Part shown: one piece after another, positions 1 through 64,000 of the stretch | Position numbering within the stretch: the stretch's first letter is position 1 | Layout: each line of letters opens with the position of its first letter | DNA from: Syntrophobacterales bacterium | GTDB taxonomy: Bacteria; Desulfobacterota; Syntrophorhabdia; Syntrophorhabdales; Syntrophorhabdaceae | DNA: 64,000 nt | NCBI GenBank assembly: GCA_031274925.1 | Contig: JAISPL010000023.1 | Coordinates: forward strand, 1-64,000 | Direction of reading: 5' to 3' | Position numbers and translations under genes: made by a program | The notes under the pieces: generated by a model | What the model was told of the DNA's origin: nothing | The model's input: the letters and a program-made list of their open reading frames with translations, nothing else | Database searches by the model: none

Positions 1-59
1 TACCCCTTACTATTCCATTTTTTATAGTTCGTTCTGAGTCGTAATTCTTACACTTCGGC

Positions 60-92
60 ATAATACACCTCCAATAAGAGGAGGTGTATTAT
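60..92. repeat. Perfect inverted repeat (hairpin) beside an IS630 remnant
   Basis: Bases 60-72 and 80-92 are perfectly complementary (13 bp, arm TAATACACCTCC plus one A-T pair) around a 7-base loop. No T-run follows on either strand, so it is not a convincing terminator. It lies next to the transposase remnant and could be an IS end or a small palindromic element; that link is inferred. Confidence 0.5.
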
Positions 93-99
93 AAATATA

Positions 100-252
100 T
101 CGCTATGTAAATATTCTCCAATTTCCTTCCTGCCGCCTTATTCGCCAGAACTAAACTTGATTGAACGTTTCTGGGGCTGGCTCAAATCTCGGCTGCGTAG
201 TATCTTGCATCTATTAGATTCATTTGACGATGCTCTTGCAGACTGTTTTTAA
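100..252 (+). pseudogene. IS630-family transposase, C-terminal remnant
   Basis: The frame beginning near base 100 reads through the IS630/DDE signature FLPPYSPELNLIERFWGWLK and stops at TAA 250-252. The final Glu of the DDE triad in IS630-type transposases lies in this 'LNxIERFWGWLK' block. Only about 50 codons remain, with no upstream catalytic Asp region inside the window, so the copy is either cut by the window edge or truncated. The rest of the element, if any, is to the left. Confidence 0.7.
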
Positions 253-351
253 GTGGGGTGAGTATAAAAACCTCTCCACCCGGAACACGGTGTGGAAAAA
301 GCACGCTGCGAGCAGTAACAGGGCAACAAATACAGCCTTTTTCATCCTCAT
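229..351 (-). pseudogene. Possible truncated lipoprotein N-terminus next to IS630 remnant
   Basis: On the minus strand an ATG at 349-351 (or the MKK start at 343-345) opens a signal-peptide-like sequence, MKKAVFVALLLLAAC, with a lipobox-type LAAC. After about 20 more residues it runs into the transposase remnant and stops near 229. It looks like a lipoprotein gene cut off by the IS insertion. It is short and has no homology support beyond the signal peptide, so confidence is low. Confidence 0.3.
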
Positions 352-505
352 GAGGGTCTCATGAAAGGGCGCATCATGACTGTAAAATAACCACGGGGTG
401 GGAAGTTTACACCGGAAACTATTTCTTGCTTCGGAGGCTTTGCTTTTTATTCGAAACGGTTTATGCCGTTCGCTAACAACTAACGATCGGCGACCAAGAC
501 CACCT

Positions 506-1291
506 TTACAAAAGGCTTTTCAATATCCTGTAGGATTTGAACTCCACAGCGAGGTGAAACGAGATGAAACCCTCCATGAGTTGCCGAGCCTCCAGTTCGA
601 ATCGCTTCTGGTCGGATGGTTTTCCCGCTTCCGGAGGCATCCCGCTGTCTCGGACTCCATGAATTGATCCGCAAATGGTGCTCCCTACGGATACAAGACT
701 CGGTATGGTACCCTCCGAATAGGTCCTGTGAGGTAACGACCTTGCGCACGCCGGGCAAAGTACGCCTCCTCTTTCATTTGAGAAACGGGAGTTAATTTCG
801 TCGGAAACTTTTTTCCCACAATAAACACAGTTCCTGAAGTTCGGCATATACCCGAGGACTTCCAGCATTCTAAGCTCATAATGGAGGATATCAGCGTAGG
901 CGAATTCCCTTTGTTTGACCCTGACTAGAATTTCTTTCAATGCCTGAAAAAGGTCGATGTTCTTTTCCCGCTCTTTTGTCAGTCTGTCCGCGAATTCAGT
1001 GAAGAAGCAGGCGGTGCATGCCCTTTTCAGACTTGCTTCAATGCCATTATTCGTCTCCACTATGTCCGCGTTTTCTATACGCACCATCCCCTTTTCCTGC
1101 TTCTCGAAATACTCCACTCGTATGTGATTGAAGGGTTCAAGGGTGTTGGAAAATCTTTTCTGACTTTTGCCTGCCCCTTTTGCAATGGCGGTAACCTTGC
1201 CCGAGGTGAAGGTAAAGAGCCTTATGATCCTGTCCGATTCTCCGTAGGCCCTCTTAAAAAGAACAATCGCCTCGTCTTTACGGAGCGCCAT
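506..1291 (-). CDS. recO: DNA repair protein RecO
   Basis: RecO works in the RecFOR pathway: it loads RecA onto SSB-coated single-stranded DNA and anneals complementary strands. The 261-residue product has the usual length, an N-terminal OB-fold (about residues 1-80, with the DEAIVLFKRAYGESDRI opening) and a four-cysteine zinc finger (C155, C158, C179, C182). The C-terminal helix LMEGFISFHLAVEFKSYRIL is typical of the family. It stands alone, with about 290 bases to lolA upstream and the IS remnant downstream. The ATG start gives the family's normal N-terminus. Confidence 0.93.
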   Translation of the reverse strand: MALRKDEAIVLFKRAYGESDRIIRLFTFTSGKVTAIAKGAGKSQKRFSNTLEPFNHIRVEYFEKQEKGMVRIENADIVETNNGIEASLKRACTACFFTEFADRLTKEREKNIDLFQALKEILVRVKQREFAYADILHYELRMLEVLGYMPNFRNCVYCGKKVSDEINSRFSNERGGVLCPACARSLPHRTYSEGTIPSLVSVGSTICGSIHGVRDSGMPPEAGKPSDQKRFELEARQLMEGFISFHLAVEFKSYRILKSLL

Positions 1292-1583
1292 GGAAACCTC
1301 TGAACGGCAATGAATAGTGAATAATGGATAGTGGATAGTCGTCAGAAGTTACTATTCCCGCGCCCCTCCCGGGAGCCAAAAACAGGCGCCTGAAGAGGGG
1401 GTCAGGGCAAGGAGGAATAACCTCCGGTACTCCCAAACTCGCTTCAGGACGATCCGTATAGGCGAACACCTTAAAAATCACAGATAACCCCAAAATGAAC
1501 ATGCCGCACGCAGTGAGGCGGAAATGCTGTGTGGTTGCCTCTCCTCTTCACTATTCGCCTCGCGCTGTACGCTATTATCGTTT

Positions 1584-2258
1584 CTATCGTTCAACGATCT
1601 GTTTGTCCTTTTCAGGTTTGAAGGTGAACTTTCCGGCTTCAATTGGTTGATTTATCTTTATGGATGAAAATTCTATGGCATTGACATTGCCTGTAAATTC
1701 ATGGATCTCTATCTTCCTTACCCTGTTCTGTTTGTCGATCCAGATTTTTGCCGCAGTGACTGTGCCCTCTTTCTTTGGGGCAAGTTCCAGGACATCAAGG
1801 TCGCCTGATTTTGTCTGTTGCGTGAGGGTAAAAAGCTCATCTATTGTGGCTATATCTTCTATAAGATCAAGGAACGTTCCTCCCGTCTTCGCTTTGCGGA
1901 TCTTGTCTTTAATCACAAAAGGTTTATCCTCGTCTCCCTGCCATATATACTTGCCGTCGTAAAGAAAGTACATTGCTTTTGGCACTTTGTATTTCCAGAG
2001 AAAACCTTTCTGCTTTTTGTAAGAAAACTCCCCATCTGACTCTCTTTCTTTTTTGAGACTTGCAATGAAGATCTTCTGATGAAAACTGGCTTCCAAGGTC
2101 ATAATCGCAAAGTATGTCTTCTTGATCCCTTCAAAAGGGGATAAAAAGGCGGAATTGGCCACCGGAGAACTGGGCTCTTGGGCACGCACCTGCCCCATCC
2201 ACACAGATGCGATGAGCGCGAAAAACACGGCACAGACAACAGACGAATATTTTTTCAT
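1584..2258 (-). CDS. lolA: Outer-membrane lipoprotein carrier protein LolA
   Basis: Periplasmic chaperone that takes lipoproteins from LolCDE at the inner membrane to the outer membrane, which implies a Gram-negative envelope. The product begins MKKYSS with a cleavable signal peptide ending near VRAQ. It then shows the LolA pattern of a curved beta barrel: an early FEGIKKTYFAIMTLEASFHQ helix, the GxFLWKYKVPKAMYFLYDGKYIW segment and the C-terminal FTFKPEK. An ATG at 2279 overlaps the ftsK stop but has no ribosome site. The ATG at 2258 has GAGAG upstream and gives a clean signal peptide, so it was chosen. Last gene of the cooC-plsC-ftsK-lolA run. Confidence 0.88.
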   Translation of the reverse strand: MKKYSSVVCAVFFALIASVWMGQVRAQEPSSPVANSAFLSPFEGIKKTYFAIMTLEASFHQKIFIASLKKERESDGEFSYKKQKGFLWKYKVPKAMYFLYDGKYIWQGDEDKPFVIKDKIRKAKTGGTFLDLIEDIATIDELFTLTQQTKSGDLDVLELAPKKEGTVTAAKIWIDKQNRVRKIEIHEFTGNVNAIEFSSIKINQPIEAGKFTFKPEKDKQIVER

Positions 2259-2275
2259 ATCGGGTTCTCTCAATC

Positions 2276-4309
2276 TCATTTTTTTTTCAATACTTCTCTA
2301 GGCTTTACCCCATCGGATGGGCCTACGATCTCGTCTCTCTCCATTCTCTCGATGATCCTCGCAGCCCTATTGTAGCCTATCCTAAACCGTCTCTGGACCA
2401 TACTGATAGATGCCTCCCCCTTATCCATGACAAACTCGACCGCCTCATTGTACTTCTCATCATTGATCTCTTCTCCGTTTTCCTCTTCTTCCTTCTCCTC
2501 CAGGATCTCGCTCTGGTAAGAGGGCGAACCCTGCTGTTTCAGGAACTCCACGATCCTTTTTATCTCTCCTTCCGATACGAAAGGCCCGTGGAGTCTCTGA
2601 AGCCTTCCCACCCCGGGACTCAAGAAAAGCATGTCTCCGTAACCGAGGAGACTTTCCGCCCCATTCGTATCAAGGATAGTCCGTGAATCAACCTTGGAGA
2701 AGACTTTACATGCCACCCTTGCAGGGAAGTTAGCTTTAATAATACCGGTGAGCACATCCACGGATGGCCGCTGGGTTGCCAAGATAAGATGGATACCAGA
2801 TGCGCGGGCCATCTGGGCAAGGCGGGCGATATGCTCTTCCACTTCCTTGGGAGAGACCATCATGAGGTCGGCAAGCTCGTCTATGACCACGACAATATAG
2901 GGAAGTGCCTCCAACTCCCGCGCCATCTTCTGGTTGTATTTTTCTATGCTCCTTACCCCTGTTTCCGCCATCATGGCATACCGTCTCTCCATTTCCTGCG
3001 TCATCCACTTGAGAGCCGTCTTCGCGTTCTTGGCGTTTGTCACCACAGGGAGAAGTAGATGAGGGATACCCTCGTAGAAGGAAAGCTCAAGCATCTTGAG
3101 ATCAATCATGAGGAATTTTACGTTCATCGGCGTCGCCTTGTAGAGCATACTGCATATCATGCTGTTGAGCGAGACGCTCTTGCCCGAGCCGGTGGCTCCG
3201 GCAACAAGAAGGTGGGGCATTTTCGTGAGGTCTGCCACGTGAGGATCTCCCGAGATTGATTTGCCGATCGTCAGGGTCAAAAACGAAGGCGAGGAAGAAA
3301 ATGTCTGTGATTCTATGATCTCCCTGAAATAGACCGTCTGTCGCGTCTTATTGGGGACCTCTACACCCACCACGGCCTTTCCCGGTATGGGTGCGATAAT
3401 TCTGATCGACACGGCGGAGAGAGCCATGGCGAGGTCGTCGGCAAGGTTCGATATTCTGCTCACTTTTATGCCAGGGGCTGGCTCGAATTCGTACATGGTG
3501 ATGACCGGTCCGGGGCGCACCTCCGATACTTTTCCCTCAATACCGTAATCCTTCAGCTTTTTCTCAAGTATCTGGGCGTTATACTGGATACTTTCCTTGT
3601 CTACCTTTACTTCTTTGCGCTCCACCGGGTCAAGGAGAGATATGGCGGGGAGTTTGTAGGGACCCACCTGGTCAAAAAACTCGAACGATTCCTGGACAAC
3701 GGCCGGTTTCTTTTCCACCTTCAGTGGTGGGTCAAGTGTCTTCTCTTCTGTTACCTTTATCTCCTTTCTCCGCTCCAGAGGCTTTCTCCTAGCCAGGTTC
3801 TCCTCAATGACCGTAAGAATAGGGGCCTGTATGATGAGGAAAAGGGAAATTAAGAACAGGATCGCCAATATGAGGATGCTCCCGAAAAAGCTGAAAAGGC
3901 TCATAAGGACCTTCTCAAGCAGGGAGCCGAGAAAGCCGGCAAAGGGTATAGATATGCCCGATATCTTTATCTTGCCTATCAGGATCTGAAAAAGTGAAGA
4001 GGAAGAGAAAAAAAAGAGGGTAAGTCCGGCCGCAAGTATAAGAGGATGTGGGGGTTCCTTTTTTCTAAGATAGAAAAAGGAGAAAAGAAGGGCAAAGAAG
4101 CAGAGAAGATAGCTCATCATGCCGAACATTTGTATGAAGATGTCCGAGATGTAAGACCCTGCCTTGCCACAGAGGTTCTTTGCCGCATCCCCGGTAACCG
4201 TGCTGAGAGAAGGATCAAAGTGATGATAAGAAAGGAGGCTCACGAAAAGGAATATGAAGATACCTGCCAGACAGATGCCCAAGATCTCTTTCTTTAGGTC
4301 TCCTGACAT
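2276..4309 (-). CDS. ftsK: DNA translocase FtsK
   Basis: Septum-anchored ATPase that pumps chromosomal DNA and aids dimer resolution at division. The 677 residues contain four N-terminal membrane segments (about 10-30, 60-80, 88-110, 135-165), a short charged linker, and an alpha/beta motor with Walker A GATGSGKS (371-378) and Walker B LMIDLK. The C-terminal gamma winged helix (MVQRRFRIGYNRAARIIERM) reads KOPS DNA. The linker is short, as in SpoIIIE-like forms. It overlaps plsC by 16 bases and is followed by lolA, a common gammaproteobacterial and deltaproteobacterial order. Confidence 0.95.
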   Translation of the reverse strand: MSGDLKKEILGICLAGIFIFLFVSLLSYHHFDPSLSTVTGDAAKNLCGKAGSYISDIFIQMFGMMSYLLCFFALLFSFFYLRKKEPPHPLILAAGLTLFFFSSSSLFQILIGKIKISGISIPFAGFLGSLLEKVLMSLFSFFGSILILAILFLISLFLIIQAPILTVIEENLARRKPLERRKEIKVTEEKTLDPPLKVEKKPAVVQESFEFFDQVGPYKLPAISLLDPVERKEVKVDKESIQYNAQILEKKLKDYGIEGKVSEVRPGPVITMYEFEPAPGIKVSRISNLADDLAMALSAVSIRIIAPIPGKAVVGVEVPNKTRQTVYFREIIESQTFSSSPSFLTLTIGKSISGDPHVADLTKMPHLLVAGATGSGKSVSLNSMICSMLYKATPMNVKFLMIDLKMLELSFYEGIPHLLLPVVTNAKNAKTALKWMTQEMERRYAMMAETGVRSIEKYNQKMARELEALPYIVVVIDELADLMMVSPKEVEEHIARLAQMARASGIHLILATQRPSVDVLTGIIKANFPARVACKVFSKVDSRTILDTNGAESLLGYGDMLFLSPGVGRLQRLHGPFVSEGEIKRIVEFLKQQGSPSYQSEILEEKEEEENGEEINDEKYNEAVEFVMDKGEASISMVQRRFRIGYNRAARIIERMERDEIVGPSDGVKPREVLKKK

Positions 4310-5001
4310 GTCACCAACACCTTGATGCGGTCTTTCACCTCATTCATGACCCCGGCCTTTGCGGAACTACCCTTCCCCTCTACTTCCACAGGCTTTCCGA
4401 TTGTTATATATACTACCCCTTTTTGCTTGGGAATAAAACTGCCTTTTGGCTGGAGACGGTTCGTCCCGTTTATACCTACCGGCACTATGGGCACTCCAGC
4501 CCTGACGGCAAGATTAAAAACACCCTGCTTGAAAGGGAGGAGAGCACCATCTTCGCTCCTCGTACCTTCAGGGAAAATGAGCAGATTCATACCTTCCCTG
4601 ATCTTACGGCCTGCTTCGTCGATGGCCCGGAGTGCCTCTCTCGGGTTTTCACGGTCAATACTTACATCTCCTGCTCTCATCATAACCCATCCCACGAAAG
4701 GAATAGAGAAAAGCTCTTTTTTTGCCAGCCACTTGAAGGTCATGGGAAGGCCAGCAAGGAGGGTGTAAATGTCGAGGGCGCTCTGATGGTTACACATGAG
4801 TATGAAGGGTGGGTGCGGCACATGTTCAATCCCCCGGACCGAGACGCTTATGCCTGCCAGTTTTACATGGTTCGTCGCCCATAAGCGGGATAAACGGTGC
4901 ATGGTTTTTCTTTTCGGGTCAAAAAGGGAGACAATGAGAGCAAGAATAGAGAAAGCGAGAGTAGAGACGACGAGATGGATGAAGGAAATGATTTTCCTCA
5001 T
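4294..5001 (-). CDS. plsC: 1-acyl-sn-glycerol-3-phosphate acyltransferase (PlsC)
   Basis: Adds the second acyl chain to lysophosphatidic acid, making phosphatidic acid at the inner membrane. The 235-residue protein has an N-terminal hydrophobic anchor (about 5-27) and the catalytic H(X4)D motif NHQSALD (H72, D77). It also has the substrate-binding block FPEGTRS (143-149) and the VPIVPVGING block. Its start overlaps the cooC stop (ATGA, 4998-5001) and its end overlaps ftsK, so the genes are probably co-transcribed. The physiological link to CooC is unclear. Confidence 0.9.
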   Translation of the reverse strand: MRKIISFIHLVVSTLAFSILALIVSLFDPKRKTMHRLSRLWATNHVKLAGISVSVRGIEHVPHPPFILMCNHQSALDIYTLLAGLPMTFKWLAKKELFSIPFVGWVMMRAGDVSIDRENPREALRAIDEAGRKIREGMNLLIFPEGTRSEDGALLPFKQGVFNLAVRAGVPIVPVGINGTNRLQPKGSFIPKQKGVVYITIGKPVEVEGKGSSAKAGVMNEVKDRIKVLVTCQET

Positions 5002-5774
5002 TTCACGTCTTTTCTCAGGTTATTGATGATCTTTCTTACCTCTGTCCTTATCTTCGTATCAATGTCATAGGGTGACAAGTTTCTCCTGTCTGCCTCCATC
5101 ACGTTCTCGTTGTAGCTCATGGAACCAAGGTACGGAAGGCCACTCAGATGGTCATCTATGAGCGCGATATCCCTTTCGTCTACAACTTTATTCCCCACGA
5201 CATAGACGCGGGAGATACCCAGGTCTGAGGCGAGTCTCTTTACCTGCTCTGCGGTCCGAAAGCTTCGCTGGCCCGGCTCAACAACCACGATGATGGCGTC
5301 AATATAAGCCGTAGAACCCCGGCCCAAATGTTCAAGTCCTGCCTCCATGTCCACGATCACATATTCGTCTCGCTCTATGAATACATGAGCGAGCAGGTTC
5401 TTCAGCATCACGTTCTCCGCGCAGAAGCAACCGCCGCCGCCTTGGGGAATGCTACCTAAGATCACCAGCTTTATGCCGTTCTTTTGAATGGCGAATCTCT
5501 CAGGGATATCATCCACCTTGGGGTTGAGCCGGAAGAATGAACCGAGTTCGCCCTGCTTTGAGGCAGTCCGCTCCTCAATGAATTCAGTCATCTGGGCAAG
5601 GGGCCTGACCTTTTCCAATTGGGTCTCGTCGATGCCGATGGCGGATGCGAGATTCGAGTCGGGATCGGCATCAATGGCAAGGATCCTTTGGCCCGCGTCG
5701 GCAAAACAGCGGGCCATCACACCTGCCAGTGTCGTCTTCCCCACACCGCCTTTTCCAGAAATAGCAATCTTCAT
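4998..5774 (-). CDS. cooC: CooC-type MinD/ParA-family ATPase, carbon monoxide dehydrogenase maturation
   Basis: CooC proteins are dimeric P-loop ATPases that insert nickel into the C-cluster of carbon monoxide dehydrogenase. The sequence has the deviant Walker A KGGVGKTT (8-15), the DADPDSNLASAIG signature and a CFC pair (C116, C118) after a glycine run. That C-x-C is the metal-binding dimer-interface motif of CooC. No CODH genes are in the window, so the client is inferred. Upstream spacing is poor in Shine-Dalgarno signal. A generic MinD-like function is the main alternative. Confidence 0.82.
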   Translation of the reverse strand: MKIAISGKGGVGKTTLAGVMARCFADAGQRILAIDADPDSNLASAIGIDETQLEKVRPLAQMTEFIEERTASKQGELGSFFRLNPKVDDIPERFAIQKNGIKLVILGSIPQGGGGCFCAENVMLKNLLAHVFIERDEYVIVDMEAGLEHLGRGSTAYIDAIIVVVEPGQRSFRTAEQVKRLASDLGISRVYVVGNKVVDERDIALIDDHLSGLPYLGSMSYNENVMEADRRNLSPYDIDTKIRTEVRKIINNLRKDVK

Positions 5775-7316
5775 AGTTAGAAACCGGTTAAAGGTATCAT
5801 TTCAATCAGGGCCGTGTCAATTGGCTTTCTCAAGCGGTTAAGGAGGAAAAGATTGTTTCGATGTATTGCTACAGAGTATGGCATTGAGTGAAAGCGCGAT
5901 ATATAGGTCTTCCATGGCCCTGATGCATAATATACACCGACGTACAGGAATCCTCACAAGCGGTATATCTTCTGCTTTCAAAAAATGTCATACCACATTC
6001 AATAAAGTACAATTATTGGTCTTTTTAAAGAGAAGAAGGTTTTCCACTCCTATGGGTCCCCCAGTAACTCTCTCGGACCGTTGAGATCATCTGTAAACCA
6101 ATATGCTGCTTCGCCAGGAGACCTGTAATGCGCAATGCATCCAACACAACAAAATCTCCGTCGTCATTTCCAAATGCTACCGATATAACATTGTAATACA
6201 TACGGTTGACCGCCTCCTTAGATTGCCCCACATGTCACCCCCCCAACTGACTGCAAAATATCAGGCTCCAGACTTCCATGCAACAAGAGAGGCGATATCT
6301 CCTCACATGGTCCACACATTAGGATGAATAAAAGGTCTGCCTGTTCAATAATTATAGCTACGCTTCAGTTCCTTGCCGGCCACGAAGTTGAGGATTCCCA
6401 TGGAAAGCGTCATGGGATGGACCGAGTAGAATCTAGCAGTCTGGTGCAATGGTCCCTAGACCAGTGTGTCATCATTTTCCAATATGAATATTTTCCCTGC
6501 AACTTCTGGCGCCACCGTAAAACCGTATCTCGGCACTCTCAACGTATAACCTCATCCTGCCTTGGCGCTGTTGGTTATTGGCAGTTACGGTTGTGTCGCC
6601 TTTTTCTGCAAAGTACTCTATTATGTTAGAGGGTAGCTCAATCCTCATCGCCCCAGTATCGACGATATTGGCTATGATTCCGTTCTATTTGTGTTTCATG
6701 GCTTAAGTCGATGAAGAGTATATCGCGAAATATGGACTCACTGCATGCTTTTTCAGCAACGCAACGTCCCAGGCTATCGGCTACGTCTGCGGAGATTTCT
6801 TTTCGGTGGACCGGGATGCTTATTTTATTGATGGTAACGAGAATATTGATGATATTCCAGAAAGCGCCGAGCAGCTTGCCGGAGAGACGCATCCGGTAGC
6901 AATTATGGTCTCCCCTTAAGTGGGATTTATAATCTTGACAGACAAAGGCATCATAACCTGCCCGAGAAAACAGTCTGTCTAGCATGTCCCATGCATGGTA
7001 TTGATGCCCTGCCCTGCCTCACCGCCCAGTTTAATTGAGCAGTCCAAATAGCCTCCCTTGTGACACGCCTACCTGAAATTATGGTCTTCTTTTGTCTATA
7101 AGAGCGATGTCTGCCCCAAGAATTTCAACTCCGCTTTAGCGCGATGCCCGACCCCGGCCTGCTTGCTTCCCCCCCCAGCAATCCGCCAGGGATAGATGAT
7201 GCTTCGCCGCCTGAAGGACATGATGCGGCCCCTTCAATATTCTCCAGATATTACAGAACGTGACGGTCTGGTCGCTCTCGTACCACTCATAATGAAAACG
7301 TAATCTGCCGAGAAGT
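5775..7316. other. Gene-poor stretch with decayed coding traces
   Basis: No intact gene is convincing in these 1.5 kb. Traces of coding remain. On the plus strand, 6707-6919 gives a coherent but start-less frame ending in GETHPVAIMVSP. On the minus strand, 6025-6231 gives a frame containing YYNVISVAFGNDDGDFVVLD, and its continuation after a frame change reads like FLKAEDIPLVRIP. None is recognised. This looks like old pseudogene debris between cooC and the HU gene. Confidence 0.4.
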
Positions 7317-7346
7317 CTAAAAAAAGAAAGCGGGCCATAGGCCCGC
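7317..7346 (-). terminator. Rho-independent terminator after HU gene
   Basis: On the minus strand, GCGGGCC (7340-7346) and GGCCCGC (7330-7336) form a perfect 7-bp GC stem with a 3-base loop. It is followed by TTTCTTTTTTT. It sits 11 bases past the HU stop codon. Confidence 0.88.
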
Positions 7347-7357
7347 CCGGATCATCT

Positions 7358-7702
7358 TTATTTCTTTTTTGCTTTTGCAGCCTGTTTGGCTGGAGCTTTC
7401 TTTGCTTTGGGTTTTGCGGCAACGGCCTTACCGTTTGCGGCTGCCTTTAATGCTGCTCCCGCAGTGAACTTAGGCACTTTCTTTGCAGCAATCTTGATCT
7501 CTTTTCCTGTCTTCGGATTTCTACCCTTCCTAGCTTTTCTGTCGGCTACGGAGAAAGTCCCGAACCCTACGAGCGTTAGTTTTTCGCCTTTCTTTATCGC
7601 CTGCTCAATTGAGTCCGTGACTACTGATAGAGCTTTTGCTGCGGCCACTTTTGTAATCTTAATCTCTTCTGCCATTTTCGCAACGATATCTGCCTTGGTC
7701 AT
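7358..7702 (-). CDS. HU-family nucleoid protein with Lys/Ala-rich tail
   Basis: Histone-like DNA-bending protein. Residues 1-90 are a complete HU/IHF fold with the arm signature (GFGTFSVADRKARKGRNPKTG) that wraps the minor groove. Residues 91-114 form a low-complexity Ala/Lys/Pro extension (AAKPKAKKAPAKQAAKAKKK), resembling eukaryotic histone H1 tails, seen in some deltaproteobacterial and actinobacterial HU proteins. The ribosome site AGGAGG is strong, and the gene is a single cistron with its own promoter and terminator. A second, tailless family member (ihfA-like) is at 47893. Confidence 0.93.
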   Translation of the reverse strand: MTKADIVAKMAEEIKITKVAAAKALSVVTDSIEQAIKKGEKLTLVGFGTFSVADRKARKGRNPKTGKEIKIAAKKVPKFTAGAALKAAANGKAVAAKPKAKKAPAKQAAKAKKK

Positions 7703-7795
7703 TCTTACCTCCTTGGTTTATGTGGATATATAATTATCAGGCAAATTTGCTTCACCTGTTATAGTAATCCCTGTAAGAACAACCATCTACGAAGA

Positions 7796-7823
7796 TTATT
7801 ATCACAATTTCTTTATAAATCAA
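7796..7823 (-). promoter_or_regulatory. Probable sigma-70 promoter for the HU gene
   Basis: On the minus strand TTGATT (7818-7823) is separated by 16 bases from TAATAA (7796-7801), about 95 bases upstream of the HU start. The surrounding DNA is AT-rich. Confidence 0.4.
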
Positions 7824-8104
7824 GTATTTTTTGTAATTTCTTTAAAGAAAACAATGCCTGTTGGGGGCAGCGCTATCGGTTACTCGTCATTAATTGAGCG
7901 TCGTGATGCGTCAAAATATATAATATATTGTTTAATTACAGCATATTATACTCCTATAAGGTCTCTTCGGAGCCCTGCAGTTTACCTCTTACAACATAGA
8001 GATCTGCCGATGAAGAAGAAAAAAAGGGAATTGCAATGGCTTCTGACGCCTAAAAATCCCTTCCGTTCCATTCTCGTAAAGCAATTAGACGGGGGTATAA
8101 TCTA
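7824..8104. other. Divergent intergenic region between HU and queD
   Basis: AT-rich spacer with no credible gene. No preQ1-type riboswitch was recognised upstream of queD. Short open frames here lack ribosome sites and family features. Confidence 0.4.
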
Positions 8105-8132
8105 TTGACTTGGCAATTCAGTCAATATAGAT
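8105..8132 (+). promoter_or_regulatory. Promoter-like sequence directly before queD
   Basis: TTGACT (8105-8110) lies 15-17 bases before TATAGA/TAGATT (8126-8133). If used, transcription would start at or inside the first queD codons, giving a nearly leaderless message. There is no clear Shine-Dalgarno sequence before the queD ATG, which fits. Low confidence. Confidence 0.3.
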
Positions 8133-8133
8133 T

Positions 8134-8511
8134 ATGATTGTGTTTACTCTGTGCATAAAGGATTCATTCGCGGCTGCTCACAGACTTGAGGCATACCACG
8201 GGAAGTGTGAGGAACTCCATGGGCATAATTTTCAGGTTGAAGCCTTTTTTTCCGGCACGGAATTGAACCCTGAAGGAATGGTCATAGATTTCAAGATACT
8301 CAAGGATTATTTGAAACAGATACTGAATACCCTTGACCACAAATATTTGAACGATATACCTTTTTTCAGCGAGAGGACAAGTTCCTCCGAATATATCGCC
8401 ATGTTTCTTTTCCATTGCCTCTCCGAACTGACACAAGGGACCGCCGTTTCCGTAAAGGAAGTAAAGGTATGGGAATCGGATAAGGCGGGTGTTTCATATC
8501 ATGAACAATAA
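8134..8511 (+). CDS. queD: 6-carboxy-5,6,7,8-tetrahydropterin synthase (QueD/PTPS family)
   Basis: Converts 7,8-dihydroneopterin triphosphate to 6-carboxytetrahydropterin, the second step of queuosine/7-deazaguanine synthesis. At 125 residues it is the usual size. It has the zinc ligands H16 (AAAHRL), H29 and H31 (LHGHNF), the catalytic C25 (YHGKCEELHG) and the C-terminal EVKVWES segment that binds the pterin. It overlaps folE2, which makes its substrate, so the pair channels GTP into this pathway. queE and queC are not in the window. A PTPS-III folate bypass role is an alternative. Confidence 0.9.
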   Translation: MIVFTLCIKDSFAAAHRLEAYHGKCEELHGHNFQVEAFFSGTELNPEGMVIDFKILKDYLKQILNTLDHKYLNDIPFFSERTSSSEYIAMFLFHCLSELTQGTAVSVKEVKVWESDKAGVSYHEQ

Positions 8512-9412
8512 AAAAGTAAAAGTGAACCTCATGGCCCAAGCGTCATTTGGCGCGCACGGTACGCGGGATAAGGAGACTCCGATAGTTCTGCCGTCGGAGA
8601 GGGGGGCGACGCGAACTCCCTTAATTGATACGCAAAACATGCCAGACCATAGAAAGATAGAGATCGACAAGGTGGGTGTAAAAGGAGTCAAATATCCAAT
8701 TGTCGTTCTCGACAAAAAAAACGGCTTTCAACATACCGTGGCTACCATTGATATGTATGTGAACCTGCCCCACGACTATAAAGGTACCCACATGAGCAGG
8801 TTCGTTGAAATTCTCCACGAAAACCAGAGTATGATCAACATGAAGAATCTGCCGAACATCCTGAGACAAATGAAGGAAAGGCTGAATGCGGAATCAGCGC
8901 ACCTTGAAGTAAGATTCCCCTACTTCCTAAAAAAGGAAGCACCAGTAAGCAAGATCCCAAGTTACCTCGAATACAAATGCGGTTTTCTAGGGTCCATGGA
9001 CGAGTCCGGCAGGATGAAGGAATTTACAGTCACCGTGCTCGTTCCCGTCAGTACTCTCTGTCCCTGTTCGAAAGAGATCAGTGAACACGGGGCTCATAAC
9101 CAGCGTGGCATTGCAAGAGTCGATGTGCGGTTCAGGAAATTTTTCTGGATTGAAGACCTTATCTCCATGATAGAGGCGTGCGCGAGCATCGGCATCTATT
9201 CTATACTAAAAAGGGAAGATGAAAAGTACGTCACCGAGAAGGCCTTCGAGAATCCAAAATTCGTGGAGGATCTGGTAAGAGATATTGCGGAAGCACTGGC
9301 AAAGGATTCCAATATTACGTGGTTTGCAATAGAAGCGGAAAATTTCGAAAGTATCCACAACCATAGCGCATATGCGTATCTTGAGAGGAAAAAAGAAGGA
9401 GGAAGTCCATGA
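8501..9412 (+). CDS. folE2: GTP cyclohydrolase, FolE2/GCYH-IB family
   Basis: Hydrolyses GTP to 7,8-dihydroneopterin triphosphate, feeding folate and 7-deazaguanine synthesis. FolE2 is the metal-flexible alternative to FolE. The core starts at KVGVKGVKYPIVV and contains the active-site block STLCPCSKEISEHGAHNQRG with its metal cysteine and histidine. A GTG at 8489 is possible, but the ATG at 8501 is preferred. About 45 residues precede the usual family N-terminus (MPDHRKIEID, 8639), so a later start is also possible. It overlaps the queD end and the next lipoprotein start (ATGA). Confidence 0.9.
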   Translation: MNNKKVKVNLMAQASFGAHGTRDKETPIVLPSERGATRTPLIDTQNMPDHRKIEIDKVGVKGVKYPIVVLDKKNGFQHTVATIDMYVNLPHDYKGTHMSRFVEILHENQSMINMKNLPNILRQMKERLNAESAHLEVRFPYFLKKEAPVSKIPSYLEYKCGFLGSMDESGRMKEFTVTVLVPVSTLCPCSKEISEHGAHNQRGIARVDVRFRKFFWIEDLISMIEACASIGIYSILKREDEKYVTEKAFENPKFVEDLVRDIAEALAKDSNITWFAIEAENFESIHNHSAYAYLERKKEGGSP

Positions 9413-9897
9413 GAAGAATCATCGTAGCCTGTTTTGCCTTGTTGATCGTCATTTCAGTAATTTCAGGGTGCGCAACCATCGACAGGTGGTCAGGGAGGGA
9501 CGACACCTCAAAATCCAAGAGTGACCTGCCGAACCAGGTATTTTACGGATTCCCCGACATACCTATTCCCACAGAGTTGACATACGAAACGGACAAGAGC
9601 TTCATTTACGAGACTCAAACGATGAGGGTGGGCATATTGGTGCTCTCGGGCAATGTGGAGCCTCAGTCAGTAGAAGACTACTTCAAGGTCAATATGGCAA
9701 AGAATGGCTGGAGGTTCGTGAACAGTTTTAAGTTCAGAGGGGATATATCCGCTAACTTCACAAAAGATGAAAAGACGGTCGCCCTGAAAGTCTCCAGGAC
9801 ACCCTTCACGACCGAAGTAGAAATTTGGGTTGGGCCAGCGGCTTCTTTCGACAGAGGAAATCTACAGAGACATGACGGACCCGCAAAAGTGCAATGA
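9409..9897 (+). CDS. Lipoprotein of unknown function
   Basis: A 162-residue exported lipoprotein: signal peptide MRRIIVACFALLIVISVISGC with lipobox ISGC (Cys 21). The mature part has a conserved-looking PQSVEDYFKVNMAKNGWRF segment and beta-rich FTKDEKTVALKVSRT, but no recognised family or catalytic motif. It overlaps folE2 by four bases (ATGA), so it is co-transcribed. The reading frame remains open after the TGA at 9895-9897, and a coherent protein-like sequence continues; see the next entry. The protein may once have been longer. Confidence 0.75.
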   Translation: MRRIIVACFALLIVISVISGCATIDRWSGRDDTSKSKSDLPNQVFYGFPDIPIPTELTYETDKSFIYETQTMRVGILVLSGNVEPQSVEDYFKVNMAKNGWRFVNSFKFRGDISANFTKDEKTVALKVSRTPFTTEVEIWVGPAASFDRGNLQRHDGPAKVQ

Positions 9898-10111
9898 CAG
9901 GCAAGTGAAAATTCCGCGATCGAGAGCGTCTTTGATCATGTAAGCCTCAAAGACGCTCTCGAAAAAGTGGAGGTCGAATATCGCATGAAGGAATACTCAA
10001 GAATACGGCATAGCCGGCCTATTCGTAAAAGAAAATAAGGATGAAGAGCAGGTCGAAAAGATTGTAGCTCGGATAAAATCACTTCCCTATGTGGCTTTTT
10101 CGCAAGACTGA
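9898..10111 (+). pseudogene. Protein-like reading frame after the lipoprotein stop, with one frameshift
   Basis: In the same frame as the lipoprotein, after its TGA, the sequence reads SAIESVFDHVSLKDALEKVE and on to YRMKEYS. It then continues in another frame as GIAGLFVKENKDEEQVEKIV and on to VAFSQD with TGA 10109-10111. It has no ATG start of its own and overlaps yqeC by 23 bases. It is probably the decayed C-terminal part of the lipoprotein or a separate small gene. The family is not recognised. Confidence 0.4.
9920..9962. repeat. Perfect 16-bp hairpin downstream of the lipoprotein gene
   Basis: CGAGAGCGTCTTTGA (9921-9935) is exactly repeated in inverted form at 9947-9961, with one further T-A pair, around an 11-base loop. 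It is followed by AAAAA rather than T residues, so it does not look like a terminator on the plus strand. It lies 22 bases after the lipoprotein TGA, inside the broken reading frame described above. Confidence 0.6.
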
Positions 10112-10823
10112 TCCGTCAGAACTCCTGTCGAATTCAAAATACGTCTCCATAGTGGGAGCAGGAGGCAAAACTACCCTTATGGAGTACAGCGCCCGAGGGG
10201 CTGTACTGGATGGCAGAAGTGTCGCCGTGACAACTACCACCAAGATATACGCGACCGAACCTTATGTGCTTTTTGAGGATCTATTTTCACCCAACTCCTT
10301 TGACAACAAAACTCGGGAGGGATTCCTTAGGATCGGAAAAACCCTCGAAGAAGGAAAGCTGACCGGCCTATCTTTCTCTGACTTGCAGATCGTGGGCAGT
10401 CTCTTTGATCTTGTGCTCATTGAGGCCGATGGAGCAAAACAGTATCCTCTCAAACGCCATGCCGCGCATGAGCCCGTGATTGTTCCCTTTTCCGACCGAG
10501 TCTTCGTGGTAGCAGGTCTTGACGCCTTGCACCGGACCGTGCGCGAATCTGTCTTCCGATGGAAGTCAACCCGCCGCTCCGCAGACATCTCCCGGGACAC
10601 CGCCATTTCCGTCGACATTTTTTCGGGCTTTTTCTCTCGCTCCATTCTCATGAAAAATGTGGAACCGGCAAAATGTACCGTCATCCTCAATAAGTATGAT
10701 GTGCTGAGAGAAAAGCGCAAGGCTGTGGAGATGGCAAAGAAAATACTCAAAGAAACAGGGGTGAAGGATGTGGTCATCGCGAGTCCACTCCATCGGTTGT
10801 TTTACCGGCTGACGGCAGCTTGA
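10089..10823 (+). CDS. yqeC: Putative selenium-dependent hydroxylase accessory protein YqeC
   Basis: YqeC-family P-loop protein, co-occurring with selenium-dependent molybdenum hydroxylases and thought to help mature their cofactor. The 244 residues show the glycine-rich P-loop GAGGKTT (23-29), VTTTTKIY, the LIEADGAKQYPLKRHAAHEPVI block and LNKYDV, all typical. The usual partner genes (yqeB, hydroxylase subunits, selD) are not in the window. The start overlaps the frameshifted frame upstream. Function is from family association only. Confidence 0.82.
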   Translation: MWLFRKTDPSELLSNSKYVSIVGAGGKTTLMEYSARGAVLDGRSVAVTTTTKIYATEPYVLFEDLFSPNSFDNKTREGFLRIGKTLEEGKLTGLSFSDLQIVGSLFDLVLIEADGAKQYPLKRHAAHEPVIVPFSDRVFVVAGLDALHRTVRESVFRWKSTRRSADISRDTAISVDIFSGFFSRSILMKNVEPAKCTVILNKYDVLREKRKAVEMAKKILKETGVKDVVIASPLHRLFYRLTAA

Positions 10824-10959
10824 GATTCTTCCGCTCCCGGACAAAAACCGGTCAAATCAAGCAGAACGGTCGTGCTCTCGTGCATTGAAATATGAGATTT
10901 AAAAACAACGAAATGAATCCACGCAATCCTCTTCGCCTGACCTTAAAATATGCCCACAA

Positions 10960-11640
10960 TGAAAGCGGAGAGGGCGTCAAAGGAACTTTCTTGGTTGGGC
11001 TTTCACAACCTAACTCTGATATTCAACGGTGTAATGCCAGCCTTTGACGACCATATTTCCAAAAATATGTGCCAAAGCAGAAAAAGGTATTCGCCGAGCT
11101 ACCGGCAGGATTAAAAAAAGTGTTACCACTTCCCTTATGCCGCTTCGTGTATGCAACATCACAAGCTTGGAGAACATGCGTAATCTGTTTGTGAAAAGCA
11201 ACTTTGTCGGAAACATTGAAACACTCAATGCGCCAGATTTGCCGAAGCTTGATATTGTCATTGATGATTTTTACGCTACAGGTAAAAAGACCATTTTCGT
11301 GATAGGGAAAGGTGGCGTCAAGAAAGCATCTTTTGTCTCCGTTATCACCATAGGTCTATCCCCCCCCCCAAAAAAAAAGGGGGGGGAGGAGATATCTGAC
11401 CACGGCAGATCCCGCTGCTCATTTGAAATTTACATACATAGTGATAGCACCATGATCCGCATCGGCAAAAAGCGGAGTTAGAGCAGTATCAAGAGGAGGT
11501 GCTTATCAAAGCAAGAAAAACTACGTCAGATGTGGAGAAAGATTCGCATTCGGTCCATAGCTGTTCCCGTACCTTTGCAGAGGAATATGTTTCCTGTGCT
11601 GGTCGTCCTTGCTTCGTGAAAGATGGGTAGCCATATCAGT
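10960..11640 (+). pseudogene. arsA-type anion-transporting ATPase, heavily frameshifted remnant
   Basis: Pieces in several frames add up to the middle of a two-domain ArsA (arsenite-efflux ATPase). They are LSWLGFHNLTLIFNGVMPAF (about 10980), ITSLENMRNLFVKSN, the linker APDLPKLDIVIDDFYATGKK, and a second P-loop IGKGGVKK. They continue with LTTADPAAHLKFTY, AELEQYQEEVLIKARKTTSD and, with one indel repaired, IAVFRTFAEEY, matching the CTEEIAVFRAFAE block. The P-loop has lost the GKTT (GGVKKAS). A C10-A9-G8 tract interrupts it at 11360-11386. Clearly non-functional; the neighbours are broken metal-efflux genes. Confidence 0.7.
11360..11386. repeat. C10-A9-G8 homopolymer hairpin inside the arsA remnant
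   Basis: Ten C, nine A and eight G in succession can fold into a GC-only stem with an A-rich loop. It sits where ArsA proteins have the short stretch between the P-loop helix and the TTADPAAHL motif. It could be a slippage product or an assembly artefact. Confidence 0.7.
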
Positions 11641-12016
11641 CATGGGCAATATATCTTGTCTATGGGAGAGCTTGACCTTAAGCTGCGGATTCTTCGGAAC
11701 CAGCGACAATAAGAGATGGAGAGCTGGTTATAATGGATCTATGCGTTCCTTGTAACCGACGAGAGTTGATCAGGAGCCCTCATTCCTCCACCAGGGCGTG
11801 CTTCTTATTTACCGAAAAATGCCTTCTCCTCTGTACTGACGCAATGCCCTCTGCTGGACTCCGTCTATCTTGGTTAAGTACAAACTACCAGGGCATGGGG
11901 GCAGGTTAAGGGGGCGGCACAAAGCCATTTGCAACCATGGACGATGTTATGGCGACATCGGATCAAACAGTGCCGCGATGTCTCAAATATGGTATTATTC
12001 GTAATAGCTAATACAT
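11641..12016. other. Unassigned spacer between arsA remnant and efflux cluster
   Basis: About 375 bases with no convincing gene on either strand. It may hold the unrecognisable 3' end of the arsA remnant. Confidence 0.35.
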
Positions 12017-12053
12017 CGAATCGGCATGGATGTAGGAGAGACATACCGATTCG
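12017..12053. promoter_or_regulatory. Candidate operator: imperfect inverted repeat before the efflux promoter
   Basis: CGAATCGGCATG (12017-12028) and CATACCGATTCG (12042-12053) pair over 12 positions with one mismatch around a 13-base spacer. It ends three bases before the -35 box below, the position expected for a metal-responsive regulator site. No regulator gene is nearby. Confidence 0.4.
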
Positions 12054-12055
12054 CC

Positions 12056-12084
12056 TTGACTTTCGAATTACGGGACAGTTATAT
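12056..12084 (+). promoter_or_regulatory. Sigma-70-type promoter of the metal-efflux cluster
   Basis: TTGACT (12056-12061), 17-base spacer, TTATAT (12079-12084), directly upstream of the first small reading frame of the cluster. Confidence 0.55.
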
Positions 12085-12090
12085 TTTTTC

Positions 12091-12480
12091 ATGCTTCACC
12101 ATAGAATGTCGATTTGTCGATTTTTTCTGCTTATTGTTCTCATCCTCCATGTATGGGTCTTGATTGCCGATGCTATGAATTGTCAAGGCTGTCTGTCCGT
12201 TCTCGAAAACCGGGTACTTGGCCTCTTCGCGTCAAGTTTTGATGATGCAGACCACACAGCTACTTTCATCCCAAGATGGGAGTTTGGACTCCTACATTGA
12301 TGGGGTAGAATATTGTCCTGTGTGCAAGAATCCTCCAGCTTTTTCTTTGCCTATGGGGTACGCACCGTACCATTCCGTAATATTTATCCGCCCCGAAACC
12401 AGCTACAATATCGTACCTGGAATAACATCTTCGGTCTTTAGACCGTCCAAACTCTCCTTTGCGACACCGCTCGTCCGTTA
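12091..12480 (+). pseudogene. Small exported protein heading the efflux cluster (frameshifted)
   Basis: From ATG 12091 (or 12106) the frame gives a membrane segment (CRFFLLIVLILHVWVLIAD) and a CQGC motif, then runs into a stop near 12300. The next frame continues with EYCPVCKNPPAF and ends SVFRPSKLSF before TAG 12480. Small proteins with one membrane segment, a CPVC pair and a C-terminal FRPP-type end often precede czcCBA/cusCBA operons. This looks like such a protein with one frameshift. Function unknown. Confidence 0.45.
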
Positions 12481-12560
12481 GATCTAAAATAGTTTTCAGA
12501 TCAAACGGATAGTTGCAGATCAAATTTACATTAAAATTATTATTTTTTAGAGTGGAGTGT

Positions 12561-13793
12561 ATGAGATACTTGAAAATTTTTATCCATATGTTCGTCATTT
12601 TCCTGTTCGCAAATACTGCAGAAGGGTTGACGATTGACGATGCAGTACGGACCGCTGTGATACAAAACCCAGAACTCAGCTCTCTCAGGTTTGAAGAAGA
12701 AGTCGCCCGGGGACAACTTCAAAAAGCGGAGCTGCCTTTTCTCTCAAATCCGGTCATAGAAAACTACATATCAAGAAAACAGACGCTTCCCGAGGAGAGG
12801 TCTGGATCAATGGCCAACTATGGAGTAAGACTTCTCCAGGAATTTGAGGTAGCAGGTCAGAGAGGTATCAGAATTGAGGTAGCGTAGAAGAATCTGGCAA
12901 AAATCAGTCTCGAGATCAAAGACAGGGAAAGAATACTCCAATACGAGGTAAGGAATACTTTTGCAACGGTCCTTGCCTTTAAAGAGAGAGCCGCTCTCAT
13001 GAGAGAAGTAGTGAGGCTCAAGGAAGAATTGCTTGAACTCACTAAAATAAAGTATGAGGCCGGAGATGTGTCCACTCTGGAAGTAAATCTAGCCGAGGTA
13101 GAGGCAAGCAAGGTAAAGAGTGATCTCATAACTGTGGAACGGAGCTTCGGAGAATCAAGGCTCTCTCTGCAGGAGACCATGGGGGCAGGAACCAAGGTCT
13201 TGCCCACGATTGAGGGACAGCTCGCACCCGAGATCGCCGTCATCCCGGACAAAGATTATTTGAAAGCAGTGCTTGAGGACAGACCGGATATAAAAGCGGC
13301 TGTGGTGGAAATTGACAGAACAAACCGGGTCGATGCGCTTGTTTGGAGGGAAGCCATACCTAATCCCAGTCTCGGTGGATTTTATACCCGCGATGAGCAA
13401 AGAGGTGAGGTGGGTGTAATCCTTTCCGTCTCTATACCCATCTTTGACAGAAAGCAGGCCCAGAAGAGAGAGGCCAGGGCCCGAATGGAACAGGCCCGTA
13501 TCAGGCGGGCGGGCCTCGGGCTCGCGGTTGAAAAGGAATTCGAGCAGGAGTACATGAATCTCGCTTCCTCTCTTCTCCAGCTTTCCATCTACAAGAAAGA
13601 GATTCTCGCAAAGTCCCTTGAGAATCTCGACCTCCTTAACCTCGCCTTCAAAGAAGGAAAGATCAGTTTTTTTGACGTACGCCTTGCGCAACGGGATGCC
13701 ATAGATCTCAGAATTGCACATCTCGATACTTTACTCAGGGCTCAGCAGGCAATCTACGGGATGGAACGAACTATCGGAGGTAACCTCAGATGA
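12561..13793 (+). pseudogene. CzcC/TolC-type outer-membrane efflux protein, interrupted by an in-frame amber codon
   Basis: Outer-membrane channel of a heavy-metal RND system. It starts at ATG 12561 (GGAG upstream) with a signal peptide ending NTAEG, then the OEP-family opening LTIDDAVRTAVIQNPEL and EFEVAGQRGIRIEVA. It is cut by TAG at 12885-12887. The same frame continues without change (KNLAKISLEIKDRERI) to 13793 with the second OEP repeat. A single CAG/AAG/GAG-to-TAG change explains it. A downstream start at 12999 would lack the signal peptide. The end overlaps the next gene (ATGA). Confidence 0.8.
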
Positions 13794-15005
13794 CCCTACA
13801 ACAAATAAAGAGAATGTTCCTTATCCTCTCTATTCCGCTAATTATTCTGTCACTTCTATCCATCCCGCTGGGCTGCCGCAGGCAAGAGGACCAGAAACAA
13901 CCCGAAGTGAAAATGGAGTTGGGAAAGAAAGGAAATGAAACTGGAGAAAAAACCGAAGAGCATGATCTCGTGGTTCTTACGTCTGAACAGATGAAGATCG
14001 CTGGAATAGAGATACGGAAGGCAATTGCAGGTTCTTTTGACATTCCTCTCACGACCACGGCTATCATCGAGTCGAATAGCGACAGGATATCGAAGATAGG
14101 GTCCAAAGTGTCCGGACGGATAACAAAAGTCGCAGGCAGGCAGGGCGACCGGGTGAGCACAGGACAGCCTCTGGCGTATCTTGAAAGCGTGGATCTGGAT
14201 CAGGCATGGTCAGACTACACAAAAGCAAAAGGAAAACATGCGCTTGCCGCAGCAAATTTCAAAAGAGAAGAGGCCCTCTTCGCAAAAAAGATAGCCCCGG
14301 AAAAAGACGTCCTGAGGGCAAGGCAGGAATTCAAGGAAACCGAAGCGGACCTGAAATTAAGCGTGAGGCGTCTGAAACTCTTAGGCGTGGAAGGAGCAAA
14401 AGCAGAAGGTCAGTCCGATGGATCAGATGAGAGCCGCCATACCGTGGTCATTCCATCTCCTATCCGCGGCGTGATGATTGAAAAAACCGTCACCCAGGGA
14501 GAGATGGTAAGCCCGGATAAGGTACTGTTTACCGTGTCCGACCTCTCAATATGAGAAAGATATAAGACGGCTTAGAACTGGGATGGATGCAAAACTCCTC
14601 ATAGCAGCATACCCGGATGTACCTTTTTGGGGCCGCGTGTCATATATAGGCGACACTATGGACGAAAAGACGCGTACAGTAAAGGCCAGAGTTACAGTAG
14701 ACAATACAAAAGGGTTTCTCAAACCTGGCATGTTTGCTACCGTTTCGATAGAGTCGTTGAAAGACGCTCAGGAAATAAAGCTCCTTGCTGTTCCAGAGGA
14801 AGCGATCCAAGGGGAAGGCCCGGCCCGTTACGCGTTTATGGCGCTGGGGGACGGTAAATTCAAGAAAATTGATGTGACTGTGGGGAAGACACTGGGGAAG
14901 ATCGTCGAGATAACGGGCGGATTAAAGGAGGGCGACGAGATAGTTGTAAAAGGAGGCTTTATCCTCAAGTCCGAGATAAACAAGAAGGCTCTCGTGGAGG
15001 AATGA
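13790..15005 (+). pseudogene. CzcB-type membrane-fusion protein, broken by a small deletion
   Basis: Periplasmic adaptor of the efflux pump. The first part (13790-14554) has a lipoprotein-like signal (SIPLGC), a barrel-sandwich half (KVSGRITKVAGRQGDRVSTG), a coiled-coil hairpin and VIPSPIRGVMIEKTVTQGE, ending FTVSDLSI and a stop. The second part, beginning at about 14555 as YEKDIRRLRTGMDAKL and on to 15005, completes the beta-barrel and membrane-proximal domains. Family members read 'SDLSxLWVxADxYEKD' here, so roughly seven residues (about 22-23 bases) are missing and the frame is shifted. Confidence 0.8.
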
Positions 15006-15006
15006 C

Positions 15007-18000
15007 ATGATAGGCCGCCTCATTCTCTTATCTTTAAGGCATCGGCTCCTGATCATCGTCGGTGTCGTTGCCCTCGTGGTATTCGGAGTCTATTCCTATA
15101 CGAACCTCCCTATCGACGCGTTCCCGGACGTAACCAACATTCAAGTGCAGATTATCACCAAAACATCAGGAAGGTCTCCCGAGGAAGTGGAGAAATTCGT
15201 TACCTATCCTATAGAGACCCAGATGACAGGCCTCCCCAAAGTGACGGACATCCGATCCATCTCGAAATTCGGTCTATCTTATATTACTGTGGTGTTTGAG
15301 GATAGTGTCGACATCTACCTTGCCCGGCAGCTTGTGCTTGAAAGACTGATTGAGGCAAAAGACAGACTGCCTACTGACATTGATCCCGTTATGGGCCCCA
15401 TATCAACCGGACTCGGCGAGATATATCAGTATACCTTGGAGAAACCGGGAGGCGATGTTCCAAGCACAGAAGAATTGATAGAACAAAGGACGGTGCAGGG
15501 CTGGATCGTAAGACCCCTCCTCAAGACGGTACAGGGGGTCACTGATGTCAGTTCCTTTGGCGGATTAGCCAGACAGTATCAAGTCATAGTCGATCCGGAC
15601 CATCTCAAAAAATATGGGGTCGCACTTCATGATGTATTTGAGGCCGTCGCAAAGAACAATGCCAATGCCGGAGGAAACGTCCTAGAACATGCGTCGGAAC
15701 AGTACATTATCCGATCAGTAGGACTCATCGGATCCGTAAGGGATCTCTCGAATATCGTCGTCACTGCCGAGCACGGTACCCCTGTATTCCTGAGAGACAT
15801 CGCCGAAGTCAAGCTCGGACACGCCTTAAGGCAGGGAGCTATCGTGAAGGACGGCAAAGGCGAGGCTGTAGCAGGAATCGTATTGATGTTGAGAGGAGAA
15901 AGCGGAAAGGACACCGTTGCGGGTATTAAAAAGAAAGTGGAAGAGATCAACAGAAACAATATTCTTCCAGGAGGTCTCAAAATAAAGCCTTTCTACGACC
16001 GGACTGACCTCGTGGAAAAGAGCGTGAACACCGTAGCCAAGGCCCTCTTGGAAGGCATGATTCTCCTGGTGATAATTCTTTACCTCTTTCTCCGGAACGT
16101 GAGAGGTGCCTTCGTGGTTGCCGCGACCCTTCCTCTTGCTGTGCTTGCCACTTTCATCATTATGGGAAGATTGGGGTTGTCAGCCAATCTCATGTCCCTC
16201 GGAGGACTCGCCATATCCCTCGGAATGATCGTTGATGCAGCCATTATCCAGGTCGACAATGTTCAACGCCACCTTTCGGAAACATCGGCCGAAAAGCATA
16301 AAATCCACACGGTTCTTGACGCGGTCCTGGAAGTAATGAAGCCTAGTCTTTTCGGCGAGTTAATTATTGCTATTACCTTCATTCCTATAATGACCCTCCA
16401 GGGTATGGAGGGGAAGATGTTCACCCCGTTGGCGTTCACGGTTGTTATAGCCATTCTTTCTTCTCTGGTACTCTCCATATTCGTCACACCAGTATTCTGT
16501 TCTTCCTTTCTCAAAGCACAACTGGAAAAGGAAAGCTCCTGCTACGCTGGGTTAAGAGGTTCTACATTCCCGCGCTTAAATGGTCGGCGGGCCATGGCAA
16601 GATGATTATTGGCGGATCAACTCTATTCCTGGTAATCTGCCTTGGCCTGTTTCCTTTTCTCGGCAAGGAGTTTATACCAAGCATGGATGAAGGAACCCTG
16701 ACCCCGCAGATCATACGGCTCCCGAGCGTCTCTCTGACGGAATCAATGGAGATAGAAAAGAAGGCTCATCAGGTACTCTTGAAATTCCCGGAGGTCACAA
16801 CCATTGTATCAAAGATAGGGGCGCCCGAGATTGCACTGGATCCGATGGGGCCGAACCTGAGCGACCCAATCGTGGTACTTAAACCTAAAGGCCAGTGGAA
16901 AACGGCGGGGTCAAAGGACAAATTGATCTATAAGATGAGGCACGAACTGGAGAAGATTCCCGGCATAGGTCTCAACATGACACAGCCGATCGCCCTCAGG
17001 GTTGATGAACTTGTCTCTGGTGTAAAAAGTCAGCTTGCAATCAAACTCTTTGGAGAAGATATGAATCTCCTTAAAGACAAGTCTGAAGAAATCGCAAAGG
17101 TAGTAGGTAAAGTCCGGGGAGTAACTGACCTCAGGGTGGAACAGGTATCAGGGCAACCTTACCTCACCGTTACCATCGATAGAAATGCCATCGCACGTTA
17201 CGGCATAAATGCTCAGGACATCAACGAGATCGTCGAGACTGCCATAGGCGGCAAAGCCGCCACGGAAATGCTTGAGGGTGACAGGCGATTCGAGATTGTT
17301 CTAAGGTTCCCAGAAGGCAGAAGAAACAGCGCAGAGACCATCGGGGCCATCCTCGTGAGAACTCCGGCTGGCGCGTGGGTCCCCCTTGCCCAATTAGCCA
17401 ATATTACGGTGACAAACGGACCGGCACAGATCAGCAGGGAACACAACAAACGACGTGTCGTAGTAGAGTGCAATATAGAGGATCGAGATGTAGCCGGATT
17501 TGTGGCTGAGGCGAAAGAAAGGATTGAAAAAGAAGTGAAGCTTCCGACGGGTTATTATCTTACATGGGGAGGGACCTTCGAGAGCCAGCAGCGGGCCATG
17601 AAGAGGCTTATGCTGATAGTGCCTGTGACCATGGCGATCATTCTTTTTCTTCTCTTTACTGCCTTCGGGTCTTTCAGATATGCGTTCCTCATTCTAATGA
17701 CAATTCCTTTTGCGCTTACAGGTGGAATCCTCACATTGCTCGTTTCAGGGCAATATCTGAGCGTGCCAGCGTCTGTGGGGTTCATAGCGCTCTTCGGGGT
17801 GGCTGTCTTGAACGTATGGTACTTGTCTCATATATCAATCGCCTGAGACAGGAAGGAATGGAAGGAGAGGAAGCCATTATGACCGGGTGCGAGCGGAGGC
17901 TCAGGCCTGTGCTTATGACAGCCATGGTTGCCATCATGGGCCTTGTACCTCTTCTTTTTGCCACCGGACCTGGCTCGGAGGTACAGCGGCCCCTCGCCGC

Positions 18001-18106
18001 AGTCGTGATAGGCGGACTGTTTACCTCAACCGTTATGACGCTTCTCGTATTGCCGACCCTTTACAAGTGGATTCCGGAGAAAAAAATTGGACAAATACAA
18101 GTTTAA
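15007..18106 (+). pseudogene. CzcA/CusA-type heavy-metal RND pump with two frameshifts
   Basis: Inner-membrane proton/metal antiporter of the same cluster, reconstructed at about 1,030 residues. Piece 1 (15007 to about 16530) holds the N-terminal helix, PIDAFPDVTNIQVQI, and TM4 with SLGMIVDAAIIQVDNVQRHL. After 'EKES' the true sequence continues in another frame as LLLRWVKRFYIPALKWSAGH. Piece 2 runs to about 17815, where a missing G in 'VLNGMVLVSYINRL' shifts the frame again. Piece 3 ends at 18106 with TLYKWIPEKK. The substrate cannot be assigned; the divalent HME family is likely. Confidence 0.82.
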
Positions 18107-18344
18107 AGGAAAATCTCCTTATGATTTCATCAGACATATATGGACGCTTGAGCCTGAAAGATTTACTGATGACCCAAACCACTTCAATGTGGGACTAAAC
18201 ACATAACACACGCGACGCTCATACTGAAAGCATACACTACCGATGCGACCCATCTGCGACGTCGACACTCTACGGGACAAAAAAATATCGCCAAAGCAAT
18301 GCCTCCATGGTATCTTCTCTTAATGAGAAAACGGCAGGCTACTG

Positions 18345-21300
18345 ATGAACCCTAATAAGGAACTCCCACACATTATCACCGTGAAATCTTCGGCTGGTGC
18401 AGGCAAAACCTACAATCTCGCCCTGCGCTACCTTCAATTGCTGGCCCTTGGCAAAACAGACAGTCAGTCTGCCGCTAAAAACAGCATCTCCAACATCGTG
18501 GCCATAACCTTCACCAACAAGGCAGCCTCCGAGATGAGGAACCGAATCATCGACTGGATGAAGAGAATCATCCTTGACCTCCCTTTCAAGGGGTCCTCCT
18601 TGAGGCCCACCGACGAGATTATCAACAATGTCTCGGATTCCTTGGCACGGACGGACCTCGTCAAAATCATAGAAGTCGATTTTGAGAACCTCATAAAAGA
18701 CTTCCATGATTTCAAAGTAAGTACCATCGACAGCTTCGTGAATCTCACGCTCAAGGCATCGGCGTTCAAATTAGGGCTGCCGCCAGATTTCGACATTTCC
18801 ACAGAATCGGAGCTCTATATTGATATAGTTCTTGAAGAATGCCTTCAGGAGATATTGGAGATGAACGATGTACGGCAAAGATTCGACTCATTTCTCAAGG
18901 CGTACATCAAGTTGGAAGAAAAGGACACTGCGTGGGTCCCAAAAAGATTTCTCATCGACATTTTCTATCGCTTTTGGAAAGAGGAGGCAAAAGAGAACAA
19001 GGATTTCGTTCTCGGTCCCGGACCTGAGCGCCTTAAAGAACTGAAGATGAAACTTGTGAGAAAATCAAGTGAACTGCTTTTTTCACTTGAGAGCGGGGAT
19101 AACATGAAAGTGAACAAAGGCTTTCTTGGATTTCTCAAGAACCTCGCGGTCCTCGACAGGTCTGACTTCAAAGAAAGTGCCTACTTCAGGCGGGAAACGA
19201 TCTCCGAGTCCCTGAACAAGGGAAGTGCCCCTGTCGACGAGGTCAATGAGTTGACCTGGCAGGAAGTAAGGACCCTTATCTCACTCTACACCGAGGCTCT
19301 CGCCGAATCAAAATTCTCTTCTTATCTGGAGATCTACAGGTTTTTCAAGGAGCGCCTCCGGCAAGAAGTTACCAACCGTCACAGACTCATATTAATTGAA
19401 GAGTTGAATAAGCTCCTCCAGCGCGTGATCTCAGACGAACAGTTCATTCCCGAGATCTACTATGCCCTTGCAGAGCGTTATTCCCATTTTCTCATAGATG
19501 AGTTTCAGGATACGAATCATCTGCAGTGGAAGAACATCTGCGTATTGGCCGATGAGGCCCTGAGCAGGGGGGGTACTCTGTTTCTTGTTGGCGACAAGAA
19601 GCAGGCCATTTACCGATGGCGAGGCGGGAAGGCCGAACTCGTGGACGAACTATCTTTATCTTACCCGGCGTACAAGATATATCCGGTATTTTTGGACATC
19701 AATTACAGGAGCGGCGAATATATCGTCTCGTTCAACAATGCGGTCTTTGATCCGGAAAACATCATGAGCCTCTTGAGAGCCATAGCCGGACACGAAGTGC
19801 CTGAGGCATGGATCCGGATAGCAGATACGTACTACGGCTCAAGTCAGCAATGTGTGGAACGGAAGAAAGGGGAAGGATACGTATACGTGGAAAAACTCTC
19901 TCAAGGAGACAAGGAAGATACGGGAGAGAAACTCTCAAAAGAAAAAAAAGAGTGCATTACTGCTGATAAAATAGAATCCCTCGTCAAAGAGATTAGGGAG
20001 AGACAGGTATACCACGACCGAGATATCGCCATACTTGTCAGGCGAAGGGAAGAAGCTCGGTTGATTGTGAAAAGGCTCCTGGAAGCGGGAATCGCAGTTG
20101 ATTCTGAATTCACCGTCAATGTAAAAAATAATCCCCTTATAAAGGAGATGATCGGCTTTCTTAAATTCCTGAGTGCTCCCGACGATGATATGGCTTTAGT
20201 GGGTTTTCTCACAGGGACCATTTTTGCTAGGGTGACCAAGGCCAGCCGAGATGAGATCACACGGTATATTACGGAAGAGCGGTTGACCCCCATCCGCAGA
20301 TCTCTTTACAAGGCGTTTCAGGGTTCTTATGCCACCCTATGGGACCGATTCTTCGCCGATTTCTTCAAAAGTGCCGGATACCTGCCGCTTTACGAGTTGT
20401 TCGTCCTCATCCTGAAGCGATGGCGAATATTTGACCAGTTCCCGGAAGACACCCCTTATTTTCTCCATGTATGTGAATTGATAAAAAAAAGAGAAGGGAT
20501 GGGGAGCAATAACCTAACCGGTTTTCTCGACTTCTGGGAAAAAGGCGCAGATACTGCATTTGGTAATGCCAAGGAAGATGACGCCCCTTTCCTGCTTAAA
20601 GCCACCGAGGGGGCGGATGCCGTAAAAGTACTGACGATCCACAAAGCGAAGGGGCTACAGTTCCCTGTCGTAATCCTTCCTTTTCTTAAACTGACAGATT
20701 TTGGCAATTTAAACAAGAGGGACAAAGGCAAATTCCTTGTGTCCGGCAACAAAGGACTGCGGCTCCTCAGTATCAAGAAGGGCTACGTTGATTGTTCGGC
20801 GCACCTGAAGAACGTCTATTTTGAAAATGAGACCGAATATCTGATCGACGAGATCAACAATATTTACGTGGCGTGCACCAGGGCTGAAAAAGAGCTTTAC
20901 ATACTCCTCGCCGATTCCAAGAAAAAGAATTATCTCATAGATTACCTTTACAACATCGAGGCATTTCAGAATAATGTGACAGAAGGGACGATGGAGATGG
21001 GCCTAAAGAGCGAAGCCTCTGGAACAGAGCCCTTGTACACCGATGCTACTACCCGTACCGGAGATGATCTCCATCTTCAGTCCACAGGGGAAGATCTACG
21101 ATGGATGGATAAGGTTCACGGAAAGTTCGAACCGCCGGAAGACTGTTCAAGGGAACAGGCCCAAGCGAAGAAGAGGGGGGATGCGATCCATTACATCCTG
21201 TCCCTGATCGGTTTTCTACCCGACGATTATGAGTCCCTTCTCAATAAGTCTGTCAGTCAGGCAGCGGCCCGCTTCGGACTTCGCGCCGAAGAAGGAGAGT

Positions 21301-21611
21301 TGAGGGGTATAATAGCTCGCTTCTTTTCCAGCGCCTCATTCAGAAAGTTCTTTCCCTCTGATGAAGATGGCAGCGTGATTTACACGGAAAAAGAGATTGT
21401 GGACGGGAGAGGTGATGTCTATAAACCAGACCGGATCATAGTCCGCTATGATTTCATAGACGTGATAGACTTCAAAACAGGAGAGACCAAAAGCGAGGAT
21501 CACGTGGAACAGATAAGAAATTATGGACGTATCCTTGAACAGCTTCACCCCAGCATGGAGGTGAGGAAGTATCTCCTTTATGTGGACGAGAACAGGCTGG
21601 AAACAGTATGA
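18345..21611 (+). CDS. addA: AddA/RecB-like UvrD-family helicase-exonuclease
   Basis: Helicase-nuclease subunit for processing double-strand breaks. The 1,088 residues carry Walker A SSAGAGKT (15-22), DEAD-box-equivalent LIDEFQDT (about 383-390), GDKKQAIYRWRGG, VLTIHKAKGLQFPVV (about 762) and NIYVACTRAEKELY, the superfamily 1A set. A C-terminal PD-(D/E)XK nuclease follows (PDRIIV...IDVIDFKTGE, about 1030-1047). It overlaps the next gene by four bases (ATGA), matching the AddAB arrangement, though the order is A then B. Intact, unlike the genes just upstream. Confidence 0.87.
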   Translation: MNPNKELPHIITVKSSAGAGKTYNLALRYLQLLALGKTDSQSAAKNSISNIVAITFTNKAASEMRNRIIDWMKRIILDLPFKGSSLRPTDEIINNVSDSLARTDLVKIIEVDFENLIKDFHDFKVSTIDSFVNLTLKASAFKLGLPPDFDISTESELYIDIVLEECLQEILEMNDVRQRFDSFLKAYIKLEEKDTAWVPKRFLIDIFYRFWKEEAKENKDFVLGPGPERLKELKMKLVRKSSELLFSLESGDNMKVNKGFLGFLKNLAVLDRSDFKESAYFRRETISESLNKGSAPVDEVNELTWQEVRTLISLYTEALAESKFSSYLEIYRFFKERLRQEVTNRHRLILIEELNKLLQRVISDEQFIPEIYYALAERYSHFLIDEFQDTNHLQWKNICVLADEALSRGGTLFLVGDKKQAIYRWRGGKAELVDELSLSYPAYKIYPVFLDINYRSGEYIVSFNNAVFDPENIMSLLRAIAGHEVPEAWIRIADTYYGSSQQCVERKKGEGYVYVEKLSQGDKEDTGEKLSKEKKECITADKIESLVKEIRERQVYHDRDIAILVRRREEARLIVKRLLEAGIAVDSEFTVNVKNNPLIKEMIGFLKFLSAPDDDMALVGFLTGTIFARVTKASRDEITRYITEERLTPIRRSLYKAFQGSYATLWDRFFADFFKSAGYLPLYELFVLILKRWRIFDQFPEDTPYFLHVCELIKKREGMGSNNLTGFLDFWEKGADTAFGNAKEDDAPFLLKATEGADAVKVLTIHKAKGLQFPVVILPFLKLTDFGNLNKRDKGKFLVSGNKGLRLLSIKKGYVDCSAHLKNVYFENETEYLIDEINNIYVACTRAEKELYILLADSKKKNYLIDYLYNIEAFQNNVTEGTMEMGLKSEASGTEPLYTDATTRTGDDLHLQSTGEDLRWMDKVHGKFEPPEDCSREQAQAKKRGDAIHYILSLIGFLPDDYESLLNKSVSQAAARFGLRAEEGELRGIIARFFSSASFRKFFPSDEDGSVIYTEKEIVDGRGDVYKPDRIIVRYDFIDVIDFKTGETKSEDHVEQIRNYGRILEQLHPSMEVRKYLLYVDENRLETV

Positions 21612-24442
21612 GGCCGATATACTCCATTCCCATAGGCGCCGACTTTATTGATGCGCTAGCGGATACTATCCTTGAGAACGGCGGTCAGCTCGACGAAACG
21701 GCTGTAGTTTTCCCAGGCAAAAGACCTGCGCTCTACTTAAGAAGACGGCTGGCTGAAAAATTAGGTCGGCCTTTTTATGCTCCTGGGTTTTTTTCCATTG
21801 AAAGTTTCATTGATTATCTCGTAAAACCATCACATCATGATTTTGTGGACCTTGAGTATAATGATGCGATCTGGATTCTCTACCAGGCGGTCGGATCTAT
21901 GGATCAGTTTCGCTCTCACCCGTTCAAGAAAAAAGGGTTTGACGGATTCTATTATTGGGGTCGGTATCTATTTTCGTTTATCAACCAGATAGACGCGGAA
22001 AACGTCTCTGATGTGAGACTCCACTCCTTTGAAAAGAACGCGGAATTAGGCTACGACGTTCCTGTCAGCATCAACGACCTCCTAAGTAATATCAGTCTCC
22101 TGAGGAACAGGTTCCATGCCATACTCAACGATGAGCGCCTTTTTACAAGAGGTTACAAATATCTTTGCGCCTGCAATGTTCTCGATCGTTTCAACCTCGA
22201 AGAATTCAGGCGCATCTATTTTGCCGGCCTTTTCGGACTGACGGGAACAGAAAAGAAGATCACAAAATACTTCTGGGAACGAGGTATAGGAGATATAATC
22301 ATTGAAGGGGACGTGGAAGATTGGACAATCCTCTCCCGGCTCGTCTCCTATTACGGCGCGGAAGTAGTGAAAATCCCTTCCCAGGTAAGACATCCGGAGC
22401 AGATAAAATTCTATTCGGGCTTCGACACCCACGCCGAAGTCCTCAAGGCATCCGGCATTCTGGCAGGCGTGGTACCGGGAAAAACCGCAGTGGTACTCCC
22501 CCTCTCGGAAGCCCTGTTTCCTCTTCTCACTTTTGCGGTTGACGGGGTTGATACGCGCTATAACATATCTCTCGGCTACCCACTTCAGAGGACACCTGTT
22601 TTCGATCTAATCTCCGCAATCATCGACAGCCAGACCATGAGGAGGGATCGCTACTCTTATCCGGTTGAGGCCTACCTCAGGGTCATGCTCCATCCCTTCG
22701 TCAAGAACCTTACGCTGCATGGAAACCTGCGCTTCCTTCTCCTTAACCTCAAAGGGCTGCTGACCGGAGAGGTGAGAGGAAGCGTCATTGCAGGCAGAGC
22801 GTTCATAACACCAGACGAAATGGAACGGGCTGTGCACCTGATGGCTGGTAATAAAGAACAAAATGAAGGTCTAGAAAAAGGAGCGGCAAATGCGCTCCGC
22901 CGGATACACGATCTTCTTTTTAGGTCCTTTGAAGATGCAGAGACCATTTGGGACTATGCGGACAGGCTTGAAAAGATCCTCGACTTCATATTAAGAAACA
23001 CACCTGTCCGCTCCTATGTCCTTTCCGGGGAGATATTCATCCACACCTTTGAGCTTCTCGCAAAGGCACGAGAGACAAGATTCAGCCGAGAGGTATTCCG
23101 GAAGAACGAGCGGGAGAACAGGCGTACCCTCTGCGACTTCCTCCTCCAGTTTCTCAAATTGGCCACATTGCCCTTTGAAACAAGACCTGTAGAAGCTCTC
23201 GAGATCCTTGGGGTCCTTGAGTCGAGAAACATACGGTTCGACACTGTCATTATCTTCGATGTAAACGAAGGGGTCTTGCCTGAGTCCAAGAAGATTGATC
23301 CTCTCATACCTGTAGGTATTTACGATAAGCTTGGCATGCCCTCACCGGAGCATAATGAAGAGATATACAGATACTATTTCTACCGCCTCGTCGAATCGGC
23401 GAAAGATGTGCATCTCATTTATATTGATGCTGAAGATAAACCCAGGAGCAGGTATGTGGAGCAACTCATCTGGGGAATAGAGAAAGAAGATAAGAGTCTA
23501 GACACAGTACAGGTCGACAGTACTTCCTTAAGAATCAAACTTGCACCTCGGGGGCCACTGCCTGAGATAGAAAAATCGGACGAGGTATATAGCATACTCC
23601 TACAGAAGACATATTCCTCGTCCCATATCAACGACTATATTCGGTGTCCGGTCTCCTTCTACTTCGGGAGTATTCTCGGATTTGAAGAAAAAAAAGAAGT
23701 CTCCGGCGATATTGATGTGTTGGACAGGGGCAAGATCATCCATCGCATACTCTTCAATACCTTTCTACCCTACAAGGATACCGAAATAGGGCCTTTCATG
23801 TATGATCAATTACTATACACAATGACGGATGCGCTAGAGAAAGAGTTCAGACACCGGGTTATTACCGGTAAATTCTACCTTTTCAAAAAACTTGCCGCTT
23901 TCAAACTCGAATCTTTCCTGAAAAGAAACGTGAAAGAGGCCCCGAAGCCGTTCATTGTGAAATATCTTGAGCAAACTCTTGACGCGGACCTGACCACGAG
24001 CGACCACTCCATCAGACTAAGAGGTCGCATTGACCGTATTGATTATTCACCCGACAACGACGAGTATACTGTCATTGACTACAAGACAGGAGGGTCGAAG
24101 GAATATCCCCGCCGCGCCCTGTCCGAGATCAATTTCAGTTCCATGGAAGATATACACCGTCATTTCCTCACTTTCCAGCTTCCCCTCTATGTCTATCTGT
24201 TCCAGCAGACCCATGTATGCGATGAGGATAACATAAGCGCGAAGCTTATATTCTTGAAGACGAACAAAGAGGAGGTTCTGTTCAGGGCCGCTGCAAGAGA
24301 CGAAAGGGAAGCTATTCAGGAGAGGTGCATGGAGGGCGTCAGGAGAGTGATAGCCGACATCCTTGATCCTTCTAAACCTTTCAAGCCCTTTGACAACCTC
24401 TCGTGCTCCACATGCCGGTTCAATCTCCTCTGCCATGTGTAG
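21608..24442 (+). CDS. addB: AddB-like PD-(D/E)XK exonuclease subunit with Fe-S cysteines
   Basis: Partner of the helicase in an AddAB-type break-processing complex. The 944-residue protein has a helicase-like fold N-terminally but no visible Walker A. The PD-(D/E)XK nuclease (RGRIDRIDY...YTVIDYKTGG, about 800-825) is bracketed by four cysteines: C678 region (IRCPVSFYFG) and the C-terminal CSTCRFNLLC. Those cysteines are the iron-sulfur staple of AddB nucleases. Lack of the P-loop is common in the shorter AddB-like proteins of non-Firmicutes and suggests a structural, Chi-reading role. Translationally coupled to addA. Confidence 0.83.
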   Translation: MRPIYSIPIGADFIDALADTILENGGQLDETAVVFPGKRPALYLRRRLAEKLGRPFYAPGFFSIESFIDYLVKPSHHDFVDLEYNDAIWILYQAVGSMDQFRSHPFKKKGFDGFYYWGRYLFSFINQIDAENVSDVRLHSFEKNAELGYDVPVSINDLLSNISLLRNRFHAILNDERLFTRGYKYLCACNVLDRFNLEEFRRIYFAGLFGLTGTEKKITKYFWERGIGDIIIEGDVEDWTILSRLVSYYGAEVVKIPSQVRHPEQIKFYSGFDTHAEVLKASGILAGVVPGKTAVVLPLSEALFPLLTFAVDGVDTRYNISLGYPLQRTPVFDLISAIIDSQTMRRDRYSYPVEAYLRVMLHPFVKNLTLHGNLRFLLLNLKGLLTGEVRGSVIAGRAFITPDEMERAVHLMAGNKEQNEGLEKGAANALRRIHDLLFRSFEDAETIWDYADRLEKILDFILRNTPVRSYVLSGEIFIHTFELLAKARETRFSREVFRKNERENRRTLCDFLLQFLKLATLPFETRPVEALEILGVLESRNIRFDTVIIFDVNEGVLPESKKIDPLIPVGIYDKLGMPSPEHNEEIYRYYFYRLVESAKDVHLIYIDAEDKPRSRYVEQLIWGIEKEDKSLDTVQVDSTSLRIKLAPRGPLPEIEKSDEVYSILLQKTYSSSHINDYIRCPVSFYFGSILGFEEKKEVSGDIDVLDRGKIIHRILFNTFLPYKDTEIGPFMYDQLLYTMTDALEKEFRHRVITGKFYLFKKLAAFKLESFLKRNVKEAPKPFIVKYLEQTLDADLTTSDHSIRLRGRIDRIDYSPDNDEYTVIDYKTGGSKEYPRRALSEINFSSMEDIHRHFLTFQLPLYVYLFQQTHVCDEDNISAKLIFLKTNKEEVLFRAAARDEREAIQERCMEGVRRVIADILDPSKPFKPFDNLSCSTCRFNLLCHV

Positions 24443-24499
24443 CATGGTTTATGGTAAAATAGATAAATTCATGAACAAAAATAATAGGGGGTATCTATC

Positions 24500-25930
24500 G
24501 TGAAAAGATTTTTCCTGCTTGGCGGTCTGCTAATTACTTTTTTCCTTTGGGTCCCTGGGCTCATGCTGGCGGCTGACACGCGCCTCACCGATGGGAAGGA
24601 CCAGTCCGCAGTAGAAATTACTATTTACAATAGCAATATCGGACTCGTAAAGGACCACCGGAAGATCAGCCTCGGAAAGGGCACTCAGGAACTCCGGTTC
24701 ATGGATGTGGCCTCACAGGTAATACCGTCCAGCGTGAGCATAAAGTCCCTTTCACGGCCGGACTCATTGTCCGTCTTGGAGCAGAACTATGAATACGATC
24801 TCCTGAACCCAGGTAAGTTGCTCGACAAGTACGTCGGTAAAGAGGTGAAACTCGTCACGAAAAACCTCTATACGGATAAGGAGGAGACCGTAACGGCAAT
24901 GGTACTCTCCAATGATAACGGGGTGCCCATCTATAGGATCAATAACGAGATTACCTTCAGCCACCCTGGAAGGATACTATTCCCTGGACTTCCGGAGAAC
25001 CTTATTCCCAAACCGACCTTGGTATGGCTCCTGAACAGCACGACAGACGCAACTCAAGATATAGAAGCCTTATACCTGACCAACGGGATAAACTGGCAGG
25101 CCGACTATGTCCTTCTCCTCAATGCAAAAGAGACGATGGCCGGCCTCTCTGGTTGGGTGACAATCGACAACAAAAGCGGTGCCGCTTACAGGGACGCAAG
25201 GCTAAAACTGGTGGCGGGGGATATCCACAGGGTTGAAGAGTACTACCCTGCAGAGAGGTTTAGGGCCACTAGCTTGGCAGTCACAACACTCCAGTCCCAA
25301 TTCAAAGAGGATGCCTTCTTCGAATACCATATCTATAAACTTGAAAGGAAGGCAACCATCAAGGAAAATCAGACGAAGCAGATCAACTTCCTTGAGGCAG
25401 AAAATGTTCCGGTGCGAAAAGAATTCATCTACAGGGGTGCCCAGTACTATTTTCAGGACCGCCATGAAGAACTACAATCGAAAGATAAGGTGGCAGTATT
25501 TATAGAGATCTCGAACAGAAAGGAGGACAATTTAGGCACTCCCCTGCCCAAGGGGACGATAAGGGTTTACAAACTCGATAGCGACGGCAGTTCCCAGTTC
25601 GTGGGAGAGGACAGGGTAGAACATACCCGCAAGGACGAAAAGGTACGAGCAAGGCTTGGATATGCCTTTGATATAGGCGCCACAAGGAAGCAGACACAGT
25701 GGGAAAAAATATCTAAAGATACCTATGAAGTGGCCTTCGAGATCACCCTTAAAAATCATAAGAAGGAGGACATAACGGTGAAGGTCGTAGAACCGCTCCC
25801 AGGAGATTGGAAGGTGCTCGAATCGTCACTTCCGTACAAAAAGGAAGATGCTAACACGATCTTTTTCGACGTACCTGCAAAAAAAGACGGAGAGGTGAAG
25901 TTGTCCTACCGTGTGCGTGTAAGATTTTAG
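24500..25930 (+). CDS. DUF4139-domain exported protein
   Basis: Secreted or periplasmic protein of unknown function. It has a GTG start with GGGGG nine bases upstream. The signal peptide (MKRFFLLGGLLITFFLWVPG, cleavage near LAAD) is followed by the DUF4139 pattern: ITIYNSNIGLVKDHRKISL, a middle LYLTNGINWQADYVLLLN block, and C-terminal beta-sandwich repeats ending in KLSYRVRVRF. No catalytic motif is visible. It is followed 14 bases later by a DUF169 gene on the same strand, probably the same transcript. Confidence 0.82.
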   Translation: MKRFFLLGGLLITFFLWVPGLMLAADTRLTDGKDQSAVEITIYNSNIGLVKDHRKISLGKGTQELRFMDVASQVIPSSVSIKSLSRPDSLSVLEQNYEYDLLNPGKLLDKYVGKEVKLVTKNLYTDKEETVTAMVLSNDNGVPIYRINNEITFSHPGRILFPGLPENLIPKPTLVWLLNSTTDATQDIEALYLTNGINWQADYVLLLNAKETMAGLSGWVTIDNKSGAAYRDARLKLVAGDIHRVEEYYPAERFRATSLAVTTLQSQFKEDAFFEYHIYKLERKATIKENQTKQINFLEAENVPVRKEFIYRGAQYYFQDRHEELQSKDKVAVFIEISNRKEDNLGTPLPKGTIRVYKLDSDGSSQFVGEDRVEHTRKDEKVRARLGYAFDIGATRKQTQWEKISKDTYEVAFEITLKNHKKEDITVKVVEPLPGDWKVLESSLPYKKEDANTIFFDVPAKKDGEVKLSYRVRVRF

Positions 25931-25944
25931 AAGGAGGACATCCC

Positions 25945-26712
25945 ATGGATATGATGCTGAAGGCAAAATTCTTAAACCTCTGGGAGGAATACTTCGACGG
26001 TGCGGCCCTCCCAGTTGTCTTTTACTACACCGATAACGGACAGGCGGCTGGGAGGGTAAAGACGCCGGTGGGCCACCGGTGCGTTATAGCCGATCTCGCA
26101 AGGGTTGCCGCCGGGAGAAATCTTCTTTTTGACTTCTATTCCCTCGGATGCTTCGGTGGAAGGCACTATTTAGGCTTCGCCCAAAACTGGGCTCCAGATT
26201 TCGAGCACTTTCTTTCCACAGGCCTGCCAGGAACCGTCGAAGGGGAGCGCTACAAGAAAACTCCGGAGCTCGTTAAGACCTATATGGACTCGCTACCTGC
26301 CTTCAAAGCCCCAGCGAGATATATTGTGTTTAAGCGATGGGACAGGCTCGTTGATGGAGACACACCTGAAGTAGTGATCTTTTTCGATACTCCCGATGTG
26401 CTTTCAGGACTCTTCACCCTAGCAAACTACGACCAAAGCGGGGTTGACGGAGTCTTTTCGCCCTTTGGGGCCGGGTGCGCCACCATTGTCCAGTATCCGT
26501 ATTTCGAGAAGGACGCTGACACACCGAGAGGTGTACTCGGCATGCTGGATGTCTCCGCCCGCCCCTGCGTTCGCCCAGGCGTCCTCACCTTCGCGGTACC
26601 TATGGAGAAGTTTACCGCTATGGTGGAAAACATGCAAGAGAGCTTCCTCTCAACAGAAAGCTGGTCTAAAGTAAGAAAAAGAATCGCCACGGAAAGAAAA
26701 CGGAGGCCATGA
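25945..26712 (+). CDS. DUF169-family protein
   Basis: DUF169 proteins are cytoplasmic, widespread in anaerobes and archaea, and of unknown function. The 255 residues show the family's conserved glycine/cysteine blocks: YSLGCFGGRHYLGF near 71, the long PARYIVFKRWD strand and the FSPFGAGCATIVQYP motif. AGGAGG lies eight bases before the ATG. The conserved Cys residues hint at metal or cofactor binding, but that is speculation. Confidence 0.8.
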   Translation: MDMMLKAKFLNLWEEYFDGAALPVVFYYTDNGQAAGRVKTPVGHRCVIADLARVAAGRNLLFDFYSLGCFGGRHYLGFAQNWAPDFEHFLSTGLPGTVEGERYKKTPELVKTYMDSLPAFKAPARYIVFKRWDRLVDGDTPEVVIFFDTPDVLSGLFTLANYDQSGVDGVFSPFGAGCATIVQYPYFEKDADTPRGVLGMLDVSARPCVRPGVLTFAVPMEKFTAMVENMQESFLSTESWSKVRKRIATERKRRP

Positions 26713-27142
26713 GTCCCAGACTAATAGAGAGGATTCGTGGATCACTAAAATTCAATTTGGTTGAAGGGAGATTTGGCTCATACGGATAAAAAAATGTCTG
26801 CATACCTCTCCACTGCGGCATTCTTTTTTGAGCGGCCATTACACCTATACAGAGATACTCGTGTTCAACCGGATCAGATAATTGGTGAACAAGGCACAAA
26901 GTACGATAAAATGAACCATTTCACCCAATGATCCATGCCAGCCATGATCGCCCTGGGTTGCTTTTTGATGACAGAAGGCTGTCAATGGAGATTTTCGGGA
27001 TTACTTACGTCCCAAGAGGGCTTGTAGCCTTCATCGCTTTATTAGCTCTGTAATGGTCAAAGGTTGTCAAATAGCAGAGAGGAGTGGGGAAATAGGCACA
27101 GAGGGAGCGCGTATCTTCAATTAAAATGATTAAACGGATAAA
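26713..27142. other. Intergenic region between DUF169 gene and glgX
   Basis: 430 bases between convergent genes. No credible gene, and no strong terminator hairpin with a T-run was found. Confidence 0.4.
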
Positions 27143-29230
27143 TTAAACCCGGACCCGCGGGCGGAACAGGACAACAACGGACCTCGCTTTCACCGCATAA
27201 ATAAGACCAGACACTCCATCTTCCTCACCGGGTCCCCGTATATCATGGGGGGTTGGGAGGCTCGTATCGATCACCCTCAGCCATTCGTACGCCTCTCCTT
27301 TCTGTATGATAAATTCTAGATTTTTCTTGTCGGCATTGATCATTACATAAATGTCGCCATCTCTCTCGCTGGAGCCATCAAGGAAAAACGCAAGACTGCG
27401 GGAATCGTAGCTTATGTCCGCTTTACCATTCGTCCCATACCAACCCACGTCGTTCCTCCAGAAGCGGGACCTTCCGAGAGTCGGATGGGTCTTCCGGAAC
27501 TCAATCATGAGCTTGAAGAACCTAAATATGTCCCGATTCCTCGTGAAAAGATCCCAGTCAAGCCAAGTGGTCTCGTTATCTTGATTATAGGGGTTGTTGT
27601 TCCCTTTCTGGGTATTCATGAACTCGTCGCCTGCGCGCATCATCGGGGTCCCATTGGACAAAAAAAGGATGCAGCAAAAATTCCTGACCTGCCGTTTCCT
27701 TAATTCCATAACCTCTGCCGGAGTTCCATCATCTCCTTCCCACCCGCAGTTCCAGCTCAAGTTATAATCTGCCCCATCTTTGTTCTCGTGGCCATTAGCC
27801 TCGTTATATTTTACGTTGTAAGATACAAGATCGTAGAGACAGAAACCGTCATGGGCTGTGACGAAGTTGATGCTCTGGTAAGGATGGTATACATTATCCA
27901 GCCAATCCGGAAAGAGATCATCGCTCCCGTAAATACGGGTCATTAGATTTGCGACTTTGCCGGGATCACCCCTTACGAAAGAGCGGACATCATCGCGGAA
28001 CTGCCCGTTCCACTGGCGCCAGAAAAGGCCGGGGAAGCTCTGGCCGAGCTGGTAGGCTGCGAGGTCCCACGCCTCAGCCACGAGGTCGATATCGATGAGA
28101 TCCGGGTGGACCCCGATCTCAGTCACAATGGGCGGGTCCGTAAGGTTGATCCTGCCTTCGCTGTCTCTTGTAAAAATAGACGCAAGGTCGAAGCGGAATC
28201 CGTCTATATGCATCTCCCGTGCCCAGAAACTCAGGCTGTTCGTAATCATCAATCTCACGCACGGATGGGCGGTCTGCAATACGTTTCCAACCCCAGTGTC
28301 GTTGCGGTAGTAACGCTTGTCTTTCTTGAGAAGATAGTAGACTGTGTTATCAATCCCACGGAAAGAATACGTGGGACCGTCTTCGTCACCTTCTGCGGTG
28401 TGATTGTAAACCACATCAAGCATGACCTCGATATCAGCCTCATGGAATGCTTTCACCATGGCCTTGAATTCGTTGACCTGATCACAGGGAATCCCGGAGC
28501 ATGCATACTCCTGGTGTAGAGAAAAAAAATTGAGAGGCATATAGCCCCAGCAACTGCCTTCTTGCGGATCGTTTTGAAAAACAGGCTGCAATTCCACGGT
28601 GGTAACGCCAAGTTCTTTAAGGTAAGGTATCTTTTCGGTCAACCCTGCGTAAGTACCCCGTTTGTCTGGGGTGACCCCGGAACTTGGTCTCATGGTAAAA
28701 CCCCTCACATGCAATTCATAAATGACTTTATCGGACGTATGTCTCGGCCTAGCATCATCTCCCCAGTCAAAATCTTTCCCTTTCATGTCGATGAAGCCGA
28801 GAGGTGCCTTTCCATCGTTTGGCCCTGGCCTTTTTGCCTCCTCTCTGCTGAACCAAGGAGGAAAATAGACAGCTTTTGCGTAGGGATCAAGAATGACTTT
28901 TTCCGGATCGAAACGATGGCCCAGATGAGAATCATGAGGGCCTTCCACTCTATAGGCATAATATTTCGCGCTTCCGAGTTCAGTCAGGGGCACCCGGCAA
29001 TGCCATACTCTCCCCGACCGGTTCACGAGGTAGTCAAGCCTCAGTTCTCTGGAAGGTCGGACCACGTCGTCCTCTCTGTAAAGAAGCAACGTAACGCCTG
29101 TGGCGTTTTCGGTGTAAAGGGCAAAATTGAAAGCCCTCACCTCTTCTACCCAGGTGACTCCCTGGGGAGACGGCGACCCTTCGTTAGAAAACCAGTCTTT
29201 TTTCACGAAGGGATAACCTGACAAGCACAT
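27143..29230 (-). CDS. glgX: Glycogen debranching enzyme GlgX/isoamylase-type (GH13)
   Basis: Hydrolyses alpha-1,6 branches of glycogen or limit dextrins. The 695 residues have an N-terminal CBM48 (about 10-130) and a GH13 barrel. The nucleophile is in DGFRFDLAS (D about 346), the acid in DIDLVAEAWD (E about 384), the third Asp in TAHDG (about 459), and YNHTAEG is GlgX-specific. A C-terminal beta domain closes it. No glgA, glgB or glgP is nearby, so it is a stand-alone gene. The upstream ribosome site is weak. Confidence 0.93.
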   Translation of the reverse strand: MCLSGYPFVKKDWFSNEGSPSPQGVTWVEEVRAFNFALYTENATGVTLLLYREDDVVRPSRELRLDYLVNRSGRVWHCRVPLTELGSAKYYAYRVEGPHDSHLGHRFDPEKVILDPYAKAVYFPPWFSREEAKRPGPNDGKAPLGFIDMKGKDFDWGDDARPRHTSDKVIYELHVRGFTMRPSSGVTPDKRGTYAGLTEKIPYLKELGVTTVELQPVFQNDPQEGSCWGYMPLNFFSLHQEYACSGIPCDQVNEFKAMVKAFHEADIEVMLDVVYNHTAEGDEDGPTYSFRGIDNTVYYLLKKDKRYYRNDTGVGNVLQTAHPCVRLMITNSLSFWAREMHIDGFRFDLASIFTRDSEGRINLTDPPIVTEIGVHPDLIDIDLVAEAWDLAAYQLGQSFPGLFWRQWNGQFRDDVRSFVRGDPGKVANLMTRIYGSDDLFPDWLDNVYHPYQSINFVTAHDGFCLYDLVSYNVKYNEANGHENKDGADYNLSWNCGWEGDDGTPAEVMELRKRQVRNFCCILFLSNGTPMMRAGDEFMNTQKGNNNPYNQDNETTWLDWDLFTRNRDIFRFFKLMIEFRKTHPTLGRSRFWRNDVGWYGTNGKADISYDSRSLAFFLDGSSERDGDIYVMINADKKNLEFIIQKGEAYEWLRVIDTSLPTPHDIRGPGEEDGVSGLIYAVKARSVVVLFRPRVRV

Positions 29231-29639
29231 TCCATCATATGGTAAAACATAGCAGCAATATGGCCGCGAATCAAGGTGAAACGACGCCCTGCAAAGGGAA
29301 CAATGGGGAGGATACGTACGGCAGCCATTAAGAACCCGCGACCGGGCAGATTCAATATCGCTTTATGACGAGGCCATCGCCGACAGGAACGATATGTTCG
29401 TAGCGGATTCGATTTACTCTCCGCTTGCAAGCATTGCAAAATTTTTCAATCGCATGATTTCAGATAATATGCAATTATCATATCCTTTGACTCTCTTGAC
29501 AACAGCCTCCACATACGAAACAAAAGGAGCGGAAGAATCCAAGAAATATGGAATTTATAAAAAATACTAACGGTTAACAAGAATATACAACATTGTTGTG
29601 GAATATGCTGAATGCTAGCTTATGATAAACACTTCAGGT
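29231..29639. other. Intergenic spacer upstream of glgX
   Basis: No convincing gene, repeat or terminator was found in this stretch between the glgX start and the YgjP-type pseudogene. Confidence 0.35.
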
Positions 29640-30290
29640 ATACCCGATTGAGGTATTCAAAAAGAATATGCACCTATACAGCACGCTGCCGAATAAGAAC
29701 GGTATCCACGCCCCGCTCTCTATGAGCGATGAAGCGATAGAACGGTTTGTGCGGGCAAAATCCAGTTAGACAAAGAAACCAGATCGTCAACAAGTTCAAT
29801 AACCAGCCGCGACAGTCGGAGCGGGAATATGCATCTGGTGAAACACTGTATATTTGGGACAAGCAGTATCATCTCCAAACTGAATACGGCAACAAAAATT
29901 CACTCGTACTATCCGGTTATAAAACTATGCTGACTGTCCGCAAAGAAAGCACTGCCGAGCAACGGGAAAATTTCGTCCGCGAGTGGTACAGGAAACTGCT
30001 CAAAATATAGATAGCACGATTATTTCTTAAGTGTGAGAAAACGACAGGCTTACACCCTAAAAGTTGGCAGACTAAATATATGACAACCCGTTCAGGAATT
30101 TATAATACGAAAACAGGCAAGATATGGTTAAACTTGCAGCTTGCAAAGAAAACACTGGGGTGTTTGAATACGTTGTTCTGCATGAATTCGTTCATCTTGT
30201 TGAAAAGACCCATAGCAAGCGGGTTTGTTGTACGGATAAGTATATACCGATGTGACTGGAGGTAAATCAACGCTTAATGGACAAATCCTT
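29640..30290 (+). pseudogene. YgjP-type (DUF45) zinc metallopeptidase, multiply frameshifted
   Basis: Pieces in different frames assemble into a YgjP/SprT-like protein. They are APLSMSDEAIERFVRAKSS, then NQPRQSEREYASGETLYIWD with VRKESTAEQRENFVREWYRK (29747-30010). Next come TKTGKIWLNLQLAKKTL (about 30108) and, one frame over, YVVLHEFVHLVEKTHSKR with an intact HExxH zinc site (about 30170). At least three frame changes and a stop after 'AKSS' make it non-functional. Such genes often accompany type I restriction loci; none is visible here. Confidence 0.72.
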
Positions 30291-30300
30291 GACTACATGG

Positions 30301-30604
30301 AATAAGTCTTTCCGATTGTTTTATCGAACCGACAAGCAGTGGGTGTGTAAATGCCTACCACCAGTTTATGGATACCGACACGCTCGCTGCATGTCAGTTC
30401 TCGTTGATATAAGCGCCTCGTTCCAAGGCGCTTCAAAGAGCACATACTGCTGGATGGATACCTAAAGCCTTTGGTTTTGTATGTTTGGTGTAAATCCTAT
30501 ATCACCACCAGCATCAGCTTTCACGCTCAAACGGGTCGAGATGTCCTTAAACTCAAAAAACTGGCGCTTTGAGGTCTCTTAAACCTGCTCACTCCACCTC
30601 GCTC
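30301..30604. other. Spacer downstream of the YgjP pseudogene
   Basis: About 300 bases, no recognised gene or repeat. Confidence 0.35.
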
Positions 30605-31390
30605 TCATTTGTAATTTTTTAAGTAAGGCAACCACCTTCGTAAGATACCTTCCAGAGTACCATCTTTTTTCCACTGCGCAAGAACAGCGTTGACCTGGCT
30701 CAGAAACTCAAGATTTCTCTTGTTAATTCCCCATCCGTAATAGTCGACCGTCATAGGCTCAAAGAATCCATGGACTCCAGCCGCATTGGAGGAAACTACC
30801 CAAGCGATAGAAGGGGCGCCGTCCACGAATACATCAATCCTCCTGGTTTTCAACTCAAAGACAGCATCAGACGGTTTTCCAAGGAGAAGGACACGCATGT
30901 TGGTCGGAAAATTTCTTCTCACATACGCCTCCGCCACACTTCCTTTCACCACGCCCACAGCTCTCGCATTATCTAATATTTTCGGCAGAGAATCGAATTC
31001 CCGTATATTGTCGGACCGTATCGCCATAGCCAGCCCCGTCTTGAGGTAATGGTCGGAAAAATCTATTCTAACCTGCTTCTCCTCCGTAACGGTCATGCCC
31101 GCCATGATAATATCTATTTCTCCAGCAAGTATGGAAGGGATCAGATCGTCGAATCTTCTGTGTATAAACTGAACAGGCCTGTCCAGTGACTTCCCCAGAA
31201 GCCGAGCCATGTCCGCTTCCGCTCCCAGATATTCCCCGCCCACTCTGTAGACAAGAGGCGGTAAGTCACAAACCCCGATTCTGAGCGGCAAAGAGGATGG
31301 AACAACCTGTGTGGTCGTGGAGCAACCGGCAAAAAAGAACAGCAGAAGAACCGACAAAACCACTCTTCTCAGTAATAGATTTATACTCAC
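30605..31390 (-). CDS. Solute-binding lipoprotein, family 3 (amino-acid ABC type)
   Basis: Extracytoplasmic substrate-binding protein. It has a GTG start with GGAGG seven bases upstream and a lipoprotein signal MSINLLLRRVVLSVLLLFFF with lipobox FAGC. It then has the SBP-3 fold: LRIGVCDLPPLVYRVGGEYLGAEADMARLL, FDDLIPSILAGEIDIIMAGMTVTEEKQVRIDFSDHY and a VVKGSVAEAYV hinge. Polar amino acids are the usual ligands. No permease or ATPase gene is adjacent, so it is an orphan receptor. It may serve a distant transporter or sense its ligand for another system. Confidence 0.85.
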   Translation of the reverse strand: MSINLLLRRVVLSVLLLFFFAGCSTTTQVVPSSLPLRIGVCDLPPLVYRVGGEYLGAEADMARLLGKSLDRPVQFIHRRFDDLIPSILAGEIDIIMAGMTVTEEKQVRIDFSDHYLKTGLAMAIRSDNIREFDSLPKILDNARAVGVVKGSVAEAYVRRNFPTNMRVLLLGKPSDAVFELKTRRIDVFVDGAPSIAWVVSSNAAGVHGFFEPMTVDYYGWGINKRNLEFLSQVNAVLAQWKKDGTLEGILRRWLPYLKNYK

Positions 31391-32021
31391 GGATGCACCT
31401 CCTCAATTCTCATTGAACACCGCCTGCCACAACAGTCTGCAACAAGCTCAACCGAACATATAGTAATGGTTTTGAAAGAATTCTTCAAGAAGAAGTTTTG
31501 CCCAGAATAAGTTTTGCTGGTGTATTGCCGGAAATGACCATGCTGTGGGGGGGGGTGGGGGACATACGGTATGACGCTTTCTGCATCGTTTGTCCAAATT
31601 TTTACCTGTTCAGTGTCAGGCACCAGACTGGGTCAACCGCCACCTCTAATGCACAAAGACCACGAGTCGAATAAGGAACGATAACGAATGAGAAATACCT
31701 GATCATCGAAAGTCCTTACTATTGATAATAATTCACCGCAGGTCGCGACGCAACTGCACTCCTTCATACCGCCATTTCGGTATTTTTCATGTCGGCCTTT
31801 AAAAATAAACAACGAACACTAATCGGCCTTGTATCTGCTCATACATGTCACCTTTGCCAGCCTAAAAGGCACAGCACTATTTCCGTAAGATACGTTAAAA
31901 CGAAGTAACAGTTATTGTACACGAGAGAATATGGAGTGTTTGGTGAGAGAATAAGAGAAAGGGGATCCTTTAAGAGAATAGCAGGTTTTTTTCGTTACGA
32001 TATCAGATCTTCACTTTGCAC
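31391..32021. other. 630-base intergenic region between the binding protein and comM
   Basis: No gene recognised. A guanine tract (G9-T-G5) lies at about 31547-31561. The leader of the binding-protein gene must lie here, but no clear promoter or riboswitch was seen. Confidence 0.4.
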
Positions 32022-33560
32022 TCACAGAGCCATCCTCTTGTCTAACGCCCTGTACTGAATAGCTTCCGCTATGTGGGTATCTTCGATATGCTCCATCTGT
32101 TCGAGATCAGCGATAGTCCTAGCTACTTTCAGAACCCTGTGGTAGGCACGGGGGGAAAGACTGAACTTCTCTACAGCCTTTTCGAGGAGTTGCCGTCCCT
32201 CGTCGCTGGGGACACAATGTTTCTTCACCATCTTCACCGTCATCTGGGCATTGGCATGGATCTTCTTTCCCTTGAATCTCTCTTCCTGGATACGTCGTGC
32301 CAGAGTTACTCTTCCTCTGATCTTGTCCGACGGTTCTTCCGCGATGCTGTCTGTGGACAATTCCCTTATCGTCACCGGCGGCACTTCGATATGGATATCC
32401 ATTCTATCTAGAAGAGGCCCTGAAATTCTGGACCTGTATTTTCTGATCTGTCCTCCGTTGCAGACGCACGCTCTTCTCGAATCCCCCCAGTACCCGCAGG
32501 GACAAGGATTCATTGCCGCGATCAGCATGAACCGCGCCGGGTAACTGACCGAATGATTAACTCTTGAAATCGTGATGTTCCCGTCCTCGAGAGGTTGTCG
32601 CAATGCATCAAGCGTATTCCTCCTGAACTCGGGGAATTCATCAAGAAAGAGGACCCCGTTATGAGCCAGGCTTACCTCTCCTGGTTTGGGGATATGTCCG
32701 CCACCGATCAAACCAGCGTCGGAAATGGTGTGATGGGGGGCTCTGAACGGACGCTCTTCCACGAGGTATATGTCTCGGTTGAGAAGGCCAGCAATGCTGT
32801 GGATTTTAGTCGTCTCAATGGCCTCTTCGTAAATTAGGGGCGGCAAAATAGTGGGGATACGCCTTGCAAGCATCGTCTTCCCCGATCCAGGGGGACCGAT
32901 CATAAGAACATTGTGACTTCCGCTGGCTCCTATCTCAAGGGCACGTTTAGCCTGACTCTGCCCTTTTATGTCCGCAAAATTGAGCGTCTCGTCGCGCGCT
33001 GCCCCGTCACGCGCCACACTGTGGGATGCCTCAAACTTCTCAATCTCTCCATCTCCGCGAAAAAAGTGGACAATATCAAGGAGATGGGCGGCACCATAGA
33101 CGGTTACCCCTTTAACTATCGAGGCCTCTCTGGCGTTTTCCAGGGGGACGATAATACCGGAAACATCTTCCCTGTCGGCAAGAATAGCAATAGGGAGGAC
33201 GCCCCGCACCCCTTTGATCCTGCCATCAAGAGAGAGTTCTCCCGCAATGATAAAGCGCTGAACCATGTCGCTTTTCACCACACCCATGGATGCCAGAATT
33301 CCTATTGCGATTGGCAGGTCGAACGAAGAGCCCTCTTTCCTCAGATCCGCCGGAGCAAGATTGATGGTGATTCTGTCACCCGGAAACTCAAAACCGGCAT
33401 TCCTTATTGCAGACCGTACCCTCTCTTTGCTCTCCTTAACGGATGTCTCTGGTAAACCCACAATGTTGAATGAAGGAAGTCCAAACGTGATATCAACTTC
33501 CACCTCCACCTTTAGCCCGTCGATTCCAAATAAGGTGGCTGTGAAAATCTTGGAAATCAT
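32022..33560 (-). CDS. comM: ComM/YifB-type Mg-chelatase-like AAA+ ATPase
   Basis: Hexameric AAA+ helicase of the YifB/ComM family, which promotes branch migration during natural transformation in some species. The 512 residues have the Lon-protease-like S5 fold N-domain (GLPSFNIVGLPETSVKESKERV) and Walker A GPPGSGKT. They also carry Walker B GVLFLDEFPEF, a four-Cys insertion (NPCPCGYWGD...CVCN) and a C-terminal Mg-chelatase domain. GGGAGG precedes the ATG. It is the last gene of the purE-to-comM set. Competence in this host is not established. Confidence 0.92.
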   Translation of the reverse strand: MISKIFTATLFGIDGLKVEVEVDITFGLPSFNIVGLPETSVKESKERVRSAIRNAGFEFPGDRITINLAPADLRKEGSSFDLPIAIGILASMGVVKSDMVQRFIIAGELSLDGRIKGVRGVLPIAILADREDVSGIIVPLENAREASIVKGVTVYGAAHLLDIVHFFRGDGEIEKFEASHSVARDGAARDETLNFADIKGQSQAKRALEIGASGSHNVLMIGPPGSGKTMLARRIPTILPPLIYEEAIETTKIHSIAGLLNRDIYLVEERPFRAPHHTISDAGLIGGGHIPKPGEVSLAHNGVLFLDEFPEFRRNTLDALRQPLEDGNITISRVNHSVSYPARFMLIAAMNPCPCGYWGDSRRACVCNGGQIRKYRSRISGPLLDRMDIHIEVPPVTIRELSTDSIAEEPSDKIRGRVTLARRIQEERFKGKKIHANAQMTVKMVKKHCVPSDEGRQLLEKAVEKFSLSPRAYHRVLKVARTIADLEQMEHIEDTHIAEAIQYRALDKRMAL

Positions 33561-33605
33561 GTACCCTCCCTCTTGTCTGGCAACCTTACCTCCGCATCAG
33601 CAGCA

Positions 33606-34670
33606 TCATTCCAGTTGACCGACAATCTTCTTCACTTCCTGCGCCCTGTTCCCGCTGCACACAAGCACGCCGTCTTCAGATCCAACGATCACAAGATCGG
33701 CCACACCAAGGGTTGCCACCGTGATGCCATTGCCATACACGACACAGTCTTTTGTATCCACACAGACGGTTTTGCCGACCCTCAAATTGCCGTCCTCATC
33801 GAGATCGTGAACTCTCGCAAGGGATGTCCATGTCCCCACATCGTCCCATGCAAACCGTGCCGGGACCATGAGCACATTGTCCGCCTTTTCCATAAGACCA
33901 TAATCTATCGACTTCTTCGGAAGTCCCATGAAAATAGCAAGGATATCACCACGAGAGTCCCTCTCTCTTATGGATCTTATCTCCATAAGACCAGCCGCAA
34001 GATCAGGCATATGGCGTTCGAGTCCGGTGAGTACCACTGAGGTGCGCCAGATGAAAATCCCGGCATTCCAATAATAGCCGCCTTCCGCCAAGTACGCCCT
34101 CGCCTTCTTTTCATCTGGTTTCTCGACAATGTTGTTTACCTTCCAACAACTAACACCTGGCAACTCGCAGTCCTCGTACGCATTGATGTACCCATAACCA
34201 GTCTCAGGCCTCGTGGGTGTAATGCCGATGGTCACAAGGTAATCTCCAGAAGCGGCACACTTGAGACCATTTAAGACCGTATCAACAAACCCTTGAACAT
34301 CAGGGACATAGTGGTCGGCGGGCAGGGTAATCATAAAGGCTTTCTCATCAATCGACATGAGCGAGATGGCTGCGAAACCAACGCATGGGGCCGTATCTCT
34401 CCCGTCGGGTTCAACGATGAAATTCCTGTCCGGCAGTTGGGGTAGCTGCTCTCTTGCAATGGGGAGGTGGGGCTCGCCGAGGATAATGAACACTCTTTCC
34501 TCAGGTACTATCTTGACAGCTCTCTCCACCGTAAGCTGGATCATTGATTTCTCGCCTATCAGTTTCAGGAAAGGCTTGGGCGCTAGTTCTGTACTCAAGG
34601 GCCAAAACCTCTCTCCCTTGCCTCCTGCCATTATTACGCAAAACGCGTGATCAATCGGGTTATCACTCAT
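33606..34670 (-). CDS. manC: Mannose-1-phosphate guanylyltransferase
   Basis: Makes GDP-mannose from GTP and mannose-1-phosphate for surface polysaccharides. The 354-residue single-domain enzyme has the nucleotidyltransferase signature VIMAGGKGERFWPLS near its start. It also has FIVEPDGRDTAPCVG, ITLPADHYVPD and NAGIFIWRTS. It lacks the C-terminal phosphomannose-isomerase domain of bifunctional ManC/AlgA, so the isomerase must come from elsewhere. It is in line with the sirtuin and comM on the minus strand. Confidence 0.9.
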   Translation of the reverse strand: MSDNPIDHAFCVIMAGGKGERFWPLSTELAPKPFLKLIGEKSMIQLTVERAVKIVPEERVFIILGEPHLPIAREQLPQLPDRNFIVEPDGRDTAPCVGFAAISLMSIDEKAFMITLPADHYVPDVQGFVDTVLNGLKCAASGDYLVTIGITPTRPETGYGYINAYEDCELPGVSCWKVNNIVEKPDEKKARAYLAEGGYYWNAGIFIWRTSVVLTGLERHMPDLAAGLMEIRSIRERDSRGDILAIFMGLPKKSIDYGLMEKADNVLMVPARFAWDDVGTWTSLARVHDLDEDGNLRVGKTVCVDTKDCVVYGNGITVATLGVADLVIVGSEDGVLVCSGNRAQEVKKIVGQLE

Positions 34671-34688
34671 GCGCGGCTTGACCCTTCA

Positions 34689-35423
34689 TCAAAGAAGCTC
34701 GACGATTTTCGGCATTATCTCGGACACGTTCCCCTTCAAGAAATGATCCGTAATGGAAGAGGTAAAAGGCGTAGCCGAAACGTTGATCTCAACTATGACG
34801 GCTCCCTGCAATTTGGACGCATAGGGTATCTCGGCGGCTGGGTACACAACGCCCGATGTCCCCATAATAAGGAGTACCTTACATCTGTGTGCCTCGTCGT
34901 TCGCCCTTCTCATTTCCATTGCAGGGATGCCTTCTCCAAAAAAAACCACGGATGGTTTCAGCGCCGTTTTGCATTTCTCGCAGACTGGATAAGGCATAAT
35001 AGAAACAAGCTCCGGCAAGAGGGCATACTTCATGGAGCAGTTCATACATACAAGCCATCTGTGATTGCCGTGATACTCTATGACATTGTTGTTGCCCGCA
35101 ATCTGGTGGAGACCGTCGACATTCTGTGTTATGACCCCCTTGAGAAAGCCTTTTTTTTCGAGGCCGCCGAGCGCCATGTGCGCCGGGCTCGGCTGAGCCT
35201 CAAGTATCACCTCTGACATCTCCCTGAGCATAGTCCAAACCCGCTCAGGGTTCGACATGAACGCGCTGATATGGGCATAATCCATTGGATCGTATTTTTC
35301 CCAGAGCCCTTGTCCACCCCTGAAAGCCGGTATGCCACTATCCACGGAGATACCTGCTCCGGTAAAGGCAACAACATACTCCTTATCCCTGATCAGATCA
35401 GCTATCTCCCTGAGCTTCTCCAC
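34689..35423 (-). CDS. cobB: Sir2-family NAD-dependent protein deacylase
   Basis: Removes acyl groups from lysines using NAD+. It shows GAGISVDSGIPAFRG (NAD binding), the TQNVDGLH catalytic block, the active-site HG in EYHGNHRW, a four-Cys zinc site (CMNC...CEKC), and GTSGVVYPAAEIP. The open frame extends to 35456, but the GTG at 35423 has GGAGG eight bases upstream and gives a normal 244-residue protein starting VEKLREIADL, so it is preferred. It often regulates acyl-CoA synthetases; no such gene is adjacent. Confidence 0.9.
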   Translation of the reverse strand: MEKLREIADLIRDKEYVVAFTGAGISVDSGIPAFRGGQGLWEKYDPMDYAHISAFMSNPERVWTMLREMSEVILEAQPSPAHMALGGLEKKGFLKGVITQNVDGLHQIAGNNNVIEYHGNHRWLVCMNCSMKYALLPELVSIMPYPVCEKCKTALKPSVVFFGEGIPAMEMRRANDEAHRCKVLLIMGTSGVVYPAAEIPYASKLQGAVIVEINVSATPFTSSITDHFLKGNVSEIMPKIVELL

Positions 35424-35477
35424 TTGCTGTTCCTCCTTTGTCAAAATAAGGAACACCGGGGTAAAGCGGTAGGACGT

Positions 35478-36458
35478 TTACTTGCCGGTCTTCCAGCCTT
35501 TGGCGATATCCTTGAAAGCAGGTATTTTTCCGAATCCGTCAGCTTTCCTTACCGCTCTCTTAATAGCCTCGGCAACTACGAATCCGCTCAAGACCCCCAC
35601 TTTGTTGACATCAGCCTCCATTTCCCCTTTTGAAACGGCGAACAGGAGATCGCCGTCAAAGGTCGTATGCACAGGGTTTATGGTTTTGATGAGTCCTGCC
35701 TGGGCCATCTGGGCAACCTTCGTAATCTCACGTTTTCGGAATCGGGCGTTTGTGGCTACAACGCCGAGGGTTGTGTTGGCAAGACCAAACTGCTTTTTCA
35801 CTTCACCGGACCACATGGAATCAACAGTATTCGCAAATTCCAGGCTATCCACCACTTTTCTCGCACCCACGATAGTCTTTCCCGTCACATTATCTATGAC
35901 GTCTCCGAAGGCGTTAACAACCACAAAAGCACCCACCACAAGCCCATCGGGCATTACGAGACTGCTGGTTCCCACACCCCCTTTCATAGCTCTGGCTGGT
36001 TCAAAAAGTTTGCCCACCGTGGCGCCGGTTCCAGCGCCAACACTTCCCTCTTCTACCGTCTCGGACGCCGCGAGGCATGCCTGGTACCCCATCTCTTCGG
36101 TTGGCCTCGCTTTCGGATCGCCGAAGAGAAGATCAAAGATAACAGCTGTGGGCACAATAGGGATCATAGCTACTCCAACATTAAACCCAACTCCGTTTTC
36201 TTCCAGGAACCGCGAGACACCGCCTGCGGCATCAAGACCGAATGAACTGCCGCCGCACAAAAAAATCGCGTGCATCTCTTCGACAATATGGTTCACACTC
36301 AGGGCGTCTACCTGTCTGGTTCCCGCAGCGCTCCCCCGGATGTCAATCCCGCATACAGCGCCCGAACCCAAAAGGATTACGGAACATCCCGTGTAACCTG
36401 CAAAATCGGAGGCATGCCCCACCTTTATGCCCGGTATATCTGTAATGGCATTCAACAT
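35478..36458 (-). CDS. P1-family (DmpA-type) peptidase
   Basis: Member of the DmpA/OAT N-terminal-nucleophile superfamily: aminopeptidases or beta-aminopeptidases that self-cleave before a catalytic serine. It begins NAITDIPGIKVGHASD, the usual opening, with GTRQVDALS and FLCGGSSFGLDAAGGV. The 'GGVGTSS' segment around residue 159 is where the processing site is expected. The 326-residue length fits. AAGGTC precedes the ATG. It follows purE by 31 bases. The substrate cannot be assigned from sequence. Confidence 0.85.
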   Translation of the reverse strand: MLNAITDIPGIKVGHASDFAGYTGCSVILLGSGAVCGIDIRGSAAGTRQVDALSVNHIVEEMHAIFLCGGSSFGLDAAGGVSRFLEENGVGFNVGVAMIPIVPTAVIFDLLFGDPKARPTEEMGYQACLAASETVEEGSVGAGTGATVGKLFEPARAMKGGVGTSSLVMPDGLVVGAFVVVNAFGDVIDNVTGKTIVGARKVVDSLEFANTVDSMWSGEVKKQFGLANTTLGVVATNARFRKREITKVAQMAQAGLIKTINPVHTTFDGDLLFAVSKGEMEADVNKVGVLSGFVVAEAIKRAVRKADGFGKIPAFKDIAKGWKTGK

Positions 36459-36489
36459 GCTATGACCTTACCAGATACCCAAAAGGTTG

Positions 36490-36990
36490 TCAATCTTTCA
36501 GGTAATTCCTGAGCTGGGCGGATTTTTCGTCACTTTCTTTCCTCATCGCCACTCTGAGTTTTTCAAGATTGTGACGCACCGCCTCATATTTTATGGAGAG
36601 TATCTCGGATGCAAGAATTGCCGCATTTCGCGCCGCATTGATACCCACGGTAGCCACAGGTACGCCTTTGGGCATCTGCAGAATGGAGAGAACTGCGTCC
36701 ACGCCGTTTAAGGCGCCTCCAGCCATGGGAATTCCGATAACGGGCAACGTGGTGTGGGAGGCAACTACACCCGGCAGGTGGGCCGCCAAGCCAGCTGCGG
36801 CGATAATCACTTCAAAGCCGTCGGAACGCGCATTCTTTGCATAATCGACGGTCTTTTCCGGATTTCTGTGAGCGGAAGATATATCGAGTTTCACGTCCAC
36901 CCCAACCTCTTTCAGCAGTTTCGCTGCTTCTTCAACGACAGAGAGGTCGCTTTCGCTGCCTATGAGGATGAGGACTTTGGGTATCGTCAT
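36490..36990 (-). CDS. purE: N5-carboxyaminoimidazole ribonucleotide mutase (class I PurE)
   Basis: Purine biosynthesis: converts N5-CAIR to CAIR. The 166-residue protein has the PurE motifs ILIGSESDLSVVEEA, ISSAHRNPEKT (usual SAHRTP), IIAAAGLAAHLPGVVAS and the PVIGIPMAGGALNGVDAVLSILQMPKG region. The QMPxG loop is typical of class I. The octameric enzyme usually works with PurK, which is not in the window. AAGGAG lies before the ATG. First gene of the minus-strand series down to comM. Confidence 0.95.
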   Translation of the reverse strand: MTIPKVLILIGSESDLSVVEEAAKLLKEVGVDVKLDISSAHRNPEKTVDYAKNARSDGFEVIIAAAGLAAHLPGVVASHTTLPVIGIPMAGGALNGVDAVLSILQMPKGVPVATVGINAARNAAILASEILSIKYEAVRHNLEKLRVAMRKESDEKSAQLRNYLKD

Positions 36991-37197
36991 ATGAGCTCCT
37001 TGGCATAAGATACGCTAATTGTCCTTTATAATACATGAAAAAGTCCATTATTTCTACAAACTCAATACATAGGGCTCACTCCGTTCCCTGTCATTGAATT
37101 TGCCAAAGTGATGAGAGGCAAGTTATTTAAGGGCGCCATGCAAATCCATACTTTCATTTCCACAAAATTTCTTTTAAAATAAAGGCAGATCATATGT

Positions 37198-37884
37198 ATG
37201 GATAAGATAGCTCATTTCATTTCAAACGTTACTCTCTTCAGTGGATTGCCTGAGTCACAAATAGGCGAACTGTCCAAGATTGCGGAAACCAGTACCTATA
37301 AAAAGGGAGAAGGTATATTTTCGGAAGGTGATTCGGCAGATGGCCTCTATATACTTTTTACCGGGCTGGTAAAGGTATACAAACTCTCCATGGAAGGAAA
37401 AGAACAGATCCTTCATATTATCGGACCCGGCGAGCCTTTCGGCGAGGTAGCCGTATTCTTAGGCGCCTCTTTCCCGGCATATGCGGAGGCCCTGGAAGAG
37501 AGTAAAACCGTATTTTTTCCAAGGACTGCCTTTGTGAGGCTGATTACGAAAGATCCGTACCTCGCCATGAACATGCTTGCTGTATTCTCCCAGAGGCTCA
37601 AGTATTTTACACGCCTCATCGAAGACCTCTCTTTAAAAGAAGTACCCCAGAGGTTCGCTTCATATCTTCTTTACGGAAACGAGGAGACTGAAAAGACACA
37701 TATCCAGCTCAACATCACGAAAGGCCAACTGGCCAGTCTTCTTGGTACCATACCCGAGACACTTTCCCGCATTCTTGCAAAAATGGCGTCTGAAAACCTC
37801 ATAACGGTTCAAGGAAGAAAAATAACGGTACTGGACAGACCCACCCTGGAGGACATTGTCTCGGGAAAACGGTCACTGGCCTAA
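37198..37884 (+). CDS. Crp/Fnr-family transcription regulator
   Basis: One-component regulator. It has a cyclic-nucleotide-binding-like beta roll (residues about 15-130, with GEGIFSEGDSADGLYILFTGLVKVYKL and GEPFGEVAVF) and a long dimer helix. A Crp-type winged helix (TKGQLASLLGTIPETLSRILAKM, about 175-200) follows. There is no N-terminal Fe-S cysteine set, so it is not a classic FNR. The PETLSR recognition helix resembles the CooA/Dnr-type branch. The signal and targets are unknown. It is monocistronic and convergent with the AI-2E gene 23 bases away. Confidence 0.87.
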   Translation: MDKIAHFISNVTLFSGLPESQIGELSKIAETSTYKKGEGIFSEGDSADGLYILFTGLVKVYKLSMEGKEQILHIIGPGEPFGEVAVFLGASFPAYAEALEESKTVFFPRTAFVRLITKDPYLAMNMLAVFSQRLKYFTRLIEDLSLKEVPQRFASYLLYGNEETEKTHIQLNITKGQLASLLGTIPETLSRILAKMASENLITVQGRKITVLDRPTLEDIVSGKRSLA

Positions 37885-37907
37885 TTCCTTTCGCATTACC
37901 GGAAGCC

Positions 37908-38993
37908 CTATTCCTCGCTCACAGCCTGCTGCCTCATCTTGAACACATCTTTCTCAGTGTACCGCAGCATTTCAATCACGGAGATAAAGAGGGCGAAGAC
38001 CAGGGGGCCCATTATGAAACCGACAAATCCGAACAATTTGACACCACCCAGAATGCTGAAGAATATGACAAGGGTGGGCAGTTTTATTCTCCCCCGAATA
38101 AGGAGGGGTCTCAAAAAACTGTCCACAGCGCTTATCCCGGCAAAACCCACGATAAAGAGAATTATCGCATTACCGTAAAATCCCTGAAAGGCGAGATATA
38201 TAACAGCCGGACCCCACACAATAAAAGTACCGACCAAAGGTATAAAAGAGGAAATGCACGTGGCAAGCCCCCACATAACGGGAGACGATATTCCCAGGAG
38301 AGAGAATGCTACACCCCCCATCAGGCCCTGTATCACCGCAATGGTTACACCCCCGTAAATCGTGGATATAACTATGTCCCTAGTCTGGTCAATAAGCCTT
38401 TCCCTTTGCCTCTTGGAAAACGGCATGAACCTGTTTAACTGTTCGACCAGTTCCGGTCCCTCCATGAGGAAAAAGAAGACGGAGAGCATCATAAATATAA
38501 AATTGGCGAGAGTGACGACGGCATTGCCCAGTCCGGTGCTGATTATGCCCATTGACTGTTTCCCGATCTCCGATATATTGTCGACGATTGTCCGCGTGAA
38601 GTCTTTCTCGGTCATATGAAATATGGCAAGGACCTTGTGCGCGATCCTGTTCACCAAGGGATTATGGAACATGCTGCTCACGAGATTAGTCGAGTCGGTT
38701 TGAAAATAGGCAGAGAGGGTCATTACCTCCTGTGTAAGAACGTACGAAAAATAGGCAAACGGCCCCAGGAGAACAACCAAAATGGCGACTATACAGCATA
38801 ACACCGCCACAGACTTCAGTTTCACGACCTTCCTGATAAGCACGTAGAGAGGGTAAAAAACTATCGTCAGCACTATTGCCCATACGATGGGCAATATAAA
38901 GGGTCTCATAATCTTATAGGTCAGATACCCGAGAAGAACCGCCACAAGGATGAGCGCGAGGTTATGAAACCTGTTCCTATTGGTCGGTAGCAT
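37908..38993 (-). CDS. AI-2E-family transporter (membrane protein)
   Basis: Polytopic inner-membrane protein of the PF01594 family, which includes quorum-signal exporters and Na+/H+ antiporters; the substrate is unknown. About eight hydrophobic segments are visible, with the conserved GGVTIAVIQGLMGGVAFSLLGI and ISSFIPLVGTFIVWGPA blocks. The open frame begins at 39068, inside the upstream gene. The ATG at 38993 removes the overlap and gives the usual N-terminus (NRFHNLALILVAVLLGYLTY). The preceding ribosome site is weak. Confidence 0.85.
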   Translation of the reverse strand: MLPTNRNRFHNLALILVAVLLGYLTYKIMRPFILPIVWAIVLTIVFYPLYVLIRKVVKLKSVAVLCCIVAILVVLLGPFAYFSYVLTQEVMTLSAYFQTDSTNLVSSMFHNPLVNRIAHKVLAIFHMTEKDFTRTIVDNISEIGKQSMGIISTGLGNAVVTLANFIFMMLSVFFFLMEGPELVEQLNRFMPFSKRQRERLIDQTRDIVISTIYGGVTIAVIQGLMGGVAFSLLGISSPVMWGLATCISSFIPLVGTFIVWGPAVIYLAFQGFYGNAIILFIVGFAGISAVDSFLRPLLIRGRIKLPTLVIFFSILGGVKLFGFVGFIMGPLVFALFISVIEMLRYTEKDVFKMRQQAVSEE

Positions 38994-39000
38994 ATGTTGT

Positions 39001-39318
39001 CTATTCTTTTGTAAGCTTGTCCTTTTCTTTTGTATAGGCCTCTTTTCCTGCTTCAACTGCGGAGGCAATAATGGACTTCTGTTCTTTTAGAAGGTCCTTT
39101 CCCTTCTCCATCACGGAAGAGGCTTGTTCCTTCATCTGCTCCATATAACAATCCGCTTTCGTTTTTACGTCCTCCGCCAAGTCTTTAAGCTGCTGTCTCG
39201 TCTCCTTTCCTGATTTTGGAGCCAGAAGGAGCGCAACTCCTGCCCCAAGCAAACCACCCACAAAAAATGACAGGAGAACTGAACCTGCCGAGAAACCATT
39301 ATTTTCATTTTGTGCCAT
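39001..39318 (-). CDS. YtxH-domain small membrane protein
   Basis: A 105-residue protein with one N-terminal membrane segment (SVLLSFFVGGLLGAGVALLLAP) followed by the YtxH signature KSGKETRQQL. A long charged amphipathic helix completes it. YtxH/GvpP-like proteins are associated with stress and the envelope; function is unknown. It lies between the DUF948 and AI-2E genes, all on the minus strand and closely spaced, a common trio. Confidence 0.82.
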   Translation of the reverse strand: MAQNENNGFSAGSVLLSFFVGGLLGAGVALLLAPKSGKETRQQLKDLAEDVKTKADCYMEQMKEQASSVMEKGKDLLKEQKSIIASAVEAGKEAYTKEKDKLTKE

Positions 39319-39329
39319 GAGAAACCTCC

Positions 39330-39722
39330 TTAATTAATTTTTCTGACTTTGAGAAAATTTTTCAAGAAATAGATAAAAGCTGCTTTCACACCCATCTTGA
39401 GTCCGGCCACACTTATCGCCCCAGATCCCGTAACACCCTTCATGATATCGCTTATCTGTCTTACATTCTCTCCGAACCGCTTCATGGAACCCGAAAGAGT
39501 TTTCATGTCTTCCGTTACAATACCTACGTTGTCGGTGACATGCCGTACACTCTCCAGTGATTTCTGTAACTCCTGAAGCACAGGCAGCAGAGATTCTTCT
39601 ATTTGCTTAATCGTACGCATTATCATGCCGAGGTCTCGACGGAGTTCCAAGAGGACCAGGGTCACAATAACCGCCAATACCACCACAACAAAGGTCATGA
39701 TCCCTATATAGATCTCAATCAT
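39330..39722 (-). CDS. DUF948-type membrane-anchored coiled-coil protein
   Basis: One membrane helix at the N-terminus (IEIYIGIMTFVVVVLAVIVTLVLLEL) and then an amphipathic helical region with regular LQ/V spacing, as in DUF948 proteins. The open frame reaches 39764, but the ATG at 39722 is preceded by GGAGG and starts directly before the membrane helix. Role unknown; it sits with the YtxH gene and probably forms an envelope complex with it. Confidence 0.78.
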   Translation of the reverse strand: MIEIYIGIMTFVVVVLAVIVTLVLLELRRDLGMIMRTIKQIEESLLPVLQELQKSLESVRHVTDNVGIVTEDMKTLSGSMKRFGENVRQISDIMKGVTGSGAISVAGLKMGVKAAFIYFLKNFLKVRKIN

Positions 39723-39764
39723 CCTGCCTCCCTCCGCCGGATAGTAAGGAAGTTTCGTCACCAT

Positions 39765-40190
39765 GATTCGCTACCGCCTGCCAATTTATCATAAACATCC
39801 CCAGTCCTCTTTTTAATGCACCCTTTCCAGATACCGCTACTTTAGATCTGACTTGATTCGCCAATATAAAACCGACACTCACTGTATAGCAATCAACCGC
39901 AGTTCTGTCAACCATTTTGTGGGAAAGAAGCGCAAAACGGTTGACTTGGGAGCATTGAGCGCGGCGGAAAAAATCCGATGTCTTGGCGGCAAACGCGGAA
40001 TGATACCGTATAGAGGCATACCAACCTCGCGCTAACTGCCCGTCATGATGGTCATTGCAGTCTTGGCAGCCTTGTGTCAAACTTCCTATACCATTCGCTT
40101 TTCCCTCCATTTTTACACCTCTGCACCATCCGCTCTGCATACATTAAATTTGAGTTTTTCCCGATTCGCTCAATGCTATTCGCTATTTCC
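39765..40190. other. Divergent intergenic region upstream of the DUF948 and aminotransferase operons
   Basis: No gene is credible here. The region must contain the leftward promoter for the DUF948 group; no clear box was identified. Confidence 0.4.
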
Positions 40191-40219
40191 TTGACAATGA
40201 TCTTAATTCCTTCTATTAT
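40191..40219 (+). promoter_or_regulatory. Consensus sigma-70 promoter of the aminotransferase operon
   Basis: TTGACA (40191-40196), exactly 17 bases, TATTAT (40214-40219): near-perfect consensus. The expected start, 40226-40227, coincides with the ATG of the leader peptide, so the leader message would be leaderless or nearly so. Confidence 0.8.
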
Positions 40220-40226
40220 GATACCC

Positions 40227-40301
40227 ATGAATAAAAAAATCGTAGTTTTTGGCTTTTATTACTACTTTAGGAACTCGCACCCAGGCATATTTTTGCTTTG
40301 A
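40227..40301 (+). CDS. Aromatic-rich attenuator leader peptide
   Basis: A 24-codon frame from ATG 40227 to TGA 40299-40301. Residues 7-14 are V-F-G-F-Y-Y-Y-F: three consecutive Tyr codons (TAT TAC TAC, 40257-40265) flanked by Phe codons, plus one more Phe near the end. This is like the pheA, pheST and tyrosine-type leader peptides of enteric bacteria. The stop codon lies inside the antiterminator hairpin, and an intrinsic terminator follows. The peptide has no predicted function beyond sensing charged tRNA-Tyr/tRNA-Phe through ribosome stalling. Confidence 0.75.
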   Translation: MNKKIVVFGFYYYFRNSHPGIFLL

Positions 40302-40322
40302 TAAGCAAAAAGCCATGGGTGC
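40277..40322 (+). promoter_or_regulatory. Antiterminator hairpin of the aminotransferase attenuator
   Basis: Bases 40277-40286 (GCACCCAGGC) pair with 40312-40322 with a single bulged A (40315). Inside, TTTTTGCTT (40290-40298) pairs perfectly with AAGCAAAAA (40303-40311) around TGAT. The 3' strand contains the entire 5' arm of the terminator (40311-40319), so the two structures exclude each other. A ribosome stalled on the Tyr codons leaves 40277 onward free; one at the stop codon would cover this hairpin. Confidence 0.72.
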
Positions 40323-40342
40323 AAAGGCCCATGGCTTTTTTT
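40311..40342 (+). terminator. Intrinsic terminator/attenuator before the first aminotransferase
   Basis: AGCCATGGG (40311-40319) pairs perfectly with CCCATGGCT (40328-40336) around an 8-base loop, followed by an unbroken run of seven T (40336-40342). It lies only 20 bases before the ATG of the downstream gene, on the same transcript, so it acts as an attenuator rather than an end-of-gene terminator. Confidence 0.85.
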
Positions 40343-40361
40343 GTTATTTAAAGGAGGACAG

Positions 40362-41546
40362 ATGATCATTTCCAAAGAGATTCAAAGACTGATAGAGGAC
40401 CAAGAGGGTTGGACCAGAAGGATGTTTGAGGAGGGTATCAGGATAAAGAAACTCTACGGGGAAGACAGCGTGTATGATTTCTCTCTGGGCAACCCCGATA
40501 CGGAGCCTCCGGAAGTATTAAGCAAGGCCTTGATAGATGCCGTCACCCATCCCACGGCAGGGATGCACCGATATATGCCAAACAGCGGCTATGAGGAAGT
40601 GAGGACGGATATAGCGAATTACCTTCGCGAAGAGCGTGGACTTCCTTTCACATCCGCCCACGTCTTCATGACCGCAGGATGCGCCGGTGGTCTTAACATG
40701 ATTTTAAGGAGTATATTGGACCAGGGCGATGAGGTGATCATACCCAGTCCTTTTTTCTGGGAATTCAAGAACTACATCAAAAACGCAGAGGGCATTTCGC
40801 GGTTCGTCGAGACCAAGGAAGACTTTCAGCTTGATATTGGCAAGATTGAGGAGGCCATCACCCCAAAGACAAGGGCGATACTAATTAACAGTCCGAACAA
40901 CCCCACGGGAGCCGTATATAATGAGGAAAGCTTGAAAGAACTGGCAGCTCTGCTCAACGAGAAGAGAGAGCAGGGTCAAGACATATTCATCGTCAGCGAC
41001 GACGCTTACAGGAAGATTGTCTATGACGGAAACAAACTCCCTAACCTGTTTGCGATATACGACCTCGTATTGGCCGTAACCTCTCATTCCAAAGACCTCG
41101 CCCTGCCAGGGGAAAGGATCGGATATATTGCGATCTCACCGAAGATTGAGGAATTCCAGCTCTTCGTCTCCGCCCTTACGATCACTATACGCACACTCGG
41201 ATTTGTCAACGCCCCAGCCCTCTTTCAGAGAATTGTGGGCAAATTCCAACAATACTCCGTAAGCATAGCTGATTACGAGAAAAAGAGAGATGTCCTCTAC
41301 AATACCCTCGTTGAAGCCGGTTTCGAGTGCGTAAAACCTACCGGCGCCTTCTACATGTTTCCCAAGTCGCCCATACCAGATGAACTTGAATTCGTGAGGG
41401 CTCTCCAACAGGAGGAAAGAATAATGGTTGTCCCCGGAAGGGGTTTCGGCAGGGCTGGCTATTTCAGGATTGCCTACTGTGTTCCGCTTGAAAAGATTCT
41501 TGGTTCCATCAATGGATTCACCCGGATTGGAAAACGATATTTATAA
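40362..41546 (+). CDS. PLP-dependent aminotransferase, class I (probably aromatic), copy 1
   Basis: Fold-type I aminotransferase of 394 residues. ATG 40362 follows GGAGG; an upstream in-frame ATG at 40341 lies in the attenuator and is not used. Visible motifs are FSLGNPDTEPP, TAGCAGGLNMILRSILDQGDEVI (cofactor phosphate region), NSPNNPTGAVYNEE (Asn and Pro of the active site), SDDAYRKIVYD and the PLP-lysine segment SHSKDLALPGERIGY. The C-terminal arginine region FRIAYCVP is kept. The substrate is not set by these motifs, but the Tyr/Phe leader peptide points to aromatic amino acids. Confidence 0.88.
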   Translation: MIISKEIQRLIEDQEGWTRRMFEEGIRIKKLYGEDSVYDFSLGNPDTEPPEVLSKALIDAVTHPTAGMHRYMPNSGYEEVRTDIANYLREERGLPFTSAHVFMTAGCAGGLNMILRSILDQGDEVIIPSPFFWEFKNYIKNAEGISRFVETKEDFQLDIGKIEEAITPKTRAILINSPNNPTGAVYNEESLKELAALLNEKREQGQDIFIVSDDAYRKIVYDGNKLPNLFAIYDLVLAVTSHSKDLALPGERIGYIAISPKIEEFQLFVSALTITIRTLGFVNAPALFQRIVGKFQQYSVSIADYEKKRDVLYNTLVEAGFECVKPTGAFYMFPKSPIPDELEFVRALQQEERIMVVPGRGFGRAGYFRIAYCVPLEKILGSINGFTRIGKRYL

Positions 41547-41565
41547 AAAGAGGTGAAATACGGCT

Positions 41566-42744
41566 ATATCAAAAAGCATCGCTGAATCAATGAAAAGCTC
41601 CTCTTGGATCAGGGCTATGTTTGAGGAGAGCGAGAGATTAAAAAAAGAGTTCGGCCCCGAGAATGTTTTTGATTTTACCCTCGGCAACCCTATCGCCGAG
41701 CCTCCTAAAGCGCTCAAGGAAGAACTTGCGAGGATCTGCTCACCCGCCACGATCGGCATGCACCGGTACATGGCCAACAGCGGATACGAAGAGGTACGAG
41801 AGGAGATAGCGGAATTCCATCGCGAAAAGACCGGTCTCGACTTCACGGCAAGTCATATTATTATGACCATGGGCGCGGCTGGAGGAATCAATGTTGCCTT
41901 TAAAACCCTCCTTGACCCAGGGGACGAGGTAATCGTGCTGTGCCCCTATTTTGTAGAGTTCAGGTTCTATATAACAAACCACGGCGGCATTGTAAAACTG
42001 GTGGATGTGAAGGATGATTTCCACCTCGACATAGAGAAGATCAGGGAAACAATCACCGATAAAACAAAGGCAATCATAGTAAACTCCCCTCACAATCCCA
42101 CGGGAGTAGTATACGATGAGAAAGAGCTTAAAGAACTGGCAGCCCTACTGATGGAAAGAAGGCGCAAAGGACAGCGCATTACAGTCATATCGGACGAAGC
42201 GTACAGGAAGATCATTTATGACAATATCACCTTCCCCGACTTCTTCAAAATCTATGACGACGTCGTCACTGTGACATCCCATTCTAAAGACCTCGCCCTG
42301 CCTGGAGAGAGGATCGGCTACATCGCCATATCGCCCTTGCTGAGGAATGCAAAAACCTTCATTGATGCAGCGATATTTTCCAATCGCATCCTCGGGTTCA
42401 TCAACGCCCCCGCTATAATGCAGCGTCTCGTGGGCAGGTTCCAGAAGAACAGCGTGGATATTATGGACTACCAGAAAAAGCGTGACGCAATTTATGAAAT
42501 CCTCGTAGAAGCGGGATTCGAAATAATAAAGCCAATGGGAGCCTTCTACGCCTTCCCTAAGTCTCCCATACCCGATGACATAGAGTTTGTGAAGACCATG
42601 CAGAAGCACCGCGTGTTAGGCGTCCCGGGAACAGGCTTCGGTAAAGGCGGCTACTTCAGATTGGCCTACTGTGTGGATATGGAGGTAATAGAGGGCTCCC
42701 GGAAATGTTTTAAGGAGATTGGAGCGTCGCTCCGTCGTAAATAG
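41566..42744 (+). CDS. PLP-dependent aminotransferase, class I, copy 2 (tandem paralogue)
   Basis: Close paralogue of the preceding gene, sharing FTLGNPIAEPP, NSPHNPTGVVYDEK, SDEAYRKIIYD, SHSKDLALPGERIGYIAISP and the C-terminal FRLAYCVDM. The first ATG is at 41590, without a ribosome site. Alignment with copy 1 (ISKEIQRL against ISKSIAES) shows coding sequence extending upstream to ATA 41566, which lies ten bases after AGGTG. An AUA start is therefore proposed; the conservative start is 41590. The last 35 bases overlap bioD on the other strand. Confidence 0.85.
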   Translation: MSKSIAESMKSSSWIRAMFEESERLKKEFGPENVFDFTLGNPIAEPPKALKEELARICSPATIGMHRYMANSGYEEVREEIAEFHREKTGLDFTASHIIMTMGAAGGINVAFKTLLDPGDEVIVLCPYFVEFRFYITNHGGIVKLVDVKDDFHLDIEKIRETITDKTKAIIVNSPHNPTGVVYDEKELKELAALLMERRRKGQRITVISDEAYRKIIYDNITFPDFFKIYDDVVTVTSHSKDLALPGERIGYIAISPLLRNAKTFIDAAIFSNRILGFINAPAIMQRLVGRFQKNSVDIMDYQKKRDAIYEILVEAGFEIIKPMGAFYAFPKSPIPDDIEFVKTMQKHRVLGVPGTGFGKGGYFRLAYCVDMEVIEGSRKCFKEIGASLRRK

Positions 42745-43441
42745 CTTTGGTATCTAAATGGGAGGCCGGGATAGCAGCGAGCGTTTCCCTGTCTAGACCC
42801 TCCCGTTCCGAAGTCTTGAAGTACGGAACCACCCCGAGGATTGGAACATTCAGGTATTTCCTTATTATGTCCGGGTTCGTTCGTGAGGCCACATCATCCG
42901 TTCCTTCTGTATCATTCAGAATCACCCCGATAATCCTGATCCCCCGGGCCTGAAGGACACGGCACGTCAAAAGCGTATGGTTTATTGATCCCAAGCCAAG
43001 CCTCCCGACCACAACTGTGGCTAATGCCCATCTCGCGATAAGGTCTGCGAAGAAGAACCCTTCCAGAATGGGTACGAGGATCCCTCCCGCCCCCTCAACA
43101 ATGGTTATGTCATGGGTCCTGACAATTTTCTCGTACGCCCGGTCAATAACCGCAAGGTCTATGGTCTTTCCGTTAAGTTGAGCGGCCGTTTCCGGAGCAA
43201 GCGGTAGTTCGAAAGTGCAGGGGTTTATGAGGGCAAGGTTATCGGTACTCCCCGAGGCATCCTTGAGAGATTTTGCGTCGCACGGGAACAGTTCTGTCCG
43301 GTCTGAAGGCAACCCTGTCTCAAAGGGCTTCATGACACCCACGCGCAAGCCTGTCCTGAGTGAGAAAAACGCGGCCAGACTGGCGGATACAAGTGTCTTG
43401 CCTGTCCCGGTGTCCGTTCCTGTTACAAAAAAAGTTCTCAT
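42710..43441 (-). CDS. bioD: Dethiobiotin synthetase
   Basis: Biotin pathway: closes the ureido ring of dethiobiotin from DAPA, CO2 and ATP. Residues 1-20 carry the P-loop FVTGTDTGTGKT, the BioD signature. The KPFETG segment and TIVEGAGGILVPI follow as in the family. At 243 residues the length is normal. AAGGT precedes the ATG. No other bio gene is in the window, so the rest of the pathway must be elsewhere. It overlaps the aminotransferase end by 35 bases in a tail-to-tail arrangement. Confidence 0.92.
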   Translation of the reverse strand: MRTFFVTGTDTGTGKTLVSASLAAFFSLRTGLRVGVMKPFETGLPSDRTELFPCDAKSLKDASGSTDNLALINPCTFELPLAPETAAQLNGKTIDLAVIDRAYEKIVRTHDITIVEGAGGILVPILEGFFFADLIARWALATVVVGRLGLGSINHTLLTCRVLQARGIRIIGVILNDTEGTDDVASRTNPDIIRKYLNVPILGVVPYFKTSEREGLDRETLAAIPASHLDTKAIYDGATLQSP

Positions 43442-43447
43442 ATTCGA

Positions 43448-43649
43448 TTACCTTATGACGGAAGTCAAAACAATTACACCTATAACGATTGACCCGCAAA
43501 CGATAGAGAAAGTGATATTGCTTTCGTTTGCGATCTTTTTTTTAAAATCTGTAAAAAAGGAAGTCGCACATCTTTACCGCTACAAACACGATAATCATGT
43601 AGGCTGCAAAATATACAAACATCTCGATTACATTGCAAACCGTCTCCAC
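43448..43649 (-). pseudogene. DUF350-like small membrane protein with a homopolymer frameshift
   Basis: Between rex and bioD on the same strand. A frame from GTG 43649 gives MFVYFAAYMIIVFVAVKMCD, a membrane helix, and then stops. Shifting one base at a T6 run gives FKKKIANESNITFSIVCGS followed by a second helix (IVIGVIVLTSVIR) and TAA 43448. Together they resemble a two-helix DUF350-type protein ('N..xAi..G...iG..i...'). The shift could be a real mutation or a base-calling error in the T6 run. Confidence 0.4.
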
Positions 43650-43660
43650 GCAGCAAACTC

Positions 43661-44302
43661 TCAGTTGCAAAGATAATAGACGAGATTGTCGAGGGCCGAC
43701 GTAAAAAAAAGATTTCTCAGCTTCACATTCTTGGGGACGGTAACAGAGGAAGGTGAAAAGTTGAGAATGCCTTTCACATTGGCATCCACAAGCAGATTCG
43801 CAACTTTCTGGGCCTCGCCTGGAGGAGTCGTGATGATGCCTATCTCCACACCTCTCGTCTTCACTACTTCTTTCAGCCTGTCTACATGCAGTATCTCCAC
43901 AGGCCTCCCCATTCTCTCTGAAATATGGCCTACCACTTTTACAGGGTCGATATCAAAGGCTGCCACTATCTTGTAATTCTGTTTCAGAAAGTCCTTGTAC
44001 ACGAGAAGGGCGCTACCCATATTGCCGATACCTATGACACCTATTTTCCATTCCCTGTTTACGCCCAATACCTCCTTAATGTTGAACTTCAGTTCCTTCA
44101 CGTTATATCCCATACCCCGGACACCGAATTCCCCGAAATAAGCAAAGTCCTTCCTTACCTGGGCGGCGTTCACGTTACACATGCTTGCAAGAAGTGCGCT
44201 TGAGGAGACTTTTTCATTTCTCGACTCAAGATCCTCCAAGCATTTCAGGTAGCTCGAAAGCCTCCGTATGGTAGCCTCCGGAACTTTCGCATATTTTGCC
44301 AT
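43661..44302 (-). CDS. rex: Redox-sensing transcriptional repressor Rex
   Basis: Rex senses the NADH/NAD+ ratio and represses fermentative and respiratory genes when NADH is low. It has an N-terminal winged helix (KVPEATIRRLSSYLKCLEDL...SSSALLASMCNVNAAQVRKDFAYFGEFGVRGMGY). A Rossmann domain follows with GIGNMGSALL, AAFDIDPVKVG-type spacing and IGIITTPPGEAQ. The open frame starts at 44350, but the ATG at 44302 has AAGGTG seven bases upstream and yields the normal 213 residues. No clear Rex operator was identified nearby. Confidence 0.93.
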   Translation of the reverse strand: MAKYAKVPEATIRRLSSYLKCLEDLESRNEKVSSSALLASMCNVNAAQVRKDFAYFGEFGVRGMGYNVKELKFNIKEVLGVNREWKIGVIGIGNMGSALLVYKDFLKQNYKIVAAFDIDPVKVVGHISERMGRPVEILHVDRLKEVVKTRGVEIGIITTPPGEAQKVANLLVDANVKGILNFSPSSVTVPKNVKLRNLFFTSALDNLVYYLCN

Positions 44303-44477
44303 TTTTGACACCTTTTTGTTAAAATTGTTTTCCTTGCTATCTTTTGTCATTTTTTATCAATTATCGGGCTGAAAGGCAAGAAAAATTTAAAAAGCTTCCT
44401 GGAAAAGAGTCTATATTTTTATTGAGGGATGAGGAATACACGGTACATTTTTCACTTTTATCGCTATTATTTCGCGG

Positions 44478-45629
44478 TTACAACCCATTTAATGCACTGG
44501 CCATACGCTCAAGGATATCGGCCAGGGTCTTTCTGGGACATGCAAAGTTAAGCCTCACGAAACCTTCTCCGCCGCGGCCGCATTCAACACCGCTATTAAG
44601 CGCCACACCGGCGTTTTTGAGAAAAAAATGAAAAGGATTACCTGGTATTCCTGATTGCCTACAGTCGAGCCATGCAAGATAGGTACCTTCCATGCGTGTC
44701 ATACTTAGAGAGGGAAGTCTTTTGCGCACATAGGCAGCCAAAAAATCCCTGTTGCCCTGCAGGTATGAGAGGCACTGATCCAGCCACTCCTGTCCGTCCT
44801 TGTAACCCGCCATGGCTGCGGTGAGGCCCATGACATTGACAAACGGCATTAGCCCCTGGCTGCCTCTGACCCAAGCCTCACGCAGACAAGGATTCGCGAT
44901 AATTGCAAAGGAGCAGCTCAACCCGGCCAGGTTGAACGTCTTGCTCGGCGACATAAAGGTAATGGTCCTGTCGGCCACCTCCTGGCCTAGAGTGGCGATT
45001 GGAAGGTGCCGGAAGCCCTTATAAATAAGGTCGCAGTGGATCTCGTCAGCGCAGATAAGAATATTGTGGCGAAAGCAAATCTCAGCAAGTCGCTCCAATT
45101 CATCCCTTAGAAAAACACGGCCCACAGGGTTGTGCGGATTGCTGAGCACATAAATTTTAGTCCGGGAGGTTATCGCCTTTTCAAACGCATCAAAATCAAT
45201 TTCGTACGTATCCCCTTTTTTTATCAACGGAGGGTCAATCAGTGTCTGGCCCCGAAGCACCGGATCGGTAATAAAATGTGAATAAACTGGCGGCTGGACC
45301 AATACGCCATTCCCGGGACCTGCGAAAAGCTGAAATACGAAATTGAGACCGGTCACCACACCGGGCACAAATATGATCTGCTCCGCAAGCACATCCCACT
45401 CATAGAGTCTTTTGAGGCGTTCCAGGATAACGTTTACAAGTTCATCTCGAGGCTTCGAATATCCGAAGATCCTGTGATCCACTCGTTCATGCAGGGCACG
45501 GATAATCGGCTCAGGGGAAACAAAATCCATGTCGGCCACCCACGCAGGAATAACGTCATTGCCATACCTTTGCCATTTAATACTGTCCGTATTTTTTCTC
45601 TCAACAATCCGGTCAAAATCGTATTTCAT
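44478..45629 (-). CDS. patB: PatB/MalY-type cystathionine beta-lyase (C-S lyase)
   Basis: PLP enzyme cleaving C-S bonds of cystathionine or cysteine conjugates, feeding methionine synthesis. It begins MKYDFDRIVERKNTDSIKW with VIPAWVADMDF, the PatB/MalY signature. It has NPHNPVGRVF, ADEIHCDLIY and the PLP lysine in SPSKTFNLAGLSCSFAI. The 383-residue length is normal. It is a single gene running toward rex with 175 bases between. An aminotransferase role is the alternative for this fold. Confidence 0.9.
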   Translation of the reverse strand: MKYDFDRIVERKNTDSIKWQRYGNDVIPAWVADMDFVSPEPIIRALHERVDHRIFGYSKPRDELVNVILERLKRLYEWDVLAEQIIFVPGVVTGLNFVFQLFAGPGNGVLVQPPVYSHFITDPVLRGQTLIDPPLIKKGDTYEIDFDAFEKAITSRTKIYVLSNPHNPVGRVFLRDELERLAEICFRHNILICADEIHCDLIYKGFRHLPIATLGQEVADRTITFMSPSKTFNLAGLSCSFAIIANPCLREAWVRGSQGLMPFVNVMGLTAAMAGYKDGQEWLDQCLSYLQGNRDFLAAYVRKRLPSLSMTRMEGTYLAWLDCRQSGIPGNPFHFFLKNAGVALNSGVECGRGGEGFVRLNFACPRKTLADILERMASALNGL

Positions 45630-46964
45630 CGTTTTATCCTGATTTGCAGGCCTAGCTTATCGCTACCGCCGTTAAAAAGTCTCTCTTTACGCCAATATCC
45701 AAATGCACTAATGAGAAAAACTTCAGGAACTCAAGGACAACGTCGCTCCTCTGCGGCGCATGCCGAAGTTTCTGTATATCCTCCATTAGCCGCAACCCGT
45801 ATCGCCACTTCAGCATGCTTATTCTGATCCAATCTTTCATGCTTGGCGGCTTCAAATTAGAATTCAAATGCGAAGTCCAAAGCGGTTCCGGTTGGTTTTC
45901 ATCCGCGCGAACTGGCGCTCGTTACGCATATGAACGGTTTTTATCCTTGAAGAGCATTCTCTCAAGGAGGACTATGGCTTCCTGTCACAGATAACGGCGG
46001 CTCACCTGAATTCCCTCATAAGTGCTGTCTAGTCCGCTTTTTAAGCGGTAACCCAACTGTCACGCCGTGAATACCTGGTATGTGTCCATGTGCAATTTTC
46101 TATGCTCTATATAATAAACGCTCTCGTATGGCCAGTCAAACCTTGAATTTACGAATGCCATGGCATCTCCAACTGTCAATCTGTTCCACTCTCTGCCGGT
46201 GGACTATTATCAAAAGGCCTACTTTTGGCAGTCTCTTATCTTGCTTTCATCGGCTTGTGTTATCTCGATTGTCTTGTAAAACGTGGGGCTTCCTTCACGT
46301 TTGTCTAGGTTAGAAACTCTGTGGTCGTCAGCGTTCCTCCCCCCACCTTACCGAATCTGTGAAATTGTCAGACAGTTTTTTGATGGGCCATCCAAGTTTA
46401 CGACTCGCTCCCGAGCCGCCATACCATCTGTCTGCCGCTTATCGTTATTGCGCACCTATTCTGCGCCACAAAAGAGAGGATTTTGAGTACGGGCCACCGG
46501 TGGGGTTTGGCGGACCGATATGCCCGATATTCCATTACGGGCCTGGTATCGGTAAAGTTCCTCGTGGATACACCCCATCACTCTGAAGGAGGGCCACGAT
46601 AAAGCAAGGGAAGCAAAAAACCGCTTGAAAATAAAACCCGTCTGCACGATAATCCATCTGGCCTCTGAGGTACGATTCACCAACGATCTGTATTACACGG
46701 CCCAAATTCCGATTATCAGCATACCATCAAGTCAGCCATGGAACAGCGATCGTAAAAGTCAATATTAGCCACTTAGGACTGAGACTTGGATTGCGTTCGG
46801 ATGCACCATTCCCAGCATCGGTTTTAATAAACACAATAAATAAACACAATAGTTGATACCGGGTGCGCTGGATCGTAGCATGGCGTGGTCCACCGGGCTA
46901 TCGCAGGCGACCGACTGAAGATATATTATTCTCACGAGTCCTTCATCTCCTCCGCTCGCCTATC
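45630..46964. other. 1.3-kb gene-poor stretch with unassigned coding traces
   Basis: No intact gene is credible. Two short coherent frames stand out on the plus strand. One near 46130-46270 contains NLFHSLPVDYYQKAYFWQSL and a hydrophobic run. The other, 46359-46586, contains EDFEYGPPVGFGGPICP. Both lack ribosome sites and recognised relatives. A 6-bp hairpin, CCGCTT-TTT-AAGCGG, lies near 46030. Probably pseudogene debris. Confidence 0.4.
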
Positions 46965-47588
46965 TCACTGGTAGACAGGTCTCATATGAACAGGCGGCTT
47001 CAGATCAAGGCTCGCTATAACCTCAGTGTCGCTCACCATCTCAGCAAATGTCTTGTTACCAGCATACATCTGGTCCAAGTTATATTTCGAGATGTACACT
47101 ATGATGTATTCTATGAACCCCCCGTTCTCCTTACACTGGGAATAATCTCTCACCGGCCAGTAGACGCCTAAGGAGAGTCCCTCCGTTCTGCTTGCCTCTA
47201 TGTCACTCCTCTTCACCATTTTCACGTACTTCTCGAAGTATGTACCCATCACCTTCGAAAACCTTTGTTCCCCTTTCGACGTGTTCTCGTCGAACACGAT
47301 CTCCGGCGGCCTGAGATTCACCATGAGATAGTAGTGTTTGCTGTCTTTCTCGTCGCGGAGGGTAGTGAATCCTATCCCATCTTTGTAAATGTTCATATGG
47401 TCGGCTTTCAGCCTCAGATAGATATCGTGGAGCAACATCTTGTTTTTGTCATAGAGGGCATTCAGCCGTGACTCGTTGTAGGAGGTCTTTATACTCTCCT
47501 GCTCGGTTTTCGCCATATGTACGGGTCCCACGGCGCACGAAAAAAGAAAAAGCACAGCCAGAATAATAATGCATCTTCTCATAGTCAT
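46965..47588 (-). CDS. Lipoprotein of unknown function
   Basis: A 207-residue exported lipoprotein: signal MRRCIIILAVLFLFSC with lipobox LFSC. The mature part contains NESRLNALYDKNKMLLHDIYLRLKADH and HYYLMVNLRPPEIVFDENTS. No recognised domain or catalytic motif. It overlaps merR by four bases and is the last gene of the thrS-to-merR series, so it should share that transcript. An envelope role is likely; more cannot be said from the sequence. Confidence 0.75.
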   Translation of the reverse strand: MTMRRCIIILAVLFLFSCAVGPVHMAKTEQESIKTSYNESRLNALYDKNKMLLHDIYLRLKADHMNIYKDGIGFTTLRDEKDSKHYYLMVNLRPPEIVFDENTSKGEQRFSKVMGTYFEKYVKMVKRSDIEASRTEGLSLGVYWPVRDYSQCKENGGFIEYIIVYISKYNLDQMYAGNKTFAEMVSDTEVIASLDLKPPVHMRPVYQ

Positions 47589-47896
47589 TCTCCTTTCTTT
47601 AGTATTTCCGCTATCTGGGTTAGCTCAGCCCTGATCTCGTCGATGAGACTCCGGTGCCCCGTCAGATATTTTTTAGCTCCGTCGATGGTGAACCGTTTTT
47701 CATATAGAAGTTTCTTGATAGCTATTATAGTGTCGAGATCTTTTCTTTTGTACAACCGCTGTCCAGCGGAGCTTTTTACTGGTTTTATATCCTTGAATTC
47801 TTGCTCCCAGTATCGAAGCACATGAGGTTTCAAACCAGTTATGGCGCAGACTTCCTTGATCCGATAAAACATCCTGTCATGGATATTCTCAGTCAT
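47585..47896 (-). CDS. MerR-family transcriptional regulator
   Basis: Small (103 residues) MerR-type winged helix: FYRIKEVCAITGLKPHVLRYWEQEF with wing residues GQRLYKRKDLDTI, and then a short dimer helix. It has no C-terminal sensor domain or metal-binding cysteines. This stand-alone version typically follows ihfA in the pheST operon of deltaproteobacteria and gammaproteobacteria. It overlaps both neighbours by four bases. Target genes are unknown. Confidence 0.88.
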   Translation of the reverse strand: MTENIHDRMFYRIKEVCAITGLKPHVLRYWEQEFKDIKPVKSSAGQRLYKRKDLDTIIAIKKLLYEKRFTIDGAKKYLTGHRSLIDEIRAELTQIAEILKKGE

Positions 47897-48180
47897 TTTC
47901 TGTTTTTGTGGTTTATTTCATCCTTCAATACTTGGCTCAGCCTGAAATTCAACACTTTGCGCTCGGAAATCTCAATCTCTTCCCCTGTCTGCGGATTCCT
48001 CCCTCTACGGGCCTTCTTCTCTTTTACGATAAAATTGCCGAAACCAGAAATTTTTACATTTTCTCCTTGGGCAAGGGTTTTTTTGATAGACTCGAAGAAC
48101 GAATCGACTATATTTGCACATTCCCGTCTTGAAAAGCCGAGTTTTTCATACAGATTCGTCACTATTTCCAGTTTTGTCAT
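47893..48180 (-). CDS. ihfA: Integration host factor, alpha subunit (HU/IHF family)
   Basis: Sequence-specific DNA-bending protein. At 95 residues it has KLGFSRRECANIVDSFFESIKKTL, the arm VKISGFGNFIVKEKKARRGRNPQTGEEI and the intercalating proline region. AAGGAGG precedes the ATG. Its location immediately after pheT is the classic ihfA position, which supports IHF-alpha over HU. The beta subunit is not in the window. Confidence 0.9.
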   Translation of the reverse strand: MTKLEIVTNLYEKLGFSRRECANIVDSFFESIKKTLAQGENVKISGFGNFIVKEKKARRGRNPQTGEEIEISERKVLNFRLSQVLKDEINHKNRK

Positions 48181-48189
48181 GCATCCTCC

Positions 48190-50574
48190 TTAGGTTCTCA
48201 ACGTTACGCCTTTTATATTTGTGAGTTCCTTAATGATAGTCTCCTGCAAATTGTTTACCGTCTCATCCTTCAGCGTATCTTCATAAGATTGGAACACTAC
48301 TCTGAGGGCGATGCTCCTCGTCTCTTTCCTGAACATATCAAATACTCCCACATCGCGGATGAGAGGCGATACGTCTCTGATGATCCCCATGAGACTCGTT
48401 ACCGGAACAGCATCCTCCACGTAGAACGAGAAATCCCTTGTTGCCTGAGGATAGCGCGGTATCGGTTTGCATTGTACTTTCAGTGCGCCTCTTTCAAGAA
48501 GTATATCAAATCTCAGTTCAGCGCAATAAACTTTTTGTTCGATGTCGTAAGACTTGAGCACGTCGTCTTGCAATTCCCCGATCCAACCCGCTTTCACGCC
48601 GCCTTCAAGGATCACGTCTCCTGCACGGCTCACGTTGAGGAAGGGCTCATTGCTCCTCTCAAGGGAAAATACAACACCGAAACGCTCCATGAAACCTTCC
48701 AGAACACCTTTAATATCGAAGAAATCATATTCCGGCACCGGCTCCCTCCAGAAATACTCCCGCTCCTTGCCCGTCATCAGGAAGGCGACCGAGGAGTATT
48801 CATGGGGTAGTTCGTTTTCGTTGTCCGGAATAAATACCTTGCCCATTTCGAAGAACCTCAAATTCTTCCGACCTCTGTTGATGTTATATGAAACGGCCCG
48901 CAAAATCCCCGGGGTCATAATGGTTCGCATGATCGCATAGTCTTTTGCCAAGGGGTTCATTATGGTTACAAAGGAGGACCTTTCGTCTTCGGTCGGGAGG
49001 AGTAAGCTCTCCACATCGTTGACGCCGCAAAAACTGAAATTCAGGAGTTCGAAAAAACCCGCCGAAATAAGGTAATCCTTCGCCGCTGCCACGGGAGTAT
49101 CCCGTTCAGTCCGCTTCTGAGGCTGCACCGTGATCACTGGCATGGTCGCCGGTATGTTATCATAACCGTGCATGCGCGCCACTTCTTCAATGAGGTCCAT
49201 ATACTCGACGATATCGTGTCTGAATGGCGGAATGGAAAGCGTCGCCTTTCCGTCCTCTTCTGTAGTGACGAAGATATCGATGGATTGGAGGGAGCTGACC
49301 ACTTCCTCCTGTTTTATCGGTATCCCTATAATCTCGTTGATCTTGGAGAAGCTCACGGAGATTGTCCTTTTCTCCGCTCTCTCGTATATCTCCTGTTTCC
49401 CTCTTACAACCGTGCCACCCGAGATAGTGTTCATAAGATAGATCGCCCTCTCAGCGGCAAAGCCTGTGTTATCAATATCGATGCCCTTTTCGAACCTGAG
49501 GGACGCTTCCGAGCGTATCCCCAATCGTCTCGCCGTCTTCCGTATATGCATGGGATTAAAAAAAGCACTTTCCAGCGCTACATTTTTCGTATCCTCGCTG
49601 ATCTCGGAATTTTCTCCGCCCATAATACCCGCCACTGCAACAGGGCCGTCGCCGTCGCAAATAAGAATATCCCCCGTGGCAAGACTGCGGTCTTGTCCGT
49701 CAAGGGTTCTGAACTTCATCGCTCTGTCCGCAACCTTTACCTCAATCTTCCTGCCTCGTATTTTCTCATAGTCAAAAGAATGGAGTGGTTGGCCGAGCTC
49801 CATCATGATGTAATTGGTCACATCGACAATGGAGTTTATGGGTCTCATCCCGGACTTCAGTATCCTGTGCCTCATCCAGAAAGGTGAGGGCACAATGGAG
49901 ATACCGTTAATCATGCGGAGCACGTACCTGGGGCATGAGGCAGTGTCGAATATTTCGAGGGATATATAATCCTTTACGTTTCCCTCTCCCGGAGCAAGTT
50001 TGAAGTCGGGAAGTTTCGCCTTCTGCTTCAGTATGCTACCCACTTCCCTCGCAATTCCGTACATTGAAAGGCAATCGCCCCGGTTCGGTGGCACGTTGAT
50101 GTCATAGACTACATCCCTCATACCCGGTACATCAGCAAGCATCGTCCCCACGACAAACTCTTCGGGAAGAATAAATATACCGGTATGGTCGTCCGATATT
50201 CCGAGTTCCTTCTCAGAGCATAGCATCCCCAGAGACTCGACGCCTCTTACAGGCCTTTTCTCAATCACAAAACCGCCTTCAAGCGTCGCGCCCACCTTTG
50301 CCAGGGGCACCTTGTCTCCTACGGCAATATTCGTAGCGCCACAGACGATAAGGAGCGCTTCGGATCCAGTATCCACTTTGCACAACGAGAGTTTGTCTGC
50401 TTTCGGGTGTTTCTCAATCTCGACAATCCGGCCTATCACCACATCATCAAAGGAAGGTTCAATGTTCTCAACTGATTCAACTTCAAGCCCTCTCATGGTA
50501 AGGTTCGACGCCAATTCGTGGGGTTCCATCTCAATTACCACGAACTCTTTCAACCACTCAAATGGGATTCTCAC
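48190..50574 (-). CDS. pheT: Phenylalanyl-tRNA synthetase, beta subunit
   Basis: Charges tRNA-Phe as part of the alpha2-beta2 enzyme and carries the editing site. The 794 residues have the N-terminal tRNA-binding EMAP-like fold (VVIGRIVEIEKHPKADKLSLCKVDTG). The B3/B4 editing domain (SIVDVTNYIMMELGQPLHSFDYEKI), B5 helix domain and C-terminal anticodon-binding fold (RYPQATRDFSFYVEDAVPV) follow. GTG start with GAGGT upstream. It lies nine bases from pheS and nine from ihfA: one operon. Confidence 0.97.
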   Translation of the reverse strand: MRIPFEWLKEFVVIEMEPHELASNLTMRGLEVESVENIEPSFDDVVIGRIVEIEKHPKADKLSLCKVDTGSEALLIVCGATNIAVGDKVPLAKVGATLEGGFVIEKRPVRGVESLGMLCSEKELGISDDHTGIFILPEEFVVGTMLADVPGMRDVVYDINVPPNRGDCLSMYGIAREVGSILKQKAKLPDFKLAPGEGNVKDYISLEIFDTASCPRYVLRMINGISIVPSPFWMRHRILKSGMRPINSIVDVTNYIMMELGQPLHSFDYEKIRGRKIEVKVADRAMKFRTLDGQDRSLATGDILICDGDGPVAVAGIMGGENSEISEDTKNVALESAFFNPMHIRKTARRLGIRSEASLRFEKGIDIDNTGFAAERAIYLMNTISGGTVVRGKQEIYERAEKRTISVSFSKINEIIGIPIKQEEVVSSLQSIDIFVTTEEDGKATLSIPPFRHDIVEYMDLIEEVARMHGYDNIPATMPVITVQPQKRTERDTPVAAAKDYLISAGFFELLNFSFCGVNDVESLLLPTEDERSSFVTIMNPLAKDYAIMRTIMTPGILRAVSYNINRGRKNLRFFEMGKVFIPDNENELPHEYSSVAFLMTGKEREYFWREPVPEYDFFDIKGVLEGFMERFGVVFSLERSNEPFLNVSRAGDVILEGGVKAGWIGELQDDVLKSYDIEQKVYCAELRFDILLERGALKVQCKPIPRYPQATRDFSFYVEDAVPVTSLMGIIRDVSPLIRDVGVFDMFRKETRSIALRVVFQSYEDTLKDETVNNLQETIIKELTNIKGVTLRT

Positions 50575-50583
50575 GATAGTACC

Positions 50584-51591
50584 TCAGAACTGGCTAAGAA
50601 ATCTTGTATCGCTATAGTAAAACTGCCTTATATCATCTATTCCGTATTTGAGCATGGCGATCCTTTCGACACCCATGCCGAAGGCAAACCCACTCACCTC
50701 TTCTGGATCATATCCCACGCCGCGCAACACCTCCGGATGCACTATGCCAGATCCGAGGATCTCAAGCCAACCCGTCTCCTTGCAAAGCCGGCAACCTTCC
50801 CCCATGCATATGACACACCTGATGTCTATTTCTGCTGATGGCTCGGTAAAAGGAAAGTAGCTCGGCCTGAACCTGATGGGCATGTTACCCCCGAACATCT
50901 CATGAATGAAAACCGTAAGCATTCCTTTCAGGTCTGAAAACCTGACCCCCTTGTCCACCATAAGTCCTTCCGTCTGGTGGAACATAGGCGTATGGGACAC
51001 GTCCTGATCGCATCGGTAGACTGACCCGGGAGATATAATCCTCACTGGCGGAGGTTGAGACTCCATCACTCTCACCTGCATAGGCGATGTGTGGGTACGA
51101 AGCACGACCCCCGGCTTGATATAAAATGTGTCCTGCATGTCTCGCGCGGGATGGTCGGAAGGGATGTTGAGCGCCTCAAAGTTGTAATGCTCTGTCTCAA
51201 TATTCGGTCCTTCGGCCACGGAGAAGCCAAGGGAGGAAAAAATCCTTATTATTTCATCAAAGGTCTGCGTGATAGGGTGCTTCCTGCCCATAACAGGTCG
51301 CTTTCCAGGCATGGTAATATCTATCCATGATCGCGCCTGTTCCCTCTCTTTCTCCTCCAGGGCAAACTTTTCCTCAATCTCGCCAAGGCGCACCTCGGCA
51401 GCCGTTTTGAGGTTGTTTATCTCCTTACCAAAGGTCTTTCTCGCTTCCTTGTCCAGAGACCTCATGCCTTCAAGATACTCGGCGAAGAACCCTTTTCTCC
51501 CGAGGAGTGACAATTTCATGGTTTTTAGGTCCTCGGCAGTCCTTATCGACAATATTCCGGTCTCTACCTTCTGTCTCAGTTCTTCGATATT
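50584..51591 (-). CDS. pheS: Phenylalanyl-tRNA synthetase, alpha subunit
   Basis: Catalytic subunit: activates Phe and transfers it to tRNA. It has a coiled-coil N-terminus and the motif-2 region GSVYRCDQDVSHTPMFHQTEG. A Cys cluster follows (CVICMGEGCRLCKETGW, typical of many bacterial PheS), and motif 3 is FGMGVERIAMLKYGIDDIR. The open frame extends to 51669, but the TTG at 51591 has AGGTG upstream and gives the usual N-terminus LNIEELRQK, so it was chosen (335 residues). A Phe/Tyr-rich stretch in the upstream 26 codons is not followed by a stop or a terminator. Confidence 0.95.
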   Translation of the reverse strand, partial: NIEELRQKVETGILSIRTAEDLKTMKLSLLGRKGFFAEYLEGMRSLDKEARKTFGKEINNLKTAAEVRLGEIEEKFALEEKEREQARSWIDITMPGKRPVMGRKHPITQTFDEIIRIFSSLGFSVAEGPNIETEHYNFEALNIPSDHPARDMQDTFYIKPGVVLRTHTSPMQVRVMESQPPPVRIISPGSVYRCDQDVSHTPMFHQTEGLMVDKGVRFSDLKGMLTVFIHEMFGGNMPIRFRPSYFPFTEPSAEIDIRCVICMGEGCRLCKETGWLEILGSGIVHPEVLRGVGYDPEEVSGFAFGMGVERIAMLKYGIDDIRQFYYSDTRFLSQF

Positions 51592-51694
51592 CAAAATGCA
51601 CCTATGGGATAAACAGGTGGGCCCTGCCTGCTCATGATAAAAATACCGGAAACCAATCGGATCCGCCAAGCAAAGGGTCCGCCCTCCGGATTCC

Positions 51695-52066
51695 TTATGC
51701 TGATGACTGCGCCACCACCACGTCTTTGATCTTCTTAATCACGTGTTCAAATCCTGTCGGATCGTTCACGGCCATATCGGCGAGAGACTTGCGGTTAAGT
51801 TCTATATTGGCAGACTTCAATCCGTTTATGAACCGGCTGTACGATATGCCGTAGGACCTACATGCCGCATTTATCCTGACGATCCATAAGGATCTGAATT
51901 CTCTCTTTCTCTGCTTTCTTCCGGCATACGCATATTTCAGCGCTTTGAAGACCGCGCGCTTGGCAACACTGTATGTAGTTCTCCTGCTCTCATACATACC
52001 TCTTGCCAGCTTTAATATCTTTTTCCTTCTTCTTCTTGCCTTTACTCCTCTTTTCGCCCTTGGCAT
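51695..52066 (-). CDS. rplT: 50S ribosomal protein L20
   Basis: Ribosome assembly protein that binds 23S rRNA. At 123 residues it begins [28 protein letters not shown] and contains [26 protein letters not shown], both diagnostic. In many bacteria L20 also represses its own infC-rpmI-rplT operon by binding the mRNA. No such site was traced here. It lies 18 bases after rpmI. Confidence 0.97.
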
Positions 52067-52084
52067 CTTAAACTCCTCACATTG

Positions 52085-52282
52085 TTATAAATAGGGTATC
52101 AGCGATTTGATCCTTTTTGCATCGGTCGGATGGACGGTGTCGGACCGTGACAGCCTCCCTTTCTCTTTTGGTGATTTGGAAGAAAGGAGGTGGCTGTGAA
52201 AAGCTTTGGACCTCTTAATCTTTCCCTTTGCGGTCATTTTGACCCGCTTCGCTAATCCCCGGTGCGTTTTTACTTTAGGCAT
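52085..52282 (-). CDS. rpmI: 50S ribosomal protein L35
   Basis: Small basic ribosomal protein, 65 residues: PKVKTHRGLAKRVKMTAKGKIKRSKAF. The open frame extends to 52333, inside infC. The ATG at 52282 is preceded by GGAGG and gives the family start MPKVKTHRG, so it was chosen. It is placed between infC and rplT as usual. Confidence 0.96.
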   Translation of the reverse strand: MPKVKTHRGLAKRVKMTAKGKIKRSKAFHSHLLSSKSPKEKGRLSRSDTVHPTDAKRIKSLIPYL

Positions 52283-52292
52283 CTTTCCCTCC

Positions 52293-52808
52293 TTATACCG
52301 GAGCGAAAACCATAACGATGTTTCTTCCGTCAAATTTTGGTTTCTGTTCCAGGTCGCCTATATCTCTCAAAGACTCTATTATCTTTTGGGCCATCTTTTC
52401 CCCCATATCGACATGAAGGACCTCCCTGCCCTTAAACATTATAATTATCTTGACCTTGTCGCCCTCTTCAAGAAAATCCCGTATGTGCCTTATTTTGAAC
52501 TGGAGATCATGTTCCTCTATCTTAAGGCCCAGTTTCATTTCCTTGAGCTGGATTATAGTCTGTTTTTTCTTGGCCTCCGCCGTCTTCTTGGCAACCTGGT
52601 ACTTGAACTTCCCATAATCCATTATTTTGCATACCGGCGGTGCCGCATTCGGTGACACCTCCACAAGGTCCAGTTCCTGTTCCCTCGCCATCCTAAATGC
52701 GTCCGACGTAGCAACAATCCCTAACTGAGTTCCGCCTGCATCAATCAATCTCACTTCTCTTGCTCTGATCTTCTCGTTAATGTTAGCTTCTTTACTGTCC
52801 TTTGCTAT
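52293..52808 (-). CDS. infC: Translation initiation factor IF-3, with AUA start codon
   Basis: IF-3 binds the 30S subunit and rejects non-canonical start codons. The 171 residues open IAKDSKEANINEKIRAREVRLID, equal to the family N-terminus, with the linker KYQVAKKTAEAKKKQT and the C-domain following. The frame can be extended to GTG 52817, but that codon lies inside the AGGAGG ribosome site (52817-52822). The codon with ideal spacing (8 bases) is ATA at 52806-52808. Rare start codons (AUU/AUA) are the basis of infC autoregulation. Overlap with thrS is avoided by this start. Confidence 0.92.
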   Translation of the reverse strand: MAKDSKEANINEKIRAREVRLIDAGGTQLGIVATSDAFRMAREQELDLVEVSPNAAPPVCKIMDYGKFKYQVAKKTAEAKKKQTIIQLKEMKLGLKIEEHDLQFKIRHIRDFLEEGDKVKIIIMFKGREVLHVDMGEKMAQKIIESLRDIGDLEQKPKFDGRNIVMVFAPV

Positions 52809-52813
52809 GGAGC

Positions 52814-54532
52814 TCACCTCCTGGATATATTTTCTTCTTTTACTCTGGCTATGAAATCCTTTAGTTCAATGTTCTTAAGCTCGCCGCCGTCTCTTATGCG
52901 GACGGAAACCACGTTGGCTTCTTTTTCCTTGTTGCCGACTACTATGGTATACGGAATCTTCCGTACCGCGCTCTCCCTTATCTTCATACCGAGCTTCTCG
53001 TTGCGCATATCAAGCTCTGCCCTTATGCCTTCGTCGATCAGACGCCCATAGATACCTTTTACGTACTCCTCCTGCTCGTCTGTAATATTCAGTATAATTA
53101 CTTGGACAGGGGAAAGCCAAACAGGAAAACGGCCGCGGTAATGCTCAATCAATACCCCGATGAACCTCTCTAGGGCTCCAAGTATGACCCTGTGGAGCAT
53201 CACAGGCCTCTTGCGTTTGCCGTCACTATCCACGTAATGTAGATCAAACCGCTCAGGAAGGGCAAAATCACACTGGATGGTGGCACACTGCCACTTCCTA
53301 CCTATGGCGTCCTTCAGTTTTATGTCAATCTTCGGGCCATAAAATGCCCCGTCGCCTGCATTAATGTCATAAGGCAATCCCTGGTCGTCGAGGACATCCT
53401 TGAGGACTTTTTCGGCTTTATCCCAGTCCTCAATTGTTCCGATGAATTTTTCCTCCGGCCTCGTCGATATCTCCATCTCGAACTCAAAATTGAAGATCCT
53501 CATCACGTCCTGGACAAATTCGATAATGGCCACAATCTCGGAATGGAGTTGGTCCTGCCTTAAAAATATGTGGGCATCGTCTTGGGTAAACTCTCTCACC
53601 CTGAGAAGTCCGTGGAGCACACCCGATTTTTCATGCCTGCATACCGTGCCAAGCTCAAAGTATCTCAGCGGCAGGTCGCGGTAACTCCTTATCTTCGATT
53701 TATAGACCATGATGTGGGAGACACAGTTCATCGGTTTGATGCCGTATTCCACCTCATCCACCTTGGTAAAATACATGTTCTCTCTATAGTTCTCGTAGTG
53801 GCCCGACTTCTTCCACAGGTCCACTTTTAGTATCTGGGGTCCTACGACGAACTGATACCCTCGTTTCAGATGCTCCTTCCTTTCGAAATCTTCAAGCAAG
53901 TATCTCAGCAAGGCACCGTTTGGATGATAGATAACGAGACCTGCGCCCACTTCATCTGATAAGCTGAACAATTCCAGCTCCTTACCAAGCCTCCTGTGGT
54001 CCCTCGTCTTCACTTCCTCTATGAAATTGAGGTATTCCTTAAGGGCCATCTCGTCATGAAACGCAGTCCCATAAATCCTTGTGAGCATTTTGTTCTTTTC
54101 ATCACCCCTCCAGTATGCACCGGCAAGGCTCAGAAGCTTGAACGCCCTAATCTTCCCTGTTGAGGAAAGGTGAGGCCCTCTGCAAAGATCGACAAACCCC
54201 TCCTGTTCATAAATACTCACTTCTTCATCTTCTATGGCATCAAGAAGCTCAAGCTTGAAGGCTTCGCCCATCTTTTTAAATATGTCACGCGCTTCTGCCT
54301 TCTTTACGACTTTCCGGACTATAGGAAGATCTCTCTTCACAATCTCCTTCATTCGTTCTTCAATTCTGGGGAGGTCTTCCTCGGTAAAACCCGGTTCGTA
54401 ATCAAAATCATAATAAAAACCCATCTCAATGGACGGACCGATCGCCACCTTAGTTTCAGGAAACAGTTCTCTCACAGCCTGGGCCATGAGATGAGAAGTG
54501 CTATGCCGCAATATTTGAAGGTCTTTTTCCAT
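52814..54532 (-). CDS. thrS: Threonyl-tRNA synthetase, short form without TGS domain
   Basis: Charges tRNA-Thr. At 572 residues it starts directly in the editing (N2/SAD) domain: [19 protein letters not shown], with [10 protein letters not shown]. The catalytic core follows (zinc Cys in MNCVSHI, motif 2 [51 protein letters not shown], motif 3 [15 protein letters not shown]), and then the anticodon domain. The N-terminal TGS domain of about 60 residues, found in most bacterial ThrRS, is absent. First gene of the thrS-infC-rpmI-rplT-pheST operon. Confidence 0.95.
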
Positions 54533-54752
54533 ATAAGCTCTTTCTCCCGGAACTACGCAAGCAATTGAGATACCGGGTCCTTGGAATTAAATCAGGAGAT
54601 ATTATTACCATTTTTATCTTTTCCTTGTCAATTCTTATAGTTAACTCTTTTGAAAGAAAAATGGCGACCCTAATACTCTACCCTTTTCTTCTCTTTCCAG
54701 TTCCTTAAAAAATCAATGCCGCAAGCTAGAGGGTGGATGCCATCATAATAAG

Positions 54753-55260
54753 TCATCCTGCAGTCCTGAACACCATACCTACCGACTTGCAATAATCGAC
54801 GATAAGGGGCGCGAGAGAATAATTCCAGTCGTGTCCTCCACCACCGACAAGGGACAGTGTCACCTCCTTCGCACCGGCGGCATAGACGCCTACATTGAGA
54901 AAATTCTCCCCGAACCAGAAAACCGTAAAAACTATACTCAAGGTCTCGTCTCTGCGTCAAAAATTTACAAACACAATTACCAGTATCAGAAGCTACGCCA
55001 GAGCGCCACCCCACACGCCCAAGGTTCCACCAAAGAGACCGAAAAAAATGTGGCTGAATTCATGGAAGGGTAGGTTCACATAATTCAAGGAGCAGAAACC
55101 CATCGTGTCGGCAAGTTCGTATATCCAGAAAAGAGCGAAGACCAAGAAAGAGTGATGGTCTGAACTCTTGATACCGTTCATACGGATAATACCATAGACG
55201 CTTTCGAGCATCATTTCAAGGAATTTCGTCCAGCATGATAGAAAGGAGGTGAGGCAATGG
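54753..55260 (-). pseudogene. M50-like HExxH membrane metalloprotease-type protein, two in-frame stops
   Basis: One minus-strand frame reads FLEMMLESVYGIIRMNG, later YVNLPFHEFSHIFFGLFGG with an HEFSH zinc motif, then GVWGGALA-stop-LLILVIVFVNF-stop-RRDETLSIVFTVFWFGENFL and on to VGMVFRTAG. The two stops (TAG at 54993-54995 and a TGA about 36 bases on) fit CAG-to-TAG and TGG-to-TGA changes, the second in the 'NFW' helix. The layout matches a family of small membrane proteins with 'NLPFHEAGH' sites. N-terminus unclear. Confidence 0.6.
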
Positions 55261-55261
55261 A

Positions 55262-55621
55262 CAGCATTGTAATCTATGGACCAAAATAGGCTATTCTTTC
55301 TATCATAAAACGTGGCCGTAAAATTACCGATATAAAACGTATACACTTAAGTTTCAATCTTGTGTTTCCTTCCTTACTCTTGGATCTTGAAAGAACATGG
55401 TGTAGCCACGAACTGGGAATAAACACCTTACAGGGTTGACTCCCAAGCGGGCTTTTTCAAAGGGACTTGTATCCTTACAATCGCCCCAGTTCGCCTCAAT
55501 AAGAAACTGCCTTCTTATACTCAATCGTGAAAACCCTTGCTTTATTAATTCCTGATCACTTTTTCCCATATGGCTATCTATAATTATTCCTCATATATTG
55601 TATGTATGGGGGAATGATAGA
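55262..55621. other. Spacer with one doubtful small frame
   Basis: A 71-codon minus-strand frame (55354-55569, MGKSDQELIKQGFSRLSIRR...) is open, but its GAGG is too far from the ATG and it is not recognised. Otherwise nothing is seen. Confidence 0.3.
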
Positions 55622-56086
55622 TTAGGTTAGGGAGTAGGGAGGTTGTTTTGGTGGCTTGATTACGAGGTTTTTCAGGCCGTGGGTTTCAAACTCCTTTTCA
55701 TATTTTTCAATGAAGGGTTGTTCCTTGGCAAGATGCTCTTCGGGAGACATGCGGGCGATACCCCGCTCGCTGTATTTATGGTCCATATCCCTTCTGGCTA
55801 GGTTGTAGATGAGTTTCTCCCAGAAGGTAAAATCGTCATAGCGTTGAATCAGACCTTCTATCTCTGGACTCTCTTCAAATTTTTTAGAGGGAGAGCATTT
55901 CCCCTCCTCATCATAATAATTGACGTAATGCTCAAGGCCAAACTTTTTTGCCAGTGAAAAGACATATCCCTCAATAGTGTCAAAATCTGTCTCCGTGGAC
56001 TCCTCCGTGAATCTCACCATCCAGTTTCCAAGATATACAGCCTTCAATAAAAGTTCGAACTGCTCCTTAGTAAAGTCGATCTTCAT
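55622..56086 (-). CDS. Hypothetical acidic protein
   Basis: A 154-residue soluble protein with AGAGG before the ATG, so likely translated. It opens MKIDFTKEQFELLLKAVYLGNWMV and contains a repeated aromatic/acidic pattern, EHYVNYYDEEGK and FTFWEKLIYNLARRDMDHKY, ending in a proline-rich tail. No signal peptide, membrane segment or catalytic motif was recognised. It stands alone between pseudogene debris on both sides, unlike the decayed frames around it. Confidence 0.7.
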   Translation of the reverse strand: MKIDFTKEQFELLLKAVYLGNWMVRFTEESTETDFDTIEGYVFSLAKKFGLEHYVNYYDEEGKCSPSKKFEESPEIEGLIQRYDDFTFWEKLIYNLARRDMDHKYSERGIARMSPEEHLAKEQPFIEKYEKEFETHGLKNLVIKPPKQPPYSLT

Positions 56087-56929
56087 GGAAACCTCTTTTA
56101 GATTTTATTTTGCATAGAGCCTATTCGCATTATTTTACCACTTTTTCCGGACCGATTGCTATACCTTACCTCCCTTCCCCATGCCCAACCTGACACATCT
56201 CTTCCTTACATAACATAGCCATCGCTCTTGACAATCATCAACAAGAGTTCAAACTAAAAAGATGAGTTGCGATAAGCAATACCATCAAAGGGCGACGGAA
56301 TATGGCGGGACCAAGGAAGTAACACAGATTCCAGGAGTGGGTGATCAGCGAGCGTAAGTACCGACCAGCTGGTATTATTGCGGTGCAAACAGGAACTTAC
56401 TCCATAGACAACTGCCTGTTCTCCCGAGGCACCCTGTTTACTTCATCTTTCGATCTCGTTCTGTCTGAGTGTTTTCAAATATAGGAGCTATAAGATTAAG
56501 AGTGGTGATTTTCTTGGTACTGAAAAACTCTCCTCTTTTTTTGTTCAAGACGCGCCTGATGCGTCTTCCGTCATCTATGAGCTGAATGCACATAATGTAT
56601 ACCGACTCTCGCTCGGATGCCCCTCATATATGCGGGACTGCGAGGGAACATTCAGGATAGTCGGTTCAAGAAGCGGAGATGGAAATTATCTACTCATGGT
56701 ACCCGCTTGAGGGACAGTAAACATGTGGCCATCCCGGAGGAATACCTGCCGAAGAATTATATGGCCCCCGATCTGCGGATTACCCATGTCGATGATTGCG
56801 AGGAAAAGGCGGAAAAACGACATCCTCATTTCTTGCATCCTTGCCATGGCCTGCGTTAGACTACCAGTTAGACGCAAAGTGCCAAAGGCACTTACAGCGG
56901 AAAAGTCATAACCGGAGGTGGCCACGGAT
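56087..56929. other. Gene-poor stretch holding a remnant protein-like frame
   Basis: On the plus strand, about 56460-56710 reads FKYRSYKIKSGDFLGTEKLS and then VYRLSLGCPSYMRDCEGTFR, and stops at a TGA after LLMVPA. It lacks a start codon and ribosome site. The Cys/Tyr pattern is faintly like DUF6491-type lipoproteins. Nothing else is supported. Confidence 0.4.
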
Positions 56930-57445
56930 ATGTTTGACATTATCGTCCTTGCAACTTTTGGGATACTCACCATAATCGGATGGTGGAAAGGTCTGGTAAA
57001 GCAGCTTTTCGGCCTCGCCGGTATGATTGGGGGGTTCATGCTGGCCATGAAGTATTACCAGCCGACCTCGAAGTTCTTGGCAAATATCCATTCGGGCCCT
57101 GCCAAAACAATAAGTTTCGTCGCCATCTTCCTCACCTGCGTTATCGTTGCCATTCTCATGGGGCGAGTTATGGGAAAATTTGTTTCCGATGCGAACCTAG
57201 GGTTCATTGACAGAACGGGGGGGGCGGTCCTCGGTTTTCTGAAAGGATGCATTGTCGTTTCCGTTTTGGTAATCATACTCACTACCTTTCTCTCTCCGGA
57301 CAACCACCTTTTTAAGCAATCAGCGACCATCAGGCATATCCGTCCCATGGTCGCTACATTAAAGAAAGTAACTCGCGGAGATATCAAGGCCAAATACAAC
57401 GAAAAAATAGGAAACGAAAAGTCTCAAGACCCGATGGAAAAATGA
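56930..57445 (+). CDS. cvpA: CvpA-family membrane protein
   Basis: Four-helix inner-membrane protein named for colicin V production; now linked to envelope and bile-stress tolerance, mechanism unknown. Residues begin MFDIIVLATFGILTIIGWWKGLVKQLFGLAG, the CvpA signature. The GFIDRTGGAVLGFLKGCIVVSVLVIIL segment between helices 3 and 4 follows. A GTG at 56918 lies within the ribosome site; the ATG at 56930 follows GGAGGTGG by eight bases and was chosen. A single gene. Confidence 0.88.
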   Translation: MFDIIVLATFGILTIIGWWKGLVKQLFGLAGMIGGFMLAMKYYQPTSKFLANIHSGPAKTISFVAIFLTCVIVAILMGRVMGKFVSDANLGFIDRTGGAVLGFLKGCIVVSVLVIILTTFLSPDNHLFKQSATIRHIRPMVATLKKVTRGDIKAKYNEKIGNEKSQDPMEK

Positions 57446-57854
57446 GCGGCGCTTGACAGAAATAGTAATGAAACTTGAACGCCCACCCACTTATGACCTG
57501 GCCTTTATTTCTTCTAGGTAACCCTTGCGACTTGACAAACAGGGTCTTTGAGTTAAAAGTCGACAGCTATGCCGCCGAACAGGCCTTTTGTGTGGAAAAA
57601 AACTGGCGATATCGGCGTTGAGATTGACAGAACCAGTCTCCGGTACTTTCGAGAAGTTGTCGAATGTTATGGCCGCCTTTTCCGCGAACTGCCTGGGGTC
57701 GGTTGACATTATCCACACATGTGGGGACGGGCAGCCCCGGCGTTTACCACGCATGGCGCCGCATCTTTCCACGTTCGCCAATTATGTAGTAGAAGTCGCT
57801 TTCCACATATGATAAAGAAATAGAAGCACCCGTACGAAGGCGGGTTGGAAAATT
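57446..57854. other. Spacer between cvpA and the cation transporter
   Basis: A minus-strand frame (57491-57781) contains RQFAEKAAITFDNFSKVPET, but it is not recognised and has no ribosome site. No terminator with a T-run was found. Confidence 0.35.
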
Positions 57855-58646
57855 ATGCAGAAAACGATCTTCACCATATCTAAGATGGATTGTCCTTCGG
57901 AAGAAGGGATGATACGGATGAAGCTGGAAGGGATGGACAATATTCTTTCCCTGCAGTTTGACATACCTGAACGCACGCTTGAGGTATTTCATACGGGCAG
58001 TTATGACGGCCTCCTCGCGGCCCTCAACAGTCTCCATCTCGACACCAAGTTCGTTTCCTCGGAACAGACGGACATGGCGGACACGGAACACCATCTTGAG
58101 GAAAGGCGCGTTCTCTGGCAGGTCCTCGCCATTAACTTCCTCTTTTTTGCCCTCGAGATTTTTACCGGTTTCATCGCCGGATCAATGGGTCTCGTCGCCG
58201 ACAGCCTGGATATGCTGGCGGACAGCGTTGTGTATGGACTTTCTTTGTTTGCCGTGGGGGGAACTACCTCGCGCAAGAAAAAGATCGCCGGAGCGGCTGG
58301 TTATTTCCAGTTTGCCCTAGCACTTTTAGGGTTTACGGAAGTTATCAGGCGTTTTCTCGGATACGGAGAAACCCCGGACTTCCACATCATGATCATTATT
58401 TCCATTCTCGCCCTCGCAGGCAACGCTATCTGTCTCTATCTCCTCCAGAAATCGAGGAGCCGGGAGGCTCACATGCAGGCAAGCATGATCTTCACGTCTA
58501 CCGACGTTATCGTGAACCTCGGCGTCATCACGGCAGGCGTCCTTGTCTATCTTACCGCATCGAGACTACCCGACCTGATTGTAGGGACACTTGTTTTCTT
58601 GCTTGTGACAAGAGGTGCATACAGGATCCTGCAACTCTCGAAGTGA
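57855..58646 (+). CDS. CDF-type cation transporter with N-terminal HMA-like domain
   Basis: Cation-diffusion-facilitator-like exporter of 263 residues. Residues 1-75 form a ferredoxin-like HMA-type domain beginning TIFTISKMDCPSEEGMIRMKL, where the usual CxxC is replaced by a single Cys followed by PSEE. Membrane segments from about 88 carry the CDF TM2 motif GSMGLVADSLDMLADSVVYG with both Asp residues and a later TM5 motif STDVIVNLGVI. The long cytoplasmic C-terminal domain of most CDF proteins is absent. The substrate metal is not predictable. No regulator is adjacent. Confidence 0.82.
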   Translation: MQKTIFTISKMDCPSEEGMIRMKLEGMDNILSLQFDIPERTLEVFHTGSYDGLLAALNSLHLDTKFVSSEQTDMADTEHHLEERRVLWQVLAINFLFFALEIFTGFIAGSMGLVADSLDMLADSVVYGLSLFAVGGTTSRKKKIAGAAGYFQFALALLGFTEVIRRFLGYGETPDFHIMIIISILALAGNAICLYLLQKSRSREAHMQASMIFTSTDVIVNLGVITAGVLVYLTASRLPDLIVGTLVFLLVTRGAYRILQLSK

Positions 58647-59373
58647 CCAGGCCGTGCGTCTTCTTTTTTACGATTCTACTGGAAGCAGTATCTATCAGTT
58701 CCTGATTTCTGTTGTCCAGGACCGGGACACACCAGGTGTACCTTTCCCCTAGACCATTGTCGAGTGGGGTCATGCCCCATCCTTCTTGCCGCGAAAACGA
58801 GAACAAGGCTGCGTGCGCAAATTTCATTGTATGCTGGCCTCTTTTTGTCAGACTGGAATGTATTTCGCCGATAAAGATAAAACAGGTCTTGGGACTCCGC
58901 TTCACAAAGAGCGTGAAAGTTTGCCGAAAAGGTTTCTTTTCTGCTCCCCCAAAAACCGGACGGCAGCGAGGTTTGATTCCTCCATAATTCCATGCTCGTT
59001 GAAGGCCAGGTAGCCAAGGGCACAAAGTCGTAACGATCAGCGTGCCGCAACCGTAATTGGAATAGACTATCGTACGACTGTTTTTACCGCAACCTTCCGC
59101 CACAGAATATGAGAAGACTCACGATGAAGATGTAAGAGAGCGTGGACATGACCGCCCTTCCTGAAATGCACCATTCTTATCGCCCGTGATAGATTCTTTA
59201 TTACTCACCACTATTTCATGGGACGCCTTTTATATATGATAATACGCGAAGAAATAGTATTCCATCTTCTTTCGTGACATAGAAAGATGGCATATTGCCA
59301 CTTGAGGTTCATCCTTGCAAAAAAACTAAACTTCCCATATACTTATTGGTAAGTTTGAGGGAAGGAGGTATCC
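58647..59373. other. Gene-poor stretch with minus-strand coding traces
   Basis: Minus-strand pieces in different frames, such as NEHGIMEESNLAAVRFLGEQ and ESQDLFYLYRRNTFQSDKKR, suggest an old broken gene at about 58680-59090. It is not recognised. The ribosome site GGAGG for the next gene ends this region. Confidence 0.35.
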
Positions 59374-59715
59374 ATGGCCCTGATTGATGATCTCAAGAAA
59401 AAGGCGGAAGAAGGGCTCAAAACCTTAAAAGAGACTGCACAAGATTTCGCTTTCAACGTAGAAAAACAGGCTACAATCGGAAAAAAGAAATACGTGGATA
59501 TATCCAAGCTTCAGCGTGGCGTCCAGAGTCTTCTGGCAGAAATAGGCGAGTATGTTTATGACGAGATAACCTCAGGAAGAAGTCTCACTAAAGACGACCC
59601 TTACGTCACGGAAAGAATAAACCAGATTACAGCCATGAAATCCGAAATAGACACTATTGAAAATGAAATCTCCGAGATCCAGCACAAACAGTCCCCCAAG
59701 AGGAAGTCCGAATAG
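59374..59715 (+). CDS. Hypothetical coiled-coil protein
   Basis: A 113-residue, mostly helical, charged protein: MALIDDLKKKAEEGLKTLKETAQDFAFNVEKQATIGKKKY with regular heptad spacing. A C-terminal helix, EIDTIENEISEIQHKQ, follows. AGGAGG lies six bases before the ATG, so it is likely expressed. No membrane segment or signal. Similar small proteins with 'KQ..IGKKK.VDI..L...I..L..ELG..VY' occur widely in deltaproteobacteria without a known function. Confidence 0.75.
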   Translation: MALIDDLKKKAEEGLKTLKETAQDFAFNVEKQATIGKKKYVDISKLQRGVQSLLAEIGEYVYDEITSGRSLTKDDPYVTERINQITAMKSEIDTIENEISEIQHKQSPKRKSE

Positions 59716-59793
59716 GACGTCATGGTAGGCCCGCGATACTTTTGCCTTAGGTAACACCGGGCGCTCACGAACCGTCGACAAGTCCGTTTCGTT

Positions 59794-60456
59794 CTATTTC
59801 TCTGCGGAGTCCTTGGCTTTTCCCAAACGCGCCACTCCATAAATCAGGACCAAAAGAAGTGCGGAACAGCAGGTGATCACAGCCGGGGTCCAGTAGTGTT
59901 TTGGCGTCGCCCCGTAAAGACCTATTATCCCAAAGGCAATAAAGATCGTGGCGGCAAACCATTTTACGGCCCTCTCCGGGATATTTTTTCCAAGAACGAT
60001 CCCCACGATAATGCCGATAGCGTCGGCAACGAGCATACCGGAGGTAGTTCCCAGCCATACCTGTACCACGTTCGTATATTTTGTCGCGAGGGCCACTGTG
60101 GCAAGCTGGGTCTTATCTCCCATCTCGGCGAAGAAAAACGCCACTGCAACGGTCCAAAAGGGGCTGAAGCTGAATCTCTTGTCTTCATCATTGAGTTTGT
60201 CCCCCCTTAAAGTCCAGAGGCCAAAGAGTATGAAGGACGCCGCAGCAACGATCTGAACATAGTGGAGTGGAACGACATTGGTCAGGTAATGTCCCGCAAG
60301 AGCGGCGCAGAGGTGATTCGCAAGAGTGGCGACAAGTACCCCCCACATAACGGTCTGCCAACGGTATCTCGATGCGAAGGCCATAGCCAGAAGCTGGGTC
60401 TTATCTCCCATCTCGGCGAGAACCACAAATAATAATGATGCAATGTAGGCAGTCAT
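59794..60456 (-). CDS. GDT1/TMEM165-family (UPF0016) manganese exporter
   Basis: Inner-membrane cation/proton antiporter of the CaCA2/UPF0016 group, which in bacteria exports Mn2+ (MneA/MntX). Six or seven helices are visible, with the two hallmark repeats FVVLAEMGDKTQLLAM and FFFAEMGDKTQLATVALA (ExGDKTQ). The ATG at 60456 was chosen because AGAGG lies at suitable spacing; the frame can start at 60465. A probable yybP-ykoY riboswitch sits about 90 bases upstream, matching a Mn-exporter role. Confidence 0.88.
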   Translation of the reverse strand: MTAYIASLLFVVLAEMGDKTQLLAMAFASRYRWQTVMWGVLVATLANHLCAALAGHYLTNVVPLHYVQIVAAASFILFGLWTLRGDKLNDEDKRFSFSPFWTVAVAFFFAEMGDKTQLATVALATKYTNVVQVWLGTTSGMLVADAIGIIVGIVLGKNIPERAVKWFAATIFIAFGIIGLYGATPKHYWTPAVITCCSALLLVLIYGVARLGKAKDSAEK

Positions 60457-60544
60457 ACTATTCATCCTCTTAAGGGCAAAAAACGAAACCTTTAATAATG
60501 ATTTTCTTCAGTCACTCTATTAAGATCTCGTTAATTGGTTCGCA

Positions 60545-60610
60545 CTACCGGTAAGGCCAACCAGAGGCCAGCATGTTGACCTTACCTTTTCAACTACTCC
60601 CATTGAGAAA
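60545..60610 (-). promoter_or_regulatory. Probable yybP-ykoY manganese riboswitch
   Basis: On the minus strand the leader contains GGGAGTAG (60594-60601) and, slightly further on, GTCAACATGCTGG (60568-60580). These are the two conserved signatures (GGGGAGUAG and UCAACAUACU-like) of the yybP-ykoY motif. GGTAAGG and CCTTACC flank the second signature and form the enclosing stem. The element lies between asd and a GDT1-family Mn exporter, the classic target. The expression platform was not resolved. Confidence 0.68.
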
Positions 60611-60640
60611 CGTATATCAGCTTCTATTTCTATCCAAGAA

Positions 60641-61657
60641 CTAAAGATATTTCTTGATCAGTATCTCCGCAACTTGCACAGCGTTAAGGGCAGCGCCTTT
60701 CCTGATGTTGTCGGCCACAACCCACATATTGAGTCCGTGAGGAACCGATTCGTCCCTTCTTATCCTCCCCACGAATGTCGCGTCGCGACCTACCGCATCT
60801 ATGGCCAGAGGGTAGCGTTTCTTCGCCGGATCATCAATGACTTTCACGCCTGGGGCTTTTTTGAGAAGATTCCTTGCCTCGTCCGGGGTAAGGTCTTTTT
60901 CCAATTCCACGTTCACCGACTCGGAGTGACTGTAGAATACTGGCACCCTTACCGTCGTTGCCGTTACGGCAATGCCTTCATCTTCCATGATCTTCTTTGT
61001 CTCGTTCACCATTTTTATCTCTTCCTTGGTATATCCGTTATCAAGAAAGACATCTATATGTGGAAGACAGTTGAAGGCTATCTGGTGTGGATACACCTTC
61101 TTCTCGATCGGTTTGTTATTATAAATGGCAAGCACCTGCCGCTCAAGCTCGTAGATCGCCTTTTTCCCAGTCCCAGATACCGCCTGGTACGTGGAGACCA
61201 CTACCCTCTTGATCTTTGCGGCATCGTGGAGAGGCTTCAAGGCAACCACCATTTGGATTGTGGAGCAGTTAGGATTCGCTATGATGCCCTTCTTGGTATA
61301 GTCCTTTATCGCATGTGCGTTCACTTCCGGGACGACGAGAGGGACGTCGGGGTCCATTCTCCACGCACTCGTGTTATCTATCACTACACATCCGCTCGCA
61401 GCCGCGATAGGGGCAAATTTCTCACTTATGGAGCCTCCAGCTGAAAACAAGCCTATCTGAATATCCTTGAAAGAATCTTCCTTCAGTTCCTCTACGCCTA
61501 CCTCAATACCTTTAAATGTCAACGTCTTCCCTATGCTACGGGAGGACGCGAGAAGAGTCAGCTTTTTCACCGGGAACTTCCTTTGTTCAAGGGTCGCCAC
61601 CATTTCGTTTCCCACAGCGCCTGTGGCTCCCACGACAGCTACATTATATTCTTTCAT
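60641..61657 (-). CDS. asd: Aspartate-semialdehyde dehydrogenase
   Basis: Reduces aspartyl phosphate to aspartate semialdehyde for lysine, threonine, methionine and diaminopimelate. The 338 residues start KEYNVAVVGATGAVGNEMV (NADP Rossmann motif). The catalytic Cys is in ANPNCSTIQMV, with YQAVSGTGKKA and RVPVFYSHSESVNVE. GGAGG precedes the ATG, which overlaps the leuD stop. Co-transcribed with leuA-leuC-leuD. Downstream is the riboswitch for the Mn exporter. Confidence 0.96.
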   Translation of the reverse strand: MKEYNVAVVGATGAVGNEMVATLEQRKFPVKKLTLLASSRSIGKTLTFKGIEVGVEELKEDSFKDIQIGLFSAGGSISEKFAPIAAASGCVVIDNTSAWRMDPDVPLVVPEVNAHAIKDYTKKGIIANPNCSTIQMVVALKPLHDAAKIKRVVVSTYQAVSGTGKKAIYELERQVLAIYNNKPIEKKVYPHQIAFNCLPHIDVFLDNGYTKEEIKMVNETKKIMEDEGIAVTATTVRVPVFYSHSESVNVELEKDLTPDEARNLLKKAPGVKVIDDPAKKRYPLAIDAVGRDATFVGRIRRDESVPHGLNMWVVADNIRKGAALNAVQVAEILIKKYL

Positions 61658-62151
61658 GCTACTTCCTCCAGTTGCTTTTTGAGATATTTTATGAGTCCAC
61701 CTTCATTGATAAGTTCCACCATAAAAGTTGGGATCGGTTTTGCCCGGATTTCTGTCTTCTTACACTTTATAATGCCCGATGTAATATCAACTTCAATCTC
61801 CTCACCTTCTTCGACGAAATCCGCAAGATCGGCCTCAAGGAGCGCCAGTCCTTTGTTAAATGCATTTCTGTAAAAGATCCTTGCAAAACTTTTCGCTACG
61901 ACCAAAGATATGCCAAGAGCGGAAATGGCAATCGGGGCGTGTTCCCTGGAGGAACCACATCCGAAATTGAGGCCCGCCACAATAATATCACCTTTCTTTG
62001 CTTCTCTAGAGAACGATGGGGCTATCGGCTCCATGCAATGTTCTCCTAGTACCGTCGGGTCCGTTGAGGCTAGGTAAATCGCTGGAATAATAATATCCGT
62101 ATCTATGTTGTCTCCGAACTTCCAGACCCCCCCTTTCAGCACAGTTTTCAT
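61654..62151 (-). CDS. leuD: 3-isopropylmalate dehydratase, small subunit
   Basis: Swivel subunit of the leucine-pathway isomerase (also citramalate to beta-methylmalate in related enzymes). At 165 residues it has KFGDNIDTDIIIPAIYL and AGLNFGCGSSREHAPIAI, the hallmark. AAGGAG precedes the ATG. It lies 60 bases after leuC and overlaps asd. Confidence 0.94.
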   Translation of the reverse strand: MKTVLKGGVWKFGDNIDTDIIIPAIYLASTDPTVLGEHCMEPIAPSFSREAKKGDIIVAGLNFGCGSSREHAPIAISALGISLVVAKSFARIFYRNAFNKGLALLEADLADFVEEGEEIEVDITSGIIKCKKTEIRAKPIPTFMVELINEGGLIKYLKKQLEEVA

Positions 62152-62211
62152 TGTAACTCCTTTTTTTCTATGAAATTTGAACTTTCAATCTGTAGGCAAC
62201 GATCCGGTGGT

Positions 62212-63474
62212 TTAAGACACGTCTTCCGGAACTGCAATGGCACCTTTGATCGCACTCGCGGCAGCCACAGCCGGCCCCGACAGATAGACTTCACTTTCGG
62301 GATGTCCCATTCTCCCGATAAAATTCCTGTTTGTTGTCGCCACCGCTCTTTCTCCCCTTGCAAGGATACCCATGTGGCCGCCGAGGCAGGGTCCGCACGT
62401 AGGCGGGGAAATAACGCACCTCGCGTTCAGAAAAATATCGAAGTAGCCCCTATGCATTGCCTCCGCATACACCTCGGGTGTGGCGGGAATAACGATGCAT
62501 CTCATATTGGGAGCGACTTTTTTCCCTTTCAATACTGATGCAGCAATCTCGAGGTCCTCAATCCTGCCGTTCGTACACGAGCCAATTACTACCTGGTCGA
62601 TAGCAATATCTTTCAGATCCGCCGCATCTTTCACATTGGAAGGCAGGGAAGGACAGGCTACTTTCGGCCCAATTGTGCTCACATCAATTTCGATAACCTG
62701 CCTGTAACGTGCATCCTGATCGCTCCTGTACACCTTCGGCGGTCTTTTCCCGCGCTCTTTCACGTAGGCCAGGGTCTTCTCGTCCACATTGAATATACCA
62801 TTTTTCCCGCCTGCCTCTATGGCCATGTTCGCTATGGTAAAGCGGGATTCCATCGAGATGGCAGAAATAGCTTCACCATCAAACTCCATTGCGGAATAAA
62901 GGGCACCGTCAACACCGATCATCCCGATAATATGGAGTATAAGGTCTTTCCCGGTAACCCATTTCCGCCACTGCCCGTGGCAGATAAATTTTATGCTTTC
63001 CGGCACTTTGAGCCAGATTCGTCCAGTTACCATTCCATACGTCAAATCCGTGCTTCCCACGCCGGTGGAAAAAGCGCCGAGGGCTCCATACGTACACGTG
63101 TGGCTGTCCGCACCGATCACCACATCACCTGGGACCACAAGACCCTTTTCCGGAAGAAGTGCGTGCTCAACACCGCATTCCCCGCCCTCATAAAGGTGCT
63201 TGATGCCGTAAGTTTTCGAGAACTCCCGGATAATCTTGCAGTTCTCCGCCGACAGGATATCTTTGGTCGGTGTGAAGTGATCAAGAACAAAGACCACCTT
63301 CTCTGCATCAAATACCTTTTTCGCGCCTGATTTATGAAACTCCTCAAGGGACAAGGGTGCGGTGATATCATTTCCTAGGGCCAGGTCTATCCTCACCTCT
63401 ACAATCTCACCCGGTTCCACATGGTCTCTGTCCGCGTGTGTGGCAAGTATTTTTTCCGTGATTGTCATCCCCAT
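62212..63474 (-). CDS. leuC: 3-isopropylmalate dehydratase, large subunit
   Basis: Aconitase-family [4Fe-4S] subunit. The 420 residues open [23 protein letters not shown] (the archaeal/deltaproteobacterial short type). It has [21 protein letters not shown], the cluster cysteines in GSCTNGR and [13 protein letters not shown], and the C-terminal [20 protein letters not shown]. The ATG directly follows the leuA stop. Works with the adjacent leuD. Confidence 0.95.
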
Positions 63475-64000
63475 TTAAACACCCTCAACCTTTCTCTTTT
63501 TTACGTATTCCAGCTTATTCAACGCATTGACGTACGCCTTCGCACTGGCAACTATAATGTCCGTATCAGTCCCTTTCCCTATAACAGTAGAACCCTTCTC
63601 TTCTATCTTCACAAACACTTCTCCTTGGGCATCCATATCCTGTGTGATTGAGTTCACGGAAAACTTGAGGAGCTTGCTGTTCGTCTTTGCCAGCTTCTTG
63701 ATAACCTTATATGTTGCATCCACGGGTCCGTCCCCGAACCCTACGTCCTGCAGTATGGCCCCTTCAAGCTCAAGTTTCACCGTGGCTGTGGGTATGACAT
63801 TGTTTCCACATGTAACATTGAGATAGACCATCTTGATTTTCTCTGGCACTTTATAAATCTCGTCCATGATAATCATCTCAATGTCTTCATCGTACACATA
63901 CTTCTTCATATCCGATAGGGTCTTAAACCGTTTGAAAGCCAGGTTGATTTCGGAATCGCTGAAAGCGTAGCCCATTTCCTCAATCCTCTCCCGGAATGCA
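63475..64000 (-). CDS. leuA: 2-isopropylmalate synthase, C-terminal part (runs off window)
   Basis: Only the last 175 residues are in the window. They comprise the end of the linker (REREIEE-like helix, GYAFSDSEINLAFKRFKTLSD) and the LeuA allosteric domain (VTCGNNVIPTATVKLELEGAILQDVGFGDGPVDATYKVI...). The leucine-binding region precedes VNALNKLEYVKKRK. The open frame continues past base 64000. Citramalate synthase is the alternative for the same domain pair. It is directly upstream of leuC with no gap. Confidence 0.9.
   Translation of the reverse strand, partial: AFRERIEEMGYAFSDSEINLAFKRFKTLSDMKKYVYDEDIEMIIMDEIYKVPEKIKMVYLNVTCGNNVIPTATVKLELEGAILQDVGFGDGPVDATYKVIKKLAKTNSKLLKFSVNSITQDMDAQGEVFVKIEEKGSTVIGKGTDTDIIVASAKAYVNALNKLEYVKKRKVEGV

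Follow-up and report, generated by a model that had tools for sequence, protein, structure and literature searches.

The segment 40191-40342 of the DNA analysed here is, with a probability that we place at about 0.9 from sequence comparison, a ribosome-mediated transcription attenuator which senses charged Phe and Tyr tRNA ahead of a pair of aminotransferase genes. The DNA in question (the window, 64,000 nucleotides in length) comprises positions 1-64,000 of the forward strand of contig JAISPL010000023.1 from Syntrophobacterales bacterium, GCA_031274925.1, a draft assembly of 57 contigs. The assignment is made because the leader frame, antiterminator and terminator are conserved before orthologues of the first aminotransferase, with compensatory changes in their stems, and it is supported by the occurrence of kindred elements, with fitting codons, before other genes of the aromatic pathway.

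Anatomy and predicted operation of the leader

The features of the region are as follows, with the evidence for each in brackets.

40191-40219, forward strand: promoter, -35 box TTGACA at 40191-40196, spacer of 17 nt, -10 box TATTAT at 40214-40219 (sigma-70-like scan)
40227-40301, forward strand: leader frame MNKKIVVFGFYYYFRNSHPGIFLL*, 24 codons, without a Shine-Dalgarno sequence, its ATG at or beside the predicted +1 (sequence, relatives, spacing)
40248-40268, forward strand: regulatory codons TTT GGC TTT TAT TAC TAC TTT, encoding F-G-F-Y-Y-Y-F (sequence; Phe/Tyr run kept in relatives)
40277-40322, forward strand: antiterminator, outer stem 40277-40286 with 40312-40322, inner stem 40290-40298 with 40303-40311 (fold, covariation)
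40307-40342, forward strand: intrinsic terminator T1, stem 40307-40320 with 40327-40340, T run 40336-40342 (fold, terminator scan, relatives)
40343-40349, forward strand: GTTATTT, matching the sequence that follows a second terminator, T2, in a congener (comparison with L003 and L004)
40350-40357, forward strand: Shine-Dalgarno sequence AAAGGAGG of aminotransferase 1 (sequence)
40362-41546, forward strand: aminotransferase 1, class I/II, of the NF005305 / PRK06836 family, ATG at 40362 (family models, orthologues)
41560-42744, forward strand: aminotransferase 2, a paralogue of aminotransferase 1 with 57% identity (sequence comparison)

An earlier note, made from the letters of the window, had placed a TTGACA-17-TATTAT promoter, a 24-codon frame rich in Phe and Tyr, a long hairpin of outer and inner stems and an overlapping terminator in this region, and each of these is recovered where it was drawn. 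The promoter has 11 of 12 matches and ranks top among 12 sigma-70-like sites in the 6 kb scanned. The frame runs from the ATG at 40227 to a TGA stop at 40299-40301, followed immediately by a second in-frame stop, TAA, and its Phe/Tyr run is kept in relatives. Folding returns the long hairpin exactly, with A 40315 bulged in the outer stem; the fold of 40265-40345 has an energy of -32.5 kcal/mol (z -4.0), and none of 200 shuffled sequences did as well. The terminator is somewhat longer than had been supposed, in that the nine pairs of the original claim (40311-40319 with 40328-40336) form the core of a 14-pair stem, which when folded alone has an energy of -22.6 kcal/mol (z -3.5). What becomes evident is an antiterminator and an intrinsic terminator which exclude one another and which stand ahead of a structural gene, preceded by a short, translated-looking frame whose codons are those for the end product of the downstream pathway.

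The usual distance between a -10 box and the start of transcription puts the 5' end of the message at, or within a few bases of, the leader AUG. In the window the distance from the end of the -10 box to the ATG is 7 nt, with no Shine-Dalgarno sequence, such that transcription is predicted to start at ca 40226-40227, at or beside the ATG itself. The same arrangement recurs in the order: the promoter lies in the equivalent position upstream of the leader in relatives, the gap measures 6-10 nt in almost every aminotransferase leader, and no Shine-Dalgarno sequence is seen in them. Two outliers were encountered, one with a gap of 18 nt (L048) and one of 1 nt (L051), the latter probably a misassigned start. 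The order's trpB2 and DAHP synthase leaders have gaps of 6-11 nt, bar one misassigned exception. In more distant families the gap is mostly 19-37 nt and most leaders have a Shine-Dalgarno sequence. Since the ATG lies 6-10 nt past the -10 box without a Shine-Dalgarno sequence in nearly all relatives within the order, the leader is probably translated from a leaderless transcript, both in the window and in nearly all of these relatives.

The expected operation of such an element can be set out from its coordinates. Transcription would begin on the leader AUG or a few bases away from it, and ribosomes would load on the leaderless, or nearly leaderless, message. With ample Phe-tRNA and Tyr-tRNA the ribosome would reach the stop at 40299 and cover the 5' arm of the antiterminator, whereupon T1 would form and transcription would stop ahead of the aminotransferase gene. 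Were either amino acid short, the ribosome would stall on the F-G-F-Y-Y-Y-F codons at 40248-40268, leaving the RNA from 40277 onward free; the antiterminator would then claim the T1 5' arm and let transcription proceed into both aminotransferase genes. Using the general size of the ribosome footprint, the positions of the codons, of the free arm and of the stop bear out the stall-and-stop geometry that had been proposed. A conserved protector stem was sought and none was found; pairing of the antiterminator arm with the leader upstream was seen in 23 of 53 cases only, so that an untranslated leader, as judged from single folds, may default to read-through.

In this scheme the two enzymes would catalyse the final step of Phe and Tyr synthesis. 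Family models call them only 'pyridoxal phosphate-dependent aminotransferase', a name which gives no substrate specificity; the Phe/Tyr leader implies a putative aromatic specificity for both aminotransferases. Aminotransferase 2 seems to start with an ACG at 41560-41562, after GAGGTG, at which position relatives have ATG. The ACG is a likely start; the alternative is an internal ATG at 41590, the first common start codon in this frame, which has no good Shine-Dalgarno sequence.

Conservation among relatives and other explanations

Frames of this kind are not in themselves unusual. A search for frames opened by ATG, 10-45 codons long and with six or more Phe, Tyr or Trp codons within eight, gives nine starts at four places in the window, the leader being one such frame among others. 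With such frames at several places, the case has to be made by comparison with relatives. Orthologues of aminotransferase 1 occur across the order Syntrophorhabdales with 63-81% identity, the named relatives which carry them being mostly Syntrophorhabdus or deltaproteobacterial assemblies, and wherever upstream DNA is available, in Syntrophorhabdales and in related genomes of Desulfobacterota type, the orthologue is preceded by the promoter, a leader (…FYFYF…HP…), the antiterminator and the terminator. Conservation of the leader extends from the genus of the window to other families, and the same layout is found upstream of remoter homologues (51-57% identity) in Syntrophaceae and Deltaproteobacteria assemblies. 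Upstream of the Chloroflexi homologues, which lie outside the group, the leader is absent. In one contig titled as Spirochaetes (L045), possibly misbinned, there is an aminotransferase resembling those of Syntrophorhabdales (68%), together with a degenerate version of the leader.

The earlier note had staked its reading on the conservation in related genomes of the Tyr/Phe codon run and of the two competing stems. This comparison was made, and both are conserved. Nearly all of the 55 leader frames recovered from relatives have the Phe/Tyr run followed by (x)HP. In an alignment of 56 leaders, the outer stem of the antiterminator has 94.9% of its cells paired, where shuffles give 84.9%, and contains 32 double-changed cells against 9.4 in shuffles, for example a change from G-C to U-A in 15 sequences; in T1, 98.5% of cells are paired, again with compensatory changes. 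It is by virtue of this conservation that the leader stands beyond chance. A fortuitous arrangement, in which the terminator belongs to an upstream transcript and the frame is untranslated, draws some plausibility from the four places in the window with short frames rich in aromatic codons, but in the face of conservation and covariation across many genera it is barely credible.

The alternative stems alone would suit any attenuator, whether a T-box, a riboswitch or one dependent on a protein, with the Phe/Tyr frame present by chance. Against this, neither the window nor 12 related loci gave a match to any Rfam regulatory RNA, the T-box model included, at its gathering score, and no family could be assigned at either gathering or lax thresholds. 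Moreover, the conserved frame has Phe/Tyr, Trp or Leu codons matched to the gene downstream, a correspondence which makes such a regulator very improbable. Ribosome-mediated attenuation by Phe and Tyr supply is the reading adopted here.

A second terminator and its probable loss from the window

In all 58 of the other aminotransferase leaders with enough sequence for comparison, a second terminator, T2, lies between T1 and the gene. T2 is itself an ordinary intrinsic terminator, paired in 94.1% of cells and with compensatory changes of its own. The window lacks it and on that count lies outside the tandem-terminator group. The window sequence after T1 (GTTATTTAAAGGAGG) matches that which follows T2 in the congener L004 (GTTATTTCTAAGGAGG), and because of this match T2 has probably been lost from the window by deletion between two CCATGGCTTTT repeats; a collapse in assembly is the less likely origin of its absence.

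The presence of T2 bears directly on how the switch can work, since a second terminator which always functioned would end transcription whatever the ribosome did, and the gene could not be induced. One solution, which extends rather than excludes the Phe/Tyr attenuator explanation, is that the antiterminator, in taking the 5' arm of T1, frees the T1 3' arm, which would then pair with the 5' arm of T2 (the anti-T2 pairing) and so disarm T2 as well. We give this coupling, taken together with its corollary that the tandem form is ancestral and usual and that the window, having lost T2, runs on one lock, slightly less than an even chance. Beyond the universal presence of T2 in the comparable leaders, several features of the arms argue for it. 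The T1 3' arm and T2 5' arm are paired in 92.7% of cells and show double changes that match, CUC/GAG in L025 and L051 being an example. Arms from the same leader bind one another better than arms swapped between leaders (equalled in 11/20000 shuffles in the aminotransferase class and 174/20000 in the trpB2 class), while the control pairing of T1 5' arm with T2 3' arm shows no such excess in these two classes. In a phylum sample of 70 elements the excess of own over swapped arms is larger still (0/20000), and in 39 of 57 aminotransferase leaders the predicted anti-T2 is at least as stable in folding as T2.

Some of this evidence cuts less cleanly. The swap tests leave relatedness in, and the control pairing too stands above its shuffles in the phylum sample (21/20000), such that relatedness accounts for part of the signal there. 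Because the CCATGG core is a palindrome, all of the arms are able to pair with one another, and in the trpB2 class, when the arm duplexes are considered alone, the arms of T2 outbind anti-T2 in 23 of 24 cases. When duplex energies were first compared, with long flanks included, anti-T2 and the control pairing were not distinguishable (Wilcoxon p 0.23). The orientation of non-palindromic cores, in which the T2 5' arm resembles that of T1, was consistent with anti-T2 in those cases that were seen, and was left uncounted because a general preference and the model's choice of matches both confound it.

It is also possible, though somewhat less likely, that T2 in the relatives is an independent fail-safe of incomplete strength which is uncoupled to the switch. 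Its character as an ordinary terminator with its own compensatory changes would fit such a role, as would its loss from the window without apparent harm to the layout. A strong T2 without coupling would, however, hold the gene off, and the arms of T1 and T2 remain alike from family to family and from one gene class to another. The disarming of both terminators by one stall is judged more likely than a passive fail-safe, without being established.

The wider regulon and known attenuators

A covariance model built on T1 and T2 together gives hits in 49 of 60 relatives and in 124 of 395 genomes sampled from the phylum, figures which, as the model requires T2, do not speak to the frequency of one-terminator forms; several DAHP synthase leaders have one terminator only. 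The codons of these leaders vary with the gene. A WWW leader precedes trpB2, which encodes a TrpB-like enzyme, leaders with Phe, Tyr and Trp codons precede DAHP synthase, a Trp/Phe/Tyr leader precedes pheA (prephenate dehydratase), and a poly-Tyr leader precedes another aminotransferase. From reading of the translations, a Trp leader stands before a TrpE-like protein and a Leu-rich leader before a leuA-like protein with the look of the isopropylmalate synthase family. The genome of the window has two further elements in the covariance-model scan, both with Trp leaders:

C45:39131-39253, reverse strand: Trp leader ...SNWWWWQRIL with tandem terminators, before the TrpB-like gene trpB2 (L146 / L192; scan)
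C4:38180-38304, reverse strand: Trp leader with tandem terminators, before a DctP-like TRAP transporter protein (L134; scan)

The second of these leaders closely resembles the first, as if recently copied, and suggests a Trp-related transporter. Two weak matches in the same genome, at C23:68036 and C46:6335, were inspected and are not attenuators.

Other elements stand before genes of more varied kind. Aromatic leaders precede proteins which, by their translations, resemble the substrate-binding components of ABC amino acid transporters (L215, L217, L236 and L243), hinting at an aromatic specificity of the transporters. Ile-rich frames with tandem terminators precede acyl-CoA dehydrogenase-like genes (L212 and L258), which may indicate an isoleucine pathway involving an enzyme of this kind, and a frame rich in branched-chain codons, likewise with tandem terminators, precedes an acetolactate synthase-like gene (L245). 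Phe-rich leaders with tandem terminators are found before a metallo-beta-lactamase-fold protein (FFFFSF...HPCL; L125 and L133), whose link to Phe is not obvious, and ca 230 nt upstream of a thiolase-like gene (L129).

Taken as a whole, these elements could form a phylum-wide class of attenuators with two terminators in series, both opened by one stall, leaderless in Syntrophorhabdales and controlling aromatic, leucine and transporter genes, of which the window would be a natural one-lock derivative. This joint picture is a tentative one, to which we attach somewhat less than even odds.

Attenuation by a leader peptide is a textbook mechanism. In the part of the literature covered, no description was found of leader attenuation in the Syntrophorhabdales-type group, in keeping with the earlier note's remark that it is not commonly described in such genomes, nor of amino acid leaders with tandem terminators. 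Classical attenuation is extended here to a large set of anaerobes, mostly uncultured, whose amino acid regulation is poorly described. The window carries a reduced, one-terminator form of the tandem design. The leaders also hint at the specificity of aminotransferases, TrpB-like enzymes and transporters that are otherwise anonymous. Were the two terminators indeed coupled, attenuation which is tight and yet fully inducible would be achieved by a mechanism undescribed for amino acid leaders in the literature searched, with the one-terminator form in the window as a natural control.

Individual elements of the design have precedents. The ermK leader peptide attenuator of Bacillus licheniformis has two adjacent intrinsic terminators (cited in PMC4335068) and differs in sensing erythromycin through a stalling peptide rather than amino acid supply, and in belonging to a Gram-positive organism. 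The rimP-leader has a tandem second terminator with a possible antiterminator (Naville and Gautheret 2010, PMC2965389), but is no amino acid leader peptide attenuator in that description. In Sinorhizobium meliloti trpL (rnTrpL/peTrpL) the 5' end of the attenuator RNA is the AUG of the leader frame, giving a leaderless small mRNA (PMC7298713); the transcript start predicted for the window would resemble this, whereas the Trp codons, the trpE(G) operon and the alphaproteobacterial host are not. Closest in design is Phe_leader (RF01859) of gammaproteobacterial pheA, which likewise has a frame with Phe codons, an antiterminator overlapping an intrinsic terminator and an aromatic biosynthesis gene downstream. 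The window differs from it in its mixed Phe/Tyr codons, its probably leaderless message, the second terminator of its relatives and its downstream genes, which are aminotransferases in place of chorismate mutase/prephenate dehydratase, and it scores 20 bits against the RF01859 model (E 1.2), of the 55 required. The element in the window would work like a phe or trp attenuator, yet stands outside the Rfam Phe_leader family.
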